A DNA stretch of 50,875 nt from Nitrospira sp. LK70 (GTDB lineage Bacteria > Nitrospirota > Nitrospiria > Nitrospirales > Nitrospiraceae), in the NCBI GenBank assembly GCA_011090425.1, contig PHGD01000017.1:1-50875 (forward strand), in the 5' to 3' direction. The position numbers were made by a program, and so were the translations under genes. Positions 1 through 50,875 of the stretch are shown here, piece after piece. Under the pieces are notes generated by a model. It worked only from the letters and a program-made list of their open reading frames with translations, searched no databases and was not told the origin of the DNA. How positions within the stretch are numbered: position 1 is the first letter of the stretch; each line of letters starts with the position of its first letter.

Positions 1-783
1 GTGCAACTCCATCAGATCGGTGATGTCGGCATCCTGGAATTGATGAACGTGAGGAATGGTCGTCCAAGACTGCGTCATGTTTGCCGCAATCTTCCGTCGC
101 AATGATGGGAGGGGCTCACGACGCTCGTTGCCGTACGTGGTGGTAAAGACTCCACCCGATTTAGAGGCACCTGCGGCAGACGCAACGCCGGTGCGTCTGG
201 TTCGTTCACGAACGAACGCTTTCACATCCTCAGCGGTGATCCGACCCCCGGCTTCAGAGCCCTTTACCTGTGTCAGGTCCACCGCCAACTCGCGGGCGAG
301 CCGCCGCACCGACGGAGGCGCAGGGATGGCGGGGCCGACGGACGATGAGGGCGTCGCAACAGTCTTCTCCTCAAGCGGCGCGGGAGACGGTTGCTCGGTT
401 TCCGACTGAGCTGTTGTGGATGATGCGGCCGGCGTCGATTCACCCCGTTCCAGGGCCTCCCCCTGAGCCGATTCGACGGACGGCGGTGGCGAAGCCGGAG
501 CAACCACCGGCTTCTCGGGCGCAAGCGCCTTGGACGACTGCTTCGCGGCATATGCGCCGTCCAGTTCAACGAGCGCTTGCCCGACCTTGACATGATCTCC
601 CTCCCGCACGAGCAGACGGACGATCATTCCGGCTGCCGGTGACGGCACCGGAACCGTGGCCTTGTCGGTTTCCAATTCGACCAAGGATTGGCCTTCGCTG
701 ACCTGGTCGCCTTCGTGGACCAGAACCAAGACTACGTCGCCGCCTTCGATCCCTTCCGCAAGAAATGGCAACTCGACTTTCAT
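1..783 (-). CDS. aceF: Pyruvate dehydrogenase complex E2 (dihydrolipoamide acetyltransferase), 3' end cut off
   Basis: E2 core of the pyruvate dehydrogenase complex, which moves the acetyl group from the E1 thiamine intermediate to CoA through a lipoyl arm. I translated 261 codons from the ATG at 783; the gene leaves the window at base 1. An N-terminal lipoyl domain covers about residues 1-75, with the lipoylated lysine in ELETDKA (K41). An Ala/Pro-rich linker follows, then a peripheral-subunit-binding domain around residues 150-190 (SVRRLARELAVD, GGRITAEDV). The catalytic domain starts at PLPSLRRKIAANM; its HxxxD active-site end is not visible. A GAGAAGGG ribosome site precedes the ATG. The gene lies 109 bp downstream of aceE on the same strand, so the two are probably co-transcribed. 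A 2-oxoglutarate E2 is less likely because aceE is the neighbour. Confidence 0.93.
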   Translation of the reverse strand, partial: MKVELPFLAEGIEGGDVVLVLVHEGDQVSEGQSLVELETDKATVPVPSPAAGMIVRLLVREGDHVKVGQALVELDGAYAAKQSSKALAPEKPVVAPASPPPSVESAQGEALERGESTPAASSTTAQSETEQPSPAPLEEKTVATPSSSVGPAIPAPPSVRRLARELAVDLTQVKGSEAGGRITAEDVKAFVRERTRRTGVASAAGASKSGGVFTTTYGNERREPLPSLRRKIAANMTQSWTTIPHVHQFQDADITDLMELH

Positions 784-821
784 GACCCTTCTCTCGGCTG
801 ATTGTTCGGACACTGGCCGCT

Positions 822-885
822 CACCCTAGTCCTCAGCCCTACATCCTCCGCACCCAGGCCTCAGCACTCAACCCTCAGAACTCGA
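822..885. repeat. Degenerate short-repeat spacer between aceE and aceF
   Basis: On the minus strand the spacer is built from imperfect copies of a short unit resembling CTGAG preceded by two or three bases (TTCTGAG, TGCTGAG, GGCTGAG). It is non-coding and lies inside an apparent operon. Similar degenerate spacers occur at 32560-32640 and 36792-36926. Its function is unknown. Confidence 0.35.
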
Positions 886-892
886 CACTACC

Positions 893-3577
893 TCAATGCT
901 GCCAGGGCGCTCTGTCATCCGATCGGATGCCCAGATCCTTCGCGGCCTGACTGACTGCCTTCGCCTCCACGGATCCATCTCGACGATGGAGAGCATAGAG
1001 CGTCGCCACGACAAGATGTTCGGCATCGATCTCGAAGAACCGGCGCAGAGCCTTGCGGGTATCGCTCCGGCCGAATCCGTCGGTGCCGAGCGTAAGCAGG
1101 CCGCCCGGTATCCATGGATCAATCTGCTGGCTGACCAAACGCACATAGTCGCTCACCGCCACGCAAGGACCTTGGAACGTTTCGACAGTCCGCTGAAGAT
1201 AGCTCTTCCTCGGTGGCCCCTCGGGATGCAACATATTCCAGCGCTCGGCCTCGAGCGTCCGCATCCGCAACATTTTGTAGCTCGTCACGCTCCATACGTC
1301 TGCCGCGACACCGTAGCGTTCCAGCAGCAACTCTTGTGCTTTGAGCGCTTCGTTGACGAGCGGACCGCTCGCCAACATCTGTGCTCGATGCTTAGCCTCT
1401 TTGGGTGCTGGACGGAAGCGGTACATGCCTTCGAGTATGCCCTCTTCTGCATCAGGCGGCATGGTCGGCATCGGATAGGGTTCGTTGTAGAGCGCAATGT
1501 AATACAGCCGCTCTTCCTGACTCTGGTACATGCGCCGAAGTCCATCCTGCAGGATCACGGCAAGCTCGAACATGAAGGCTGGATCGTAAACGGCGATCGT
1601 CGGATAGGCGCCGGCCAACAGATGGCTGTGCCCGTCTTGATGTTGCAGGCCTTCTCCCTCTAACGTCGTACGTCCCGCCGTCGCGCCCAGCAGAAAGCCA
1701 CGGGCACGCATGTCGGAAGCGGCCCACATCAAATCACCGATTCGTTGGAACCCGAACATCGAGTAATAAAGGTACAAGGGGATCGTGTTGAGTCCATGCG
1801 TCGCATAGGCCGTGCCGGCAGCGATGAAGGAAGACATCGCGCCGGCTTCGGTGATGCCTTCTTCGAGAATCTGTCCGTTCGTTGCTTCGAAATAATGGAG
1901 CAGCGAACTTTTGTCCGCCGGTTCATATAGTTGGCCGATGTGCGAATAGATGCCGTATTGACGGAAGAGCGCCTCGAGGCCGAACGTGCGCGCCTCGTCG
2001 GGAATAATGGGCACGAGATGTTTCCCGAATGGCTTCTGACCCAACAGGCGGCTCAGCATGCGGGCAAAGCCCATCGTCGTGGAAAACGCCCGATCATTCG
2101 AACCTTCGAGGAACTCCTTGAACTGATCGAGGCTCGGTGTCTGCAATGGTTCGACTTTCACCAGCCGCTTCGGAAGAGAACCACCCATGGCCTTTACCCG
2201 CTCCGCGAGATAGGTCGCTTCAGGGCTGCCGACCGCAGGCCGAAAAAACGGTGTCGCGGCGACTTGTTCATCAGATAGAGGCACGCTGAATCGCGTACGG
2301 AACTCGCGCAACTCCTGCTCATTCAACTTTTTTTGTTGATGGGTGACGTTGCGCCCTTCCCCTGTCTCTCCCAAACCATAACCTTTGATCGTCTTGGCGA
2401 GAATCACGGTTGGTTGGCCTCGGTGCTCCACGGCGGCCTTGTAAGCAGCGTACACTTTTCGGGGATCATGCCCGCCGCGCAGCAGTTTGTGGATTTGCTC
2501 GTCCGAATAGGATGCCACCATCTTGAGCAACCGGGGATCGGCACCGAAGAAATGTTTCCGAGCGAAGGCACCGCCTTCCACAGTGTATTTTTGATACCAG
2601 CCGTCGACGACCTCGCCCATCCGTCTCACAAGCAGACCTTCATCGTCCTGCGCCAGCAATGGATCCCAATCGCCGCCCCAAATCACCTTGATGACGTTCC
2701 AGCCGGCGCCGCGGAATATCGCTTCCAGTTCTTGGATGATCTTGCCGTTGCCGCGGACTGGGCCGTCCAGACGCTGAAGATTGCAATTGACGACCCACGT
2801 GAGATTGTCCAGCTGCTCGCGAGCGGCGAGTGTCAGGGCGGCGAAGCTTTCCGGCTCGTCCATTTCACCGTCCCCGACGAAGGCCCATACGCGCTGGCCG
2901 CTCGTATCCTTCAGGCTGCGATCCCGTAGGTACCGGTTGAAACGCGCCTGGTAGATCGACATGATCGGGCCGAGTCCCATTGAGACCGTCGGAAATTCCC
3001 AGTAGTCCGGCATGAGCCAGGGATGGGGGTAGGACGACAAGCCCTTTCCGGCAGCCTCGATCTCGCGCCGGAAGTGATGGAGCGCCTCTTCCGAAAAACG
3101 ACCCTCGACATAGCCACGCGCGTAGATCCCCGGGCTGGCATGCCCTTGGAAATAGACAAGGTCTCCGCGATCGGGTGAATCCTTGCCGCGCAGAAAATGG
3201 TTGAAGGCAACCTCGTACAAGGTGGCAGCTGAGGCATACGTCGAAATATGTCCGCCGATGCCGGAATGTTCTTTATTCGCTTTGACGACCATCGCCAGGG
3301 CGTTCCACCGAACGAGGCTTCGGATGCGACGTTCGAGCTCGAGGTTGCCGGGATAAGCCGGTTCCTGGGCGACAGGAATCGTGTTGACGTATGGCGTGTT
3401 GAAGGGGTTGGAAATCCGTGCTCCTCGTTGGGCAAGTCGATCGCGGAGTCGTTCAAAGAGGTAGGCCGCCCGCTCCACGCCTCCTGTCTCGATGACATAC
3501 TCAAGCGAGTCCAGCCATTCGTGGGTTTCCTGCGGATCGCTGTCATTCTGCGGCTGCGGAGTGCGGTGGTCGCTCAC
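893..3577 (-). CDS. aceE: Pyruvate dehydrogenase E1 component, homodimeric AceE type
   Basis: Thiamine-diphosphate enzyme that decarboxylates pyruvate and passes the acetyl unit to the E2 lipoyl arm. It has 894 residues, the usual length for the single-chain AceE family (about 880-900) rather than the split alpha/beta form. The ThDP/Mg motif GDGEMDEPES is at residues 235-244, with the downstream Asn in VVNCNLQRL near residue 264. The N-terminal region carries the family signature HSGIGGHISTYAS near residues 104-116. Transketolase central and C-terminal domains follow. The start ATG at 3577 gives a family-typical N-terminus. It is the first gene of the aceE-aceF unit. No lipoamide dehydrogenase (E3) gene is visible; it may lie beyond the left edge. 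Confidence 0.96.
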   Translation of the reverse strand: MSDHRTPQPQNDSDPQETHEWLDSLEYVIETGGVERAAYLFERLRDRLAQRGARISNPFNTPYVNTIPVAQEPAYPGNLELERRIRSLVRWNALAMVVKANKEHSGIGGHISTYASAATLYEVAFNHFLRGKDSPDRGDLVYFQGHASPGIYARGYVEGRFSEEALHHFRREIEAAGKGLSSYPHPWLMPDYWEFPTVSMGLGPIMSIYQARFNRYLRDRSLKDTSGQRVWAFVGDGEMDEPESFAALTLAAREQLDNLTWVVNCNLQRLDGPVRGNGKIIQELEAIFRGAGWNVIKVIWGGDWDPLLAQDDEGLLVRRMGEVVDGWYQKYTVEGGAFARKHFFGADPRLLKMVASYSDEQIHKLLRGGHDPRKVYAAYKAAVEHRGQPTVILAKTIKGYGLGETGEGRNVTHQQKKLNEQELREFRTRFSVPLSDEQVAATPFFRPAVGSPEATYLAERVKAMGGSLPKRLVKVEPLQTPSLDQFKEFLEGSNDRAFSTTMGFARMLSRLLGQKPFGKHLVPIIPDEARTFGLEALFRQYGIYSHIGQLYEPADKSSLLHYFEATNGQILEEGITEAGAMSSFIAAGTAYATHGLNTIPLYLYYSMFGFQRIGDLMWAASDMRARGFLLGATAGRTTLEGEGLQHQDGHSHLLAGAYPTIAVYDPAFMFELAVILQDGLRRMYQSQEERLYYIALYNEPYPMPTMPPDAEEGILEGMYRFRPAPKEAKHRAQMLASGPLVNEALKAQELLLERYGVAADVWSVTSYKMLRMRTLEAERWNMLHPEGPPRKSYLQRTVETFQGPCVAVSDYVRLVSQQIDPWIPGGLLTLGTDGFGRSDTRKALRRFFEIDAEHLVVATLYALHRRDGSVEAKAVSQAAKDLGIRSDDRAPWQH

Positions 3578-4274
3578 TATCCAACAATCCTTGAAAATCG
3601 AGGTGCGTTAGCACGCGTTGAGCATAAGTAGGCGGATCTCTCTGAAACGACGGACAGATTCCGATAAAGTATTTTGCTATCGTGGCATTATGGTGACTAT
3701 CAAGCTGATCAGCGACTAGGAAATGCCCCAGAAACGCAGTCAAGAAAAGAGCCGGTCGCTTCGCGAATCTTGTTCCCGCAGAAAGAATTTCTGATCGCAG
3801 TATAGTGTCATCGAGGCACTTGAATCCAGAGTCTTTTGGACGAGGAACTTCCAGGAATTGTAGCCCGGTGAAAGTTCAGCCCGGCACCATGATGGCGTTT
3901 TCGTCTATTTCAAAAAAGTCTCTGCAATGTCGTCAGCCATGCGACTGCGAAGCACATCGCAGCGACCTTGGTAAAAGCCGGTCCGCGGTCGCGGATCCCT
4001 TTGCTAATGTATTCGCAATCCTAATTAGAGCCTCTCGATCCGACCTAAACTACCGTTAAGCCACTGGTAATTGCCCAGGAAAATCTGGTTAATTAGTCCG
4101 TCGTGTCAGACTTTGAAGTTCTGCTCAGGAGAACCTGTCGGTGGAGGGAAATGGTCCTTTCCCATTCCAGATGTCGCTGACTAAAGTTGCGGTGAGCACA
4201 CAACGGACAAAATCAGCAGGCGAGAGGAAGTATTTGTCCAATGCGCTCTCGGTGTTAATGGAGGCAGAATACCT
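3578..4274. other. Intergenic region between divergent aceE and the 4275 gene
   Basis: About 700 bp without a convincing gene. Two short GTG-started frames on the plus strand (3805-4059 and 4141-4332) have no family resemblance and atypical composition. A perfect 6-bp stem (GGGAAA/TTTCCC, loop of 6) lies at 4146-4163 with no T-run after it. The promoters of both flanking genes must lie here, but I could not fix either with confidence. Confidence 0.5.
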
Positions 4275-5150
4275 GTGGCGAGAATGCACAACACGGTCAG
4301 TAAGAGTCAGAGTATGGCTGATCGTACGGTAACCGTGAGCCGCCTCGAAGAGGTGGTATCGACCTCAGACGAATTCGATCAGGTCGTGTCTCAGGCGCTG
4401 CCGATGCTGCTTGATCGAGCCACGAGTGCGACGAAACGGTTCTTGCGGGAGACCGGCCAATGGAATGATGACATCGAGCATGAGAAGTTTGCGTTACGGT
4501 GGGGTTCTGAATACCTTGAACGGTTTCTGATCTGTGGGCGGACTGAGGTGCCATGCAGGCCGCTGTTTCTGCTCGACTCACTGGTGGCCAAACAACACAG
4601 CAAACCGGATCCGTTTTGCTATCATCCGGAGTTACTGAGGCCGCTGGGTCGTTTTCTGGATGGGCTTACGGCGCGGGCCGTCATCAGCCGCGACGCGCTC
4701 ATCGCCCTGTATCGCCACTGCTATGGATGGGGAGCGGGGGAAGTGATCGCAGCGACCGGACTGAATGGGCTGGAGAGCCAGCGCATCTATAAAAATTTCC
4801 GACGGTGGCGTGAGAGCGGCTGGCAACGCACCATTGACGAAATGGGTATGACTGAAGGCGAACTCAAGGAACTCGGCAACCGGCAGCAGCGTCAGACGCA
4901 ACGATTCAACGACGAGGCGGAGCGGCTGATCCGGGTTGCTCAGGCTCACTACCGAAAAAGCGAACCGGACCATTATCCTTGTCTTTCGCGGTCTCAATGG
5001 GGAGAGATGTTTGCTGAAGGGTATGGCTGCGATTATCGGATTTGGCATCTGGCGCTTTGCCTCGATTGCATGCAAACAGCCTGGGGGCTGGGATCCAGCG
5101 GATCAGCGATGGGCGAGAAGCCGCGTCTGGAATTGCAGGTGCGCCCCTAA
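4275..5150 (+). CDS. Unknown protein with a helix-turn-helix-like segment
   Basis: No family recognised. The protein is soluble, about 291 residues, with no signal peptide or membrane span. Residues about 145-190 (YRHCYGWGAGEVIAATGL, then SQRIYKNFRRWRESGW) resemble the two-helix recognition unit of sigma-70 region 4 or another helix-turn-helix, so a DNA-binding or sigma-like role is possible but unproven. The GTG at 4275 is chosen because GGAGG lies 10 nt before it (4260-4264). ATGs at 4284 and 4314 are alternatives with poorer ribosome sites. The C-terminal part holds Cys residues (LCLDCMQ). The next gene, 88 bp downstream, encodes a membrane-anchored coiled-coil protein. The pairing recalls a regulator with a membrane partner, which is inference only. 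Confidence 0.7.
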   Translation: MARMHNTVSKSQSMADRTVTVSRLEEVVSTSDEFDQVVSQALPMLLDRATSATKRFLRETGQWNDDIEHEKFALRWGSEYLERFLICGRTEVPCRPLFLLDSLVAKQHSKPDPFCYHPELLRPLGRFLDGLTARAVISRDALIALYRHCYGWGAGEVIAATGLNGLESQRIYKNFRRWRESGWQRTIDEMGMTEGELKELGNRQQRQTQRFNDEAERLIRVAQAHYRKSEPDHYPCLSRSQWGEMFAEGYGCDYRIWHLALCLDCMQTAWGLGSSGSAMGEKPRLELQVRP

Positions 5151-5238
5151 AAGGGTCAAGCGCGTATTGGACGTATTGGATACGTGAATCGTGCGCCTGT
5201 AAGAACAAGAGAAACTAGAGGGGATTTAAGGAGGATAT

Positions 5239-6519
5239 ATGGGTCAGGTAGAGGATCTGGAACGATATCGATCGCGACTCCTTGAATCATTGAAGGACCG
5301 ATCCAGCCGCTCTCTGCGGACCTCATCGGATCCCATTCAGGTCTATGTCAACGAACGTCGGGTGGGAGAGCTTGAAGGAGCGGGAATCGGCGCGATCTTG
5401 CACGTTCAATGTCTCGATCACATCGAGACCGTACAACTTCGCACCGAAGACGGAACTCTCCTGGGAGGGCTCGCTGCCCCCGAGTATGGATTTAGAAGGG
5501 CTCGTGTCCGGCTTTTCGATGATACGGTCGAGCTCTCTGTTCACAATATGGCACAAGGGGGAGCGCTCAGTGCGCTGTTCATGCCTGCGTCGAGTTTTTG
5601 GAGTCGAGCCTGGAGGAGCCTCGCTGAGGCTGCCGAGAGATTGGTAGCCAGCCGTCCGGATACAGCGATCACACATGGGATCCGAACGGTCGCCTTCACA
5701 CAAGCGCTATTGGCGATTGCTGTCGTGGGATTGGTCGCCGACCGAATGACGACGTGGGTGGCGCCTGATCCCATGCCGTCCCCGGTGGTCGAATCCGAAG
5801 CTCTCCCTGCCTCCCAGACGGTTCAAACCGCAAGACTCGAGCAGCAGCTGGACGACGTTGCGCGGATGCAGGAGAAGCTCGGGGAGGCATTGGGGTCACA
5901 GCAGAAGGGCATGACGCACCTGCAGCAAGCCATGGCCAAACTGTCGTCGACCCAGGAATCCGTCGAGACTAGCATGCAGACCGTCAGGCAAGAATTGGAA
6001 AAGCAGCAGGCACTGGTAGCCAGCCGGGAAGTTGAACGAGCGGTGCACCAACCAGCGAACAAAGCCTCGTTGAGGCATGGCCAGATCGAAACAGCCATCC
6101 ATAGCCTCACGGTGGACAACGACCGCATGTCTAAAGAGATCGCCGGACTGGAACAGTACAATCAAGACCTGAAAAACAAGTTGCTTGCGGCCGGTCTCAG
6201 CCCCTCGAAAAGTGTCGATTCGCAAGAGGACAGGCTACTGGCGCGGCCAGCCGCCGTGATGCAACCGGCTCAACAGTCGCAGGTGGCTCAGGGGTCGCAG
6301 AGCGGTCAAACGCAACCTTTTCTCTTCTGGGTTACGTTCAGCGACGGGACGAGCCAAGAGCGTATCGACCAATGGGTACATGAAATGAAGGGGCATAAGG
6401 GGGCGCTCAACGAAGGCTGGCAGGAAGTGGAGATTGTTCCTCCAGCGGTCCCGCCCGATCGTTTCTTGGAGCAGATCAAAGAAGACAAAATCATAAAAGC
6501 CGCGCGAATGGGCCAGTAG
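5239..6519 (+). CDS. Single-span membrane protein with long coiled coil, unknown function
   Basis: 426 residues, family not recognised. The N-terminal 150 residues look soluble. One hydrophobic span follows at about residues 151-168 (VAFTQALLAIAVVGLVAD). A Gln/Glu-rich region at about 190-325 has heptad character and is probably a long coiled coil. A small C-terminal globular segment (340-426) starts at FLFWVTFSDGTS. No signal peptide is seen, so an N-in, C-out topology is likely, with the coiled coil in the periplasm. The start is secure: AAGGAGGATAT sits directly upstream of the ATG. It may form an operon with the HTH-like gene before it. It resembles in outline, not in sequence, membrane partners of regulators. 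Confidence 0.8.
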   Translation: MGQVEDLERYRSRLLESLKDRSSRSLRTSSDPIQVYVNERRVGELEGAGIGAILHVQCLDHIETVQLRTEDGTLLGGLAAPEYGFRRARVRLFDDTVELSVHNMAQGGALSALFMPASSFWSRAWRSLAEAAERLVASRPDTAITHGIRTVAFTQALLAIAVVGLVADRMTTWVAPDPMPSPVVESEALPASQTVQTARLEQQLDDVARMQEKLGEALGSQQKGMTHLQQAMAKLSSTQESVETSMQTVRQELEKQQALVASREVERAVHQPANKASLRHGQIETAIHSLTVDNDRMSKEIAGLEQYNQDLKNKLLAAGLSPSKSVDSQEDRLLARPAAVMQPAQQSQVAQGSQSGQTQPFLFWVTFSDGTSQERIDQWVHEMKGHKGALNEGWQEVEIVPPAVPPDRFLEQIKEDKIIKAARMGQ

Positions 6520-6533
6520 GAGTATCCCGAGAA

Positions 6534-6561
6534 GCGAACCTTTCCTATTTCGTCGGTTCGC
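6534..6561 (+). terminator. Stem-loop after the coiled-coil gene
   Basis: A perfect 7-bp stem (GCGAACC/GGTTCGC) with a 14-nt pyrimidine-rich loop starts 15 nt after the stop codon. There is no T-run after it, so it would be an atypical terminator or an mRNA 3'-end stabiliser. Confidence 0.35.
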
Positions 6562-6990
6562 ACCCGATACGTCCAGGGGCAGACGAACAGAGAGGTGGAC
6601 CGTCTCACGTGAAAAAGGACTAGGGTGCATTCTCTGTCGGCAAAATGTATCGGGTCACGTCAAATCGGCTGAGCCACGTGCATTTCTCCGGTGAGTGGCG
6701 ACCATGAAGCTCAATGTCCAGTCAAGCAGCCTCGAGTGGACATATGTTGCTTCAGTCACGGAACTTTTGTCCGTTGAGTCGAACGAGATGGAATGAGTAA
6801 CATAAAGATTGTGAGCGAGAGCAGAATTAGCTATCGAATAGTCATGGAACGAAACACCCCAGCAACTGTTTCACTTCCAGCCGATCAGCGGACAGTTGTT
6901 TCCAAACCGGTCCGCATAGTGCATTAACCATCACAAGCCGGCGACTGAACCAAGCAGTCCGTCTGCAGAGGGAAGAGAAAGGAATACTCA
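6562..6990. other. Intergenic leader before the glycosyltransferase cluster
   Basis: About 430 bp with no supported gene. It must contain the promoter of the cluster starting at 6991. A GAGGGAAGAGAAAGGA purine stretch directly before the ATG serves as the ribosome site. I see no clear -35/-10 pair and no sigma-54 pattern. Confidence 0.4.
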
Positions 6991-8085
6991 ATGAGAATCG
7001 CACAAGTGGCTCCGCTGTGGGAGAGTGTCCCGCCCAAACTTTACGGGGGAACCGAACGAATCGTTTCGTACATTACGGAAGAGTTGGTTGCCCTGGGGCA
7101 TGACGTCACGCTGTTTGCCAGCGGTGATTCAGAGACGACCGCGCGGCTGGAAGCAATCTGCCCACAAGCTCTCCGCTTGAATAACGGCATCTTCAACCGG
7201 GACGCTCCATTGATGATGCTCCAGGAACGGGGTCTCGGAGCGGCGAGGGGCTTCGACATCATTCATTCACACTTGGATTTCATCGGATTCCCGTTGGCAC
7301 GGAGGAATAGTATCCCGGTGGTGACCACCCTGCACGGTCGTCAGGACCTTCCGGAATTGGAGCCGGTCTTCCGTGAATTTTCTGAAATGCCCTTGGTGTC
7401 CATTTCGGACGCTCAACGTGCACCTCTGCCTTGGGCCAACTGGGCGGGAACTGTCCACCATGGTCTTCCTCGCAACCTCTATAGGTTCCAGCCAAAGCAT
7501 CAAGGATATCTGGCCTTTCTAGGCCGCATCTCCCCTGAAAAACGTCCGGACCAAGCGATTGAAATCGCTAAACGTACCGGCCTCCCCCTGCGGATTGCAG
7601 CAAAAGTCGACCCTGCCGACCGGACCTATTTCGAAGCCGAGATCGAACCGTTGCTCAAGCATCCCTTGATCGAATTCATCGGAGAGATCTCCGATGCCGA
7701 AAAGAACGAGTTTCTCGGCAATGCAATGGCTTTGGTGTGTCCATACGATTGGCCGGAGCCTTTCGGATTGGTATTGATCGAAGCCCTGGCATGCGGAACC
7801 CCGGTGCTGGCCTACCGACGTGGATCGATTCCTGAAATCCTCGACCATGGTGTCACCGGCTTTATCTGCGAGACTGTAGGCGAACTGGTGGATGCGGTCG
7901 GACAGATTCCACTCATCGATCGGCGGCTCTGCCGAGCTGCCTTTGACGAGCGGTTTACTGCGGATCGAATGGCGCGCGACTATGTAGCGCTGTACGAACG
8001 TCTGCTTGAAGACGGAGCTGTTCAGGCCGCAGAGGCCATCGCCTTCGAGCAACATAAGATTCTTGGGCGAGGCAGACATGTCTGA
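6991..8085 (+). CDS. Glycosyltransferase family 4 (GT-B fold)
   Basis: Retaining sugar transferase of the GT4 family, probably cytoplasmic, moving a sugar from a nucleotide-sugar donor. It has 364 residues. The N-terminal GT-B domain begins MRIAQVAPLW and has the glycine-rich acceptor-side loop KLYGGTER. The C-terminal donor domain carries FLGRISPEKRPD (about residue 175) and the EX7E-type motif EPFGLVLIEALACGTPV (about 256-272), whose two glutamates bind the donor. The donor and acceptor cannot be deduced. It is the first gene of the cluster; its last 8 bp overlap the start of the MFS gene (ATGTCTGA), implying translational coupling. With a debranching-type glucosidase downstream, alpha-glucan or trehalose metabolism is a reasonable guess. 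Confidence 0.9.
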   Translation: MRIAQVAPLWESVPPKLYGGTERIVSYITEELVALGHDVTLFASGDSETTARLEAICPQALRLNNGIFNRDAPLMMLQERGLGAARGFDIIHSHLDFIGFPLARRNSIPVVTTLHGRQDLPELEPVFREFSEMPLVSISDAQRAPLPWANWAGTVHHGLPRNLYRFQPKHQGYLAFLGRISPEKRPDQAIEIAKRTGLPLRIAAKVDPADRTYFEAEIEPLLKHPLIEFIGEISDAEKNEFLGNAMALVCPYDWPEPFGLVLIEALACGTPVLAYRRGSIPEILDHGVTGFICETVGELVDAVGQIPLIDRRLCRAAFDERFTADRMARDYVALYERLLEDGAVQAAEAIAFEQHKILGRGRHV

Positions 8086-9403
8086 CGTACTCGCTGATTC
8101 AAAAGAGATCGGTTCCACTCCAAGCCGTGCTCGCGGCTGGGAGTTGGTCAAGACCAGAGACTTCGGATTTTTGTTCGCCGGCCAGACGATCTCTCAGGTC
8201 GGCGACAGCCTCAATAAGGTAGCGTTGCTCTGGTTTGTGTACGAGATGACCGGGTCGGCGCTCAAGATGACGGTGGTCGGACTGCTTCAAACCCTACCTC
8301 CCTTGCTGCTAGGTCCGCTGATCGGGGTATATCTGGATCGCGTTCGAAAGAAGCCAGTGATGATCGGGGTCGATCTGCTTCGCACCTTGATGGTTCTCCT
8401 GATTCCGCTGTTCTATGCCATGGGTGCCTTGACTCTCGACCGGCTCTATTTCCTTGTGTTTGCAACCGCAATCTTCTCCACGGTCTTCGGACCGGCCTTA
8501 ACCTCTGCGGTTCCTCTCATTGTGCCAAAAGAGCGGCTCATCGCTGCCAACGCGTTACTGCAAACAACGACCAACGTAGGGCTTCTTGTGGGGCCTGCCG
8601 TCAGTGGTCTCGGCATTGCGCTCATTGGAGCACAAAATGTTCTCTATGCAGACGCGGCGACCTTTTTTATTTCCGCACTGTGCTTGTTCCCCATTCGCAT
8701 GCATGAAACCCTCGACCACTGGCGTACGGTGAGTAAAGGTAGAGGATTGGCAGAAGGCATCACCAGCGATGTGCTGGCTGGCTTCCGTTTCGTCTTCGTC
8801 GAGCAGAAGACGGTTCTACTCCTCATGTTGACGGCAACTCTCTACAGCGTCGGCATCAGTGCCTTCATCTTTCTGCTGCCGGTCTTTGCCAAAGAAGTGC
8901 TTGGGGTGGGCCCGATTCAACTCGGGTGGCTATGGTCGGCACTCGGAGTCGGGATGCTGCTTGCCTCCCTTAGCCTGACATCGATCACGCAGGGAGATGT
9001 GTCTTGGCGTTTGCGGTTCATGTCCGGCGCCTTGGCCATCGGCGGTCTTGCCGTCGCGGCGCTCGGTTTCCTCGAAGCTCCTGTCGTGGCCGCCGCCCTG
9101 ATCGCGGTGATCGGAGGAAGCACCGCCATGTTTACTCCGTTGGTGTGGACGATGCTCCAAGAATTGACACCGGCGCATCTCCTGGGCCGGGTCTTTACGA
9201 GCTTCGCCACGGGAGGAATGGCGTCATCCATGGCCGGTATGGCTGGCTTCGGATGGGCTGCCGATACGATCGGTCCGGCCGCGAGCCTAGGTGGAATCAG
9301 CCTCATTCTTCTCATGACGGCTGCTACAGCATGGCTGTTCAGCTTTTACAAGTCGCATACAGGGAGCTTGGTCGTTTCCACACCTGGCTCCTTTGCCTCC
9401 TAA
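8078..9403 (+). CDS. MFS transporter (12-span permease), copy 1
   Basis: Major facilitator superfamily permease of the MFS_3/EntS-like type, 441 residues from the ATG at 8078. That start overlaps the preceding stop by 8 bp and has GGGCGAGG upstream. A longer TTG-started reading would add 24 residues lying inside the glycosyltransferase and is rejected. Visible signatures are FAGQTISQVGDSLNKVALLW in the first span and the MFS loop GVYLDRVRKKP between spans 2 and 3. It is clearly paralogous to the second MFS gene at 10586, with the same motifs in the same positions. The substrate is unknown; linkage to sugar genes suggests a glycan-related or osmolyte export role, but this family also moves drugs and siderophores. 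Confidence 0.9.
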   Translation: MSDVLADSKEIGSTPSRARGWELVKTRDFGFLFAGQTISQVGDSLNKVALLWFVYEMTGSALKMTVVGLLQTLPPLLLGPLIGVYLDRVRKKPVMIGVDLLRTLMVLLIPLFYAMGALTLDRLYFLVFATAIFSTVFGPALTSAVPLIVPKERLIAANALLQTTTNVGLLVGPAVSGLGIALIGAQNVLYADAATFFISALCLFPIRMHETLDHWRTVSKGRGLAEGITSDVLAGFRFVFVEQKTVLLLMLTATLYSVGISAFIFLLPVFAKEVLGVGPIQLGWLWSALGVGMLLASLSLTSITQGDVSWRLRFMSGALAIGGLAVAALGFLEAPVVAAALIAVIGGSTAMFTPLVWTMLQELTPAHLLGRVFTSFATGGMASSMAGMAGFGWAADTIGPAASLGGISLILLMTAATAWLFSFYKSHTGSLVVSTPGSFAS

Positions 9404-9452
9404 CCCACCACCGTCCAATTCATAGCAATACTGGCGCATCGAAGTGGGAGCC

Positions 9453-9475
9453 GGCCCCTTGGATCTCAAGGGGCC
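9453..9475. promoter_or_regulatory. Perfect 9-bp hairpin between MFS copy 1 and the BON gene
   Basis: GGCCCCTTG, loop GATCT, CAAGGGGCC: a perfect inverted repeat 50 nt after the MFS stop and 83 nt before the next start. There is no T-run after it, so a canonical terminator is unlikely. It could be an operator, an RNA processing site or a partial terminator within the cluster. Confidence 0.45.
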
Positions 9476-9557
9476 ATCTCGATCCGTGGATATCCGTGGA
9501 TAGATGACACGAAAGCCGTCGCGAGTTAGAATGACCGTTCACGAGGAGGTCTCTTGG

Positions 9558-10586
9558 ATGACCATGCCGCCACGAGTGCTGATCATGCTGAGTATAAGTC
9601 TGTTCTTGCTGGAGCTGGCTAGTGCTGGTTCAGCATCGTCGGAGCCACAGGAAAAGGAGGCCGCGCCGGAGAAGGCTGTGCCACGTCTCCAACAGGCCCC
9701 AGCCACTTCCGAGGGGCAACCAGCGCCGCACAAGCCATCAGGCGAAACAAAGCCGCAGCCCCAACCCACTCCTCCCGCCAAGTCGGACTCAGCCGAGCAC
9801 AAAGAAGCCGCGCCGGAGAAGACTGTACCACGTCCTCAACAGCCCTCGGCCGCTTCCGACAGTCAACCGTTGCCTGCAAAGCCATCGGTGGAAGGAAAGC
9901 CGCAGCCCCAACCCACTCCTCCAGCCAAGTCGGACTCAGCCGAGCACAAAGAAGCCGCGCCGGAGAAGGCTGTGCCACGTCTCCAACAGGCCCCAGCCAC
10001 TTCCGAGGGGCAACCAGCGCCGCACAAGCCATCAGGCGAAACGAAACCGCAGCCCCAGCCAACTCCGACCACGAAGGCGGACGTACCACCGGTTGAGTCT
10101 GAGGGCAAGGAGAAGGAACCGGTCGTCAGGAAGCCCCTGGGTTCACTGATTTTGTCGGTTAAGCTTGCGCTCATGGGTGATTCGCGGCTTTTCCACTACG
10201 AGGTTGAAGTTGAAGATGATCAGCAAACCGTGACCCTGACAGGACGTGTCTCGACCGAAGAAGACAAAACAACCGCGACAGAAATCGTGCAAACCGTCCC
10301 AGGCGTCAAGACCGTAGTCAACAAGCTTGCCGTCGAGAAAGACCTCGCGAAAACGCTGTTGAAGAAACAGGATGAAATCCTCACCACCTTGATCAAAGAA
10401 CGTTTTTCCAAAAGCGCGACCTTAAAGGCAGCCAACTTCGAGGTGAAGACTGAAGACGGTGTCGTCCAGCTCAACGGAACGGTACGTTTTCAGGTCATCG
10501 TCCTGGAAGCGGCGGAGGCTGCTCGTCAAGTGCCAGGCGTTCGTGCCGTGAACACCGAGAGGATACGGCTGGAGGGCGAGAGCTGA
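9558..10586 (+). CDS. Secreted repeat protein with two BON domains
   Basis: 342 residues from the ATG at 9558, chosen because GAGGAGG sits 8 nt upstream and it gives a clean signal peptide (VLIMLSISLFLLELASAGSA). Earlier ATGs at 9504 and 9531 lack this. After the signal come three 49-residue Pro/Lys/Glu/Gln-rich repeats (about residues 35-180), probably an extended spacer in the periplasm. Two BON domains follow (about 195-265 and 270-340), each ending in the typical VPGV segment (VPGVKTV, VPGVRAV). BON domains are known from OsmY-like proteins that bind membranes or protect against osmotic shock. The stop overlaps the next ATG (TGATG), so the second MFS gene is coupled to it. Confidence 0.85.
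   Translation: MTMPPRVLIMLSISLFLLELASAGSASSEPQEKEAAPEKAVPRLQQAPATSEGQPAPHKPSGETKPQPQPTPPAKSDSAEHKEAAPEKTVPRPQQPSAASDSQPLPAKPSVEGKPQPQPTPPAKSDSAEHKEAAPEKAVPRLQQAPATSEGQPAPHKPSGETKPQPQPTPTTKADVPPVESEGKEKEPVVRKPLGSLILSVKLALMGDSRLFHYEVEVEDDQQTVTLTGRVSTEEDKTTATEIVQTVPGVKTVVNKLAVEKDLAKTLLKKQDEILTTLIKERFSKSATLKAANFEVKTEDGVVQLNGTVRFQVIVLEAAEAARQVPGVRAVNTERIRLEGES
9660..10070 (+). repeat. Three tandem 147-bp coding repeats
   Basis: Units begin at 9660, 9807 and 9954, an exact 147-bp (49-codon) period. Units 1 and 3 are nearly identical over more than 100 bases; the middle unit differs at many positions. That pattern suggests recent duplication or gene conversion between units 1 and 3. They encode the Pro-rich spacer of the BON protein. 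Confidence 0.9.
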
Positions 10587-11875
10587 TGCAAGGCCGCTCC
10601 GGCCGCTTGCCTTACGCTCCCTCCGTGGTGGAGAAGGCAGACCATATCTCAGTGCAGGATCGTCCGCTGCTCCTGACTCGCGATTTCGGACTTGTCTGGT
10701 CCGGACAACTTATCTCCCAGATAGGCGACGGTGTCTCCAAGTTGGCGCTTCTGTGGTTTGTCTATGCCGTCACCGGATCCCCGATCAAGACGTCTGTAAT
10801 CGGTCTGCTACAGACGATCCCCCCGATCCTGCTGGGTCCGATCATCGGTGTGTATGTCGATCGACTCCCGAAGAAACTCCTGCTGATCACCAGCGATGTG
10901 CTACGTGCAGTATTGATTGGGTTGATTCCCTGCCTGATCCCCGTGGAATCCTTTACGGTATCTGTCCTCTACGCGTTGGTCCTTCTGCACGCGATTGCCA
11001 CGGCGGTGTTCGGCCCGGCTCTCACCGCCGCCATCCCAGGGTTTGTCCCTAAGCCGCAGTTCACGGCCGCTAACGCGCTCCTCCAAAGCACGACCAGCCT
11101 TGGCATTGTTTTTGGGCCAGCGCTGAGCGGTTTAGGCATTGCCGCTTACGGCTCACAGGAAGTCTTATGCCTCAACGCCGCGACCTACTTGATATCGGCT
11201 GCGTGCCTGACGCTGGTCCGTTTTGCCAAACCTGTCGTAAGTTCCACGTCACCCGCTTCTAGCCCGACCATGCTGCAGGATCTGATCGAAGGCTTTCGTT
11301 ATGGAGTCGTCACCCAACCGAGACTATTACTCTTGACCGGTACCGCAGTCCTCTATACCTTCGGCACTAGTGCATTGACCGCTCTCTTCCCGGTGTTCGC
11401 CCGGAAAATGCTTGGATTGGGTCCGGTCGAGGTCGGCTATTTATGGTCGGCGCTCGGCGTTGGATTGCTACTGACGTCAATCGGACTTTTGTGGGTGACG
11501 GACTGGATGGTCAAAGATCGGATGCACCTGATTGCGGGCGCCAGCATATTGAGCGGCGCCGCCCTCTGTGCGCTGACGCAGACGCTCGACCCATACCTCG
11601 CCGGCGTCTTCATGGGAATAGTCGGCTGCGGTATGGGTGCATTTACTCCGATAGCCTGGGGTATCATCCAAGAGCTTTCGCCGAATCAGATGGTCGGACG
11701 GCTGTTAGGACTCTATGGGACCGGTGCCATGACTGCTGCCATTGGGGGAATCTCGGCCTTTGGATGGATCACGGAGCGACAGGGCCCTGAGACAGGCTTA
11801 CTCGGGATCGCTCTTGTGCTGTTGATCACAGCGTTGGCCGCCACACGAATGAGTCGAGCAAGTGCCGACGCATAA
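10586..11875 (+). CDS. MFS transporter (12-span permease), copy 2
   Basis: 429 residues, paralogous to the MFS protein at 8078. It shares the first-span signature WSGQLISQIGDGVSKLALLW, the GVYVDRLPKK loop and the C-terminal segment with NQMVGRLLGLYGTGA. The ATG overlaps the BON stop by one base (TGATG), so it is translationally coupled to that gene. About 35 N-terminal residues precede the first span. Two similar permeases flanking a BON protein in one cluster suggests they handle related substrates or partner with the periplasmic protein. The substrate cannot be read from the sequence. Confidence 0.9.
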   Translation: MQGRSGRLPYAPSVVEKADHISVQDRPLLLTRDFGLVWSGQLISQIGDGVSKLALLWFVYAVTGSPIKTSVIGLLQTIPPILLGPIIGVYVDRLPKKLLLITSDVLRAVLIGLIPCLIPVESFTVSVLYALVLLHAIATAVFGPALTAAIPGFVPKPQFTAANALLQSTTSLGIVFGPALSGLGIAAYGSQEVLCLNAATYLISAACLTLVRFAKPVVSSTSPASSPTMLQDLIEGFRYGVVTQPRLLLLTGTAVLYTFGTSALTALFPVFARKMLGLGPVEVGYLWSALGVGLLLTSIGLLWVTDWMVKDRMHLIAGASILSGAALCALTQTLDPYLAGVFMGIVGCGMGAFTPIAWGIIQELSPNQMVGRLLGLYGTGAMTAAIGGISAFGWITERQGPETGLLGIALVLLITALAATRMSRASADA

Positions 11876-11887
11876 AGGAAACGATTC

Positions 11888-14053
11888 ATGAACGATGTGA
11901 TCCGATTGAAAGATCAATATTACATCCTCGCATCATCATCACTGGCCGACGGTCGGACGGAAGTGTTGAAGCAGGGTGAGACCTTCGCGTTGTTCGATCG
12001 GTACGGTGACTTTCATCAAGTGCTGCCTGGGCCGCAAGGTCTCTATCATGAGGGGACGCGCTTCCTATCCCGATTCGAGCTTTCGCTCGGTGGGCAGCGC
12101 CCGATGTTGCTCAGCGCTGTGGTGAAGGAGGACAATGCGCTCATTCGTATTGATCTTACCAACCCAGACCTGATCGACGGACAACGGCGAGTACCGCGAG
12201 GCACGCTCCATCTATGCCGCACGCGGTTTCTCTGGCAAGGGACCTGTTACGAACGCATCCGCGTTCAGAATTACGGAGATAGGAAATTTCCGCTCTTGCT
12301 CACGATGGCAATGGGTACGGATTTCGCCGACCTCTTCGAAGCGAGAGGCCATCAGCGACCTCGTCGCGGACGGCGGCTCAACACCATTCGATCGAAGGCG
12401 GGACTGGTGCTTGGGTACAAGGGACTCGATGAGACCATCCGCCGAACCTCTATCCGGTGCTCTCCATCGCCGAAACTGGTCGCGCCTGATGGATTCACGA
12501 TCGAGGCGAGCGTTCCTCCGCACGCCAACATGACGTGGGAGATCTCGATTTCCTGTGAAATCACTCAGCGGCGGACTCAGGTAGTTCTCTCCTACGACCG
12601 TGCCAACCGAGAGGCAGATCGTTCGTTACAGAGAGCCAAGGCCTCTGATGCCCACATCTACACGTCGAATGAGCAATTCAATCATTGGCTGAACCGGTCG
12701 ATGGCCGACCTGCACATGCTGATCTCGGAGACAGCGCAGGGATTTTATCCCTATGCCGGTGTTCCTTGGTTCAGCGTCCCGTTCGGACGGGACGGTATTA
12801 TTACGGCGTTGCAGATGCTGTGGATGAATCCTGGTCTCGCTCGAGGAGTTCTTGGCTTTCTGGCCTCGACTCAGGCAACGGAGAATCGGTCGGAACAAGA
12901 CGCAGAGGTCGGGAAGATTTTGCATGAGACACGTCAGGGGGAGATGGCGGCTCTCGGGGAAATCCCATTCGGCAGGTACTACGGGAGTGTCGACGCCACG
13001 CCGTTGTTCATCGTTCTGGCTGGCGCGTACTATGAACGGAGCGGCGATCGTCGGTTCATCGAGACGCTCTGGCCGCACATTCAGCTGGCCCTGCAGTGGA
13101 TCGATCAGTACGGCGATCCAACCGGCATGGGGTTCACGACCTATGCTCGGCGAACCGACAAGGGACTGGTGCACCAAGGATGGAAGGACTCCCACGATGC
13201 CGTTTTTCACGCCGACGGGGCTGCTGTAGACGGGCCGATTGCGCTGTGTGAGGTTCAGGCTTACGTGTATCGAGCCAAACGAACGGCGGCGGACTTGGCT
13301 CGGCTTCTGGGGGATCTCGACCATGCCGATCGATTGCTGAAAGAAGGGGACTCACTTCGAGATCGATTCGAGCGGGCGTTCTGGTGCGAAGAACTGGACT
13401 CGTACGCACTTGCTTTGGACGGGCGAGGGCGGCCTTGCCGTGTGCTTGCTTCGAATGCTGGTCATTGCCTCTATGGCGGCATTGCCGGGGAGGAACGTGG
13501 GGCACGCACGGCGCGCGCACTCTTGAGCGAGGAGTTTTTCAGTGGATGGGGCATCCGCACGATTGCGACCTCGGAGGCCCGGTACAACCCGATGTCCTAC
13601 CATAACGGGTCGGTGTGGCCTCACGACAACGCTATCATCGCGGCCGGCATGGCGGCTTACGGCTATAAGCAAGGAGCGATGAAGGTCTTGACCGGCATAT
13701 TCGACGCCAGCCTCTTTCTCGAACTGCATCGGTTACCGGAATTGTTCTGCGGCTTCCCTCGGCGGCCTGGAGAAAGCCCGACACTCTATCCGACTGCCTG
13801 TGCTCCGCAAGCCTGGGCCGCCGGTTCCGGCTTCCTGCTGCTTCAAGCCTGTCTGGGCTTACGAATCGACGCACCGCATCGGCTGGTGAGTTTCATCCGT
13901 CCTGTGTTGCCGCCGTTCCTTGAGCGAGTGGAGATTCGGAACCTCTCCGTCGGAACCGCGCGTCTCGACCTCGTGCTCGATCGTTATGAGGATGAAGTCG
14001 CCTTGAGAGTGGCCCGTCGCATCGGTGAGGTAGAAGTCGTCATCACGATATAG
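11888..14053 (+). CDS. Amylo-alpha-1,6-glucosidase / glycogen-debranching-type protein
   Basis: 721 residues with the two-part layout of bacterial GDE-like enzymes. An N-terminal beta-rich GDE_N-type domain covers about residues 20-225 (LPGPQGLYHEGTRFLSRFEL). A C-terminal (alpha/alpha)6-barrel glucosidase domain covers about 280-700, with FSVPFGRDGIITALQMLW, HQGWKDSHDA and YHNGSVWPHDNA. The family hydrolyses alpha-1,6 branches in glycogen or related glucans and is usually cytoplasmic; no signal peptide is seen. It starts 12 bp after the second MFS gene, with AAAGGAA before the ATG, and ends the cluster. Some members act on other oligosaccharides, so the exact substrate stays open. Confidence 0.9.
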   Translation: MNDVIRLKDQYYILASSSLADGRTEVLKQGETFALFDRYGDFHQVLPGPQGLYHEGTRFLSRFELSLGGQRPMLLSAVVKEDNALIRIDLTNPDLIDGQRRVPRGTLHLCRTRFLWQGTCYERIRVQNYGDRKFPLLLTMAMGTDFADLFEARGHQRPRRGRRLNTIRSKAGLVLGYKGLDETIRRTSIRCSPSPKLVAPDGFTIEASVPPHANMTWEISISCEITQRRTQVVLSYDRANREADRSLQRAKASDAHIYTSNEQFNHWLNRSMADLHMLISETAQGFYPYAGVPWFSVPFGRDGIITALQMLWMNPGLARGVLGFLASTQATENRSEQDAEVGKILHETRQGEMAALGEIPFGRYYGSVDATPLFIVLAGAYYERSGDRRFIETLWPHIQLALQWIDQYGDPTGMGFTTYARRTDKGLVHQGWKDSHDAVFHADGAAVDGPIALCEVQAYVYRAKRTAADLARLLGDLDHADRLLKEGDSLRDRFERAFWCEELDSYALALDGRGRPCRVLASNAGHCLYGGIAGEERGARTARALLSEEFFSGWGIRTIATSEARYNPMSYHNGSVWPHDNAIIAAGMAAYGYKQGAMKVLTGIFDASLFLELHRLPELFCGFPRRPGESPTLYPTACAPQAWAAGSGFLLLQACLGLRIDAPHRLVSFIRPVLPPFLERVEIRNLSVGTARLDLVLDRYEDEVALRVARRIGEVEVVITI

Positions 14054-14186
14054 TGTGGGGGCTCAGAGTCCGCTTATGACGAGCCTTCGACCGGCTCCCT
14101 TTAAATGCCCAAGGCAGGCGCTTGGTACGACTCAGGGACCAACGGTAGCTGGCCCCCATGCCGCTGATACGGTATGCGCCAGCATC

Positions 14187-15026
14187 CTACGATGTCCTGC
14201 CGAGAAACCTGGGCCGATCCCTGACGGAGACCATCTTCACTAGGTCTCGTATGGAGAGTACCCCGACGATCTTTCCCTTCTCCGTTACGGTCAAGTGACG
14301 CACCCCCTGTTCTGCCATGACTTTACTGGCATCGCGTACAGTGCGATTGACATCGATGCTCAGTAGAGGGGAGCTCATCACGGCGCTGACGGGAGTGCTG
14401 CCTGCATCCCGATTGGCGGCAAGTCCTTTCCGGACCACATCGCGCTCGGTCACTATCCCGACGATTTCGCCCGCTTCGATCGTCAGCAATGACCCGATCC
14501 GTTTCTCGCTCATCCGCTGCGCGGCATCGAGAACAGACGCGTCACTCTGGATCGTCGCGAATGTGGTCGCCATCAAGACGCTCAGCGGACGGTACACCTT
14601 GTCGAGTTCGCAGACGGGACCGCTCTCCGCATCCACAAACGATCGCACCAGGTCTCGCACCGACATGATCCCGACGATCTCACCAGCCTCCACCACACAG
14701 AGGTGGCGTACATGATTGGTTTCCATCAAATGGCTGGCATCCAACATGGGGCGATCTGCTTGGATCGTCAAAATTGGGCTGGCCATTACGCGATCCACCA
14801 TCGTAACTGTGGGGTCTAATCCCCTCGCAAGCACTTTCCGCACAAGATCCGTTTCCGTCATGATCCCGAACGGTCCTCGTTTGGGATCATCCGATTCCAC
14901 CAACAGGCACCCAATCCCCTTGACACGCATGCGCTCAGCAGCACCCGCTGTCGTCATCTCTTGTGGAATCACCTCTAGATAGCGATGCATAAAATCTTTA
15001 ACGGCTCCACCCCCAAACTCACTCAT
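14187..15026 (-). CDS. Protein with four CBS domains
   Basis: 279 residues made of four CBS motifs as two Bateman modules. The repeated signatures are GPFGIMTETDLVRK (domain 1), EIVGIMSVRDLVRS (2), EIVGIVTERDVVRK (3) and KIVGVLSIRDLVKM (4). CBS pairs bind adenine nucleotides or S-adenosylmethionine and usually sense energy state; stand-alone proteins regulate partner enzymes or channels. No catalytic or DNA-binding domain is present. The start is clear: AAGGAGGTGCG directly precedes the ATG. It converges on the debranching enzyme gene, 133 bp away. The partner is unknown. Confidence 0.92.
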   Translation of the reverse strand: MSEFGGGAVKDFMHRYLEVIPQEMTTAGAAERMRVKGIGCLLVESDDPKRGPFGIMTETDLVRKVLARGLDPTVTMVDRVMASPILTIQADRPMLDASHLMETNHVRHLCVVEAGEIVGIMSVRDLVRSFVDAESGPVCELDKVYRPLSVLMATTFATIQSDASVLDAAQRMSEKRIGSLLTIEAGEIVGIVTERDVVRKGLAANRDAGSTPVSAVMSSPLLSIDVNRTVRDASKVMAEQGVRHLTVTEKGKIVGVLSIRDLVKMVSVRDRPRFLGRTS

Positions 15027-15313
15027 CGCACCTCCTTAGTTCCATGAATAGGTAGAACGTTCGTTCAACGAATGGCCCCTGTCCACCTCCACCCGGAATC
15101 GATTGCGACCACTATACCCGATTACAAAGGAGCACGCACAGACAGAAGTGTACCGCCATGAGGGAAGTCGCCTATCGCAGGCCAAAGGCGTAAGCTCTGG
15201 ACCATCCATCTGATGGGTGGGAAGGCCTGCAATTCATTAGCACATCGAGCCGACCGGAGGACTGCACCACGCGCCTCACATGTCCACTTCAGCTACAGAT
15301 ATCTATCCTAGGG

Positions 15314-15339
15314 CTGTTCCTAGTATCATTAGGAAACAG
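15314..15339. promoter_or_regulatory. Candidate activator (enhancer) site
   Basis: An inverted repeat with CTGTTCCTA on the left and TAGGAAACAG on the right (one-base bulge), separated by seven bases. It lies roughly 160-185 bp upstream of the sigma-54 promoter, the usual distance for an enhancer-binding-protein site. Which protein would bind is unknown. Confidence 0.35.
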
Positions 15340-15497
15340 TAGATCCTATATCCTTCACATTCTACAGTTCGTCGAATACTCTGTTCTCCACACTGTTTGT
15401 GAGCAACGATATTGCCAATACTGGTAAGCCATTAAAAACATGTAACTACTAGATCAGTTGAACGGTACCAAGAAACAACAGGCTCCCATTCCTCTCG

Positions 15498-15513
15498 TGG
15501 CATTCAACTTGCT
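15498..15513 (+). promoter_or_regulatory. Sigma-54 (RpoN) -24/-12 promoter
   Basis: TGGCATTCAACTTGCT contains the -24 TGGCA and -12 TTGCT elements with GG and GC exactly 10 bases apart, matching the RpoN consensus. The predicted transcript start is near 15524, giving a leader of about 35 nt before the ATG at 15560. Sigma-54 transcription requires an ATP-driven activator. Confidence 0.65.
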
Positions 15514-15559
15514 TGGCGTATGCTCGGACTACTGACTTGAATTGCTAAGAGGGTGGAGC

Positions 15560-15880
15560 ATGCAACAACCGACAGATCCTATCGACCTTCGGATTGATTG
15601 GTGTCACAGGCAATCTGCACAGGCTCGCACCGAACCGGAGATTGCTGGGTGGCGTGCAGAAGCAGATGGACTCCGAGATGCCCTGATGAATACTGACCGC
15701 GCCGACGGCTATCGCCTATGCCCTCCTGAGATTCTCAGGCGGTACATGCAGGGCTTCCAAGACGGGACGGCGTTGCTGCGAGCTGCACGAGCGCGGCGCA
15801 TGGTTCAGATCGCCACTCCCATGACTCCGCAACCGGAGTCGTGGATGGGAGCGGATCTTCTACTGGGAGATGATCGATGA
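15560..15880 (+). CDS. Small unknown protein, probably sigma-54 dependent
   Basis: 106 residues, family not recognised, no signal peptide or membrane span. It is rich in Arg, Ala and acidic residues, with segments such as DLRIDWCHRQSAQAR and EILRRYMQGFQDG. The ATG at 15560 is preferred because AAGAGGGTGG lies just upstream; an in-frame TTG at 15542 would add six residues. The stop overlaps the next ATG by four bases (ATGA), so it is translationally coupled to the zinc-ribbon gene. A good sigma-54 promoter lies 46 bp upstream, which argues for controlled expression, perhaps nitrogen- or stress-linked. Confidence 0.65.
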   Translation: MQQPTDPIDLRIDWCHRQSAQARTEPEIAGWRAEADGLRDALMNTDRADGYRLCPPEILRRYMQGFQDGTALLRAARARRMVQIATPMTPQPESWMGADLLLGDDR

Positions 15881-16086
15881 ATTGCCTACGATGCAACGGC
15901 CTCGCCGTCACTGACGACAGCTTCGCGGTGCAGACTGGTTCGTCATCCGACTTTCATGGTTGGCGCTGTGTCAATTGTGGAATGATCGTCGATGATGTGA
16001 TCAATCAGAATCGCCAGGGGGCCTCACAGCGGAGAGTAGCCGGCGGCGGATCTGATCGCAGCCGGTACGTCAGCCAGGCGGCGTGA
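15877..16086 (+). CDS. Small zinc-ribbon protein
   Basis: 69 residues. Two Cys pairs, CLRCNG near the N-terminus and CVNCGM about 27 residues later, form a typical zinc ribbon. The C-terminal third is Arg/Ser-rich and probably disordered. It overlaps the upstream gene by four bases (ATGA) and so is made together with it. The function is unknown; zinc ribbons this small may bind nucleic acid or act as protein adaptors. It converges on the GNAT/cNMP gene. Confidence 0.7.
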   Translation: MNCLRCNGLAVTDDSFAVQTGSSSDFHGWRCVNCGMIVDDVINQNRQGASQRRVAGGGSDRSRYVSQAA

Positions 16087-16173
16087 CGGACAGTTATACC
16101 CTCAACCGATTCGGCGTCCGCTCGGTCCTCATGTGACGTCGACGGGGACAGGGCGGGGGCCGTGGAGCCTCCA

Positions 16174-17829
16174 TTACGTCCTGTGTAACACACTCTCCGA
16201 AGTGAGGGACGCACTCTCGGCTTCGCCTCGCCCTTCATCCCGCTTGCAAACGCTGGAGCGTAGGAGCTTGTCTCCTAGACCGACGGCTAAGTTGCGGTAG
16301 ATGATGACGCCGATGTCCGGGCGGCGTCGAATGAGATCTTCCAGGTCTCGGCGGAGCAGTTCGGCCACCTCGACGTGATCCTTAGCTGTCGCCGTTGCGG
16401 AGTGCGGCCTGGCGGAGAGCAACGACACTTCCCCACAGGTCTCTCCGGTGTGCACTGTTCCGATGATCCGCGATGAAGATCCGCCGTTGTTGATGGTCAC
16501 TTGCCCCTGAAGCACAAGGTACAGTCGGTCTGCCGGATCGTGCTCGGCAAAGAGCCGTTCACCGGCCCATACGTTCCTCACTGCGCAGACTCCGGCTAGC
16601 CTCGTCGCCTGTTCGGTGTTCATCCCATGAAACAACGGAACCTCTTTGATCGCCTGGGCCATACGTGGTGCGATGATACACGTTGAGAACCCGCGCATCA
16701 CGACGTCGGCCACAGCTTGAACCGGTTCGGTCAGGCCGAGTAGTCCCAAATCTTGGAACTTGTTCAACCGCACCATCTTTACGATGTCGAGCCGCTCCAC
16801 TTGATAGAATACCATGGCCGGCACATAGGCGACCGGGAGGAAATTCAGCTCCAGCAGGGTCCGCTGCATGCGGGGAGCATAGGCGCTGACGTCGATTTCA
16901 ATGTATTCGATCCCCATCTCATCACGACATTTCCGTTCCAGTTCTGCCAGGAGAAATCGCACGACATCGTCGGCCAACGCGATGAGTTCGAACACCCGAA
17001 CAGTATGTTCGACCGGATCCATCGTATAGCCCACTGCCCCCACGATCTGGCTGCCAGAGCGGGCAAGAAAGTAATTAGTCTGTCGGGCCTGCAGCTTGAA
17101 GAACCCGTAGTCCAACCGCATAGGTCCGAAAATCTCCCGGTTCCGTACCCGACCTCGTTCAATGCGCAGCAAGGCGGGATAGCCCTCGGCTTGCAGCTGT
17201 TCGAGACGATAGTCGCCGCCGGTGGGATAGGAGGCGGAGTCTTCGTCCACGATGAAATCCGGTCGAAGCGGCGGCTGATTCATCACAAGATTGGCCAGTG
17301 AGTAAGCCTCTGGTATGATTCGCGGATTATTACGGCGCAAGGCAAGGGCGTCCCCGAAATACCGAGCCAATAATGCAAAGCTCTCGCGATAGCGAAAGAA
17401 GTGCTTGAGCGGCAGAAAGCCTGTGGCGATGAATCCCTGCGCGAGACTGATGCGCTGAGCATAGGGATGGACGGTGCGTGCGACGACGAGTCCTACATGC
17501 AGCCGGTTTTTGATAGCCTCGAGCCGCTTGTCCATAAGCAGCTTACCGACCTGTATCCGACGATAATCGGGATGCACGGCAAGGCGGCCGAACTCTCCCA
17601 CGAGATCGGAATGGGCTCCAAAATCGAACAGTACAGACGCAGTGCCGACAACACGTCCGGAATCCGTGTCCTCGGCCACAAGAATCAGTGCGTCGTCCGT
17701 AAACACAGAGCGTTTGAGCCAGAGTTCATCGTAGAGTTCTCGATGCGGGTAGTCGGTACCGTACACGGCGAGAAAGATCTCGCGGATCCAGCCGACATCT
17801 TCTTCTCGGGCTTCTCGGACTCTGATCAT
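16174..17829 (-). CDS. GNAT acetyltransferase fused to a cyclic-nucleotide-binding-like domain
   Basis: 551 residues from the ATG at 17829, where the family-typical MIRVREAREEDVGWI begins. A longer reading would run 62 residues back into the amidohydrolase gene and is rejected. An N-terminal GNAT domain covers about residues 1-160, with the acetyl-CoA-loop region RRIQVGKLLM. A second, weaker GNAT-like segment lies at about 240-370. The C-terminal cNMP-binding fold (about 420-540) has LYLVLQGQVTI and GEVSLLSARPHSATATA. The Arg that grips the cyclic phosphate in CRP-type sites is His here (PHSA), so cAMP binding is doubtful. It starts 19 bp after the M20 gene on the same strand. Confidence 0.85.
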   Translation of the reverse strand: MIRVREAREEDVGWIREIFLAVYGTDYPHRELYDELWLKRSVFTDDALILVAEDTDSGRVVGTASVLFDFGAHSDLVGEFGRLAVHPDYRRIQVGKLLMDKRLEAIKNRLHVGLVVARTVHPYAQRISLAQGFIATGFLPLKHFFRYRESFALLARYFGDALALRRNNPRIIPEAYSLANLVMNQPPLRPDFIVDEDSASYPTGGDYRLEQLQAEGYPALLRIERGRVRNREIFGPMRLDYGFFKLQARQTNYFLARSGSQIVGAVGYTMDPVEHTVRVFELIALADDVVRFLLAELERKCRDEMGIEYIEIDVSAYAPRMQRTLLELNFLPVAYVPAMVFYQVERLDIVKMVRLNKFQDLGLLGLTEPVQAVADVVMRGFSTCIIAPRMAQAIKEVPLFHGMNTEQATRLAGVCAVRNVWAGERLFAEHDPADRLYLVLQGQVTINNGGSSSRIIGTVHTGETCGEVSLLSARPHSATATAKDHVEVAELLRRDLEDLIRRRPDIGVIIYRNLAVGLGDKLLRSSVCKRDEGRGEAESASLTSESVLHRT

Positions 17830-17848
17830 AGAGCCCCATTGCGGCAGA

Positions 17849-19030
17849 TCAGGAGGACGCCGCTTGTTGACGAAGTTGCTGGCCGGCAATCTTTGCGACA
17901 GCCGCATAATAGGCCGCACCGACGGCCAGGGCTTCTTCGTCGAAGTCGAACTTGCTCGAATGAGCCGGATAGCCTTCCCGACCTGGAACTTGACTACCGA
18001 ATCGGACATAGGCACCCGGAATCTTTTCCAAGTAATAGCTGAAATCTTCAGCGCCCATGTTCGCGGTTTTCAGCGGCAACACATTTGCCTCCCCAACTGC
18101 CTCAATTGCGGCGCGCCGTGCGAGACCCGCCATCACCGAATCATTCACGAGTGGCGGTGTGCCTTCTGTGACCGTGATATGGATCTTCGCCCCATGTAGC
18201 TGCGCGATCGACTCAGCAATACGCCGAACGGAGCTTAGGAGTTGGCGGCGCACAGCCGGATCCTGGGCCCGTACTGTTCCTTCCAGCTTGGCCTGCCCCG
18301 CAATGACGTTCGGTGCAGTCCCCGCGTGAAATTGGCCGACCGACACAACCGAGGGGCGGGCCGGATCGACCTCTCGTGACACGATAGTCTGCAGTGCCAT
18401 GATCATCAGACTCCCCACCACCACAGCATCGATGCTTTCGTGCGGTCTCGCTCCATGTGCGCCTTGGCCGATGATTTCGATCGAAAAGTTGTCCGATGAG
18501 GCATTGACTGGTCCATCGCTCACCACAATGGTCCCTGGGTAGTAATGCCGATCCAGATGACCACCGAAGATAAGGCCAGCCCCATCGAGTGCACCTTCCT
18601 TGATCATGGCCAGCGCGCCGGCCCCTTTTTCTTCTGCCGGCTGAAAAATCAGCCGTACCGGAGCCGGCAAGTCTTTCTCTCGGGAAAGCAACGCCGCGGC
18701 GCCGAGCAGCATGGTCGTGTGCCCATCGTGGCCGCACGCGTGCATGACCCCCTCATGCACTGATGCGAATTCGAGGCCGGTCTCTTCTTGAATGGGGAGC
18801 GCATCCGTATCAGCCCGCAGGACGACGCATGGAACCTTGGACGCTCCAGGAATGTCGGCCACGACGCCGTGACCTGCGACGTTCGTGCGATGTTGAATGG
18901 CCAGGCCGTGAAGAAAGTTGGCGATGACGCCGGCCGTCCGCCCTTCTTGCCAACTCAACTCCGGATACTGATGCAGCTCTCTTCGCACCGCCACCAGCCG
19001 GTCATACAGGCCTTGAGGAACTCTCGGCAT
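17849..19030 (-). CDS. M20-family amidohydrolase (N-acyl amino acid / hippurate hydrolase type)
   Basis: Zinc-dependent cytoplasmic peptidase-family enzyme removing N-acyl groups from amino acids or related amides. It has 393 residues from the ATG at 19030, which has GGAGAAT upstream. Signatures in order: LHQYPELSWQE near residue 19, the metal-binding segment MHACGHDGHTTMLLGAA near 100, the catalytic Glu in FQPAEEKGAG near 135, and a dimerisation domain with GAHGARPHESIDAV near 190. The late metal ligand segment is TANMGAEDFSYYL. It is probably co-transcribed with the GNAT/cNMP gene just downstream. The substrate is not identifiable. Confidence 0.92.
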   Translation of the reverse strand: MPRVPQGLYDRLVAVRRELHQYPELSWQEGRTAGVIANFLHGLAIQHRTNVAGHGVVADIPGASKVPCVVLRADTDALPIQEETGLEFASVHEGVMHACGHDGHTTMLLGAAALLSREKDLPAPVRLIFQPAEEKGAGALAMIKEGALDGAGLIFGGHLDRHYYPGTIVVSDGPVNASSDNFSIEIIGQGAHGARPHESIDAVVVGSLMIMALQTIVSREVDPARPSVVSVGQFHAGTAPNVIAGQAKLEGTVRAQDPAVRRQLLSSVRRIAESIAQLHGAKIHITVTEGTPPLVNDSVMAGLARRAAIEAVGEANVLPLKTANMGAEDFSYYLEKIPGAYVRFGSQVPGREGYPAHSSKFDFDEEALAVGAAYYAAVAKIAGQQLRQQAASS

Positions 19031-19090
19031 GGAATTCTCCCTCTGCTCAAACTTCGCCTGAATATGCCGCACCGACCGGGCGGCGAGACT

Positions 19091-19576
19091 TCATCCTTCT
19101 TTCGCCTGAACGGCCGGTTGATACGTGGCGTACACATAAACCGGAATGGACAAGTGGCCGAGATGTTTCTCAATCAACGGCTTCACGTCCTTCCAGTCGA
19201 GTCCGCCGACACCGGTTGCCAACCGGGGAAGCGCGAGGCTCTTGACCTTCTCGCTTTCGATCAACTTGGCAAGGGCCTTGAGACAGTGATTGACGTTTTC
19301 GATTGTGGCTTTTCCCGGCTTGGCCCCATGACTGGGCGCTGGTTCCTGGGTGAACAGGCTCACGATTCGAACTCCACCGGAGCCAGCCCAGGCCCACAAT
19401 TCTCCGGTCTTCGGCGTAAACGTTTGGCAATAATGCCTGAAATCCTTGTACATGGCAGGCCATTGTTGTCGCAGACTCAGTGCCAAGCCGTTCGCATAGC
19501 TGTCGTTCGGCGCCACACCGTGCGCTACCATTTCTGCCTTTGTCTGCAAAATATCTCCTGCCACTTCTTTCAGCAT
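19091..19576 (-). CDS. Macro-domain protein (ADP-ribose-binding)
   Basis: 161 residues from the ATG at 19576, which has AAAGGGGGG upstream; the 25-residue extension in the open frame is rejected. The fold is recognised from GDILQTKAEMVAHGVAPND at the start, where most macro domains have GDIT...AIVNAAN, and from LALPRLATGVGGLDW later (compare the family's PALGTGxxG). This variant resembles the small stand-alone macro-like proteins that bind or hydrolyse ADP-ribose derivatives. It lies 60 bp upstream of the M20 gene on the same strand. An ADP-ribosylation partner was looked for nearby and not found. Confidence 0.8.
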   Translation of the reverse strand: MLKEVAGDILQTKAEMVAHGVAPNDSYANGLALSLRQQWPAMYKDFRHYCQTFTPKTGELWAWAGSGGVRIVSLFTQEPAPSHGAKPGKATIENVNHCLKALAKLIESEKVKSLALPRLATGVGGLDWKDVKPLIEKHLGHLSIPVYVYATYQPAVQAKEG

Positions 19577-19732
19577 ACAACCCCCCTTTACTCCCCAAGT
19601 TGAACAGAGTGATGCAAAAAAAGAATGATCCATTTCATCGTTTGCTCTCAAGAACCAGGCACCTATACTTGCGAATCTCCTTTCCTTCCGCTATGAAAGT
19701 CCTGAGCCCATTCCTTACCCAGGATCTGCATT

Positions 19733-20185
19733 ATGGTTCATATTCGACCAGCTACCGAGGCAGACTTTCCCGCTCTCCTCCAGGTGCAACAGACCGCGTT
19801 CGGTGAATATGCCGGCGTCTATAAGGTCAGCGGCTGGACCACAGAAACTCTCGAGAGCTTGAAAGAAGACGCGAGGGAGAAACATATTTTCGTGGCGGAG
19901 GATGGAGAAGCAATCGTCGGCTCCGTACGATTCTGGACGGTGGCCGGCGTCTGCGTGATCCGGTTGCTGTCCGTCAGTCCCACTCATCAGCGTCAAGGTC
20001 TGGGGAAAGCCCTGCTCCTCGAAATCGAGCGAGTGACGACCGACGCCCACAAATTTTATGCCTGCACCATGTTGCGCACGGCGAGAAACATTCAGTTCTT
20101 CATGGAGCTCGGCTACAAGGCCGAAACGATTCTTCCCGATCATTACGACCATCTCGACCTCATCTGCTTCGCAAAATATCGATGA
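19733..20185 (+). CDS. GNAT-family N-acetyltransferase
   Basis: 150 residues, a single GNAT domain that transfers acetyl from acetyl-CoA. The acetyl-CoA-binding motif A is visible as LLSVSPTHQRQGLGKALLLEIE (about residues 80-101; key residues Gln, Gly, Gly). Motif B follows as FFMELGYKAE. The acceptor cannot be inferred. It is transcribed divergently from the macro-domain gene and converges on the FGE-like gene, with 76 bp between their ends. Confidence 0.9.
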   Translation: MVHIRPATEADFPALLQVQQTAFGEYAGVYKVSGWTTETLESLKEDAREKHIFVAEDGEAIVGSVRFWTVAGVCVIRLLSVSPTHQRQGLGKALLLEIERVTTDAHKFYACTMLRTARNIQFFMELGYKAETILPDHYDHLDLICFAKYR

Positions 20186-20261
20186 GCTGCCTACCTTGAA
20201 GCACAGCAGCAGCGCCACGTCAGCCATGCCTCTTATTTAGCCACTCCCTATGGCAGAAACA

Positions 20262-21530
20262 CTATGGCGTCTTTGCGCAACGAAACCCATACCCAAAGAG
20301 CCGGTTCGTCGGTTGCGCGTCGAACCGATGCGCGGAACGCAGAAACTCCGGAACATACAACCAAGACCCACCCCGTACCACTTTCCCCTCACCCTTTGCC
20401 GGCCCGATGGGGTTCTTTTTCGGGCCTTTCTTGTAATAGTCATGGTCGTACCAATCGAAGACCCATTCCCAGGCATTGCCGGCCATGTCATAGATCCCAT
20501 AAGGACTCTTTCCTGCTTCGAACGACCCAACGGGGGTTAAGGCCTGATGGTTGTCCAATTCCTTTCTTCCGTAATTTGCGTGGAGCCGAGTCGGGGCTTC
20601 ATTGCCCCAGGGGTAGATGCGCCCATCCGTCCCCCGAGCCGCTTTTTCCCACTCCGCTTCCGTCGGCAGACGCTTGCCGGCCCATTTGCAGTAGTTGACG
20701 GCATCCTCCCAATCCACGTTGACGACCGGGCGTCTCTGACGCTGGGGTTGATTCATCATTGTCCAGTCAGGAGGCTCTTCCATGTCTGTCACCTCCAGAT
20801 ACCTGGAATATTGCCCCACCGTGACTTCAAATTTATCCATATAAAAGGCATTCAGGTAAATACGCCGCACGGGCTTTTCGTCTTCTCCCAGATTGCTTCC
20901 CATCGTGAACTCCCCAGCCGGCACCAACACCATAGGCATATCCTGCATTTCTGCCGAGGTCCCTCCGACGGACAACCCTCCTGACGGCAGTTTGTTCGAT
21001 ACAGCAACGGTTCGCTGCCGTGGGAGGTTCATCTCCAGCTGTTGATAGAAGGCTAGTTGGTCATTGTTGAGACCCAACTCATTGGCACTGTCCAAAGCCT
21101 CCCCGGCTTGCCTCATCTTTTCGGGAGAAACTTTCCCGCCGCTGAGCAACTCCTTCGCATCGTTGAGCAACCGCCAGGCGGTCACTTCCTCGAGCGACCG
21201 CCACACAGTCGCTTTATGCAAACGTGGTTGCGTCGATCCGGTTGCCCCTGCCTTGGCGTCCAGCTGCAACGCAGTCTCGTAATGTTCCTCTGCACAGGCC
21301 CAGGCTTCTAAACTTCGGCAGGCTTCAGCCAGGCTCAAATGAGCCTGAACATTCGTAGGATCCTTCTGTATTCCGGCCTCCAGGGATGTGCGCGCCTCCG
21401 CATACTGCTTGTTCTTCAACAGGTCCTCCCCTTTGGAAATATCGTGATCCCCGGCGCCGGCAGCATGCGCCCATTCCCCCGGAGCTAAGAAAAGGCACAA
21501 CAAGGTTATTCTCACCCATACGTGTCTCAT
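20262..21530 (-). CDS. Secreted SUMF1/FGE-like protein with TPR region, catalytic cysteines absent
   Basis: 422 residues from the ATG at 21530, which follows an AGGGGGG ribosome site and gives a signal peptide (VWVRITLLCLFLAPGEWAHA). TPR-like helices cover about residues 30-170. The C-terminal formylglycine-generating-enzyme-sulfatase domain (about 195-420) shows MVLVPAGEFTMGS, RLPTEAEWEKAARG and MAGNAWEWVFDWY. True FGE enzymes have two copper-binding cysteines after GGSW near the end; here that stretch reads GGSWLYVPEFLRSAHR, with none. It is therefore unlikely to make formylglycine; it may be a binding or structural protein, as in many bacterial members. Confidence 0.88.
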   Translation of the reverse strand: MRHVWVRITLLCLFLAPGEWAHAAGAGDHDISKGEDLLKNKQYAEARTSLEAGIQKDPTNVQAHLSLAEACRSLEAWACAEEHYETALQLDAKAGATGSTQPRLHKATVWRSLEEVTAWRLLNDAKELLSGGKVSPEKMRQAGEALDSANELGLNNDQLAFYQQLEMNLPRQRTVAVSNKLPSGGLSVGGTSAEMQDMPMVLVPAGEFTMGSNLGEDEKPVRRIYLNAFYMDKFEVTVGQYSRYLEVTDMEEPPDWTMMNQPQRQRRPVVNVDWEDAVNYCKWAGKRLPTEAEWEKAARGTDGRIYPWGNEAPTRLHANYGRKELDNHQALTPVGSFEAGKSPYGIYDMAGNAWEWVFDWYDHDYYKKGPKKNPIGPAKGEGKVVRGGSWLYVPEFLRSAHRFDAQPTNRLFGYGFRCAKTP

Positions 21531-21688
21531 AGACCCCCCTTCCCTCTTCCGATTGATCATCCTGTGAATTCGGCCTCGCCTGCCAGCGAAGGAATCACAC
21601 CTGGACCAGCCTCGCTGACCCACCAACAAACATGTACAAGTTCAGTGCCTGACCTTACCGGGATCGGACATAGAGCATGCAACGGCGA

Positions 21689-21722
21689 CGTACCTATTCA
21701 ATAACCCTGTCGGGTAGGTACG
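21689..21722. other. Stem-loop between the RND operon end and the FGE-like gene
   Basis: CGTACCTA pairs perfectly with TAGGTACG, and an inner ACCC/GGGT stem adds to the structure. It lies 45 bp past the RND pump stop on the minus strand. No T-run follows, so it may be an mRNA end structure or a weak terminator. Confidence 0.4.
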
Positions 21723-21766
21723 CATCCTGACGTTCGGAAATGCTCATCTGCCCATCTGTACTCCCC

Positions 21767-24700
21767 TCACACCCATTCCGGTGCCTCCTCTTTCGCTATC
21801 GTATGTCCCGCAAAGACACTGTAGAGGGCCGGCAGTACCACCAACGTCAGCGCCGTCGACGTGAATAGTCCGCCGATCACGACACTGGCGAGGGGGCGTT
21901 GAACCTCGGCCCCGATCCCTTGCGCAAGCGCCAGCGGCAGAAGCCCAAGCAATGTCGTCATCATGGTCATCACGACAGGACGAAGGCGAAGGCTGCAGCC
22001 GGCCAGGATCGCTTCGTCGATCGATTGTCCCTCGTGGCGCAGCTGGTTGACGTAAGAGACAAGGACAATTCCGTTCCCCACCGCGAGCCCGAACAGTTCG
22101 ATGAACCCGATGGAGGCCGGCACACTCAGGTACTGGCCGCTCAGCCACAGCGATACGAGGCCGCCGATCAATGCGAAGGGGAGATTGAGAAAAATCAACG
22201 TTGCGTAGCGCAGCGAGTGGAAAGCCCAGAAGAGTAGGAAATAGACGAGTCCCAAGGTAATCGGCACGACGATCGAGAGCCGCGCGTTGGCCCGTTCCAT
22301 GTTCTCGAATGCCCCGCCCCACAGGATGCTGTATCCTTCCGGCAAGTGGACCTGCGTGGCGAGCTTCTTTCGACCTTCATCCACGACACCGCCGATGTCT
22401 CGCCCGACGACATTGAAGCCGATGTAAATACGTCGCTTCACATGTTCGCGGCTGATGCGAGCCGGGCCCTCGCGCATCTCGATCGTGGCGAGATCGCTCA
22501 TTGGGATCAGTGCACCGGAAGCCGATTTCACGCGAATCTCTCCGATGGTCGCGACGCTGTTGCGTTGTTGTTCAGGAAACCGAACGGCCAACTGAAACCG
22601 CCGCTCGCCTTCATACACATGGGTCGCCACCTTGCCTCCGATGGCGGTGGTGATGATCTCTTGCATGTCGGCTACGTTGATACCGAAGCGGGCGATCTTT
22701 TGCCGGTTGATGTCAATGATGAGATAGGGCTGGCCGGCAATCTGTTCGACTTTAATATCTTTAACGCCGTTGACCTGCTGCATCAAAGCGGCAATCTCTT
22801 GCGCCTTGTCGAGGAGCGTATCCAGATCGTCTCCGAACAACTTGATGGCGCATTGAGTCTTGATCCCTGAGATCAGCTCGTCTACCCGTTCTTGAATCGG
22901 CTGGCTCATCAGCACGGAAATGCCGGGGATATCGGCCAGCTTCTTGCGGATGGCGTCGGTCAATGCCGACTGGGTCCTCGCCGTTTTCCAGAGGCTTCTG
23001 TCGTGCAAGGACACGATCGGATCGCTTTCGTACAGATCTTCAGGATGGTAGGGAATCTCGGCCCGACCAATTCGGCTCACCGCCATCTTCACTTCAGGGA
23101 ACTCCAACATGACCTGTTGAGTCTGCTTCTCCATCTCGATGGACTCGGCCAGCGACACACTCGGCAGCTTCATCACCTGGGGAGTCAGGGCCCCTTCCTC
23201 AAGGAGCGGAATGAATTCCCGCCCTACGAATGGAATGAGAGTAAGACTGCACAATACGACCATGATTGAACCGGTCAGGACGAGGCCGCGGTGCCGAAGC
23301 GTCCATTGCAATACCGGGAGATAACGCTGCTTCATCCAAAACGTCAGGCGCGTCTCCTGCGGATGGTCTCCGCGCAGGAACAGCGACGCGAGCACCGGCG
23401 ACAGGGTCAGCGTCACCACGACCGAGGCTAAGAGTGCGATCACAAGCGTGTAGGCGAGCGGCGCGAACATCTTCCCCTCCATGCCGTGCAAGGTCATGAG
23501 AGGCAGGAAGACGACGCTGATGATCAGAATGCCGAAGAGGATCGGCCGACCCACTTCTTTCGTAGCATGGAGAATGACATCGACCTTGCTCTTCCCAGTT
23601 TTCCCGTTGGTCTGCGCGAGATGGCGATACACGTTTTCGACCACGACCAGCGAGCCGTCCGCGATCTCACCGATGGCGATGGCCAGCCCACCGAGGGTCA
23701 TCAGGTTGGCTGAAAGCCCCAGCCGCTGCATTGCAATGAACGTGAGCAAGGGGGTGATGATCAGCGAGGCCGTCACGACGACGGCACTGCGCACATGGCC
23801 CAGGAAAAAAAAGAAGACGAAGACCACCAACACGATCCCCTCGATCAACGCATCGCGCACCGTCTGAATGGCGGCATTCACGAGTTCGATGCGATCATAG
23901 AAGGGGATCAGCTTTGTGCCTGCAGGGATGATCGTACTCTGTTGCAGGTCCTGCACCTCGGCCTTGACCGCTTCGACCACCTGGCGGGCATTGCCTCCGC
24001 GGAGCATGAGCACGGTCCCGATCACAACCTCTTGCTCCCCATTGAGGACCACGGCACCATGGCGAACGGCGTGGCCTATCTGGACTTCGGCGACATCCCG
24101 AACGAACACCGGCGTGCCGCCGACCTCTTTCAGGATTATGGATTCGATATCGCCCAGAGTCTTGATCAGCCCGAGTCCTCGCACGATCGAGCGATCGGCA
24201 TACCTTTCCAACACGTTGCCCCCGATGTTCGCGTTGTTCTTCACCACCGCTTCGTAGATCTGGTGGAGCGTCAGGTCGAACTTGTGGAGCTTGGCCGAAT
24301 CCACCAGAACTTGATACTGTTTCACGAACCCGCCCATACCGTTCACGTCGATCACGCCCGGCACGCTTTTCAGCAGCGGGCGCAGGACCCAGTCCTGCAT
24401 CGTTCGTTGCTCTGTTAATTCTCTTTCGACTACATGAGGATCAGTCGCCGTCGCATGGGGCCCTTTGACGTAATAGTGATAGACCTCACCCAGCCCGGTG
24501 GTGACGGGGGCCATAACTGGCTCGATCCCCTCTGGTAGCCGTTCTTTCGCCGCCATGATCCGCTCCAGGACCAACTGGCGGGCGAAGTAGATATCGACGT
24601 CCTCTTGAAACACCACCGTGATCTGAGAGAGTGCAAACTTGGAGAGCGAGCGGATTTCCGCCAAACCGGGCAGACCTGTCATCTGGAGTTCGATGGGATA

Positions 24701-24898
24701 GGTAATGAACCGCTCTACTTCGACGGGTGAGAGACCAGCCGCCTCGGTCAGCACCTGCACCTGGATGTTGGTCACGTCGGGATAGGCGTCGATTGGGATA
24801 GACTGGAAGGCAAAGACGCCGACGACGGACAACAGGCAGGCCAGACCCAAGACCAGTATCCGTTGCCGCAGTGAGAATTCTAGAAGCGAGGCGATCAT
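21767..24898 (-). CDS. Heavy-metal RND efflux pump (CusA/CzcA family)
   Basis: Inner-membrane proton-driven pump that exports metal cations through a tripartite channel. It has 1043 residues, the normal HME-RND length. Signs of the family: SIPIDAYPDVTNIQVQV near residue 33, a large periplasmic loop, and the fourth-span proton relay GEIADGSLVVVENV with D414 and E421. CzcA-type divalent pumps carry an additional Asp a few residues earlier (DFG); here it is Ala (AIAIG), as in CusA, so the metal is not certain. Its ATG overlaps the adaptor stop by four bases. No outer-membrane CzcC/TolC-like gene is present nearby. Confidence 0.94.
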   Translation of the reverse strand: MIASLLEFSLRQRILVLGLACLLSVVGVFAFQSIPIDAYPDVTNIQVQVLTEAAGLSPVEVERFITYPIELQMTGLPGLAEIRSLSKFALSQITVVFQEDVDIYFARQLVLERIMAAKERLPEGIEPVMAPVTTGLGEVYHYYVKGPHATATDPHVVERELTEQRTMQDWVLRPLLKSVPGVIDVNGMGGFVKQYQVLVDSAKLHKFDLTLHQIYEAVVKNNANIGGNVLERYADRSIVRGLGLIKTLGDIESIILKEVGGTPVFVRDVAEVQIGHAVRHGAVVLNGEQEVVIGTVLMLRGGNARQVVEAVKAEVQDLQQSTIIPAGTKLIPFYDRIELVNAAIQTVRDALIEGIVLVVFVFFFFLGHVRSAVVVTASLIITPLLTFIAMQRLGLSANLMTLGGLAIAIGEIADGSLVVVENVYRHLAQTNGKTGKSKVDVILHATKEVGRPILFGILIISVVFLPLMTLHGMEGKMFAPLAYTLVIALLASVVVTLTLSPVLASLFLRGDHPQETRLTFWMKQRYLPVLQWTLRHRGLVLTGSIMVVLCSLTLIPFVGREFIPLLEEGALTPQVMKLPSVSLAESIEMEKQTQQVMLEFPEVKMAVSRIGRAEIPYHPEDLYESDPIVSLHDRSLWKTARTQSALTDAIRKKLADIPGISVLMSQPIQERVDELISGIKTQCAIKLFGDDLDTLLDKAQEIAALMQQVNGVKDIKVEQIAGQPYLIIDINRQKIARFGINVADMQEIITTAIGGKVATHVYEGERRFQLAVRFPEQQRNSVATIGEIRVKSASGALIPMSDLATIEMREGPARISREHVKRRIYIGFNVVGRDIGGVVDEGRKKLATQVHLPEGYSILWGGAFENMERANARLSIVVPITLGLVYFLLFWAFHSLRYATLIFLNLPFALIGGLVSLWLSGQYLSVPASIGFIELFGLAVGNGIVLVSYVNQLRHEGQSIDEAILAGCSLRLRPVVMTMMTTLLGLLPLALAQGIGAEVQRPLASVVIGGLFTSTALTLVVLPALYSVFAGHTIAKEEAPEWV

Positions 24899-26115
24899 AG
24901 CGAAGGCTCGATCTTGTGCCGTTCCATTTGAGACTTCAGGGCAAAGGAGCCCTTCGTCACGACTTGCTCCCCTACCTGAACCCCCTCCAGCACCCTGACC
25001 ACGTCTCCCTCTTCGTTCCCCAACCGGACCGTCCGCGCTTCGAAGGTACCGGCCTCTCGTTGAACAAACACCATCTTGCCTGCAGACCCGTCTTGGACCG
25101 CCGAGAGGGGCACGCTCAGCGTGTCCTCGTTCGATGGTCCATGCACACTGACGACGGCGAACATTTCCGGTTTCAACAGATGATCGGGGTTGAGCACCGT
25201 TACTCGCATACGCATGGTCCGCGTGGCTGGATCAAGCACATCTCCAATGTAGGTAATTGCGCCGGTAACGATCGCATGCGGGTAGGCCGCCAGTACCACA
25301 TTCACTTTCTGGTCCTTGCGGATGAATTGCACATCCTTCTCAGGCACATTGCCGATCACCCACACATCCGTGAGATTCGCCACGGTGAAGAGCTTCTGTT
25401 CGGTCTCAACGACCTCTCCTCTGGTTAGATTGCGCATAATAATCCGGCCGTCGAACGGGGCGCGCAGCGGCACGTTGGCCTTGATGGTCTGTTCTCGGTC
25501 CAGTCTCTTGAGTTCTGCCCCCGGCACACCGATGAGTTCCAGGCGGTTCTTCGCCTCCCTGACTTCGGCCTGGGCCGTCTTCATGGCCGCTTCGCGGCGT
25601 TGCAGTTCAGCCAGACTCACCGCCTTACTGTCGTACAGTTCTTTGGCCCGCACATGGGATCGTTCTGCTTCCTCCAGTCTGGCCTTTGCCTTCAGGTAAT
25701 CTCCCTCTGCCAAGCCAAGGTCGACGCTATGGATCATCGCCAGCAAAGTTCCTTTTTTCACGTCCTGCCCCACATCCACATAGACTTTCACGACACGTCC
25801 TCGGATCAGAGGCGTGACCTCCGCCAATTCGTTTTGGTTGGCCTGTACAGTTGCGGGAAATTGACGATGCGAAAGCAGTTGCCCCTGCTTGACCGGCACA
25901 AGTTCCAGCCGCATCCGAGACAACTCTTCCGACGTCAACTGTAACAACCCAGATCCCCCAGGAGATAGGTCTTGTTTGATGGTGGAGGTATCCAGCGGCT
26001 TGTTCTCGCAGGCAACTCCCATCGTTACCATCACGCAAGCCATGAGGCCATGGACGCTCCGAAGGAGAGATTGGATTGTGCTCTGGTTCAGGCAGGTATG
26101 ACTCACAAACCACAT
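24895..26115 (-). CDS. RND periplasmic adaptor (CusB/CzcB, membrane-fusion protein)
   Basis: 406 residues. The adaptor links the RND pump to an outer-membrane channel. After a hydrophobic leader (MACVMVTMGVAC, with a lipobox-like but non-ideal Cys), a barrel-sandwich half follows (RGRVVKVYVDVGQDVKKGTLLA, key residues Gly-Gly). Then come a long alpha-helical hairpin (about 125-195), the second lipoyl half (APFDGRIIMRNLTRGEVV) and beta-barrel domains. The first ATG gives a somewhat long leader; the internal ATG at residue 25 is an alternative start. The gene overlaps the pump by four bases. The helical hairpin of 70 residues matches HME-type adaptors. Confidence 0.92.
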   Translation of the reverse strand: MWFVSHTCLNQSTIQSLLRSVHGLMACVMVTMGVACENKPLDTSTIKQDLSPGGSGLLQLTSEELSRMRLELVPVKQGQLLSHRQFPATVQANQNELAEVTPLIRGRVVKVYVDVGQDVKKGTLLAMIHSVDLGLAEGDYLKAKARLEEAERSHVRAKELYDSKAVSLAELQRREAAMKTAQAEVREAKNRLELIGVPGAELKRLDREQTIKANVPLRAPFDGRIIMRNLTRGEVVETEQKLFTVANLTDVWVIGNVPEKDVQFIRKDQKVNVVLAAYPHAIVTGAITYIGDVLDPATRTMRMRVTVLNPDHLLKPEMFAVVSVHGPSNEDTLSVPLSAVQDGSAGKMVFVQREAGTFEARTVRLGNEEGDVVRVLEGVQVGEQVVTKGSFALKSQMERHKIEPSL

Positions 26116-26342
26116 CTTCTCGGTCTACTCTTCGACCTCAGATTCGGCCTTGACTTCCATCAATCCTCTCGCACGGGACATGCCCCGCAAACCTATTGTT
26201 TTTCTCCTGCGAAAGCGGATATCCGAGGCTTTTTGGTACCAGGAGGATGTGATGCCGTGGCGAAATGCGACAGTCATACGCTGAGACTTCCCAACATCCT
26301 CGGCTGTGGATATGAGATACTGGTCAAACGAAGCGACTTTGT

Positions 26343-27317
26343 ATGAAGATTCAAGCCCAATTTCCAGATGAACAATCGTCGGTCGGTGAGTTCCAACGTC
26401 AGCCGGATGTGTTCCGACAATGGGTCACGGCGGACGGTGGCTCCGGCTATCCAGCTGAATGGGGACGCTATCATCTCTACGTCTCATTGGCCTGTCCCTG
26501 GGCCCACCGCACGATCATCGTACGCAAGTTAAAGCGGCTTGAAGATGTGATCGGTATGACGGTCGTAGATCCTATTCGTGACGAGCGAGGATGGGCATTT
26601 CGAGAAGGTGCTGGACATTCCCTCGACCCTATTAATGGATTTCAGTTTCTCCGTGAAGCGTATCATGCGACCGATCCAAGCTATACCGGTCGCATGACGG
26701 TCCCGGCACTCTGGGATTGCGTGACTAAACGAATCGTGACCAACTCCGATGATGATCTGATGAGAATCTTCAACGGCGAGTTCGATCGCTTCACTAAACG
26801 CCCGATCGATCTGTACCCGGATGGCCTGCGGCAAGAAATCGACGAGCTCAACACATTCATTTACGAGAACGTGAACGACGGAGTCTATCGAGCAGGATTC
26901 GCCACATCACAACCTGCGTATGAACGGGCGGCACGGCGGTTGTTTGCCGCGCTGGATCAGATTGAGGCGCGTCTCGCAACCCGTCGTTACTTATTCGGAC
27001 CGGAATTCGTGGAAACCGATTGGCGCCTCTTTGTCACGTTGGTTCGGTTCGATGCGGTCTACCACGGACATTTTAAGTGCAATGTCCGGCGGATCACCGA
27101 CTATCCCAACCTCTTCGGGTATCTCAAAGACCTCTACCAAACAGACGGGATTGCCGATACCGTGAATTTCGATCATATCAAGCGTCACTACTACATGACG
27201 CACGACGACATCAATCCCACCCGTATTGTCCCGATCGGACCCAACCAAGATCTGACCACACCGCATGGGCGTGAGCATTTGGGCTGGCAGGGTCCTATCT
27301 GCCGACAGAAATCCTGA
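26343..27317 (+). CDS. Glutathionyl-hydroquinone reductase (Xi-class GST, YqjG/ECM4 family)
   Basis: Cytoplasmic enzyme that removes glutathione from glutathionyl-hydroquinones. It has 324 residues, the usual family length. The active-site motif CPWAHR is at residues 51-56, where the Cys attacks the mixed thioether. The C-terminal helical domain contains the family segment NTFIYENVNDGVYRAGFAT and ends with the FKCN and TVNFDHIKRHYY motifs. It is transcribed divergently from the metal pump, with 227 bp between them. It could serve quinone redox protection; the presence of glutathione itself is not shown here. Confidence 0.93.
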   Translation: MKIQAQFPDEQSSVGEFQRQPDVFRQWVTADGGSGYPAEWGRYHLYVSLACPWAHRTIIVRKLKRLEDVIGMTVVDPIRDERGWAFREGAGHSLDPINGFQFLREAYHATDPSYTGRMTVPALWDCVTKRIVTNSDDDLMRIFNGEFDRFTKRPIDLYPDGLRQEIDELNTFIYENVNDGVYRAGFATSQPAYERAARRLFAALDQIEARLATRRYLFGPEFVETDWRLFVTLVRFDAVYHGHFKCNVRRITDYPNLFGYLKDLYQTDGIADTVNFDHIKRHYYMTHDDINPTRIVPIGPNQDLTTPHGREHLGWQGPICRQKS

Positions 27318-27326
27318 CAGTTCTAT

Positions 27327-27346
27327 CTGTCTAAGCAACTAGACAG
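27327..27346. other. Stem-loop just after the GST-type gene
   Basis: A perfect 7-bp stem (CTGTCTA/TAGACAG) with a 6-nt loop, ten bases past the stop codon. No T-run follows; its position suggests an mRNA 3'-end structure. Confidence 0.4.
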
Positions 27347-27520
27347 TCCTGAGGATATTTACCCCCTTCCCGGTGAATCAGTCATGCGTACGTGATGTGT
27401 GAGGCGGCTCTTTTGCCCAGTTCAGAGGGGGTCTCGTTGGAATACTTTGAGCACAAGAGTTGCTCCTTTCGTATGACAAGATTTCACGTTGTCATTAACG
27501 ACCTATTGAAAGGAGCCGTT

Positions 27521-27601
27521 ATGGATATGATGTGGTTGTTCGCAGGCGTGATGGGTGCACTCCTCATCGGTGGGCTAATCGTGTACAAAAAGAGTGTGTA
27601 G
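27521..27601 (+). CDS. Small single-span membrane peptide (26 residues)
   Basis: A 26-codon frame begins at an ATG with AAAGGAG six bases before it. It encodes one hydrophobic helix (MMWLFAGVMGALLIGGLIVY) followed by a short positive tail KKSV. Such tiny proteins often act as accessory subunits of membrane enzymes or regulators. A longer in-frame start at 27392 lacks a ribosome site and would add a segment without character. No family was recognised; it stands alone between the GST-type gene and a repeat element. Confidence 0.5.
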   Translation: MDMMWLFAGVMGALLIGGLIVYKKSV

Positions 27602-27610
27602 GTTACCGTC

Positions 27611-27748
27611 TAGCAGGCTGCGGAAAAAGTTGATTGGGGCGTTTCGGCCAGCGCAGCGCGATCGGGAATCCTCAGTACATTCAGTAACTGCTCAGTTTGT
27701 CCTGAGGCTCTCGAAGATATGAAGGGAGGGGTTTTCCGCGGCCCGCTA
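27611..27748. repeat. 138-bp element with terminal inverted repeats (MITE/REP-like)
   Basis: The left end reads TAGCAGGCTGCGGAAAA and the complement of the right end reads TAGCGGGCCGCGGAAAA, 15 of 17 matching. The inside has no ORF of note. This size and form suit a non-autonomous mobile element or an intergenic repeat family. It sits between a small gene and the OmpA gene's 3' end. Only one copy was noted in the window. Confidence 0.6.
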
Positions 27749-27756
27749 AGGCGATG

Positions 27757-29316
27757 CTATTCCGTCGGAGTCCCGGCCGTTGGCTGAGGGAGAGTATCCA
27801 GTCTATTGCCGGCTGCCGACATGGCATCCTTCGCATCGGGGTTATTGGCGACACCTGATCCGTCCTTCACGGAAGCCTGGGAAGAATCGCCGATGGACAA
27901 GGTCCCTGGACCAGAGGAACCAACTGGGTCCGATGCAGCAGGTGGAAGGAAGGATTGGTCGTTGCCGTCCCGTACACTCAAACTCGATGCATTGTGTTCG
28001 AGCCTTTGTACTTGAGTCTGTGCGTCAGGTTTAGGCGTCGGAGCATCAGGCGCATAGAGAAGGATTTCCACGCGTCGATTCCTCGCGCGGCCCTCCTCCG
28101 CCGTATTCGCGGCTGTTGGTTTGGTGTCTCCGAGTCCTACCGCACTGATACGTTCCGGCTCCACGCCGCCCTTTTCTACGAGATAGCGGAGGACGCCGTT
28201 TGCGCGCACTTTGGACAACTCCCAATTGCTTGGATACCGCGACTTGAGCGAAGGGCCGATCTCCACGTTATCCGTGTGACCTTCGATTCGGATCATCCTC
28301 ATGTCGCCGCTTGTGTGCAGGTATTCAATCACCTGATCGAGCACTTGGTAATTTTCAGCCTTGATAGCCGCATCCCCTGAGTCGTAGCGTAGGGACTTCG
28401 CTAGGTCCTCGAGGTTAACCCGACTTTGTCCGGATGCATCCTGTATTTTCAGTTTGCTGGTTACCGGATCTGCCTGGATCGTTTGACCGGCCTGATTCGT
28501 GGACGACTCCGAGCTTGCCCCTAGAGGCTTGGTGAGGGGTGCGGCGTGTCCAACGAGTTTGAACCGGTCTCCTGTGATGACACGGGTGTTGGCCTTAAAC
28601 ACAAGAGCTGCTGCTGTATGAGATTCTACCGACAGTACCTTGAGTTGACCGATCCTTCGTGGAGGAAGCCCGGCACTGTGCCGGAGGATATCAAGGAGTG
28701 CTCCGGTCTTTAGTCCATCTTCCCTCCCTCGATCCAAGTACACAACATTCGACTGTGAGACCAGCGTCATCGTCCTGTCGGCCTGAAGCTCAATGATCAT
28801 ACCCTCAATGTCGGGGATGTTCGACGCGGGGCTCGGCTCGATGTCTGGAGCCGGAGGCACAAAGCGCATGACAGGGTCACCGGGGGAAATCGGTCCGTAG
28901 CTCAGCACGGCCTCCGCGGTCGTGAGAGCGTGGTCGGCCGCGGTCACCCTCACGACCGCTGAACGATTCATCACAAAACCGAGGTATTCCTTCGTCACAG
29001 GATGGAACACTTTCCGAATCCGCCGGTAGACGGTGAAGAGGTCACCCACTGCCACGTCGGTCGGGTTGTTGAGTTTGAGATAGAGTGAATCTCGTTTGCC
29101 AAGAAGCATGCGATTGCCTGTTGACTGATTATCGCCGGTGATCAAGTTTACGGTTCCGTCGATCGGTGATGTTTTCTGGATGGCGCCACTGGAAAAGGCG
29201 AGTGCAGCCTGCGAAAACCGAACGGAATCGATCTCTGGTGTCTGTGCCAGTGTTACCTCAAGTGAGAGACCGGCTCCTGAACAGAGGACTAAGATGAGGG
29301 ATGTCAGGGTTTTCAT
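27757..29316 (-). CDS. OmpA-family cell-envelope protein
   Basis: 519 residues with an N-terminal signal peptide (LTSLILVLCSGAGLSLEVTLA). The OmpA C-terminal peptidoglycan-binding domain lies at about residues 325-435 (IEGHTDNVEIG, SNWELSKVRANGVLRYLV, GLGDTKPTAANTAEEGRARNRRVEI). The first 300 residues contain two segments resembling LysM-free, SH3-like surface modules (GDLFTVYRRIRKVFHP and KTGALLDILRHSAG) but match no family I know. The 85-residue tail is Ser/Pro/Asp-rich. It probably anchors the envelope to peptidoglycan. It is divergent from the complex I operon; the two starts are 558 bp apart. Confidence 0.87.
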   Translation of the reverse strand: MKTLTSLILVLCSGAGLSLEVTLAQTPEIDSVRFSQAALAFSSGAIQKTSPIDGTVNLITGDNQSTGNRMLLGKRDSLYLKLNNPTDVAVGDLFTVYRRIRKVFHPVTKEYLGFVMNRSAVVRVTAADHALTTAEAVLSYGPISPGDPVMRFVPPAPDIEPSPASNIPDIEGMIIELQADRTMTLVSQSNVVYLDRGREDGLKTGALLDILRHSAGLPPRRIGQLKVLSVESHTAAALVFKANTRVITGDRFKLVGHAAPLTKPLGASSESSTNQAGQTIQADPVTSKLKIQDASGQSRVNLEDLAKSLRYDSGDAAIKAENYQVLDQVIEYLHTSGDMRMIRIEGHTDNVEIGPSLKSRYPSNWELSKVRANGVLRYLVEKGGVEPERISAVGLGDTKPTAANTAEEGRARNRRVEILLYAPDAPTPKPDAQTQVQRLEHNASSLSVRDGNDQSFLPPAASDPVGSSGPGTLSIGDSSQASVKDGSGVANNPDAKDAMSAAGNRLDTLPQPTAGTPTE

Positions 29317-29425
29317 AGATAGGTTCCTTCTGAGGCCAGTGTTGCTTGAAAAAACATAGCAAAAGACGCTGTGTTGTCAAGAATGTGAGCTGGTTTGGTG
29401 GGAGGTTTGACGGGCCTTTCTCTCC

Positions 29426-29454
29426 GATGATAACGTGGAATCCATGTTGTCATC
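29426..29454. promoter_or_regulatory. 29-bp near-perfect palindrome, candidate operator
   Basis: Thirteen positions on each side of an AAT centre, from GATGATAACG to GTTGTCATC, are complementary except two that would be G-U pairs in RNA. It lies between the divergent OmpA and nuoA genes, about 110 bp from the OmpA start. No T-run follows on either strand. A dimeric regulator site is one reading. Confidence 0.45.
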
Positions 29455-29624
29455 GCTTGTCTGTCCGGGGGCGTGACCGACGATGAATGGTGGTGAACAA
29501 GATGATCGGCATCCCTCCGTGGGCCCTCGCCAGGAGAAACGAATCGATACACAGATCCATCGGCGGCGAAAGGTCAAGGCGTTTTCCCCTCTCGAATCGG
29601 AATGGGAGAGTTCACAAGCTGGAC

Positions 29625-29648
29625 CATCCTCCTGTGGGATGGAGGATG
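29625..29648. other. Perfect 8-bp hairpin upstream of nuoA
   Basis: CATCCTCC and GGAGGATG separated by eight bases, about 230 bp before nuoA. It may be a regulatory or structural site; nothing more can be said. Confidence 0.35.
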
Positions 29649-29784
29649 AACAACGCAAAAAAAATCGGGCGATTGATGCCTAATTTATGTTGCAGCAAGA
29701 GCCTAATCACTCAACCTACTCTCCGCTTGCAGACTGCCCTGCCTAGGACTTTCGGGTCCGCCCGGAATTAGGTCCTTTGTTCGC

Positions 29785-29814
29785 TTGCTATCCCCGAGAT
29801 CCGGGCACTAAGAT
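29785..29814 (+). promoter_or_regulatory. Possible sigma-70 promoter for nuoA
   Basis: TTGCTA and TAAGAT with an 18-bp spacer, each 4/6 to consensus. The predicted transcript would start near 29821, about 54 nt before the nuoA ATG. The match is weak and other positions are possible. Confidence 0.3.
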
Positions 29815-29874
29815 TTCACGCATCAGATCTCTAATACCCTTTCAAGGTCAATACTTTGTGAGAGCAGAAACCAA

Positions 29875-30258
29875 ATGACCGGGACCGAAGCTCTTCTTGA
29901 ATATCTGACGAAGTTTTTTCCGGTCTTTCTCTTTATCGTGGTAACGCTGGTTTTTGGAGTAGTGACCTTGCTCGTCAGTTATTTTGTGCAGCCCAGGTAT
30001 CCGGAACCGGAAAAATTATCGACCTACGAGTGTGGAGCCGAACCATTTTCCGACGCCCGTATGCCGTTTCCGGTCAGGTATTACATTTTTGCGATGTTGT
30101 TCGTCATCTTCGACATTGAAGTGATCTTCCTCTATCCCTGGGCCGTGGTATTCACCAAGATCGGAGTAATTGGGTTGATTGAAATGATGATTTTTATAGG
30201 ACTGTTCATTGTGGCTTACGTGTATGCCTGGCGAAAAGGCGCGCTGGAGTGGGACTGA
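29875..30258 (+). CDS. nuoA: Complex I subunit NuoA
   Basis: Small membrane subunit of the proton-pumping NADH-quinone oxidoreductase, next to the quinone channel. It has 127 residues and three membrane spans. The signature [19 protein letters not shown] (about residues 44-62) is the family's conserved Cys loop, followed by FYPWAVVF-like [12 protein letters not shown]. First gene of the nuo cluster; nuoB starts 7 bp downstream. No strong ribosome site is seen (GAGAGCAG, 9 nt away). Confidence 0.96.
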
Positions 30259-30265
30259 GGGTTGT

Positions 30266-30793
30266 ATGGGACTAATCCAGCTGGGACGGCAGGAGAAAGA
30301 CGGAGCTCCGGACGTCATCACGGGGTCTCTCGAAAAAGCCGTCAACTGGGCGAGGAAGGGCTCTCTCTGGCCGATGACCTTTGGACTGGCCTGCTGCGCT
30401 ATCGAGATGATGGCCGCCGTTTCTTCCCGGTACGATATGGATCGGTTCGGGGCAGGAGTGTTTCGTGGTTCACCGCGACAGTCGGATTTGATGATCGTCG
30501 CCGGAACCGTATGTCGACGCATGGCACCGGTGATTCGAAAAATTTACGACCAAATGCCCGAACCCAAGTACGTGATTGCGATGGGGTCCTGTGCCACATC
30601 AGGGAACATCTATGACAGTTACAGTGTCGTGCAGGGAGTCGACCGATTTATTCCCGTTGACATTTATGTGCCCGGTTGCCCTCCGACTCCGGAGGCCCTC
30701 TTGGACGGCATTCTAAAACTCCAGGAGCGCATCATGCAAAAGCGCGTGTTTGTGACCCAACCGGAGCAGGTCAAGGCAAGTCTGAAGGTGTGA
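30266..30793 (+). CDS. nuoB: Complex I subunit NuoB
   Basis: Peripheral-arm subunit holding cluster N2, the last iron-sulfur centre before quinone. 175 residues from the ATG at 30266; the longer GTG frame beginning inside nuoA is rejected. All four N2 ligands are visible: tandem C43-C44 in [10 protein letters not shown]109 in AMGSCATSG and C138 in [12 protein letters not shown]. It is spaced 9 bp from nuoC. Confidence 0.97.
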
Positions 30794-30802
30794 CGCGTCG
30801 CT

Positions 30803-31300
30803 ATGCATCCACTGCTCCAGCGAGTTCAGCAGACGTTTTCGGTCGGAATTACCGGACTGGTTGAATGGCGCGGTGACGCGGCGGTGACCGTCTCCCGAGA
30901 CAAACTCCGTGAAGTTGCTCTGTTTCTGCGAAACGATCCTGGGATGGATTTCGATTATATCGTTCATGTGAGCTCCGTGGATTGGCCTGACGACGAAGAG
31001 CGATTCGAAGTCGTGTGGGAGATCTACTCGATTAGGAAGCGACATCGCCTTCGACTCAAGACGCGGGTGCCTGAATCGGATTGTGTCGTGGATTCCTTGA
31101 CGGATCTATGGAAAGGTGCCGATTTCATGGAACGTGAAGTCTTCGACATGATGGGTATCCGGTTTCGGAATCATCCCGATCTTCGTAGGATTTTAATGCC
31201 AGATGATTATGCGGAAGGTTACCCGTTGCGTAAGGATTTTCCACTCCGTGGAAAGGGCTGGCGGGACACGTTTGATTTTCTGGATGAAGTGCCTCGATAG
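30803..31300 (+). CDS. nuoC: Complex I subunit NuoC
   Basis: Peripheral-arm subunit (30-kDa type) that supports NuoD. 165 residues; it is a separate gene here, not fused to NuoD as in E. coli. The family signature is seen in WKGADFMEREVFDMMGIRF (about 101-119) and in HPDLRRILMPDDY, followed by GYPLRKDFPLRG. NuoD begins 14 bp after its stop. Confidence 0.96.
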   Translation: MHPLLQRVQQTFSVGITGLVEWRGDAAVTVSRDKLREVALFLRNDPGMDFDYIVHVSSVDWPDDEERFEVVWEIYSIRKRHRLRLKTRVPESDCVVDSLTDLWKGADFMEREVFDMMGIRFRNHPDLRRILMPDDYAEGYPLRKDFPLRGKGWRDTFDFLDEVPR

Positions 31301-31314
31301 GAGCCTCTACCGGC

Positions 31315-32559
31315 ATGGCATTCGAAGACCAAAGAACCACCGTCTATAAGATCAACCCGGAGCATCCGGAAAGCGAGACGCTTCCGACCCTGCGAACCGA
31401 GGAACTCCTGCTCAACATGGGGCCTCAACACCCTAGCACCCACGGGGTGCTGAAGGTGATTCTAGAGCTGGAAGGAGAGCGGTTGGTGAAATCTACGCCG
31501 GTAATGGGGTACCTCCACCGAGGAGTAGAAAAGCTTGCCGAGGACGGCACGTATCATCAGTTCATTCCTCATACGGACCGGCTCGACTATGTCTGTGCGA
31601 TGTACAACAACTTTGCCTATTGCCGTGCTGTTGAAAAACTCCTGAATTTACAAGTTCCAGAGCGGGCGGAATACCTCAGGACAATCGTGGCGGAGGTTCA
31701 GCGGATCATTGGACACCAATTTTGGCTGAGCGCCCAGGCCCTTGACATCGGGGCCATGACCGTCTTTTTTTATTGTTTTCGAGATCGGGAAATCCTGCTC
31801 GACTGGTTCGATGAGCTGTGCGGTGCTCGGCTCACGACGAGCTGGTACCGAATCGGCGGGGTTGAGCGGGACTTGACTTCCTCATTGATCGACAAGCTCA
31901 AACAGTTCTTAGACTATTTCCCGCCGAAGATCGACGAATATCAGGTGTTTCTCGAGAGAAACCGCATTTGGCTTGGGCGCACCAAGGGAGTCGCCGTGAT
32001 CTCCGCCGAAGACGCGGTCAGCTTTGGACTGAGTGGACCGGTTCTTCGCGGGTCCGGTGTGGACTATGATCTTCGTAAGTACGAGCCCTATAGCGCCTAT
32101 CCAAAGTGCGAGTTCAACGTTCCGGTTGGGAAAAACGGCGATACCTATGATCGGTATTGGATTCGGGTGATGGAGCTCTACGAAAGCGTCAAGATCATTC
32201 GCCAATGTCTGGAGCAGATGCAGGACGGGCCCATCATGGCGGATGTTCCCAGCGTGACGCTGCCGCCGAAAGAGCGGGTCTTCACGAACCTGGAGGCAAT
32301 GATCCAACAGTTCAAACTCTTCTCGCAGGGGTTTGATGCTCCGCCAGGAGAAATCTACTGTGGCACTGAGGCCCACAAGGGAGAATTGGGTTTCTACATC
32401 GTCAGTACCGGGGGAGGGAAGCCTTATCGACTGAAGATTCGCGCCCCTTCATTTGTGCACATGGGCGCGTTCGATCATATGGCCAGAGGATATATGATCT
32501 CTGATGCCTGTACCATCTTCGGTACGTACGATATCGTGATGGGTGAATGCGATCGCTAG
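31315..32559 (+). CDS. nuoD: Complex I subunit NuoD
   Basis: 49-kDa-type subunit that forms the quinone site with NuoB. 414 residues. The N-terminal signature NMGPQHPSTHGVLKVILELE (about 38-57) carries the His of the quinone pocket; later motifs include GYLHRGVEKLAE and the C-terminal FGTYDIVMGECDR ending as in most family members. 81 bp of degenerate spacer separates it from nuoG. Confidence 0.97.
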   Translation: MAFEDQRTTVYKINPEHPESETLPTLRTEELLLNMGPQHPSTHGVLKVILELEGERLVKSTPVMGYLHRGVEKLAEDGTYHQFIPHTDRLDYVCAMYNNFAYCRAVEKLLNLQVPERAEYLRTIVAEVQRIIGHQFWLSAQALDIGAMTVFFYCFRDREILLDWFDELCGARLTTSWYRIGGVERDLTSSLIDKLKQFLDYFPPKIDEYQVFLERNRIWLGRTKGVAVISAEDAVSFGLSGPVLRGSGVDYDLRKYEPYSAYPKCEFNVPVGKNGDTYDRYWIRVMELYESVKIIRQCLEQMQDGPIMADVPSVTLPPKERVFTNLEAMIQQFKLFSQGFDAPPGEIYCGTEAHKGELGFYIVSTGGGKPYRLKIRAPSFVHMGAFDHMARGYMISDACTIFGTYDIVMGECDR

Positions 32560-32640
32560 GAAACGTGAATCGTGAACCGTTACATAACCGCTCCATCTCT
32601 TGCGATTAGCGAGTAACGTTGAACGAATAACGAGGCAACA
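32560..32640. repeat. Degenerate short-repeat spacer between nuoD and nuoG
   Basis: An imperfect series built on CGTGAAT/CGTGAAC and GTAACG/ATAACG, with no coding potential. It is unusually long for a gap within this tightly packed operon. The same CGTGAATCGTG string occurs near 5183. Function unknown. Confidence 0.4.
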
Positions 32641-35334
32641 ATGGGCCTGAAGCCGGCTACTAATCCAGACGTTGAAGGGGCAACGATCGAATTGAGCATC
32701 GACGGGAAATCCGTCACGGCGAGGGACGGGGTGTCGTTGTACGACGTTATCGCCATGACAGGCAAGATCATCCCGGCCATGTGCTATCACTACACCTTCG
32801 ACCCGTTCGGCTCTTGTGGCATGTGTCTCGTCATGCAAGAGGGGAAGAAAGCTCCGGTTCGGTCCTGCACCGCCAAGGCAGCGGCGGGAATGGTGATCCG
32901 TACAGAGGGAGAGGATCTCTTTCTCGCGCGAAAGAAGGCCGTCGAGAAACACCTGTCGGTTCATCCGCTCGACTGCCCGGTGTGCGATGCGGACGGACAT
33001 TGTGAACTACAAGATATGGCCTTCCAGCATGGCGTGACAAATCTGGCCAATGCCAAGCAGAAATTTATCCCGGAAGATACGCGTAGTCTTGTACTCGACT
33101 TCAACATGAATCGTTGCATCGCCTGTGCGGAATGCATCAATGTTTGCAAGGATGTGTTGATGATCGATGCCTTGCAGTTCATGAAGAAGGGGGGGTTCAA
33201 CCAGGTTGTGGCCAAGGGCGACCTCGCCCTTGATTGTGAATTCTGCGGTGATTGTCTGGCAGTTTGTCCGGTCGGCGCCATCACGAACAAATTTTCCAAG
33301 TATCTGTATAAGCCGTGGCAGATGAAGAAGACGACGACGACCTGCAACTACTGCGGAGACGGTTGCCAACTCTACTTGGAAACGAAAGATGAAGAGGTGG
33401 TCCGAGTCACCTCCCCGTTATCCTGGAAGAACAAGTGGGGCGACCGATCGGAAACCGCCAAGGGACACGGCGGGCTCTGCGTACGTGGCCGTTTTGGGTT
33501 CGAATATCTCGACAGTAAGAGCCGCCTTACGCAGCCCCTTGTCCGCGAAGGGGGTCGGCTGGTGCAAAAGCCTTGGCTGGAAACGATGCACCTGCTCGTA
33601 GACCAATTGACCGAAATTAAGGAGAAATCCGGTGCCGATGCCATCGGTGGCCTTGTGACGGCCCGCTGCACGAACGAAGAGCTGTATTTGTTTCAGAAGC
33701 TCATGCGCACTGGTTTTGGAACCAACCAGCTCGATAGTAGCGCCCGCTACGGCCATATGAACTTTGTCCTGGCGTCCAAACGAGCCACGGGGCTGGGGAG
33801 AATGCCGAACGATTGGGAAGATCTGACGAAAGCAAAAGCCATCATGTTGTTCGGCTCCAATATTACCGAGACGAACCCCTTGACCGCCGTCCGAATCAAA
33901 GAAGCCATACGGGTCTACAAGGCTCAGGTGATGACGTTCGACAGCGCCATTACGAATATTGCAAAGCTCGCATCGCACCCGTTTTTGATCAAGCCCGGCA
34001 CAGAGGGAGCAGTGATCGATGGGTTGGTCAAGACGACCATCGAGCAGGATTTGGTGGATGAAGAGGTTGTTGAGAAACACCCCCGAGCGTTTGATGCGCT
34101 CAAAAGCGCGGTGGCGAATCTTTCGTTGGAGCATCTAGCGGCTCAGACCGGCGTTCCCATCGAAGCCTTCCGAGAAGTTGCGGCCATTTTTGCCGAATCG
34201 CCGAGGTCGATCATCCTGTGTGCGGAAGGGATTGTCAGACGAACGAACGGCTATCAGAACGTCTTAAAACTGATGGATCTCGCCTGGATTACCGGCAAGC
34301 TCGGGCGAGCGGGTTGTGGTGTGAACACCGTGACGGAGGAGCCGAATGAACAAGGGGCCGTTGATATGGGCGCAGCACCTGAGTTTCTCCCAGGTCAGGC
34401 TCGGTTTGATGATCCAGCAGTTCGAGACCGGTTCGCCAAAGCATGGGAAACGTCACTCCCTCCTGTCGGATCGGGGGCACATCTCATCGAAATCTTGAAG
34501 CGATGCAAGAGTGGACGGATTAAAGCCCTGTACATTCTGGGGGAAAACCCGCTCGCCACCTTGCCGGCTTCGATGGAGGTGCGAGCTGCTCTTGAACGAC
34601 TCGAACTGTTAGTCGTGCAAGATCCCTTCTTGACTGAGACGGGAAAGTTGGCTCATTTTGTGCTCCCCGCTTGCACCTATGCGGAGAAGGACGGCACCTT
34701 TACAAATCTTGAAGGTCGTGTGCTTCGCGTTCGTCAGGCGATGGATCCGCTTGGAGAGAGCCTGCCGGACTGGCACATCATGACAGCGTTGGCGAATGCC
34801 ATGGGATGCCGATGGGAATACCAATCGGCGAATGATATTCAAGCTGAGATTATGAAGCTTTTGCCCGGATACTATAATCTCGGACAACCGCGTAAAGTCG
34901 TGCCCGTCCCTGACCAGTATTTGTCCAACGACTACGCAGCCGAGGTCAAGGCTCGTTATCAACAGGGCCCACCATCTGGAGAGAATCCGCGTCCCTTTTC
35001 TTTATTGATGGGACAGTTATTGGTGCATTCGGGGAAATTGTCGACGCAAGCGCCGGGGCTTATGAAGATCGCTCCGAACACAGGGAAGCTGCGGATGAAC
35101 ATAGGGGACATGGAGCGTCTTGGATTGCAAGACGGTGTGAAGGTGCGTTTGACCTCCGATCGTGGTTCTCTTCAGCTCGCGGTCCAGGCGGATCAGTCCA
35201 TCGCCCCAGGCACCTGTTTTTTTCCTGAGCATTTTAATGAACCTCCTGTGAAGGACTTAATGCCGGTGTCGGTGGATGCCGCGACCGGTGTCCCGTCGTT
35301 TAAACAGACCTGGGTCAGTGTTGAACAGGCGTAA
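32641..35334 (+). CDS. nuoG: Complex I subunit NuoG (molybdopterin-oxidoreductase family)
   Basis: Large peripheral subunit, 897 residues. Cluster ligands in order: 2Fe-2S from C48, C59, C62 and C76; His108 plus C112, C115 and C121 for the N5-type 4Fe-4S; CIACAECINVC (159-169) and CEFCGDCLAVC (199-209) for two 4Fe-4S; and CNYCGDGC (235-242) for the extra N7-type centre. The molybdopterin-fold domain follows, with the C-terminal dinucleotide-binding domain from about 790. NuoE and NuoF, which bring electrons from NADH to NuoG, are not in the cluster, so its electron partner here is unknown. The pair of ferredoxin-like clusters recalls formate-dehydrogenase alpha subunits. Confidence 0.95.
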   Translation: MGLKPATNPDVEGATIELSIDGKSVTARDGVSLYDVIAMTGKIIPAMCYHYTFDPFGSCGMCLVMQEGKKAPVRSCTAKAAAGMVIRTEGEDLFLARKKAVEKHLSVHPLDCPVCDADGHCELQDMAFQHGVTNLANAKQKFIPEDTRSLVLDFNMNRCIACAECINVCKDVLMIDALQFMKKGGFNQVVAKGDLALDCEFCGDCLAVCPVGAITNKFSKYLYKPWQMKKTTTTCNYCGDGCQLYLETKDEEVVRVTSPLSWKNKWGDRSETAKGHGGLCVRGRFGFEYLDSKSRLTQPLVREGGRLVQKPWLETMHLLVDQLTEIKEKSGADAIGGLVTARCTNEELYLFQKLMRTGFGTNQLDSSARYGHMNFVLASKRATGLGRMPNDWEDLTKAKAIMLFGSNITETNPLTAVRIKEAIRVYKAQVMTFDSAITNIAKLASHPFLIKPGTEGAVIDGLVKTTIEQDLVDEEVVEKHPRAFDALKSAVANLSLEHLAAQTGVPIEAFREVAAIFAESPRSIILCAEGIVRRTNGYQNVLKLMDLAWITGKLGRAGCGVNTVTEEPNEQGAVDMGAAPEFLPGQARFDDPAVRDRFAKAWETSLPPVGSGAHLIEILKRCKSGRIKALYILGENPLATLPASMEVRAALERLELLVVQDPFLTETGKLAHFVLPACTYAEKDGTFTNLEGRVLRVRQAMDPLGESLPDWHIMTALANAMGCRWEYQSANDIQAEIMKLLPGYYNLGQPRKVVPVPDQYLSNDYAAEVKARYQQGPPSGENPRPFSLLMGQLLVHSGKLSTQAPGLMKIAPNTGKLRMNIGDMERLGLQDGVKVRLTSDRGSLQLAVQADQSIAPGTCFFPEHFNEPPVKDLMPVSVDAATGVPSFKQTWVSVEQA

Positions 35335-35367
35335 GCGAATATTGAGGGCCGTGACGAGGAGCCTCCG

Positions 35368-35955
35368 ATGAGTGTCGCCGCGTTGACAAAAAAGATCCTT
35401 CAGGCTGCGTTGTTCTACGAGATCGTGGACGCGATGAAGGTCACGTTTCGACATATGCTTCATCGCCCGATGACGTTTCAGTATCCGCGGGAACAACGAA
35501 CGATCCCAGATACGCATCGTGGTGCGCTTGGCTTGCTTCGCTATGATGATGGGCGAGAACGGTGCGTCGGCTGCGATCTTTGCGAAGCCGCTTGTCCTTC
35601 GCATTGCATCAAGGTGATCAGTGCCGAGGATCCGGCCCGACCGCTCCAGCGCTACGCCAGTGAATTTTATATCGATATCACAAAATGCGTCTTCTGCGGC
35701 TATTGTGTCGAAGCATGTCCGGTGAATGCATTGGCGATGACCAAGATGTACGAATACTCGACCCACGACAAACGCAGTCTCCTGTTCGACAAGAAGCGGC
35801 TCTACGATATCGGCGAACGCCATCTTGATGACGGGAAGAAATATTTGTATGCGCACAACCAGGAGAAGAATGTCGCGCAAAGCCGCGAGTATCGCTACTA
35901 TTTTCCGCAGTCGGTACAGAAGTCGACCCAACCGCCTCCCAAACATCTGAGCTGA
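35368..35955 (+). CDS. nuoI: Complex I subunit NuoI
   Basis: Ferredoxin-like subunit carrying clusters N6a and N6b between NuoG and NuoB. 195 residues. Ligands: CVGCDLCEAAC (66-76) with C117-like closing, and CVFCGYCVEAC (107-117). A GAGGAG ribosome site precedes the ATG. In most operons nuoH lies immediately before nuoI; here only 33 bp separate nuoG and nuoI, so nuoH is absent from this position. Confidence 0.96.
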   Translation: MSVAALTKKILQAALFYEIVDAMKVTFRHMLHRPMTFQYPREQRTIPDTHRGALGLLRYDDGRERCVGCDLCEAACPSHCIKVISAEDPARPLQRYASEFYIDITKCVFCGYCVEACPVNALAMTKMYEYSTHDKRSLLFDKKRLYDIGERHLDDGKKYLYAHNQEKNVAQSREYRYYFPQSVQKSTQPPPKHLS

Positions 35956-35964
35956 GCCGCACCC

Positions 35965-36492
35965 ATGACCGGACTGTTTTTTGTTTATTTTGCATTGATC
36001 AGTATTGCCGCCGGTGTTATGACGGTGGCATTGCGTCACCCGGTTCACTGCGCGCTCTCGCTCCTCGTGTTGCTCTTGCACGTGTCCGGACTATTCATTC
36101 TTCTGAACGCGGAGTTCTTGTGGGCCGTGCAGGTCATCGTCTACGTGGGGGCCATTCTGGTCCTATACCTCTTCGTGCTGATGTTGCTGAATCTCAAGAC
36201 GGATGAACGTTATTTTCACCCATCGGCTCCGTATATTCTCGGGCCTGCTGTCTTGGGAGCCGGCTACGTTTTGTACCTCCTCTTGCGGTCTCCATTTTCT
36301 GGGGCAAAGGGGGATGCTCCGACCACTGCGGTGCTGCAAGACGGCGATACCTATGCCGTGGGCATCAAGATGTTCAGCGACCATCTCTTGCAGTTTGAGA
36401 TCGTCGGCATCTTTCTGCTCGGAGCTATTATCGGCGCGATCGTCCTGGCCAAGGCTCCGAAGCCGCTGGAAAGGGATCGAGAGCGGTTATGA
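35965..36492 (+). CDS. nuoJ: Complex I subunit NuoJ
   Basis: Membrane-arm subunit of five spans, 175 residues. Family motifs ALRHPVHCALSLLVLLLHV (about 21-39) and LWAVQVIVYVGAILVLYLFV (about 52-71) include the pi-bulge helix involved in coupling. Its stop overlaps the nuoK start by four bases (ATGA). Confidence 0.95.
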   Translation: MTGLFFVYFALISIAAGVMTVALRHPVHCALSLLVLLLHVSGLFILLNAEFLWAVQVIVYVGAILVLYLFVLMLLNLKTDERYFHPSAPYILGPAVLGAGYVLYLLLRSPFSGAKGDAPTTAVLQDGDTYAVGIKMFSDHLLQFEIVGIFLLGAIIGAIVLAKAPKPLERDRERL

Positions 36493-36791
36493 TTCCTCTG
36501 TCTGCCTACACAGCCGTCAGCGCGGTCCTTTTTATGACGGGGCTCTTGGGTGTGCTTGTCAGACGAAACTTCATCATCGTGCTGATGTCGGTTGAAATCA
36601 TGATGAATGCGGCCAACATCAATTTGGTCGCCTTCTCACACTATTTGGAATCGATGGCGGGACAACTTGTGGCGCTATTCATCATCGCCATCGCGGCCGG
36701 CGAAGCGGCCGTTGGTTTGGCCATCATCATCGTCGTGTTCAGAGGCAAAATTTCCACGAATGTGGATGAAATGAACCTCTTGAAGTGGTAG
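36489..36791 (+). CDS. nuoK: Complex I subunit NuoK
   Basis: Small membrane subunit of three spans, 100 residues, matching family length. The channel glutamate lies in the second span within MSVEIMMNAANINLVAF (about 35), and the second in AAGEAAVGLAIIIVVF (about 70). It is translationally coupled to nuoJ. A 135-bp spacer precedes nuoL. Confidence 0.96.
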   Translation: MIPLSAYTAVSAVLFMTGLLGVLVRRNFIIVLMSVEIMMNAANINLVAFSHYLESMAGQLVALFIIAIAAGEAAVGLAIIIVVFRGKISTNVDEMNLLKW

Positions 36792-36926
36792 CTGGGTGTG
36801 GACAATCAGATCCAACGGTGCCGTCGGTGGCTCGTACCTCTCAACGTATCGCCACGAGTACGTTGTACGTTCCAACTCCGTGCAGCATGGTTGGCTGGCT
36901 GAGCATCCGCAGAATGGTGCGCTACT
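36792..36926. repeat. Degenerate spacer between nuoK and nuoL
   Basis: Non-coding stretch with imperfect repeats of GTACGTT and ACGT-containing words (CGTACC, ACGTATC, GTACGTTGTACGTT). Long for this operon, and similar in type to the spacer at 32560. Function unknown. Confidence 0.3.
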
Positions 36927-38903
36927 GTGTCCCGCTTGACTGATCTCCTCATCAAATTGATTCCCGTTTTCCCACTGCTCGCGGTTCTCGCGAACGGACT
37001 GCTCGGACACCGCTACTCTCATGGAATGGCCCATCGATTGGCTTGGGGGTCAGTCGGCCTCTCGTTTCTCTGTACGATCGGCGTATTTACCGATGTCATG
37101 CGTACGGGAGCTTCCCATGAGGTGGTTGTCTATCAGTGGATTTTCGGCGGAGATCTCACGATCAATTTGGCGTACCTGGTGGATTCTCTGACCTGCGCTT
37201 GGTTGCTGGTCGTCACCGGTGTCGGGTTCCTCATTCACGTCTATTCCGTGGGTTATATGCACGGAGAAACCGGATTTACGCGCTTCTTCACCTACATGAA
37301 TCTTTTCATGGTCTCCATGTTGCTTCTTGTGATGGGGAACAACTATCTCGTGCTCTTCATCGGTTGGGAAGGTGTCGGGCTCTGTTCCTATCTCTTGATC
37401 GGTTATTACTATGACAAGGTGTCGGCGGCCAAGGCAGCATCCAAGGCGTTCGTCGTCAACAGGATCGGCGATGCGGGATTTCTCGTCGCGATATTTCTTG
37501 TCTTCAGCAACTTTAAGACGCTCGACTATACCAAGGTCTTTGCCCAGGTCGGGCAATTGTCTCCAGACATGGCCACGGCCATCGCTCTGTGCCTTTTCAT
37601 CGGTGCGGTTGGGAAGTCGGCGCAGCTTCCGCTCCATACATGGTTGCCCGATGCGATGGAAGGTCCGACGCCGGTGAGTGCGTTGATCCATGCGGCGACC
37701 ATGGTCACGGCCGGTGTCTACATGGTCGTCCGTAATCACGCGATCTTTGATCTCTCACCCTTCGCCATGTCGACGGTGGCGCTGGTCGGCGGAGGCACCG
37801 CCCTGTTTGCGGCGACCATCGGACTCGTCCAAACCGACATCAAACGCGTCCTGGCCTATTCGACGGTGAGCCAGCTCGGATATATGTTTCTCGGTTGTGG
37901 GATCGGCGCCTATACGGCGTCCGTTTTTCATGTCATGACCCATGCGTTCTTCAAAGCGTTGTTGTTCTTGGCGGCAGGGTCGGTAATCCATGCATTATCG
38001 GGGGAGCAGGACATCCGGAAGATGGGCGGACTGAGCAGCCGAATTCCTTGGACCCATCGCCTGTTTCTGGTCGGCACCATTGCGATCGCGGGCCTCCCTC
38101 CCTTAGCGGGATTCTGGAGCAAAGACGAAATTATGGCCCATGCCTTTACCACTCATCACTATCTCCTGTACAGCATGGCGGCGTTCGGCGCATTGATGAC
38201 CTCTTTTTATATGTTCCGGTTGACCTATCTGACGTTCTACGGTTCTTCTCGGATGGATCCTCATACGGCTGAGCATGTGCACGAATCTCCGATGGTGATG
38301 GTCGTCCCCCTGATGGTCCTTGGCTTCCTTTCCATCGTGGGTGGGTTGATCTTGGGGTTTCCTCCAGAGCATGGCTGGCTGCATGGATTTTTGGGGCCCG
38401 TCGTCGGAGTTGGGAGCCTGCATGAGACAGGTGCCGGCATGGCGTTGCTGTTGATGAGCATTGCGATCGTCATTGCCTTGGCGGGATGGGGGCTGGCGCA
38501 TTTTCTCTACGGCCTGAGCCCCGCGACAGCAGACCGATGGGCGAACAAATTCTCCGGGACGTATCGGCTTCTGCTGAACAAGTACTACGTCGACGAACTG
38601 TACGACCTGATGTTCGTGGAGCCGCTCAAACGCCTGGGGGCCATGCTTGACTGGTTCGATCGCACGATCATAGACGGCATCGTGCGGGGCGTTGGTTGGC
38701 TCGCTGATTGGGGTTCTGCGGGATCCACGTGGGTCGAGAAGTATATTATCTACGGCGGCCTGAACGTGATCGGATATAGCAACCATCTCGCGGCTCGCGA
38801 AGGTCGGAAGATGCAGAGCGGAATGGTGCATCATTATGCCGCCATCATCGTCGCGGGGATCTTTCTTCTCGTTCTTGTCGTTCAATTGTTTGCCCAGATG
38901 TAG
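36927..38903 (+). CDS. nuoL: Complex I antiporter-like subunit NuoL
   Basis: Proton-pumping membrane subunit at the distal end of the arm, 658 residues. The start is a GTG; an ATG 13 bases upstream is out of frame. Channel residues are visible: FIGWEGVGLCSYLLIGYYY (glutamate of TM5), GAVGKSAQLPLHTWLPDAM (lysine of TM7) and GPTPVSALIHAATMVTAG. The C-terminus has the amphipathic lateral-helix region (NKYYVDELYDLMFVEPLK) and a final span. In 2M-type complexes the lateral helix would have to span an extra NuoM; its exact length was not measured. Confidence 0.95.
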   Translation: MSRLTDLLIKLIPVFPLLAVLANGLLGHRYSHGMAHRLAWGSVGLSFLCTIGVFTDVMRTGASHEVVVYQWIFGGDLTINLAYLVDSLTCAWLLVVTGVGFLIHVYSVGYMHGETGFTRFFTYMNLFMVSMLLLVMGNNYLVLFIGWEGVGLCSYLLIGYYYDKVSAAKAASKAFVVNRIGDAGFLVAIFLVFSNFKTLDYTKVFAQVGQLSPDMATAIALCLFIGAVGKSAQLPLHTWLPDAMEGPTPVSALIHAATMVTAGVYMVVRNHAIFDLSPFAMSTVALVGGGTALFAATIGLVQTDIKRVLAYSTVSQLGYMFLGCGIGAYTASVFHVMTHAFFKALLFLAAGSVIHALSGEQDIRKMGGLSSRIPWTHRLFLVGTIAIAGLPPLAGFWSKDEIMAHAFTTHHYLLYSMAAFGALMTSFYMFRLTYLTFYGSSRMDPHTAEHVHESPMVMVVPLMVLGFLSIVGGLILGFPPEHGWLHGFLGPVVGVGSLHETGAGMALLLMSIAIVIALAGWGLAHFLYGLSPATADRWANKFSGTYRLLLNKYYVDELYDLMFVEPLKRLGAMLDWFDRTIIDGIVRGVGWLADWGSAGSTWVEKYIIYGGLNVIGYSNHLAAREGRKMQSGMVHHYAAIIVAGIFLLVLVVQLFAQM

Positions 38904-38928
38904 GTCATAACCCGACTAGGCTACGTCC

Positions 38929-40488
38929 ATGCTCGAAGAACTCACGGCCGGATTTCCGATTCTGTCCTCCATCCTATTTCTCCCGCTGGTCGGGGCTGCT
39001 GTGCTCTGGCTGCTCGACGACGAGGATATGGTCCGGACCTCAACCCTCACCATTGCGCTAGTGGAGTTTGCACTTTCCGTATTCGTCCTGCTGCGCTTCG
39101 TGCCGGAGTCAGCCGCGATGCAGTTCACAGAGCATGTCCGATGGATTCCTGCGTTAGGCATCAGCTATCACCTGGCTGTCGATGGAATCAGCGTATTGTT
39201 CGTGGGGCTCACGGCTTTCTTGACGGTCCTGGTGGTGGTCTACTCGTGGGATACGATTCGACATCAAGTCAAACTGTACATGATGTGCCTGTTGGCGCTC
39301 GAGACCACGACGATGGGCGTCTTCGTGTCCCTGGATTTGATCCTGTTTTTCGTGTTCTGGGAGTTGATGCTGATACCCAGCTATTTCCTGATCAAGCTGT
39401 GGGGAGGGGGAGCCGAACGTCATTACGCCGCGCTGAAGTTCGTTGTGTATACGCTCTTGGGCAGCGTCTTCATGCTGGTGGGCATCTCGTTGCTGAACAT
39501 CAATTTCCATCAGTGGGCCTCCCTGCACCACCCCGATCAACTCTATTCGTTTGATCTGCTCGAACTCATGACGGTACCGGTTCCGGTCTCTCAGCAACTC
39601 GTCATTTTTTGGCTGATGTTCCTAGGATTTGCGTTCAAGGCTCCGGTGTTTCCTTTCCATACCTGGCTGCCTGATGCGTTGTTGGAGGGTCCGATCGGAA
39701 TGGCCGTGGTCTTGGCGGGATTGAAAGTGGGCACGTTCGGTTTTATCCGCTTCAGCATCCCCTTGCTCCCCGATGCGTCGAAAAGCGAGACGGTGGTCAT
39801 GGTGATGGTCGTGCTTGGCCTCTGCGCAATTCTCTACGGAGCCTGGATGGCCTTGGTTCAAGCCGATTTTCGTCGCTTGCTGGCCTACAGCAGCATCAGC
39901 CACTTGGGCTTTGTCGTCGTGGGGTTGTTTGCCTTGAACTATCAAGGTCTGCAAGGCAGCCTGCTCACGATGATCAATCTGGGGTTCAGCACGGCGGGGC
40001 TCTTCTTTATCGCCGGCTTTCTCTACGCTCGGCAGCAAACAACTCAGTTGTCTGCGTTCGGTGGGATGGCGAAACAAGTGCCTCGACTCGCAACATTCTT
40101 GCTCATTATCGGGCTGGCGTCGATCGGACTGCCCGGCACGAACGGCTTTGTGGGGGAGTTTCTCATTCTCCTGGGAGCATTCGAGGCCAGGTGGTGGTTC
40201 GGCGGTATCGCGGTGCTCGGGGTTATTTTCGGTGCCGCGTATTTTCTATGGTACTACGAGCGTTCGATGATGGGTCCGCTCGGCAATGCGGTGAAAGGTG
40301 CGATGAGCGACCTGCAGCTTCGTGAGATGGTCATTGCGGTCTCACTTTCGGTCATGATTTTCTGGATCGGGCTCTATCCCTCGCCGTTTTTACGAATCAT
40401 GAACGGATCTGTTCAAGCGCTCGTTGATCGCCTCCATCACGAGAAGGCGGCAGCGCTCGACAGGAGTCCGGTGAGACAAGGATATTAG
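38929..40488 (+). CDS. nuoM: Complex I antiporter-like subunit NuoM, copy 1
   Basis: 519 residues, normal NuoM length. Proton channel residues are intact: E145 in FFVFWELMLIP, K237 in LGFAFKAPVFPFHTWLPDA, K266 in VLAGLKVGTFGFIR and E410 in GFVGEFLIL. A histidine conserved near TM11 in E. coli NuoM (IAHG) is Leu here (INLG). Followed 4 bp later by a second NuoM. Two consecutive NuoM genes are the signature of the 2M complex I described for Nitrospira. Confidence 0.95.
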   Translation: MLEELTAGFPILSSILFLPLVGAAVLWLLDDEDMVRTSTLTIALVEFALSVFVLLRFVPESAAMQFTEHVRWIPALGISYHLAVDGISVLFVGLTAFLTVLVVVYSWDTIRHQVKLYMMCLLALETTTMGVFVSLDLILFFVFWELMLIPSYFLIKLWGGGAERHYAALKFVVYTLLGSVFMLVGISLLNINFHQWASLHHPDQLYSFDLLELMTVPVPVSQQLVIFWLMFLGFAFKAPVFPFHTWLPDALLEGPIGMAVVLAGLKVGTFGFIRFSIPLLPDASKSETVVMVMVVLGLCAILYGAWMALVQADFRRLLAYSSISHLGFVVVGLFALNYQGLQGSLLTMINLGFSTAGLFFIAGFLYARQQTTQLSAFGGMAKQVPRLATFLLIIGLASIGLPGTNGFVGEFLILLGAFEARWWFGGIAVLGVIFGAAYFLWYYERSMMGPLGNAVKGAMSDLQLREMVIAVSLSVMIFWIGLYPSPFLRIMNGSVQALVDRLHHEKAAALDRSPVRQGY

Positions 40489-40492
40489 ATCA

Positions 40493-42199
40493 ATGGGAGA
40501 GTACGCACTACTGTATATCCTCTTCGCTCCGTTCGCTGGAGCCTTGGGGTTAATTTTTGTGTCAAATCGACAGCCGCTGCTTGTTCGAAGCATAGCGGCA
40601 AGCGCAGCCTTTGTGTCGCTGATCACCTCGCTCTACATTTTTTATGCGTATGATTCAATCGCAGGCGGATTTCAGTTTGTTCAAAAGTTTGAATGGTCGA
40701 GGCAACTCGGCATCGCATTATATCTGGGCGTCGATGGGGTCGGCACTCCGCTCGTGCTTGCCTCTTCGATTTTGCTGTTTGCCGGCATCTTCGTATCGTG
40801 GCACATCAAGGATCGCACGAAGGAGTTCTACATCTGGTTGTTGATCCTGGCGGCTGCCACGATCGGTGTCTTCATGTCCCTGGACCTGTTCTTTCTCTAT
40901 TTCTTCTACGAGATGTCCGTCATCCCGATGTATTTGCTGTTGGGGATGTGGGGCAGCCACACGAAGAAGTATTTGGAGATGACCGACCCCGAAGGTCTGA
41001 AACGACGGGACTCGGTCGGATTCATCCTGAACTTCGGATCGAACAGCAAAGAATATGCGGCGATGAAACTTGTGCTCTTCCTGTCCGCGTTCGCCGTCAT
41101 TGCGCTCATGGGCATCTTGCTCATCTATAAATATTCCGGGCTGAACACTTTCGATATCCTGGTACTCCGTGAGCAGGCCAATCTCATGAATATTCCGGCG
41201 CTCGGCACGACGTTGGACAAGATCATCTGGGTCTTGGTCTTCTTCGGCTTTGCGTCGATCGCTCCGCTGTGGCCGTTGCACTCGTGGTCCCCGGTCGGCC
41301 ATGCGGCTGCGCCGGCCGCAACCAGCATGCTTCATGCCGGTGTCCTCATGAAGCTCGGACACTTCTCCATTATGCGGGTGGCCTTTGAAATTCTCCCGGA
41401 GACGACCAGGGAATTGATGCCGATCGCCGCCGTTCTTTGCATGTTCAGCATCATCTACGGCGGTTTCGTGGCGTTTTATGCCAAGGACACCAAGTACGTG
41501 ATCGGCTATTCCAGTTCCAGTCACATGGGCTATGTGTTCCTTGGGATGGCAGCCTTGAATTACATCAGCTTAAGCGGCGCGGTCATCTACATGTTTGCCC
41601 ACGCCATGGCGACCGGCATGCTCTTCGCGATGGCCGGGTGGGTTTACGACCAGACCCATTCACGCGACATCCCTTCGTTGGGCGGCCTGGTGAACAAGAT
41701 GCCCTTCATCTCTGCCTGTTTCATCGTGGCCTGTATGGCGTCGGTCGGAATGCCCGGTACGGTGAATTTTATCGCGGAAATTATGATCATCGTCGGAAGC
41801 TGGAATAAGTATCCTCTCCAAGTGATCGTGGCCATGCTGGGCATCGTCTTAACCCTGGCGTATCTGTTCAAAATGATGCGCGGCCTTTTCTATGGTCCGA
41901 TGAACCAAAAGTATAGCCACGCGCACGATGCGATCTCGACGGTCGACCGGCTGCCTCTATTGATTATGATTTCGGTCAGTATCGGCTTCGGGATTTTCCC
42001 GATGCATTTATATGATGTCGTTCGTTCTGGAGTGGACCCGTTGGTCGCGAGGATTACGCGCGTGGTTCCGGTGGCGGAAACCAATGAGGGGTTAGGGGTG
42101 AATGGGAAGTCGATGCCACTAGAAAGGACTGCTGCCCCGTTGGCTGCGCACAAGGCCATATCCGATCCACCGCAGGGCTCACGAGAGGAGCGCGAATGA
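40493..42199 (+). CDS. nuoM: Complex I antiporter-like subunit NuoM, copy 2 (divergent)
   Basis: 568 residues, about 50 longer than copy 1. TM5 glutamate E140 (FFYEMSVIP), TM8-type K287 (AGVLMKLG), E429 (NFIAEIMII) and the IAHG-type His (MFAHAMATG) are present. The TM7 lysine is replaced by Ile256 (GFASIAPLWPLHSWSPVGH), and the neighbouring HTWLPDAH is changed too. About 25-30 extra residues, mostly polar, are inserted between TM5 and TM6 (about 155-186). A polar C-terminal tail also adds length. It is not simply a duplicate of copy 1 but a distinct subfamily, as expected for 2M complexes. Its stop overlaps the nuoN start (ATGA). Confidence 0.95.
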   Translation: MGEYALLYILFAPFAGALGLIFVSNRQPLLVRSIAASAAFVSLITSLYIFYAYDSIAGGFQFVQKFEWSRQLGIALYLGVDGVGTPLVLASSILLFAGIFVSWHIKDRTKEFYIWLLILAAATIGVFMSLDLFFLYFFYEMSVIPMYLLLGMWGSHTKKYLEMTDPEGLKRRDSVGFILNFGSNSKEYAAMKLVLFLSAFAVIALMGILLIYKYSGLNTFDILVLREQANLMNIPALGTTLDKIIWVLVFFGFASIAPLWPLHSWSPVGHAAAPAATSMLHAGVLMKLGHFSIMRVAFEILPETTRELMPIAAVLCMFSIIYGGFVAFYAKDTKYVIGYSSSSHMGYVFLGMAALNYISLSGAVIYMFAHAMATGMLFAMAGWVYDQTHSRDIPSLGGLVNKMPFISACFIVACMASVGMPGTVNFIAEIMIIVGSWNKYPLQVIVAMLGIVLTLAYLFKMMRGLFYGPMNQKYSHAHDAISTVDRLPLLIMISVSIGFGIFPMHLYDVVRSGVDPLVARITRVVPVAETNEGLGVNGKSMPLERTAAPLAAHKAISDPPQGSREERE

Positions 42200-43692
42200 C
42201 GTTTTCGCTCAACATGACCTTCTCCGATCTTCTGCTCTTATTACCGGAGATCTTCCTAACCTGCTGGCTTTGTGTGGTGCTCATCGTCGATTTTTCGTTT
42301 CCGCGCTTTCCCAAGGAGCGACTGGCTTATTTCAGTGTCGCAGGTCTTGTGATCACACTCGGCTGTTTGGGGTGGTTTGACCTCAATCATATTTCCGGCA
42401 CGCTCTTCGGCAATATGTTCGTGCTGGATCGCATGGCGATCTTTTTCAAGATCTTTATCCTTGGAGCCACGATACTCGTCATCCTCGCATCAATCGAGTA
42501 TGTTAATCGTTTCACTCTTTTCAGAGGGGAGTATTATTGTCTGGTCGTCATGGCAGCACTCGGCATGATGTTCATGACGTCCGCTAACGATCTGCTGTCC
42601 CTCTTCGTTAGCTTGGAATTCGCAACGCTTGGTTTCTACATTTTAGTGTCTTATCTACGAGATGATTTGGCCTCAAACGAAGGCGGACTCAAATTTTTTA
42701 TCCTCGGTGTCTTTGCCGCAGGCTTACTGGCCTATGGGATCAGCCTGGTCTATGGTGAAACCGGTAAGCTTGTCTTTTCGGAAATGGCCTCCGCCCAGGC
42801 AACACCCGGTTTGATCATCGGGTTTCTGCTGATCTTCGCCTCTCTTGGATTTAAAATCGGGGCCGTTCCATTCCACTCATGGATTCCCGATACCTACCAT
42901 GGCGCCCCGACACCTGTGACGACCTTTTTGTCGATCGCTCCAAAAGCTGCGGCCTTCGCGATCTTGCTCCGCCTTTTCCTCGTGGCGCTGGCTACGTTCA
43001 AGCCTCTCTGGGTGACCCTCTTGGTAGCGGTATCCATCCTGTCGATGACCTATGGCAATATCGTGGCGATTGCCCAACGCAACATCAAACGGTTGCTCGC
43101 CTATTCAGGCATTGCCCAAGTCGGGAATGTGTTGATCGGCCTCGCGGCCGGCACCAAGATGGGAAGCGATGCCATTATGTTTTATCTTCTGGCGTACCTG
43201 TTCGCCAATATCGGCGCCTTCGCCGTCGTGATCGCGGTCAGCCAGGCTATTGGACGAGATGAAATCGAGGATTACCGAGGCCTAAACAGACGATCGCCGT
43301 TTCTAGCGTTCGCCATGCTGCTGTTCCTTCTGTCCCTGGCTGGTGTGCCGCCCCTCGCGGGGTTCATCGGCAAGCTTTATATTTTCGTGGCGGCCATCCA
43401 CGAAGGGCTCTATACTTTGATCGCGGTCGGGTTGATCAACATTGTGATCTCGATGTACTATTACCTCATCATTGTGAAGCAGATGTACATCAATGAGCCG
43501 GTAGATCCCTCTCCTATCGGAATTTCGAGTCCGATGAAGGTGGTGATCTATGTCGGTTTAGCCGGAACTTTGGTGATCGGCATTTACCCGCAACCATTCA
43601 CAGACTGGGTGGTCAGCGCAACCGTCATGTTTTCGAATGTTGTCGGTCCTTCGGCTACTGTGATTCCTCCAGGTTCCGCCCTGGGTGGTTAG
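42196..43692 (+). CDS. nuoN: Complex I antiporter-like subunit NuoN
   Basis: 498 residues. The channel lysine of TM7 is seen in LGFKIGAVPFHSWIPDTYHGAP, the TM5 glutamate region in LLSLFVSLEFATLGFY, and the C-terminal half has SIAPKAAAFAILLRLF. It overlaps nuoM copy 2 by four bases and closes the cluster. No clear terminator follows. Confidence 0.96.
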   Translation: MTFSLNMTFSDLLLLLPEIFLTCWLCVVLIVDFSFPRFPKERLAYFSVAGLVITLGCLGWFDLNHISGTLFGNMFVLDRMAIFFKIFILGATILVILASIEYVNRFTLFRGEYYCLVVMAALGMMFMTSANDLLSLFVSLEFATLGFYILVSYLRDDLASNEGGLKFFILGVFAAGLLAYGISLVYGETGKLVFSEMASAQATPGLIIGFLLIFASLGFKIGAVPFHSWIPDTYHGAPTPVTTFLSIAPKAAAFAILLRLFLVALATFKPLWVTLLVAVSILSMTYGNIVAIAQRNIKRLLAYSGIAQVGNVLIGLAAGTKMGSDAIMFYLLAYLFANIGAFAVVIAVSQAIGRDEIEDYRGLNRRSPFLAFAMLLFLLSLAGVPPLAGFIGKLYIFVAAIHEGLYTLIAVGLINIVISMYYYLIIVKQMYINEPVDPSPIGISSPMKVVIYVGLAGTLVIGIYPQPFTDWVVSATVMFSNVVGPSATVIPPGSALGG

Positions 43693-43779
43693 TTTTCTGC
43701 CTCCGCAGCCCGAGTGTTCTTCCACAATTTGTTACACAGTTTCACTGGATGGCTTCCGAATGATCACTGAAGGGCTGCG

Positions 43780-44340
43780 ATGCAAATCGTCCTGACGGAA
43801 CGGCGACGTGTCACCGGTGAGCTACAGCGTCGAGGAGAGCTCTTGGAGGCCGTAATCAAGGAACTGGAATCAATCAGCTATTTGGTGTCTCACGACCTAC
43901 GTGCCCCATCGCATCACATCGATGGCTATGCAGCACTCTTGCGTCGAGCGGTCGAGCCCTTGCTGAGCGACAAAGCTGCCCGGTATTTGCAAAGGATTGC
44001 GGACACTGCAAGGCAGATGGAACAGGTGATTGATGACCTGCTGGTGTTTTCTCGTATGGGCCGGCAAGAAATGCTTCACACCACCGTCAACCTGGTTCAG
44101 GTGATGAGGTACATCGTCGCCAATCTGCGCTTGGGCTTGCAAGGATGAGATATATCATGGACAATCGCTGCACGACCTGAAGCGCAGGGCGATCCGGCCA
44201 TGCTCCGACAGGTATTTGAACCTGATCGCAAGCGCCATCAATTATCTAAGAATGTCCAAAGTGAGCGTGCTCGAAGTCTTGCGTGCCATCAAGGTTGACG
44301 GCAGGCGGAGGAGGCACTTGTTCAACGCCAAGTGTAAGTC
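43780..44340 (+). pseudogene. Decayed sensor histidine kinase, fragment 1
   Basis: The open part (43780-44148) encodes a HisKA dimerisation domain with the H-box VSHDLRAPSHHIDGYA. It stops at a TGA (44146-44148), after which the same frame continues with recognisable ATPase-linker sequence (DISWTIAARPEAQGDPAMLRQV). Near 44214 a one-base shift is needed to read the N-box (NLIASAINYLR). The G boxes are gone. The sensor N-terminus is also missing, so this is a remnant rather than a short gene. It lies 87 bp after nuoN. Confidence 0.8.
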
Positions 44341-44355
44341 CGGCAGCTACTAAAG

Positions 44356-45238
44356 CTTGAGGCGGTCAGCCGTCTGGCAGCAGGACTGACTCATGATTTT
44401 CAATAACTTACTGACGGTCATCATGGGTCAGAGTCAAGTTCTGCTCAATGAGCCGGCGGCAAGCTCACGATCGAAATCGCCTTGGCAAGACTCGACCACC
44501 AGCCTAGATACCACGTCAATCCCATGCCGTCCGGGGAATATGTGAGGCTGTCGGTATCCGACATCGGCTGCGGAATGTCCTCGGAGGTCCAGGAGCATAT
44601 GTTCAGGCCCTTCTGTACCACCAAAGGAAGAAGGAAAGGGAACGGGACTTGGGCTGTCGACCGTGTTGGGCATCGTCACGGAAAGCGGCGGTGGATTGGA
44701 TGTACTCAGCGAGAGTGGAGTGGGGACACGTTTCGATATATACCTCCCGCACGTTGCATGCGAGATCGAGGCGCCGACAAAAGAGTGCGTACTGTTGCAA
44801 TCGACAGAGGGCCATGAAACCATTCTTCTGGTAGAGGAGGAGGTTCGCACCCTCATCCGAGTTCAACTTCGGAAACTCGGATATCGCATCGTCGGGGCAA
44901 GAAATGGCGCAGAGGCTTGTCTGTCGGCCACTCCCCATATTGGAAAGCGCGAACTGTTGCTCAGGGATATCGTGATGCCGGGGATGAGTGGGACTGAACT
45001 GGCAAGGCATCTTCGCGTGATCAAGCCGGAATTGAAGCTTCTCCTTATTTCAGGATATACGGATGATGTGGGTATTGGGACCGTTGACCCGGCCAGTGCC
45101 TATCTGCAAAATCCCTTTACACCTGAGGCTTTGGCGAGTTCCGTGCGTGAGCTGTTGGATGTGAAGCCGACAGATCTGTTGAGCGTCAGTCAACAACAGG
45201 GGGCGATCGGGCAATTACGAAGCGTCGAGCGATCCTGA
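44356..45238 (+). pseudogene. Decayed hybrid sensor kinase with receiver domain, fragment 2
   Basis: The remnant begins with LEAVSRLAAGLTHDF, then needs a one-base shift in a TTTT run (44397-44400) to read NNLLTVIMGQSQVLL. An internal deletion near 44458 joins this directly to GGKLTIEIA, removing most of the region between H-box and ATPase N-box. The next frame carries the ATPase box SVSDIGCGM and FCTTKGRRKG; a second shift near 44640 is needed for GLGLSTVLGIVTESGGGLDV. The C-terminal receiver (open frame 44663-45238) keeps the phospho-acceptor Asp (LLRDIVMPGMSG) but has VEEEV instead of the usual acidic pocket. The receiver could still be translated. Confidence 0.82.
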
Positions 45239-45295
45239 ACCATAAAGTCACCGTCACCGGTCTACTCGCAGCGACGGGTATCTGCAGAGGCCGTC

Positions 45296-46150
45296 ATGAA
45301 TAGCCTCCAGTGGTTCGCAGAAGCCAAGCCTGCCCTACGCGTTCTCCTTCAGCTACTGAGCCTGGTGCTGCTGCCTGGTCTGTGCCCTGCTCAGGACAGT
45401 TCATGGGAGCGCCTTTCTGCAGGAGTAGCGGTTTCGGTGTGGAATCCCGGCGACGCTTGTCCTGCCGTGCCGAGCATGCTGGCCGTCGATATGGATCCGG
45501 AGCGGACGAAATTCTCCGTTCATCATTACGCCCAAGAAGGCCTTTCAGAACCTCCCAGGATCGACGAATGGCAGAAACGAACCGGCCATCATGTGCTGTT
45601 CAATGCTGGGTTGTTTCGTGAAAACTTCGCGTATCTCGGTCTTCTCTATAAGGATGGACGTCCGTTAGGCAGCAGGCGCCATACCTCATGGCAGGGGTTG
45701 TTTGTCGCAGAACCGTCCATCTCGGGGTTAAAGAAGGCACGGATCCTTGATTTGGCTGCAGAGAGTTTTGACGAAGAACAGCCGCGCTACAGAGAAGCGG
45801 CACAGGCGTTGATGCTTCTGGATCTGACCGGCAAGATCCGTGTCCGTGAGAGTGGGAAACATGCGTATCAGACGATTATCGCCGAAACGGAGACCGGACA
45901 CATTCTTCTCCTCAAGAGCCTCGGGGCTGTTCGTCTATACGACATCGGTCGCTGTTTCAAGGATGCACTTCCCGTTGTGCGTCAAGCCATGGCAATGGAC
46001 GGAGGGTCTTCCTCAGCTGTCCGCATTTTGGAGTCGCTGTGGGATAAAGACCTACGAGTCCAAGAGCACAACTCCTGGAAGAGTCTGTTCGGTGGAAGTA
46101 CGGGCAGTCATATTCCGTTGCCCACAGTGATCGGGGCCAGTCCAAGGTAA
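45296..46150 (+). CDS. Secreted phosphodiester-glycosidase (NAGPA) domain protein
   Basis: 284 residues with an N-terminal signal region (LRVLLQLLSLVLLPGLCPAQ). The NAGPA-type fold is recognised from FNAGLFRENFAYLGLLYKDG (about residues 102-121), GRPLGSRR and the C-terminal motif AMAMDGGSSSAVRIL. Family members cleave sugar-phosphate linkages; bacterial ones are often linked to exopolysaccharide or cell-wall glycan turnover. The substrate is unknown here. Its stop overlaps the next start (TAATG). Confidence 0.85.
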   Translation: MNSLQWFAEAKPALRVLLQLLSLVLLPGLCPAQDSSWERLSAGVAVSVWNPGDACPAVPSMLAVDMDPERTKFSVHHYAQEGLSEPPRIDEWQKRTGHHVLFNAGLFRENFAYLGLLYKDGRPLGSRRHTSWQGLFVAEPSISGLKKARILDLAAESFDEEQPRYREAAQALMLLDLTGKIRVRESGKHAYQTIIAETETGHILLLKSLGAVRLYDIGRCFKDALPVVRQAMAMDGGSSSAVRILESLWDKDLRVQEHNSWKSLFGGSTGSHIPLPTVIGASPR

Positions 46151-46467
46151 TGATCAAGTCTTGGCTGAAAACAACTGCTGCAGCGGCATGCCTAGTGGTT
46201 GGAGGCTGTGCCGCCGGCGCAAAGATCGTTCAGGAGCACGACGGGGGTGGGGTCGTGATCTATCCGTTTAAGGACGAACAAGGTCCTATGCTCTCCTCCT
46301 TGCGCAAGGATGCCCTTGACCTCATGAAAGAGAAATGCCACGGTAGGTCCTACCGCATCGTTCGTGAGGGAGAAGCCAAAGGACGCAGGCGAATCGTAAG
46401 TCCTCTTGATGACGCGCAAGAACTGGTCGAGGAACGGCGATGGGGGATTCAGTTCGAGTGCAAATGA
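46150..46467 (+). CDS. Small lipoprotein, unknown function
   Basis: 105 residues with a lipoprotein signal (AAAACLVVGGCAAG; lipobox VGGC at about residues 17-20). The mature part has YPFKDEQGPMLSSLRKDALDLM and MKEKCHGRSYRIVREGE; the C-terminus ends GIQFECK. I do not recognise a family, although its mature region recalls small lipoproteins found with envelope genes. It overlaps the NAGPA gene by one base and is probably co-expressed. It converges on pyrE, 34 bp away. Confidence 0.8.
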   Translation: MIKSWLKTTAAAACLVVGGCAAGAKIVQEHDGGGVVIYPFKDEQGPMLSSLRKDALDLMKEKCHGRSYRIVREGEAKGRRRIVSPLDDAQELVEERRWGIQFECK

Positions 46468-46501
46468 ACGGATGAGCAGCCCACAAGCATAGCCCGTTGC
46501 A

Positions 46502-47077
46502 CTAGCCCTTCTTCTCCATGCTCATAAGGTCCTGAATCGTTAAGAGGCTGATGAGCTGAACTTTTTCTCTTTCCACACGCGCTCTCCCATCCTGTTCTTG
46601 ACGATCCACAATGACGAATGCATGATCCACTTGAAGCCCGGCCTCCCGTGCGACTGTGATCGCCTTCAACAACGACCCGCCGCTCGTGAGGACATCGTCA
46701 ACGATCAGTGCTCGATCGCCGGGATGTATGCTGCCTTCGATCAACTTTCCCAGGCCATGGTCTTTGGTCTGCTTGCGAACGACGAAAGTCCGCCAGAGAC
46801 GCTGACGCTGGGCAGCGCAGGCGAAATCGGAAATGGTCACGGCAATCGGGATGGCTCCGAGTTCAAGGCCGCCCAGACAATCGAATTCGATGTCGGTGAG
46901 CGCCTCATAGGCGAGGTGGGCTGCTAGGCGACGCGCTTCTGGATGCGCCATAAGAGCGCGACAATCGACATAGAACGGGCTGATCTCACCGGATGCGAGC
47001 TTGAATCCCTTCTCACGATCCCATTTGAATGCCTGGGTATCATGGAACGCTTTGACCAATTGCTCTCGAACCTTCAC
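46502..47077 (-). CDS. pyrE: Orotate phosphoribosyltransferase
   Basis: Cytoplasmic enzyme converting orotate and PRPP to orotidine monophosphate in pyrimidine synthesis. 191 residues. The PRPP-binding motif ALIVDDVLTSGGS is at about residues 123-135, and the catalytic-loop region RKQTKDHGLGKLIEG at 101-115. The N-terminal FKLASGEISPFYVDCR is typical of PyrE. It is the last gene of the leftward group. Confidence 0.95.
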   Translation of the reverse strand: MKVREQLVKAFHDTQAFKWDREKGFKLASGEISPFYVDCRALMAHPEARRLAAHLAYEALTDIEFDCLGGLELGAIPIAVTISDFACAAQRQRLWRTFVVRKQTKDHGLGKLIEGSIHPGDRALIVDDVLTSGGSLLKAITVAREAGLQVDHAFVIVDRQEQDGRARVEREKVQLISLLTIQDLMSMEKKG

Positions 47078-47152
47078 GATGACTCCTCTCCGTTGTAGTG
47101 TTCGCTGGGTGTCGGCATTCTACATGGCCTGGGCGATTGCCGACAGACCTTT

Positions 47153-47686
47153 TCACCGATCCACTTGCGGAGTTTCTGTAGAGAAGCGCCGGATCTGCTC
47201 GGCTAACGTGTTCGCGACCAACTCAAGGTCAAATGGCCAGGCATAACGAAGTATCACGTCAGGATGTTTCGGCCGGAGATGGTTGAGAATTTCAGGTATC
47301 TCGATTTCCGAATGATAACCTCCTGGAGTAAACATGGTGGTTGTTACAGTGATTTCCGTGGCCCCTTGTCCAATGAGGTGCTCCGCTGCCTCCCTCAGGG
47401 TGGGAGCGCAGAATTCGTTGTAGGCGAGTGCGAACAAGCTGCCATTTAGTTGGGGCTGTAATCGCGCTGCAACGGCTTGAAGGCCGGATTGATAAGGATC
47501 GGTCGATGGCGTCCGCGGCCACCGGCGGATCTTCATATCCAATGCGAGTTCTTCAGCGGATGGCGGTTGTTTGGCTGCGCGGCGCTGGGCTTCCAGTTGT
47601 TTGAGCGTTGTCACTAGATCTTGCGGACAATCCTTTGGGATTCCGCCATGTCCCACCAGAATCACTCCTTGCTTTTTTGTCGGCAT
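47153..47686 (-). CDS. CbiX/SirB-type sirohydrochlorin chelatase family protein
   Basis: 177 residues, single chelatase domain. The family metal-binding histidines are visible as ILVGHGGIP (H13) and TPGGYHSEIEIPEIL (about residue 127). Members insert cobalt, iron or nickel into sirohydrochlorin on the way to cobalamin, siroheme or factor F430. Here an Asp/Arg-rich insert lies after the first motif (ALDMKIRRWPRT), so the exact metal is not assigned. No other tetrapyrrole gene is near. It overlaps nothing, but lies 8 bp from the DUF523 gene. Confidence 0.85.
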   Translation of the reverse strand: MPTKKQGVILVGHGGIPKDCPQDLVTTLKQLEAQRRAAKQPPSAEELALDMKIRRWPRTPSTDPYQSGLQAVAARLQPQLNGSLFALAYNEFCAPTLREAAEHLIGQGATEITVTTTMFTPGGYHSEIEIPEILNHLRPKHPDVILRYAWPFDLELVANTLAEQIRRFSTETPQVDR

Positions 47687-47694
47687 GAATCGTC

Positions 47695-48648
47695 CTACAC
47701 TCGATGGGGAAGCATCAGCTCTTTCGGATACGGCTCAAGGTACACTTGGTCGCGAAGATAGGCGATCTCGAACATCCAGACGTACTGCCTAATCAGCATC
47801 AGCGGAACGAATAAGGGGATGAGCCCTCGGCGATAGCTATCGATCACGCCTAATAGCTCGACCTTTTCGTGCGGCTTCAATCGTGCCTTGAAGTCTCCCA
47901 CAATGTGATGCAGCACGTTCACCTGTTTATGGACCGTTGCTTTCACAGCCAAGCATTCCATGAATATTGCACCGTACTTCGCCGTCAACTTCTTCGGTCG
48001 ATGACGATCCGCTCGACTGATCAATCGGCCCATCGCTTCATAATGTGGTTGACTATGGGACGAGAGCAGATACTTGTGGATTCTGTGGAATCGTCTCAGC
48101 GTCTGACTGGTGAACTCATTCCGTATCAAATCCTGGAATCGACGATAGCAAAATACCCGTTCGATGAAGTTCTCTCTCAGCGCCGGGACGCAAAGCCGCC
48201 CTTCCTCTTCGACCGGAATCATCGGACACTGCTCCACAAAGACTTTGGCGAAGATCCCGATTCCATTCTGACGGGGCATCCGGTATTGATCATAAACATG
48301 GACTCGTTGGACGCCGCAACTGGGCGAGTTCTGCTTGAAGACATAGCCGGAGAGATCCAGCTTTTTCAATTCGGCAACCCGATCTTTTGCTGTGTTGGTG
48401 ACAGCCTCCGTGTGGTCCTTCTCGCTCTGGATCGTGAGGAGTCGAGAACGGTGAGGATCACCGACCAACCGCATGGCTTCACGCGGGGTGCCGAGTCCCG
48501 CCTCAACCTCAGGACAGACCGGTACCCATTCCACGTAAGAACCCAGGACATCGGTCAAAAACCGGTCCCTCTTGTGTCCTCCGTCGAAACGAACTTCGTC
48601 ACCGAGGAGACACCTGCTGATACCCAAGCGGATCGGACAAGCCGTCAT
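47695..48648 (-). CDS. DUF523/DUF1722 fusion protein
   Basis: 317 residues from the ATG at 48648, where the DUF523 motif begins (RLGISRCLLGDEVRFDGGHKRD; two-domain YbgA-like layout). DUF523 covers about residues 5-150, with VPVCPEVEAGLGTPRE and the Cys pair FKQNSPSCGV. DUF1722 covers about 180-310 (HKYLLSSHSQPHYEAMGRL). The Cys residues suggest metal or iron-sulfur binding. An in-frame ATG at 48807 would add 53 residues and overlap the epimerase gene by 26 bp; neither start has a strong ribosome site. Family function is unknown; E. coli YbgA lies beside photolyase, which is not seen here. Confidence 0.85.
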   Translation of the reverse strand: MTACPIRLGISRCLLGDEVRFDGGHKRDRFLTDVLGSYVEWVPVCPEVEAGLGTPREAMRLVGDPHRSRLLTIQSEKDHTEAVTNTAKDRVAELKKLDLSGYVFKQNSPSCGVQRVHVYDQYRMPRQNGIGIFAKVFVEQCPMIPVEEEGRLCVPALRENFIERVFCYRRFQDLIRNEFTSQTLRRFHRIHKYLLSSHSQPHYEAMGRLISRADRHRPKKLTAKYGAIFMECLAVKATVHKQVNVLHHIVGDFKARLKPHEKVELLGVIDSYRRGLIPLFVPLMLIRQYVWMFEIAYLRDQVYLEPYPKELMLPHRV

Positions 48649-48781
48649 TCCGTCAGCTAAGGTTTGTCCAGCCCCAAAATATTCCTGATATGCCTGGCGC
48701 ATGATCCACGATGGGGTTGGATAATCAACTTCGACATGGCAACTACTCCGGCCCTGCTCGTCCGAGGAGGTCAGATGCGGT

Positions 48782-49729
48782 TCATGGATCCGATTCGCCT
48801 GCGCCATGGCAAGCTGTTCCGATCAGGATAGTTTGCAGCGCAGTCTCCAGGGTTGGATAGAGAAAGGTATAGCCTCCCGCCATTGCTTTCGCAGGAATCA
48901 CGCGCTGGCCAGTGGTCATCATTGTCCCCAACTCGCCGAGTACAATGGTTAGGGCGGCTTCCGGAACGGGAAGCCAGGATGGTCTGTGAATTAGCCGCCC
49001 AAGCATCCCACAGAACGTCTTCATCGTCACAGGTTCCGGGGCCACCGCATTGATCGGACCGGAAACCGTTGTCGTGGTGAGAGCCCATTCTATCAGCCTG
49101 ATGTGATCCTGTCTGTGGATCCACGAGACCCATTGGCTTCCCGGCATGATCGGACCGCCTGCAAATAATCGAAAGGGCAACAGCATCTTGGGCAAAGCCC
49201 CGCCGTCTTGTTCGAGTACCATACCGGTTCGTAGTATGACGACGCGCGCACCAAGCTCTCCAGCCCGAAGGGCCTCCGCTTCCCATGCGAGACAGAGATC
49301 AGCCAAGAAGCCCTGACCCTGCATCGCTCCTTCATCCAGACGGCGGTCGTCGCTTGCGCCGTAATACCCGATTCCGGACGCGCTCATGAATGTGAGAGGT
49401 TTCGTCGATCGGCGGGACAAGGCCTTGACCAACAAGCGAGTGGTGAGCACTCGACTGTCTGTGATGAGTTGCTTGCGCGAGTCCGTCCAGCGTGCGTCAG
49501 CAATAGGAGCACCGGCGAGATTAATGACCGCATCTGCTCCTTCAAAGGCCTGCTCCCAGGGCCCCGAGTCACGTGCGTTCCAATGTAACGACTGGACCTG
49601 TACGTCAGGTTGATGCGAAACCTGTCCTGTATGTCTGGTCAGAATAGTGACTCTGTGGCCTCTTTGGAATAGCGCGGCACACAATGCCCGACCAACGAAC
49701 CCTGTTCCTCCGGTCACCACGATGTTCAT
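48782..49729 (-). CDS. TIGR01777-family NAD(P)-dependent epimerase (YfcH-like)
   Basis: 315 residues from the ATG at 49729 (AGGAAAT upstream); a longer frame to 49765 is rejected. The N-terminal Rossmann signature is MNIVVTGGTGFVGRALCAAL (Gly-x-x-Gly-x-x-Gly, residues 8-14). Later, VINLAGAPIADARWT, SASGIGYYGAS and the DUF1731-type C-terminus are typical of this SDR family. The substrate is unknown. It lies in a leftward group with the DUF523 and chelatase genes. Confidence 0.93.
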   Translation of the reverse strand: MNIVVTGGTGFVGRALCAALFQRGHRVTILTRHTGQVSHQPDVQVQSLHWNARDSGPWEQAFEGADAVINLAGAPIADARWTDSRKQLITDSRVLTTRLLVKALSRRSTKPLTFMSASGIGYYGASDDRRLDEGAMQGQGFLADLCLAWEAEALRAGELGARVVILRTGMVLEQDGGALPKMLLPFRLFAGGPIMPGSQWVSWIHRQDHIRLIEWALTTTTVSGPINAVAPEPVTMKTFCGMLGRLIHRPSWLPVPEAALTIVLGELGTMMTTGQRVIPAKAMAGGYTFLYPTLETALQTILIGTACHGAGESDP

Positions 49730-49789
49730 GGGTCTATTTCCTGAGCCGCCGACCTGGCTGGTCAAACGAACGCACGAGGGCGCAACTCA

Positions 49790-50359
49790 TTAATCATCCT
49801 GCTTGATCGGCCCGCGAACGCACCAAACCGGATAAGTATATAGCTTAGTGAGACTGAGCACGTTGCCGAGGAATGCGTCCACGTACCGTGCATATGATGG
49901 TTGATTGGCTTCCGGAACGACCGTCCAGTAGGACGTTGGCTGGATGTTCATGAATGGATGCCCCGGCGGGATATTGGGGATAGGGGAGTCTACTGCCGGC
50001 CCCACGAGACTGCGCATTTCAGCCGGCGCCGGCAGACGCCAGCCTCGCTGACCGCCCGTCGCTCTGGTAAGGCATGTGGCACGTGCTTCGTTCCATGTCA
50101 CAGATGTTGTCATTGGGGAGAGCTCCCAGATGAGGCTTGTATCCTTATCGAGAACTGCCTCGTTGTTGAAGTCGGCCAAAATAACGAATCGCTGGGCCGC
50201 TGGATGCGCTTGTTGCCAATTCTTGATGATGGTGGCGATCACCTCTTCTTTTCCCTGCGTGTGAGACTTGATCTGCGTGTATGCCAGCAAGCAAAACGCA
50301 CCTATCACGACTAGCGTGACGACAATTGCTCGCGACCTTGTCACTGGAGGTAGTCTCAT
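49790..50359 (-). CDS. Membrane-anchored DUF1566 protein
   Basis: 189 residues from the ATG at 50359; the longer open frame to 50506 would put about 49 unlikely residues first. A single hydrophobic segment near the N-terminus (IVVTLVVIGAFCLLAYTQI) is a signal anchor. The DUF1566/Lcl-like domain covers about residues 60-185, with DKDTSLIWELSP, WNEARATCLTRATGGQRGWRLPAPAEMRSL and PVWCVRG. Such domains bind carbohydrate or surface partners. It is divergent from amoC, 312 bp away, and is the gene flanking the ammonia-oxidation locus on the left. Confidence 0.8.
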   Translation of the reverse strand: MRLPPVTRSRAIVVTLVVIGAFCLLAYTQIKSHTQGKEEVIATIIKNWQQAHPAAQRFVILADFNNEAVLDKDTSLIWELSPMTTSVTWNEARATCLTRATGGQRGWRLPAPAEMRSLVGPAVDSPIPNIPPGHPFMNIQPTSYWTVVPEANQPSYARYVDAFLGNVLSLTKLYTYPVWCVRGPIKQDD

Positions 50360-50671
50360 ACTGCTCTCGACCTTCAAGTGCATCCTACGCTCCGTGATGG
50401 AGGAGGAGCAACATTTCCCGAGTCGAACTTCCCCGCGCAGGCAAAAACACGTACAGGTAGTGAAAAGTACGGGAATAAGGGAAATGGCGAGAATTGGCAA
50501 TTGCAACCCCTGGAAAAGACAGGGATTAAACGCTGACGATCCAATGAGATACCGGTTGGCATTCGCATATCGATTTGAGGTAACATAAGGGAGTGTAAAG
50601 AGTAGGTATCAGATCAACAACGATGACAGTTGGCTGACGAGTTTTCAATAAACTAAAAGGGAGGTCACACT
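50360..50671. other. Upstream region of amoC
   Basis: 312 bp between the divergent DUF1566 gene and amoC. It is AT-richer toward amoC, with TTGGCA at 50556-50561 and TAACAT at 50581-50586 as a possible promoter with a long (19-bp) spacer. No sigma-54 site or clear inverted repeat was found. A GGGAGGT ribosome site at about 50659-50665 precedes the ATG. Confidence 0.45.
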
Positions 50672-50875
50672 ATGGCAAGTGACAGAGGGTATGACATTTC
50701 GCAGTGGTACGATTCGAAGCCGTGGAAGATTGGGTGGGCGGCGATGCTGATGATGGGCATCTTTTGGGTCCTGTATCAACGGGCGTTTGGGTATTCGCAC
50801 GGGTTGGATTCGATGACCCCGGAATTCGACTCCGTGTGGATGGGGCTGTGGCGGTTTAACATCGTCGCGAACGCC
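50672..50875 (+). CDS. amoC: Ammonia monooxygenase subunit C (AmoC), 3' end cut off
   Basis: Integral membrane subunit of ammonia monooxygenase, the copper enzyme that oxidises ammonia to hydroxylamine. The 68 visible residues begin [19 protein letters not shown] and contain the family stretches [14 protein letters not shown] and [13 protein letters not shown], together with the first membrane span. The start has a strong GGGAGGT ribosome site. This matches bacterial AmoC more closely than particulate methane monooxygenase C as far as I can judge by eye. In this context it points to comammox Nitrospira. Whether it leads an amoCAB operon or is a lone amoC copy cannot be seen. Its copper ligands lie beyond the edge. 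Confidence 0.9.

Follow-up and report, generated by a model that had tools for sequence, protein, structure and literature searches.

The closest described system is the 2M complex I of clade 3 (Chadwick et al. 2018), which, according to the accessible parts of the literature, contains two NuoM subunits and a lengthened NuoL and has been proposed to drive reverse electron flow to ferredoxin (PMC6606698, PMC9040806). Expression of the 2M complex above the median level was reported for N. moscoviensis (PMC6606698). 2M complexes are cited as pumping an extra proton through the extra subunit, and current mechanisms of complex I regard the TM7 Lys-Glu pair of the antiporter-like subunits as a switch. 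In canonical NuoM, the TM7 lysine pairs with the TM5 glutamate; in P. denitrificans, catalysis is lost upon the exchange K232Q and likewise upon L242A, a change of the gate leucine alone (PMC9802314). A literature search for a structure, a stoichiometry or an isolated-subunit assay of a 2M complex yielded no record.

The window, i.e. the whole analysed stretch of 50,875 nucleotides from Nitrospira sp. LK70 (contig PHGD01000017.1), contains a gene cluster with the order nuoA-B-C-D-G-I-J-K-L-M1-M2-N, comprising the following features:

29875..36791, + strand: remainder of the 2M cluster, nuoA, B, C, D, G, I, J and K
36927..38903, + strand: nuoL, 658 aa; C-terminal lateral-helix region with an insertion of ~29 residues relative to E. 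coli NuoL, all channel residues present
38929..40488, + strand: nuoM1 (M1), 519 aa
40493..42199, + strand: nuoM2 (M2), second NuoM of the 2M complex I cluster, intact ORF of 568 aa
40967..41041, + strand: additional TM5-TM6 loop segment of M2 (approximately residues 159-183), opposite a gap in E. coli NuoM; pLDDT below 50 at residues 154-185
42196..43692, + strand: nuoN, 498 aa; every key lysine present, including the terminal Lys393 (43372-43374)

The genes nuoH, nuoE and nuoF were not found in this nuo cluster, and the four genes of the genome that belong to the NuoH family (PF00146) are all located on other contigs. An enlarged NuoG is also listed for clade 3; with 897 aa, NuoG of this cluster is similar in length to the E. 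coli ORF (910 aa). The second NuoM, the lengthened lateral helix of NuoL, the cluster without nuoH, nuoE and nuoF and the Nitrospira host are features given for clade 3 in the accessible descriptions, and the cluster represents the clade-3 2M complex I already known from Nitrospira. M2 matched the NuoM profile TIGR01972 (NDH_I_M) with 408.8 bits, which is above the curated cut-off of 263.8, as well as PF00361. Close M2 homologs were detected in 109 of the 295 genomes sampled from the phylum Nitrospirota.

An alignment of 152 M2 sequences, 130 of which are distinct and whose pairwise identity extends down to 52%, was used to trace the channel residues. Their positions in the window and their E. 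coli counterparts, assigned by pairwise alignment, are as follows:

40910..40912, + strand: Glu140, TM5 ion-pair glutamate (E. coli E144), in 151 of 152 with one gap; kept though the lysine partner is missing
41258..41260, + strand: codon ATC, Ile256, at the TM7 lysine position (E. coli K234), Ile in 152 of 152; predicted TM7 break at residues 255-265
41288..41290, + strand: Ser266 at the N-side gate leucine (E. coli L244, P. denitrificans L242), Ser in 152 of 152
41300..41302, + strand: His270, N-side uptake histidine (E. coli H248), 146 His and 6 Tyr
41333..41335, + strand: His281, subtype-specific TM8 histidine (E. coli L259), in 152 of 152
41351..41353, + strand: Lys287, central TM8 lysine (E. 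coli K265), in 152 of 152
41522..41524, + strand: His344, bridging histidine (E. coli H322), in 152 of 152
41600..41602, + strand: His370, TM11 histidine (E. coli H348), 146 His and 6 Asp
41777..41779, + strand: Glu429, terminal TM12 glutamate (E. coli E407), in 151 of 152 with one gap

As described in the original prediction, M2 reads GFASIAP where M1 reads GFAFKAP, the following HTWLPDAH is changed to HSWSPVGH, and E140, K287 and E429 are retained. The alignment with E. coli NuoM is free of gaps from F253 to K287 and places Ile256 directly on K234. In the same clusters, the TM7 lysine was present in all sequences of M1 (150/150), NuoN (143/143) and NuoL (111/111), and 16 of the 18 PF00361 proteins of the genome carry it, the exceptions being M2 and a divergent protein of 438 aa. 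It was likewise found in all 20 other NuoM proteins of Nitrospirota. The occurrence of isoleucine at the TM7 site of M2 is far beyond chance. The dN/dS ratio of M2 ranged from 0.036 to 0.081, comparable to or below the values of L, M1 and N, and M2 is under strong purifying selection.

Among the residues that define a canonical NuoM channel, the TM5 glutamate, the TM8 lysine, the bridging histidine and the TM12 glutamate are present in M2 and the TM7 lysine is absent. H263 (E. coli H241) is also retained, and the aspartate of the LPDAH motif is replaced by valine in all 152 sequences. All remaining residues of the proton wire are conserved in M2. A predicted model of M2, obtained with an alignment including the paralogues M1, N and L, reached a pLDDT of 74.7 and a pTM of 0.81; with an alignment of close M2 rows alone (at least 82% identity) the pLDDT was only 36.5. 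The former model matched bacterial NuoM chains of complex I with VIA Z values of 50.5-54.1, and superposition on NuoM/ND4 chains over ~490 residues gave Z values of 52.6 for P. denitrificans, 52.7 for E. coli and 54.1 for the mycobacterial chain.

The TM5-TM6 loop segment of M2, roughly 20-25 residues long, is absent from both E. coli and Bacteroides NuoM. Its conserved letters (RDS, N180) suggest a possible partner or role. In the M2 proteins of the five-pump loci (L133-L138), Lys286 stands beside Lys287, His270 is replaced by Tyr and the TM11 histidine by Asp, which amounts to a second group of channel changes within this subtype.

The best relative of M2 in the plasmid collection was NuoM of Bacteroides finegoldii (35.9% identity), which is the sole NuoM of its cluster. 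This protein carries Leu223 at the site of the TM7 lysine, S233 in place of the gate leucine and the TM8 histidine H248 in the motif SMLHAGVLMKLG. A maximum-likelihood tree computed from 62 rows placed M2 together with the Bacteroides NuoM in one group with support values of 100/97, the Bacteroides side consisting of two sequences from the plasmid collection, which is the one source of Lys-less NuoM outside Nitrospirota in this analysis. M1 was joined first by the alphaproteobacterial NuoM proteins (99/97) and next by those of the E. coli type (94/84). A tandem duplication of nuoM1, by which M1 and M2 would be sister groups, was rejected, as M2 is placed with Bacteroides NuoM apart from M1. 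A scan of viral contigs with the Bacteroides NuoM as query gave no match.

The phrase that M2 "has lost" the lysine therefore has to be revised: M2 did not arise by decay of an M1 copy but belongs to a separate NuoM lineage in common with Bacteroides, whose NuoM is also Lys-less. Since M2 groups with this Lys-less protein and the 20 other NuoM proteins of Nitrospirota keep the lysine, the Lys-less state is a property of an old NuoM subtype and not a loss in a fresh duplicate. The complex I of Bacteroidetes is a headless form of 11 subunits without the NADH module (PMC6560451), and the 2M cluster likewise contains neither nuoE nor nuoF. The Bacteroidetes NuoM resembles M2 in the replaced TM7 lysine, the serine at the gate leucine, the TM8 motif SMLHAGVLMKLG and the common clade; unlike M2, it has no second NuoM beside it in the cluster and no TM5-TM6 insertion. 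Moreover, two of the three antiporter-like subunits carry the lysine in the Bacteroides complex, compared with three Lys-bearing subunits in the 2M complex.

Other natural replacements of the TM7 lysine have been described. HycC of the E. coli formate hydrogenlyase carries leucine (L208) at this site (PMC5061711), which was confirmed in this analysis; it differs from M2 in that it is the single antiporter-like subunit of a hydrogenase, and point mutants of HycC had no effect there. In MbsH, the lysine is reportedly replaced by glutamate (PMC7684303). The second MrpD-like subunit found in the "green" complex I of rhizobia and in the Ca. Manganitrophaceae five-pump complex (PMC9040806) shares with M2 both the surplus character and the replaced lysine, which is Asn in the rhizobial and Nitrospirota four-pump complexes and Cys in two of them. 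Unlike M2, it represents a separate family (NF009310) in which the gate leucine is nearly always kept and the terminal residue is Lys instead of Glu. Four-pump MrpD-type complex I clusters were observed in many families of Nitrospirota and not in rhizobia alone (L191, L248-L264, L269-L277). MrpDb is likewise encoded in Mrp-type antiporter clusters, and one member from these has retained the lysine (locus L267).

The distribution of the TM7 lysine over enlarged clusters revealed a recurrent pattern. It is present in L, M1 and N of the 2M clusters, with Ile in M2; in MrpDa, M and N of the complete four-pump MrpD-type clusters (n=22), with Asn or Cys in MrpDb; and in MrpDa, M1 and N of the complete five-pump clusters (n=4), with Asn in MrpDb and Ile in M2. 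Each complete enlarged cluster examined thus encodes exactly three TM7 lysines and surplus subunits without it, a count that covers two independent surplus families and, among 2M complexes, those of Nitrospirota. The 2M complex itself is known; as far as shown by the accessible literature, what is new is the fixed absence of the lysine from the extra subunit, together with the three-switch pattern, the founding 2018 paper, which may mention the substitution, being set aside; the same holds for the non-sister origin of M2 and M1 and for the likeness to Bacteroides NuoM. A speculative generalization, which we regard as doubtful, is that complex I keeps only three Glu-Lys switches and recruits surplus modules from Lys-less families that are passive or gated by a neighbour, so that the predicted fifth and sixth protons per cycle need not exist.

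With respect to function, the original prediction called the TM7 lysine central to proton transfer, and mutagenesis of canonical NuoM supports that it is essential; simulations, on the other hand, place the buried Glu-Lys ion pair ~14 Å off the proton path and indicate that opening of the pair lowers the barrier (PMC11496545). Its loss would therefore remove the switch and not the route. The exchange E123Q opens the pair and leads to faster proton conduction (PMC11496545), and removal of the gate leucine (L214A) mimics the open state with open-like hydration (PMC13220270). In M2, two replacements of a type that opens the module in engineered variants thus occur together, in an otherwise complete wire.

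The prediction had left the choice between a modified route and no pumping at all. We favour, with a probability of about 0.5, that M2, as a member of a naturally TM7-Lys-less NuoM subtype, functions as an antiporter-like subunit and transfers protons without an ion-pair switch of its own. Without the TM7 lysine, no Glu-Lys switch would be formed within M2, and Glu140 would either carry no charge or find its partner in the adjacent subunit, namely in the terminal Lys393 of NuoN. Judging by the gene order L-M1-M2-N, the subunits are probably arranged likewise in the membrane; M2 would then lie beside NuoN, and Lys393, which is invariant in these clusters, could take the role of the partner for Glu140, with M2 being gated by its neighbour. 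A comparable connection was computed for Yarrowia, where three water molecules connect the TM12 lysine of NuoN with the TM5 glutamate of NuoM at a barrier of ~3.5 kcal/mol (PMC10266447). With the gate leucine also gone, the N-side entry is predicted to hold more water and to be protonated more readily, as seen for the engineered gate mutants, and the proton path would proceed via His270/His281, Lys287, His344/His370 and Glu429.

Since either K232Q or L242A alone abolishes canonical catalysis, M2, in which both positions are changed, might also be dead as a pump. The main rival to a proton-transferring M2 is accordingly a structural spacer or insulator that lengthens the membrane arm without pumping, the lysine of the ion pair and the gate leucine being gone. 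It fits the constant number of three Lys-bearing subunits in the complete enlarged clusters examined, and the purifying selection on M2 may also stem from a purely structural function. However, a spacer has no need for the membrane-buried invariant residues Glu140, Lys287, His344 and Glu429, the same subtype serves as the sole NuoM in Bacteroides, and blocking one subunit of intact complex I stops the whole enzyme instead of reducing the number of protons (PMC9802314). We therefore consider the spacer clearly less probable than proton transfer through M2.

Somewhat less probable still is a restored ion pair, in which another base of M2 fills the vacated site. The candidates are His281 and the TM6 lysine Lys192, which are both invariant, and Lys286 of six divergent loci. 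Yet Lys192 is shared by every L, M and N subunit that was checked, and thus provides no compensation; His281 is located on TM8, less than two turns before the central lysine, and probably matches the N-side-input histidine of NuoL and not the TM7 site; and Lys286 is restricted to 6 of the 152 M2 sequences, the others having Met. The idea that M2 derives from M1 by decay or sequencing error, which has nothing in its favour beyond the adjacency of the two NuoM genes, can be dismissed, as can the sequence error named in the prediction as a potential refutation, by the isoleucine in 152 of 152 sequences (130 distinct), the intact ORFs, the low dN/dS and the clade apart from M1.

The invariant absence of the lysine in M2, repeated in the unrelated MrpD-like surplus subunit, provides a natural variant for testing whether pumping needs the ion pair, and it also allows one to ask whether more subunits mean more protons.

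The two NuoM copies had further been said to differ at opposite points of the pathway. In this locus, M1 indeed keeps the TM7 lysine (Lys237, 39637-39639) and carries Leu351 (39979-39981) at the TM11 histidine (E. coli H348), which is present in M2. M1 additionally shows Leu251 in place of the N-side LPDAH histidine and a deletion of two residues just before the TM8 lysine. The change of the TM11 histidine to Leu was found in 140 of the 150 M1 sequences, and the loss of the LPDAH histidine and the two-residue deletion in most loci. The differences at separate places are thus real, but a fixed complementarity of M1 and M2 was rejected, because seven divergent loci encode M1 proteins that retain the LPDAH histidine and are without the His-to-Leu change and without the indel, M2 itself has Asp at the TM11 histidine in six of these seven, and the isoleucine of M2 is universal. 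In P. denitrificans, H246F at the LPDAH histidine abolishes catalysis, whereas H346Q at the TM11 histidine had no significant effect in membranes (PMC9802314). NuoM1 of Nitrospirales lacks two canonical channel histidines (LPDAH, TM11), the first being the site at which H246F is detrimental. In NuoN of these clusters, Gln308 occupies the position of E. coli His305 in all 143 sequences.
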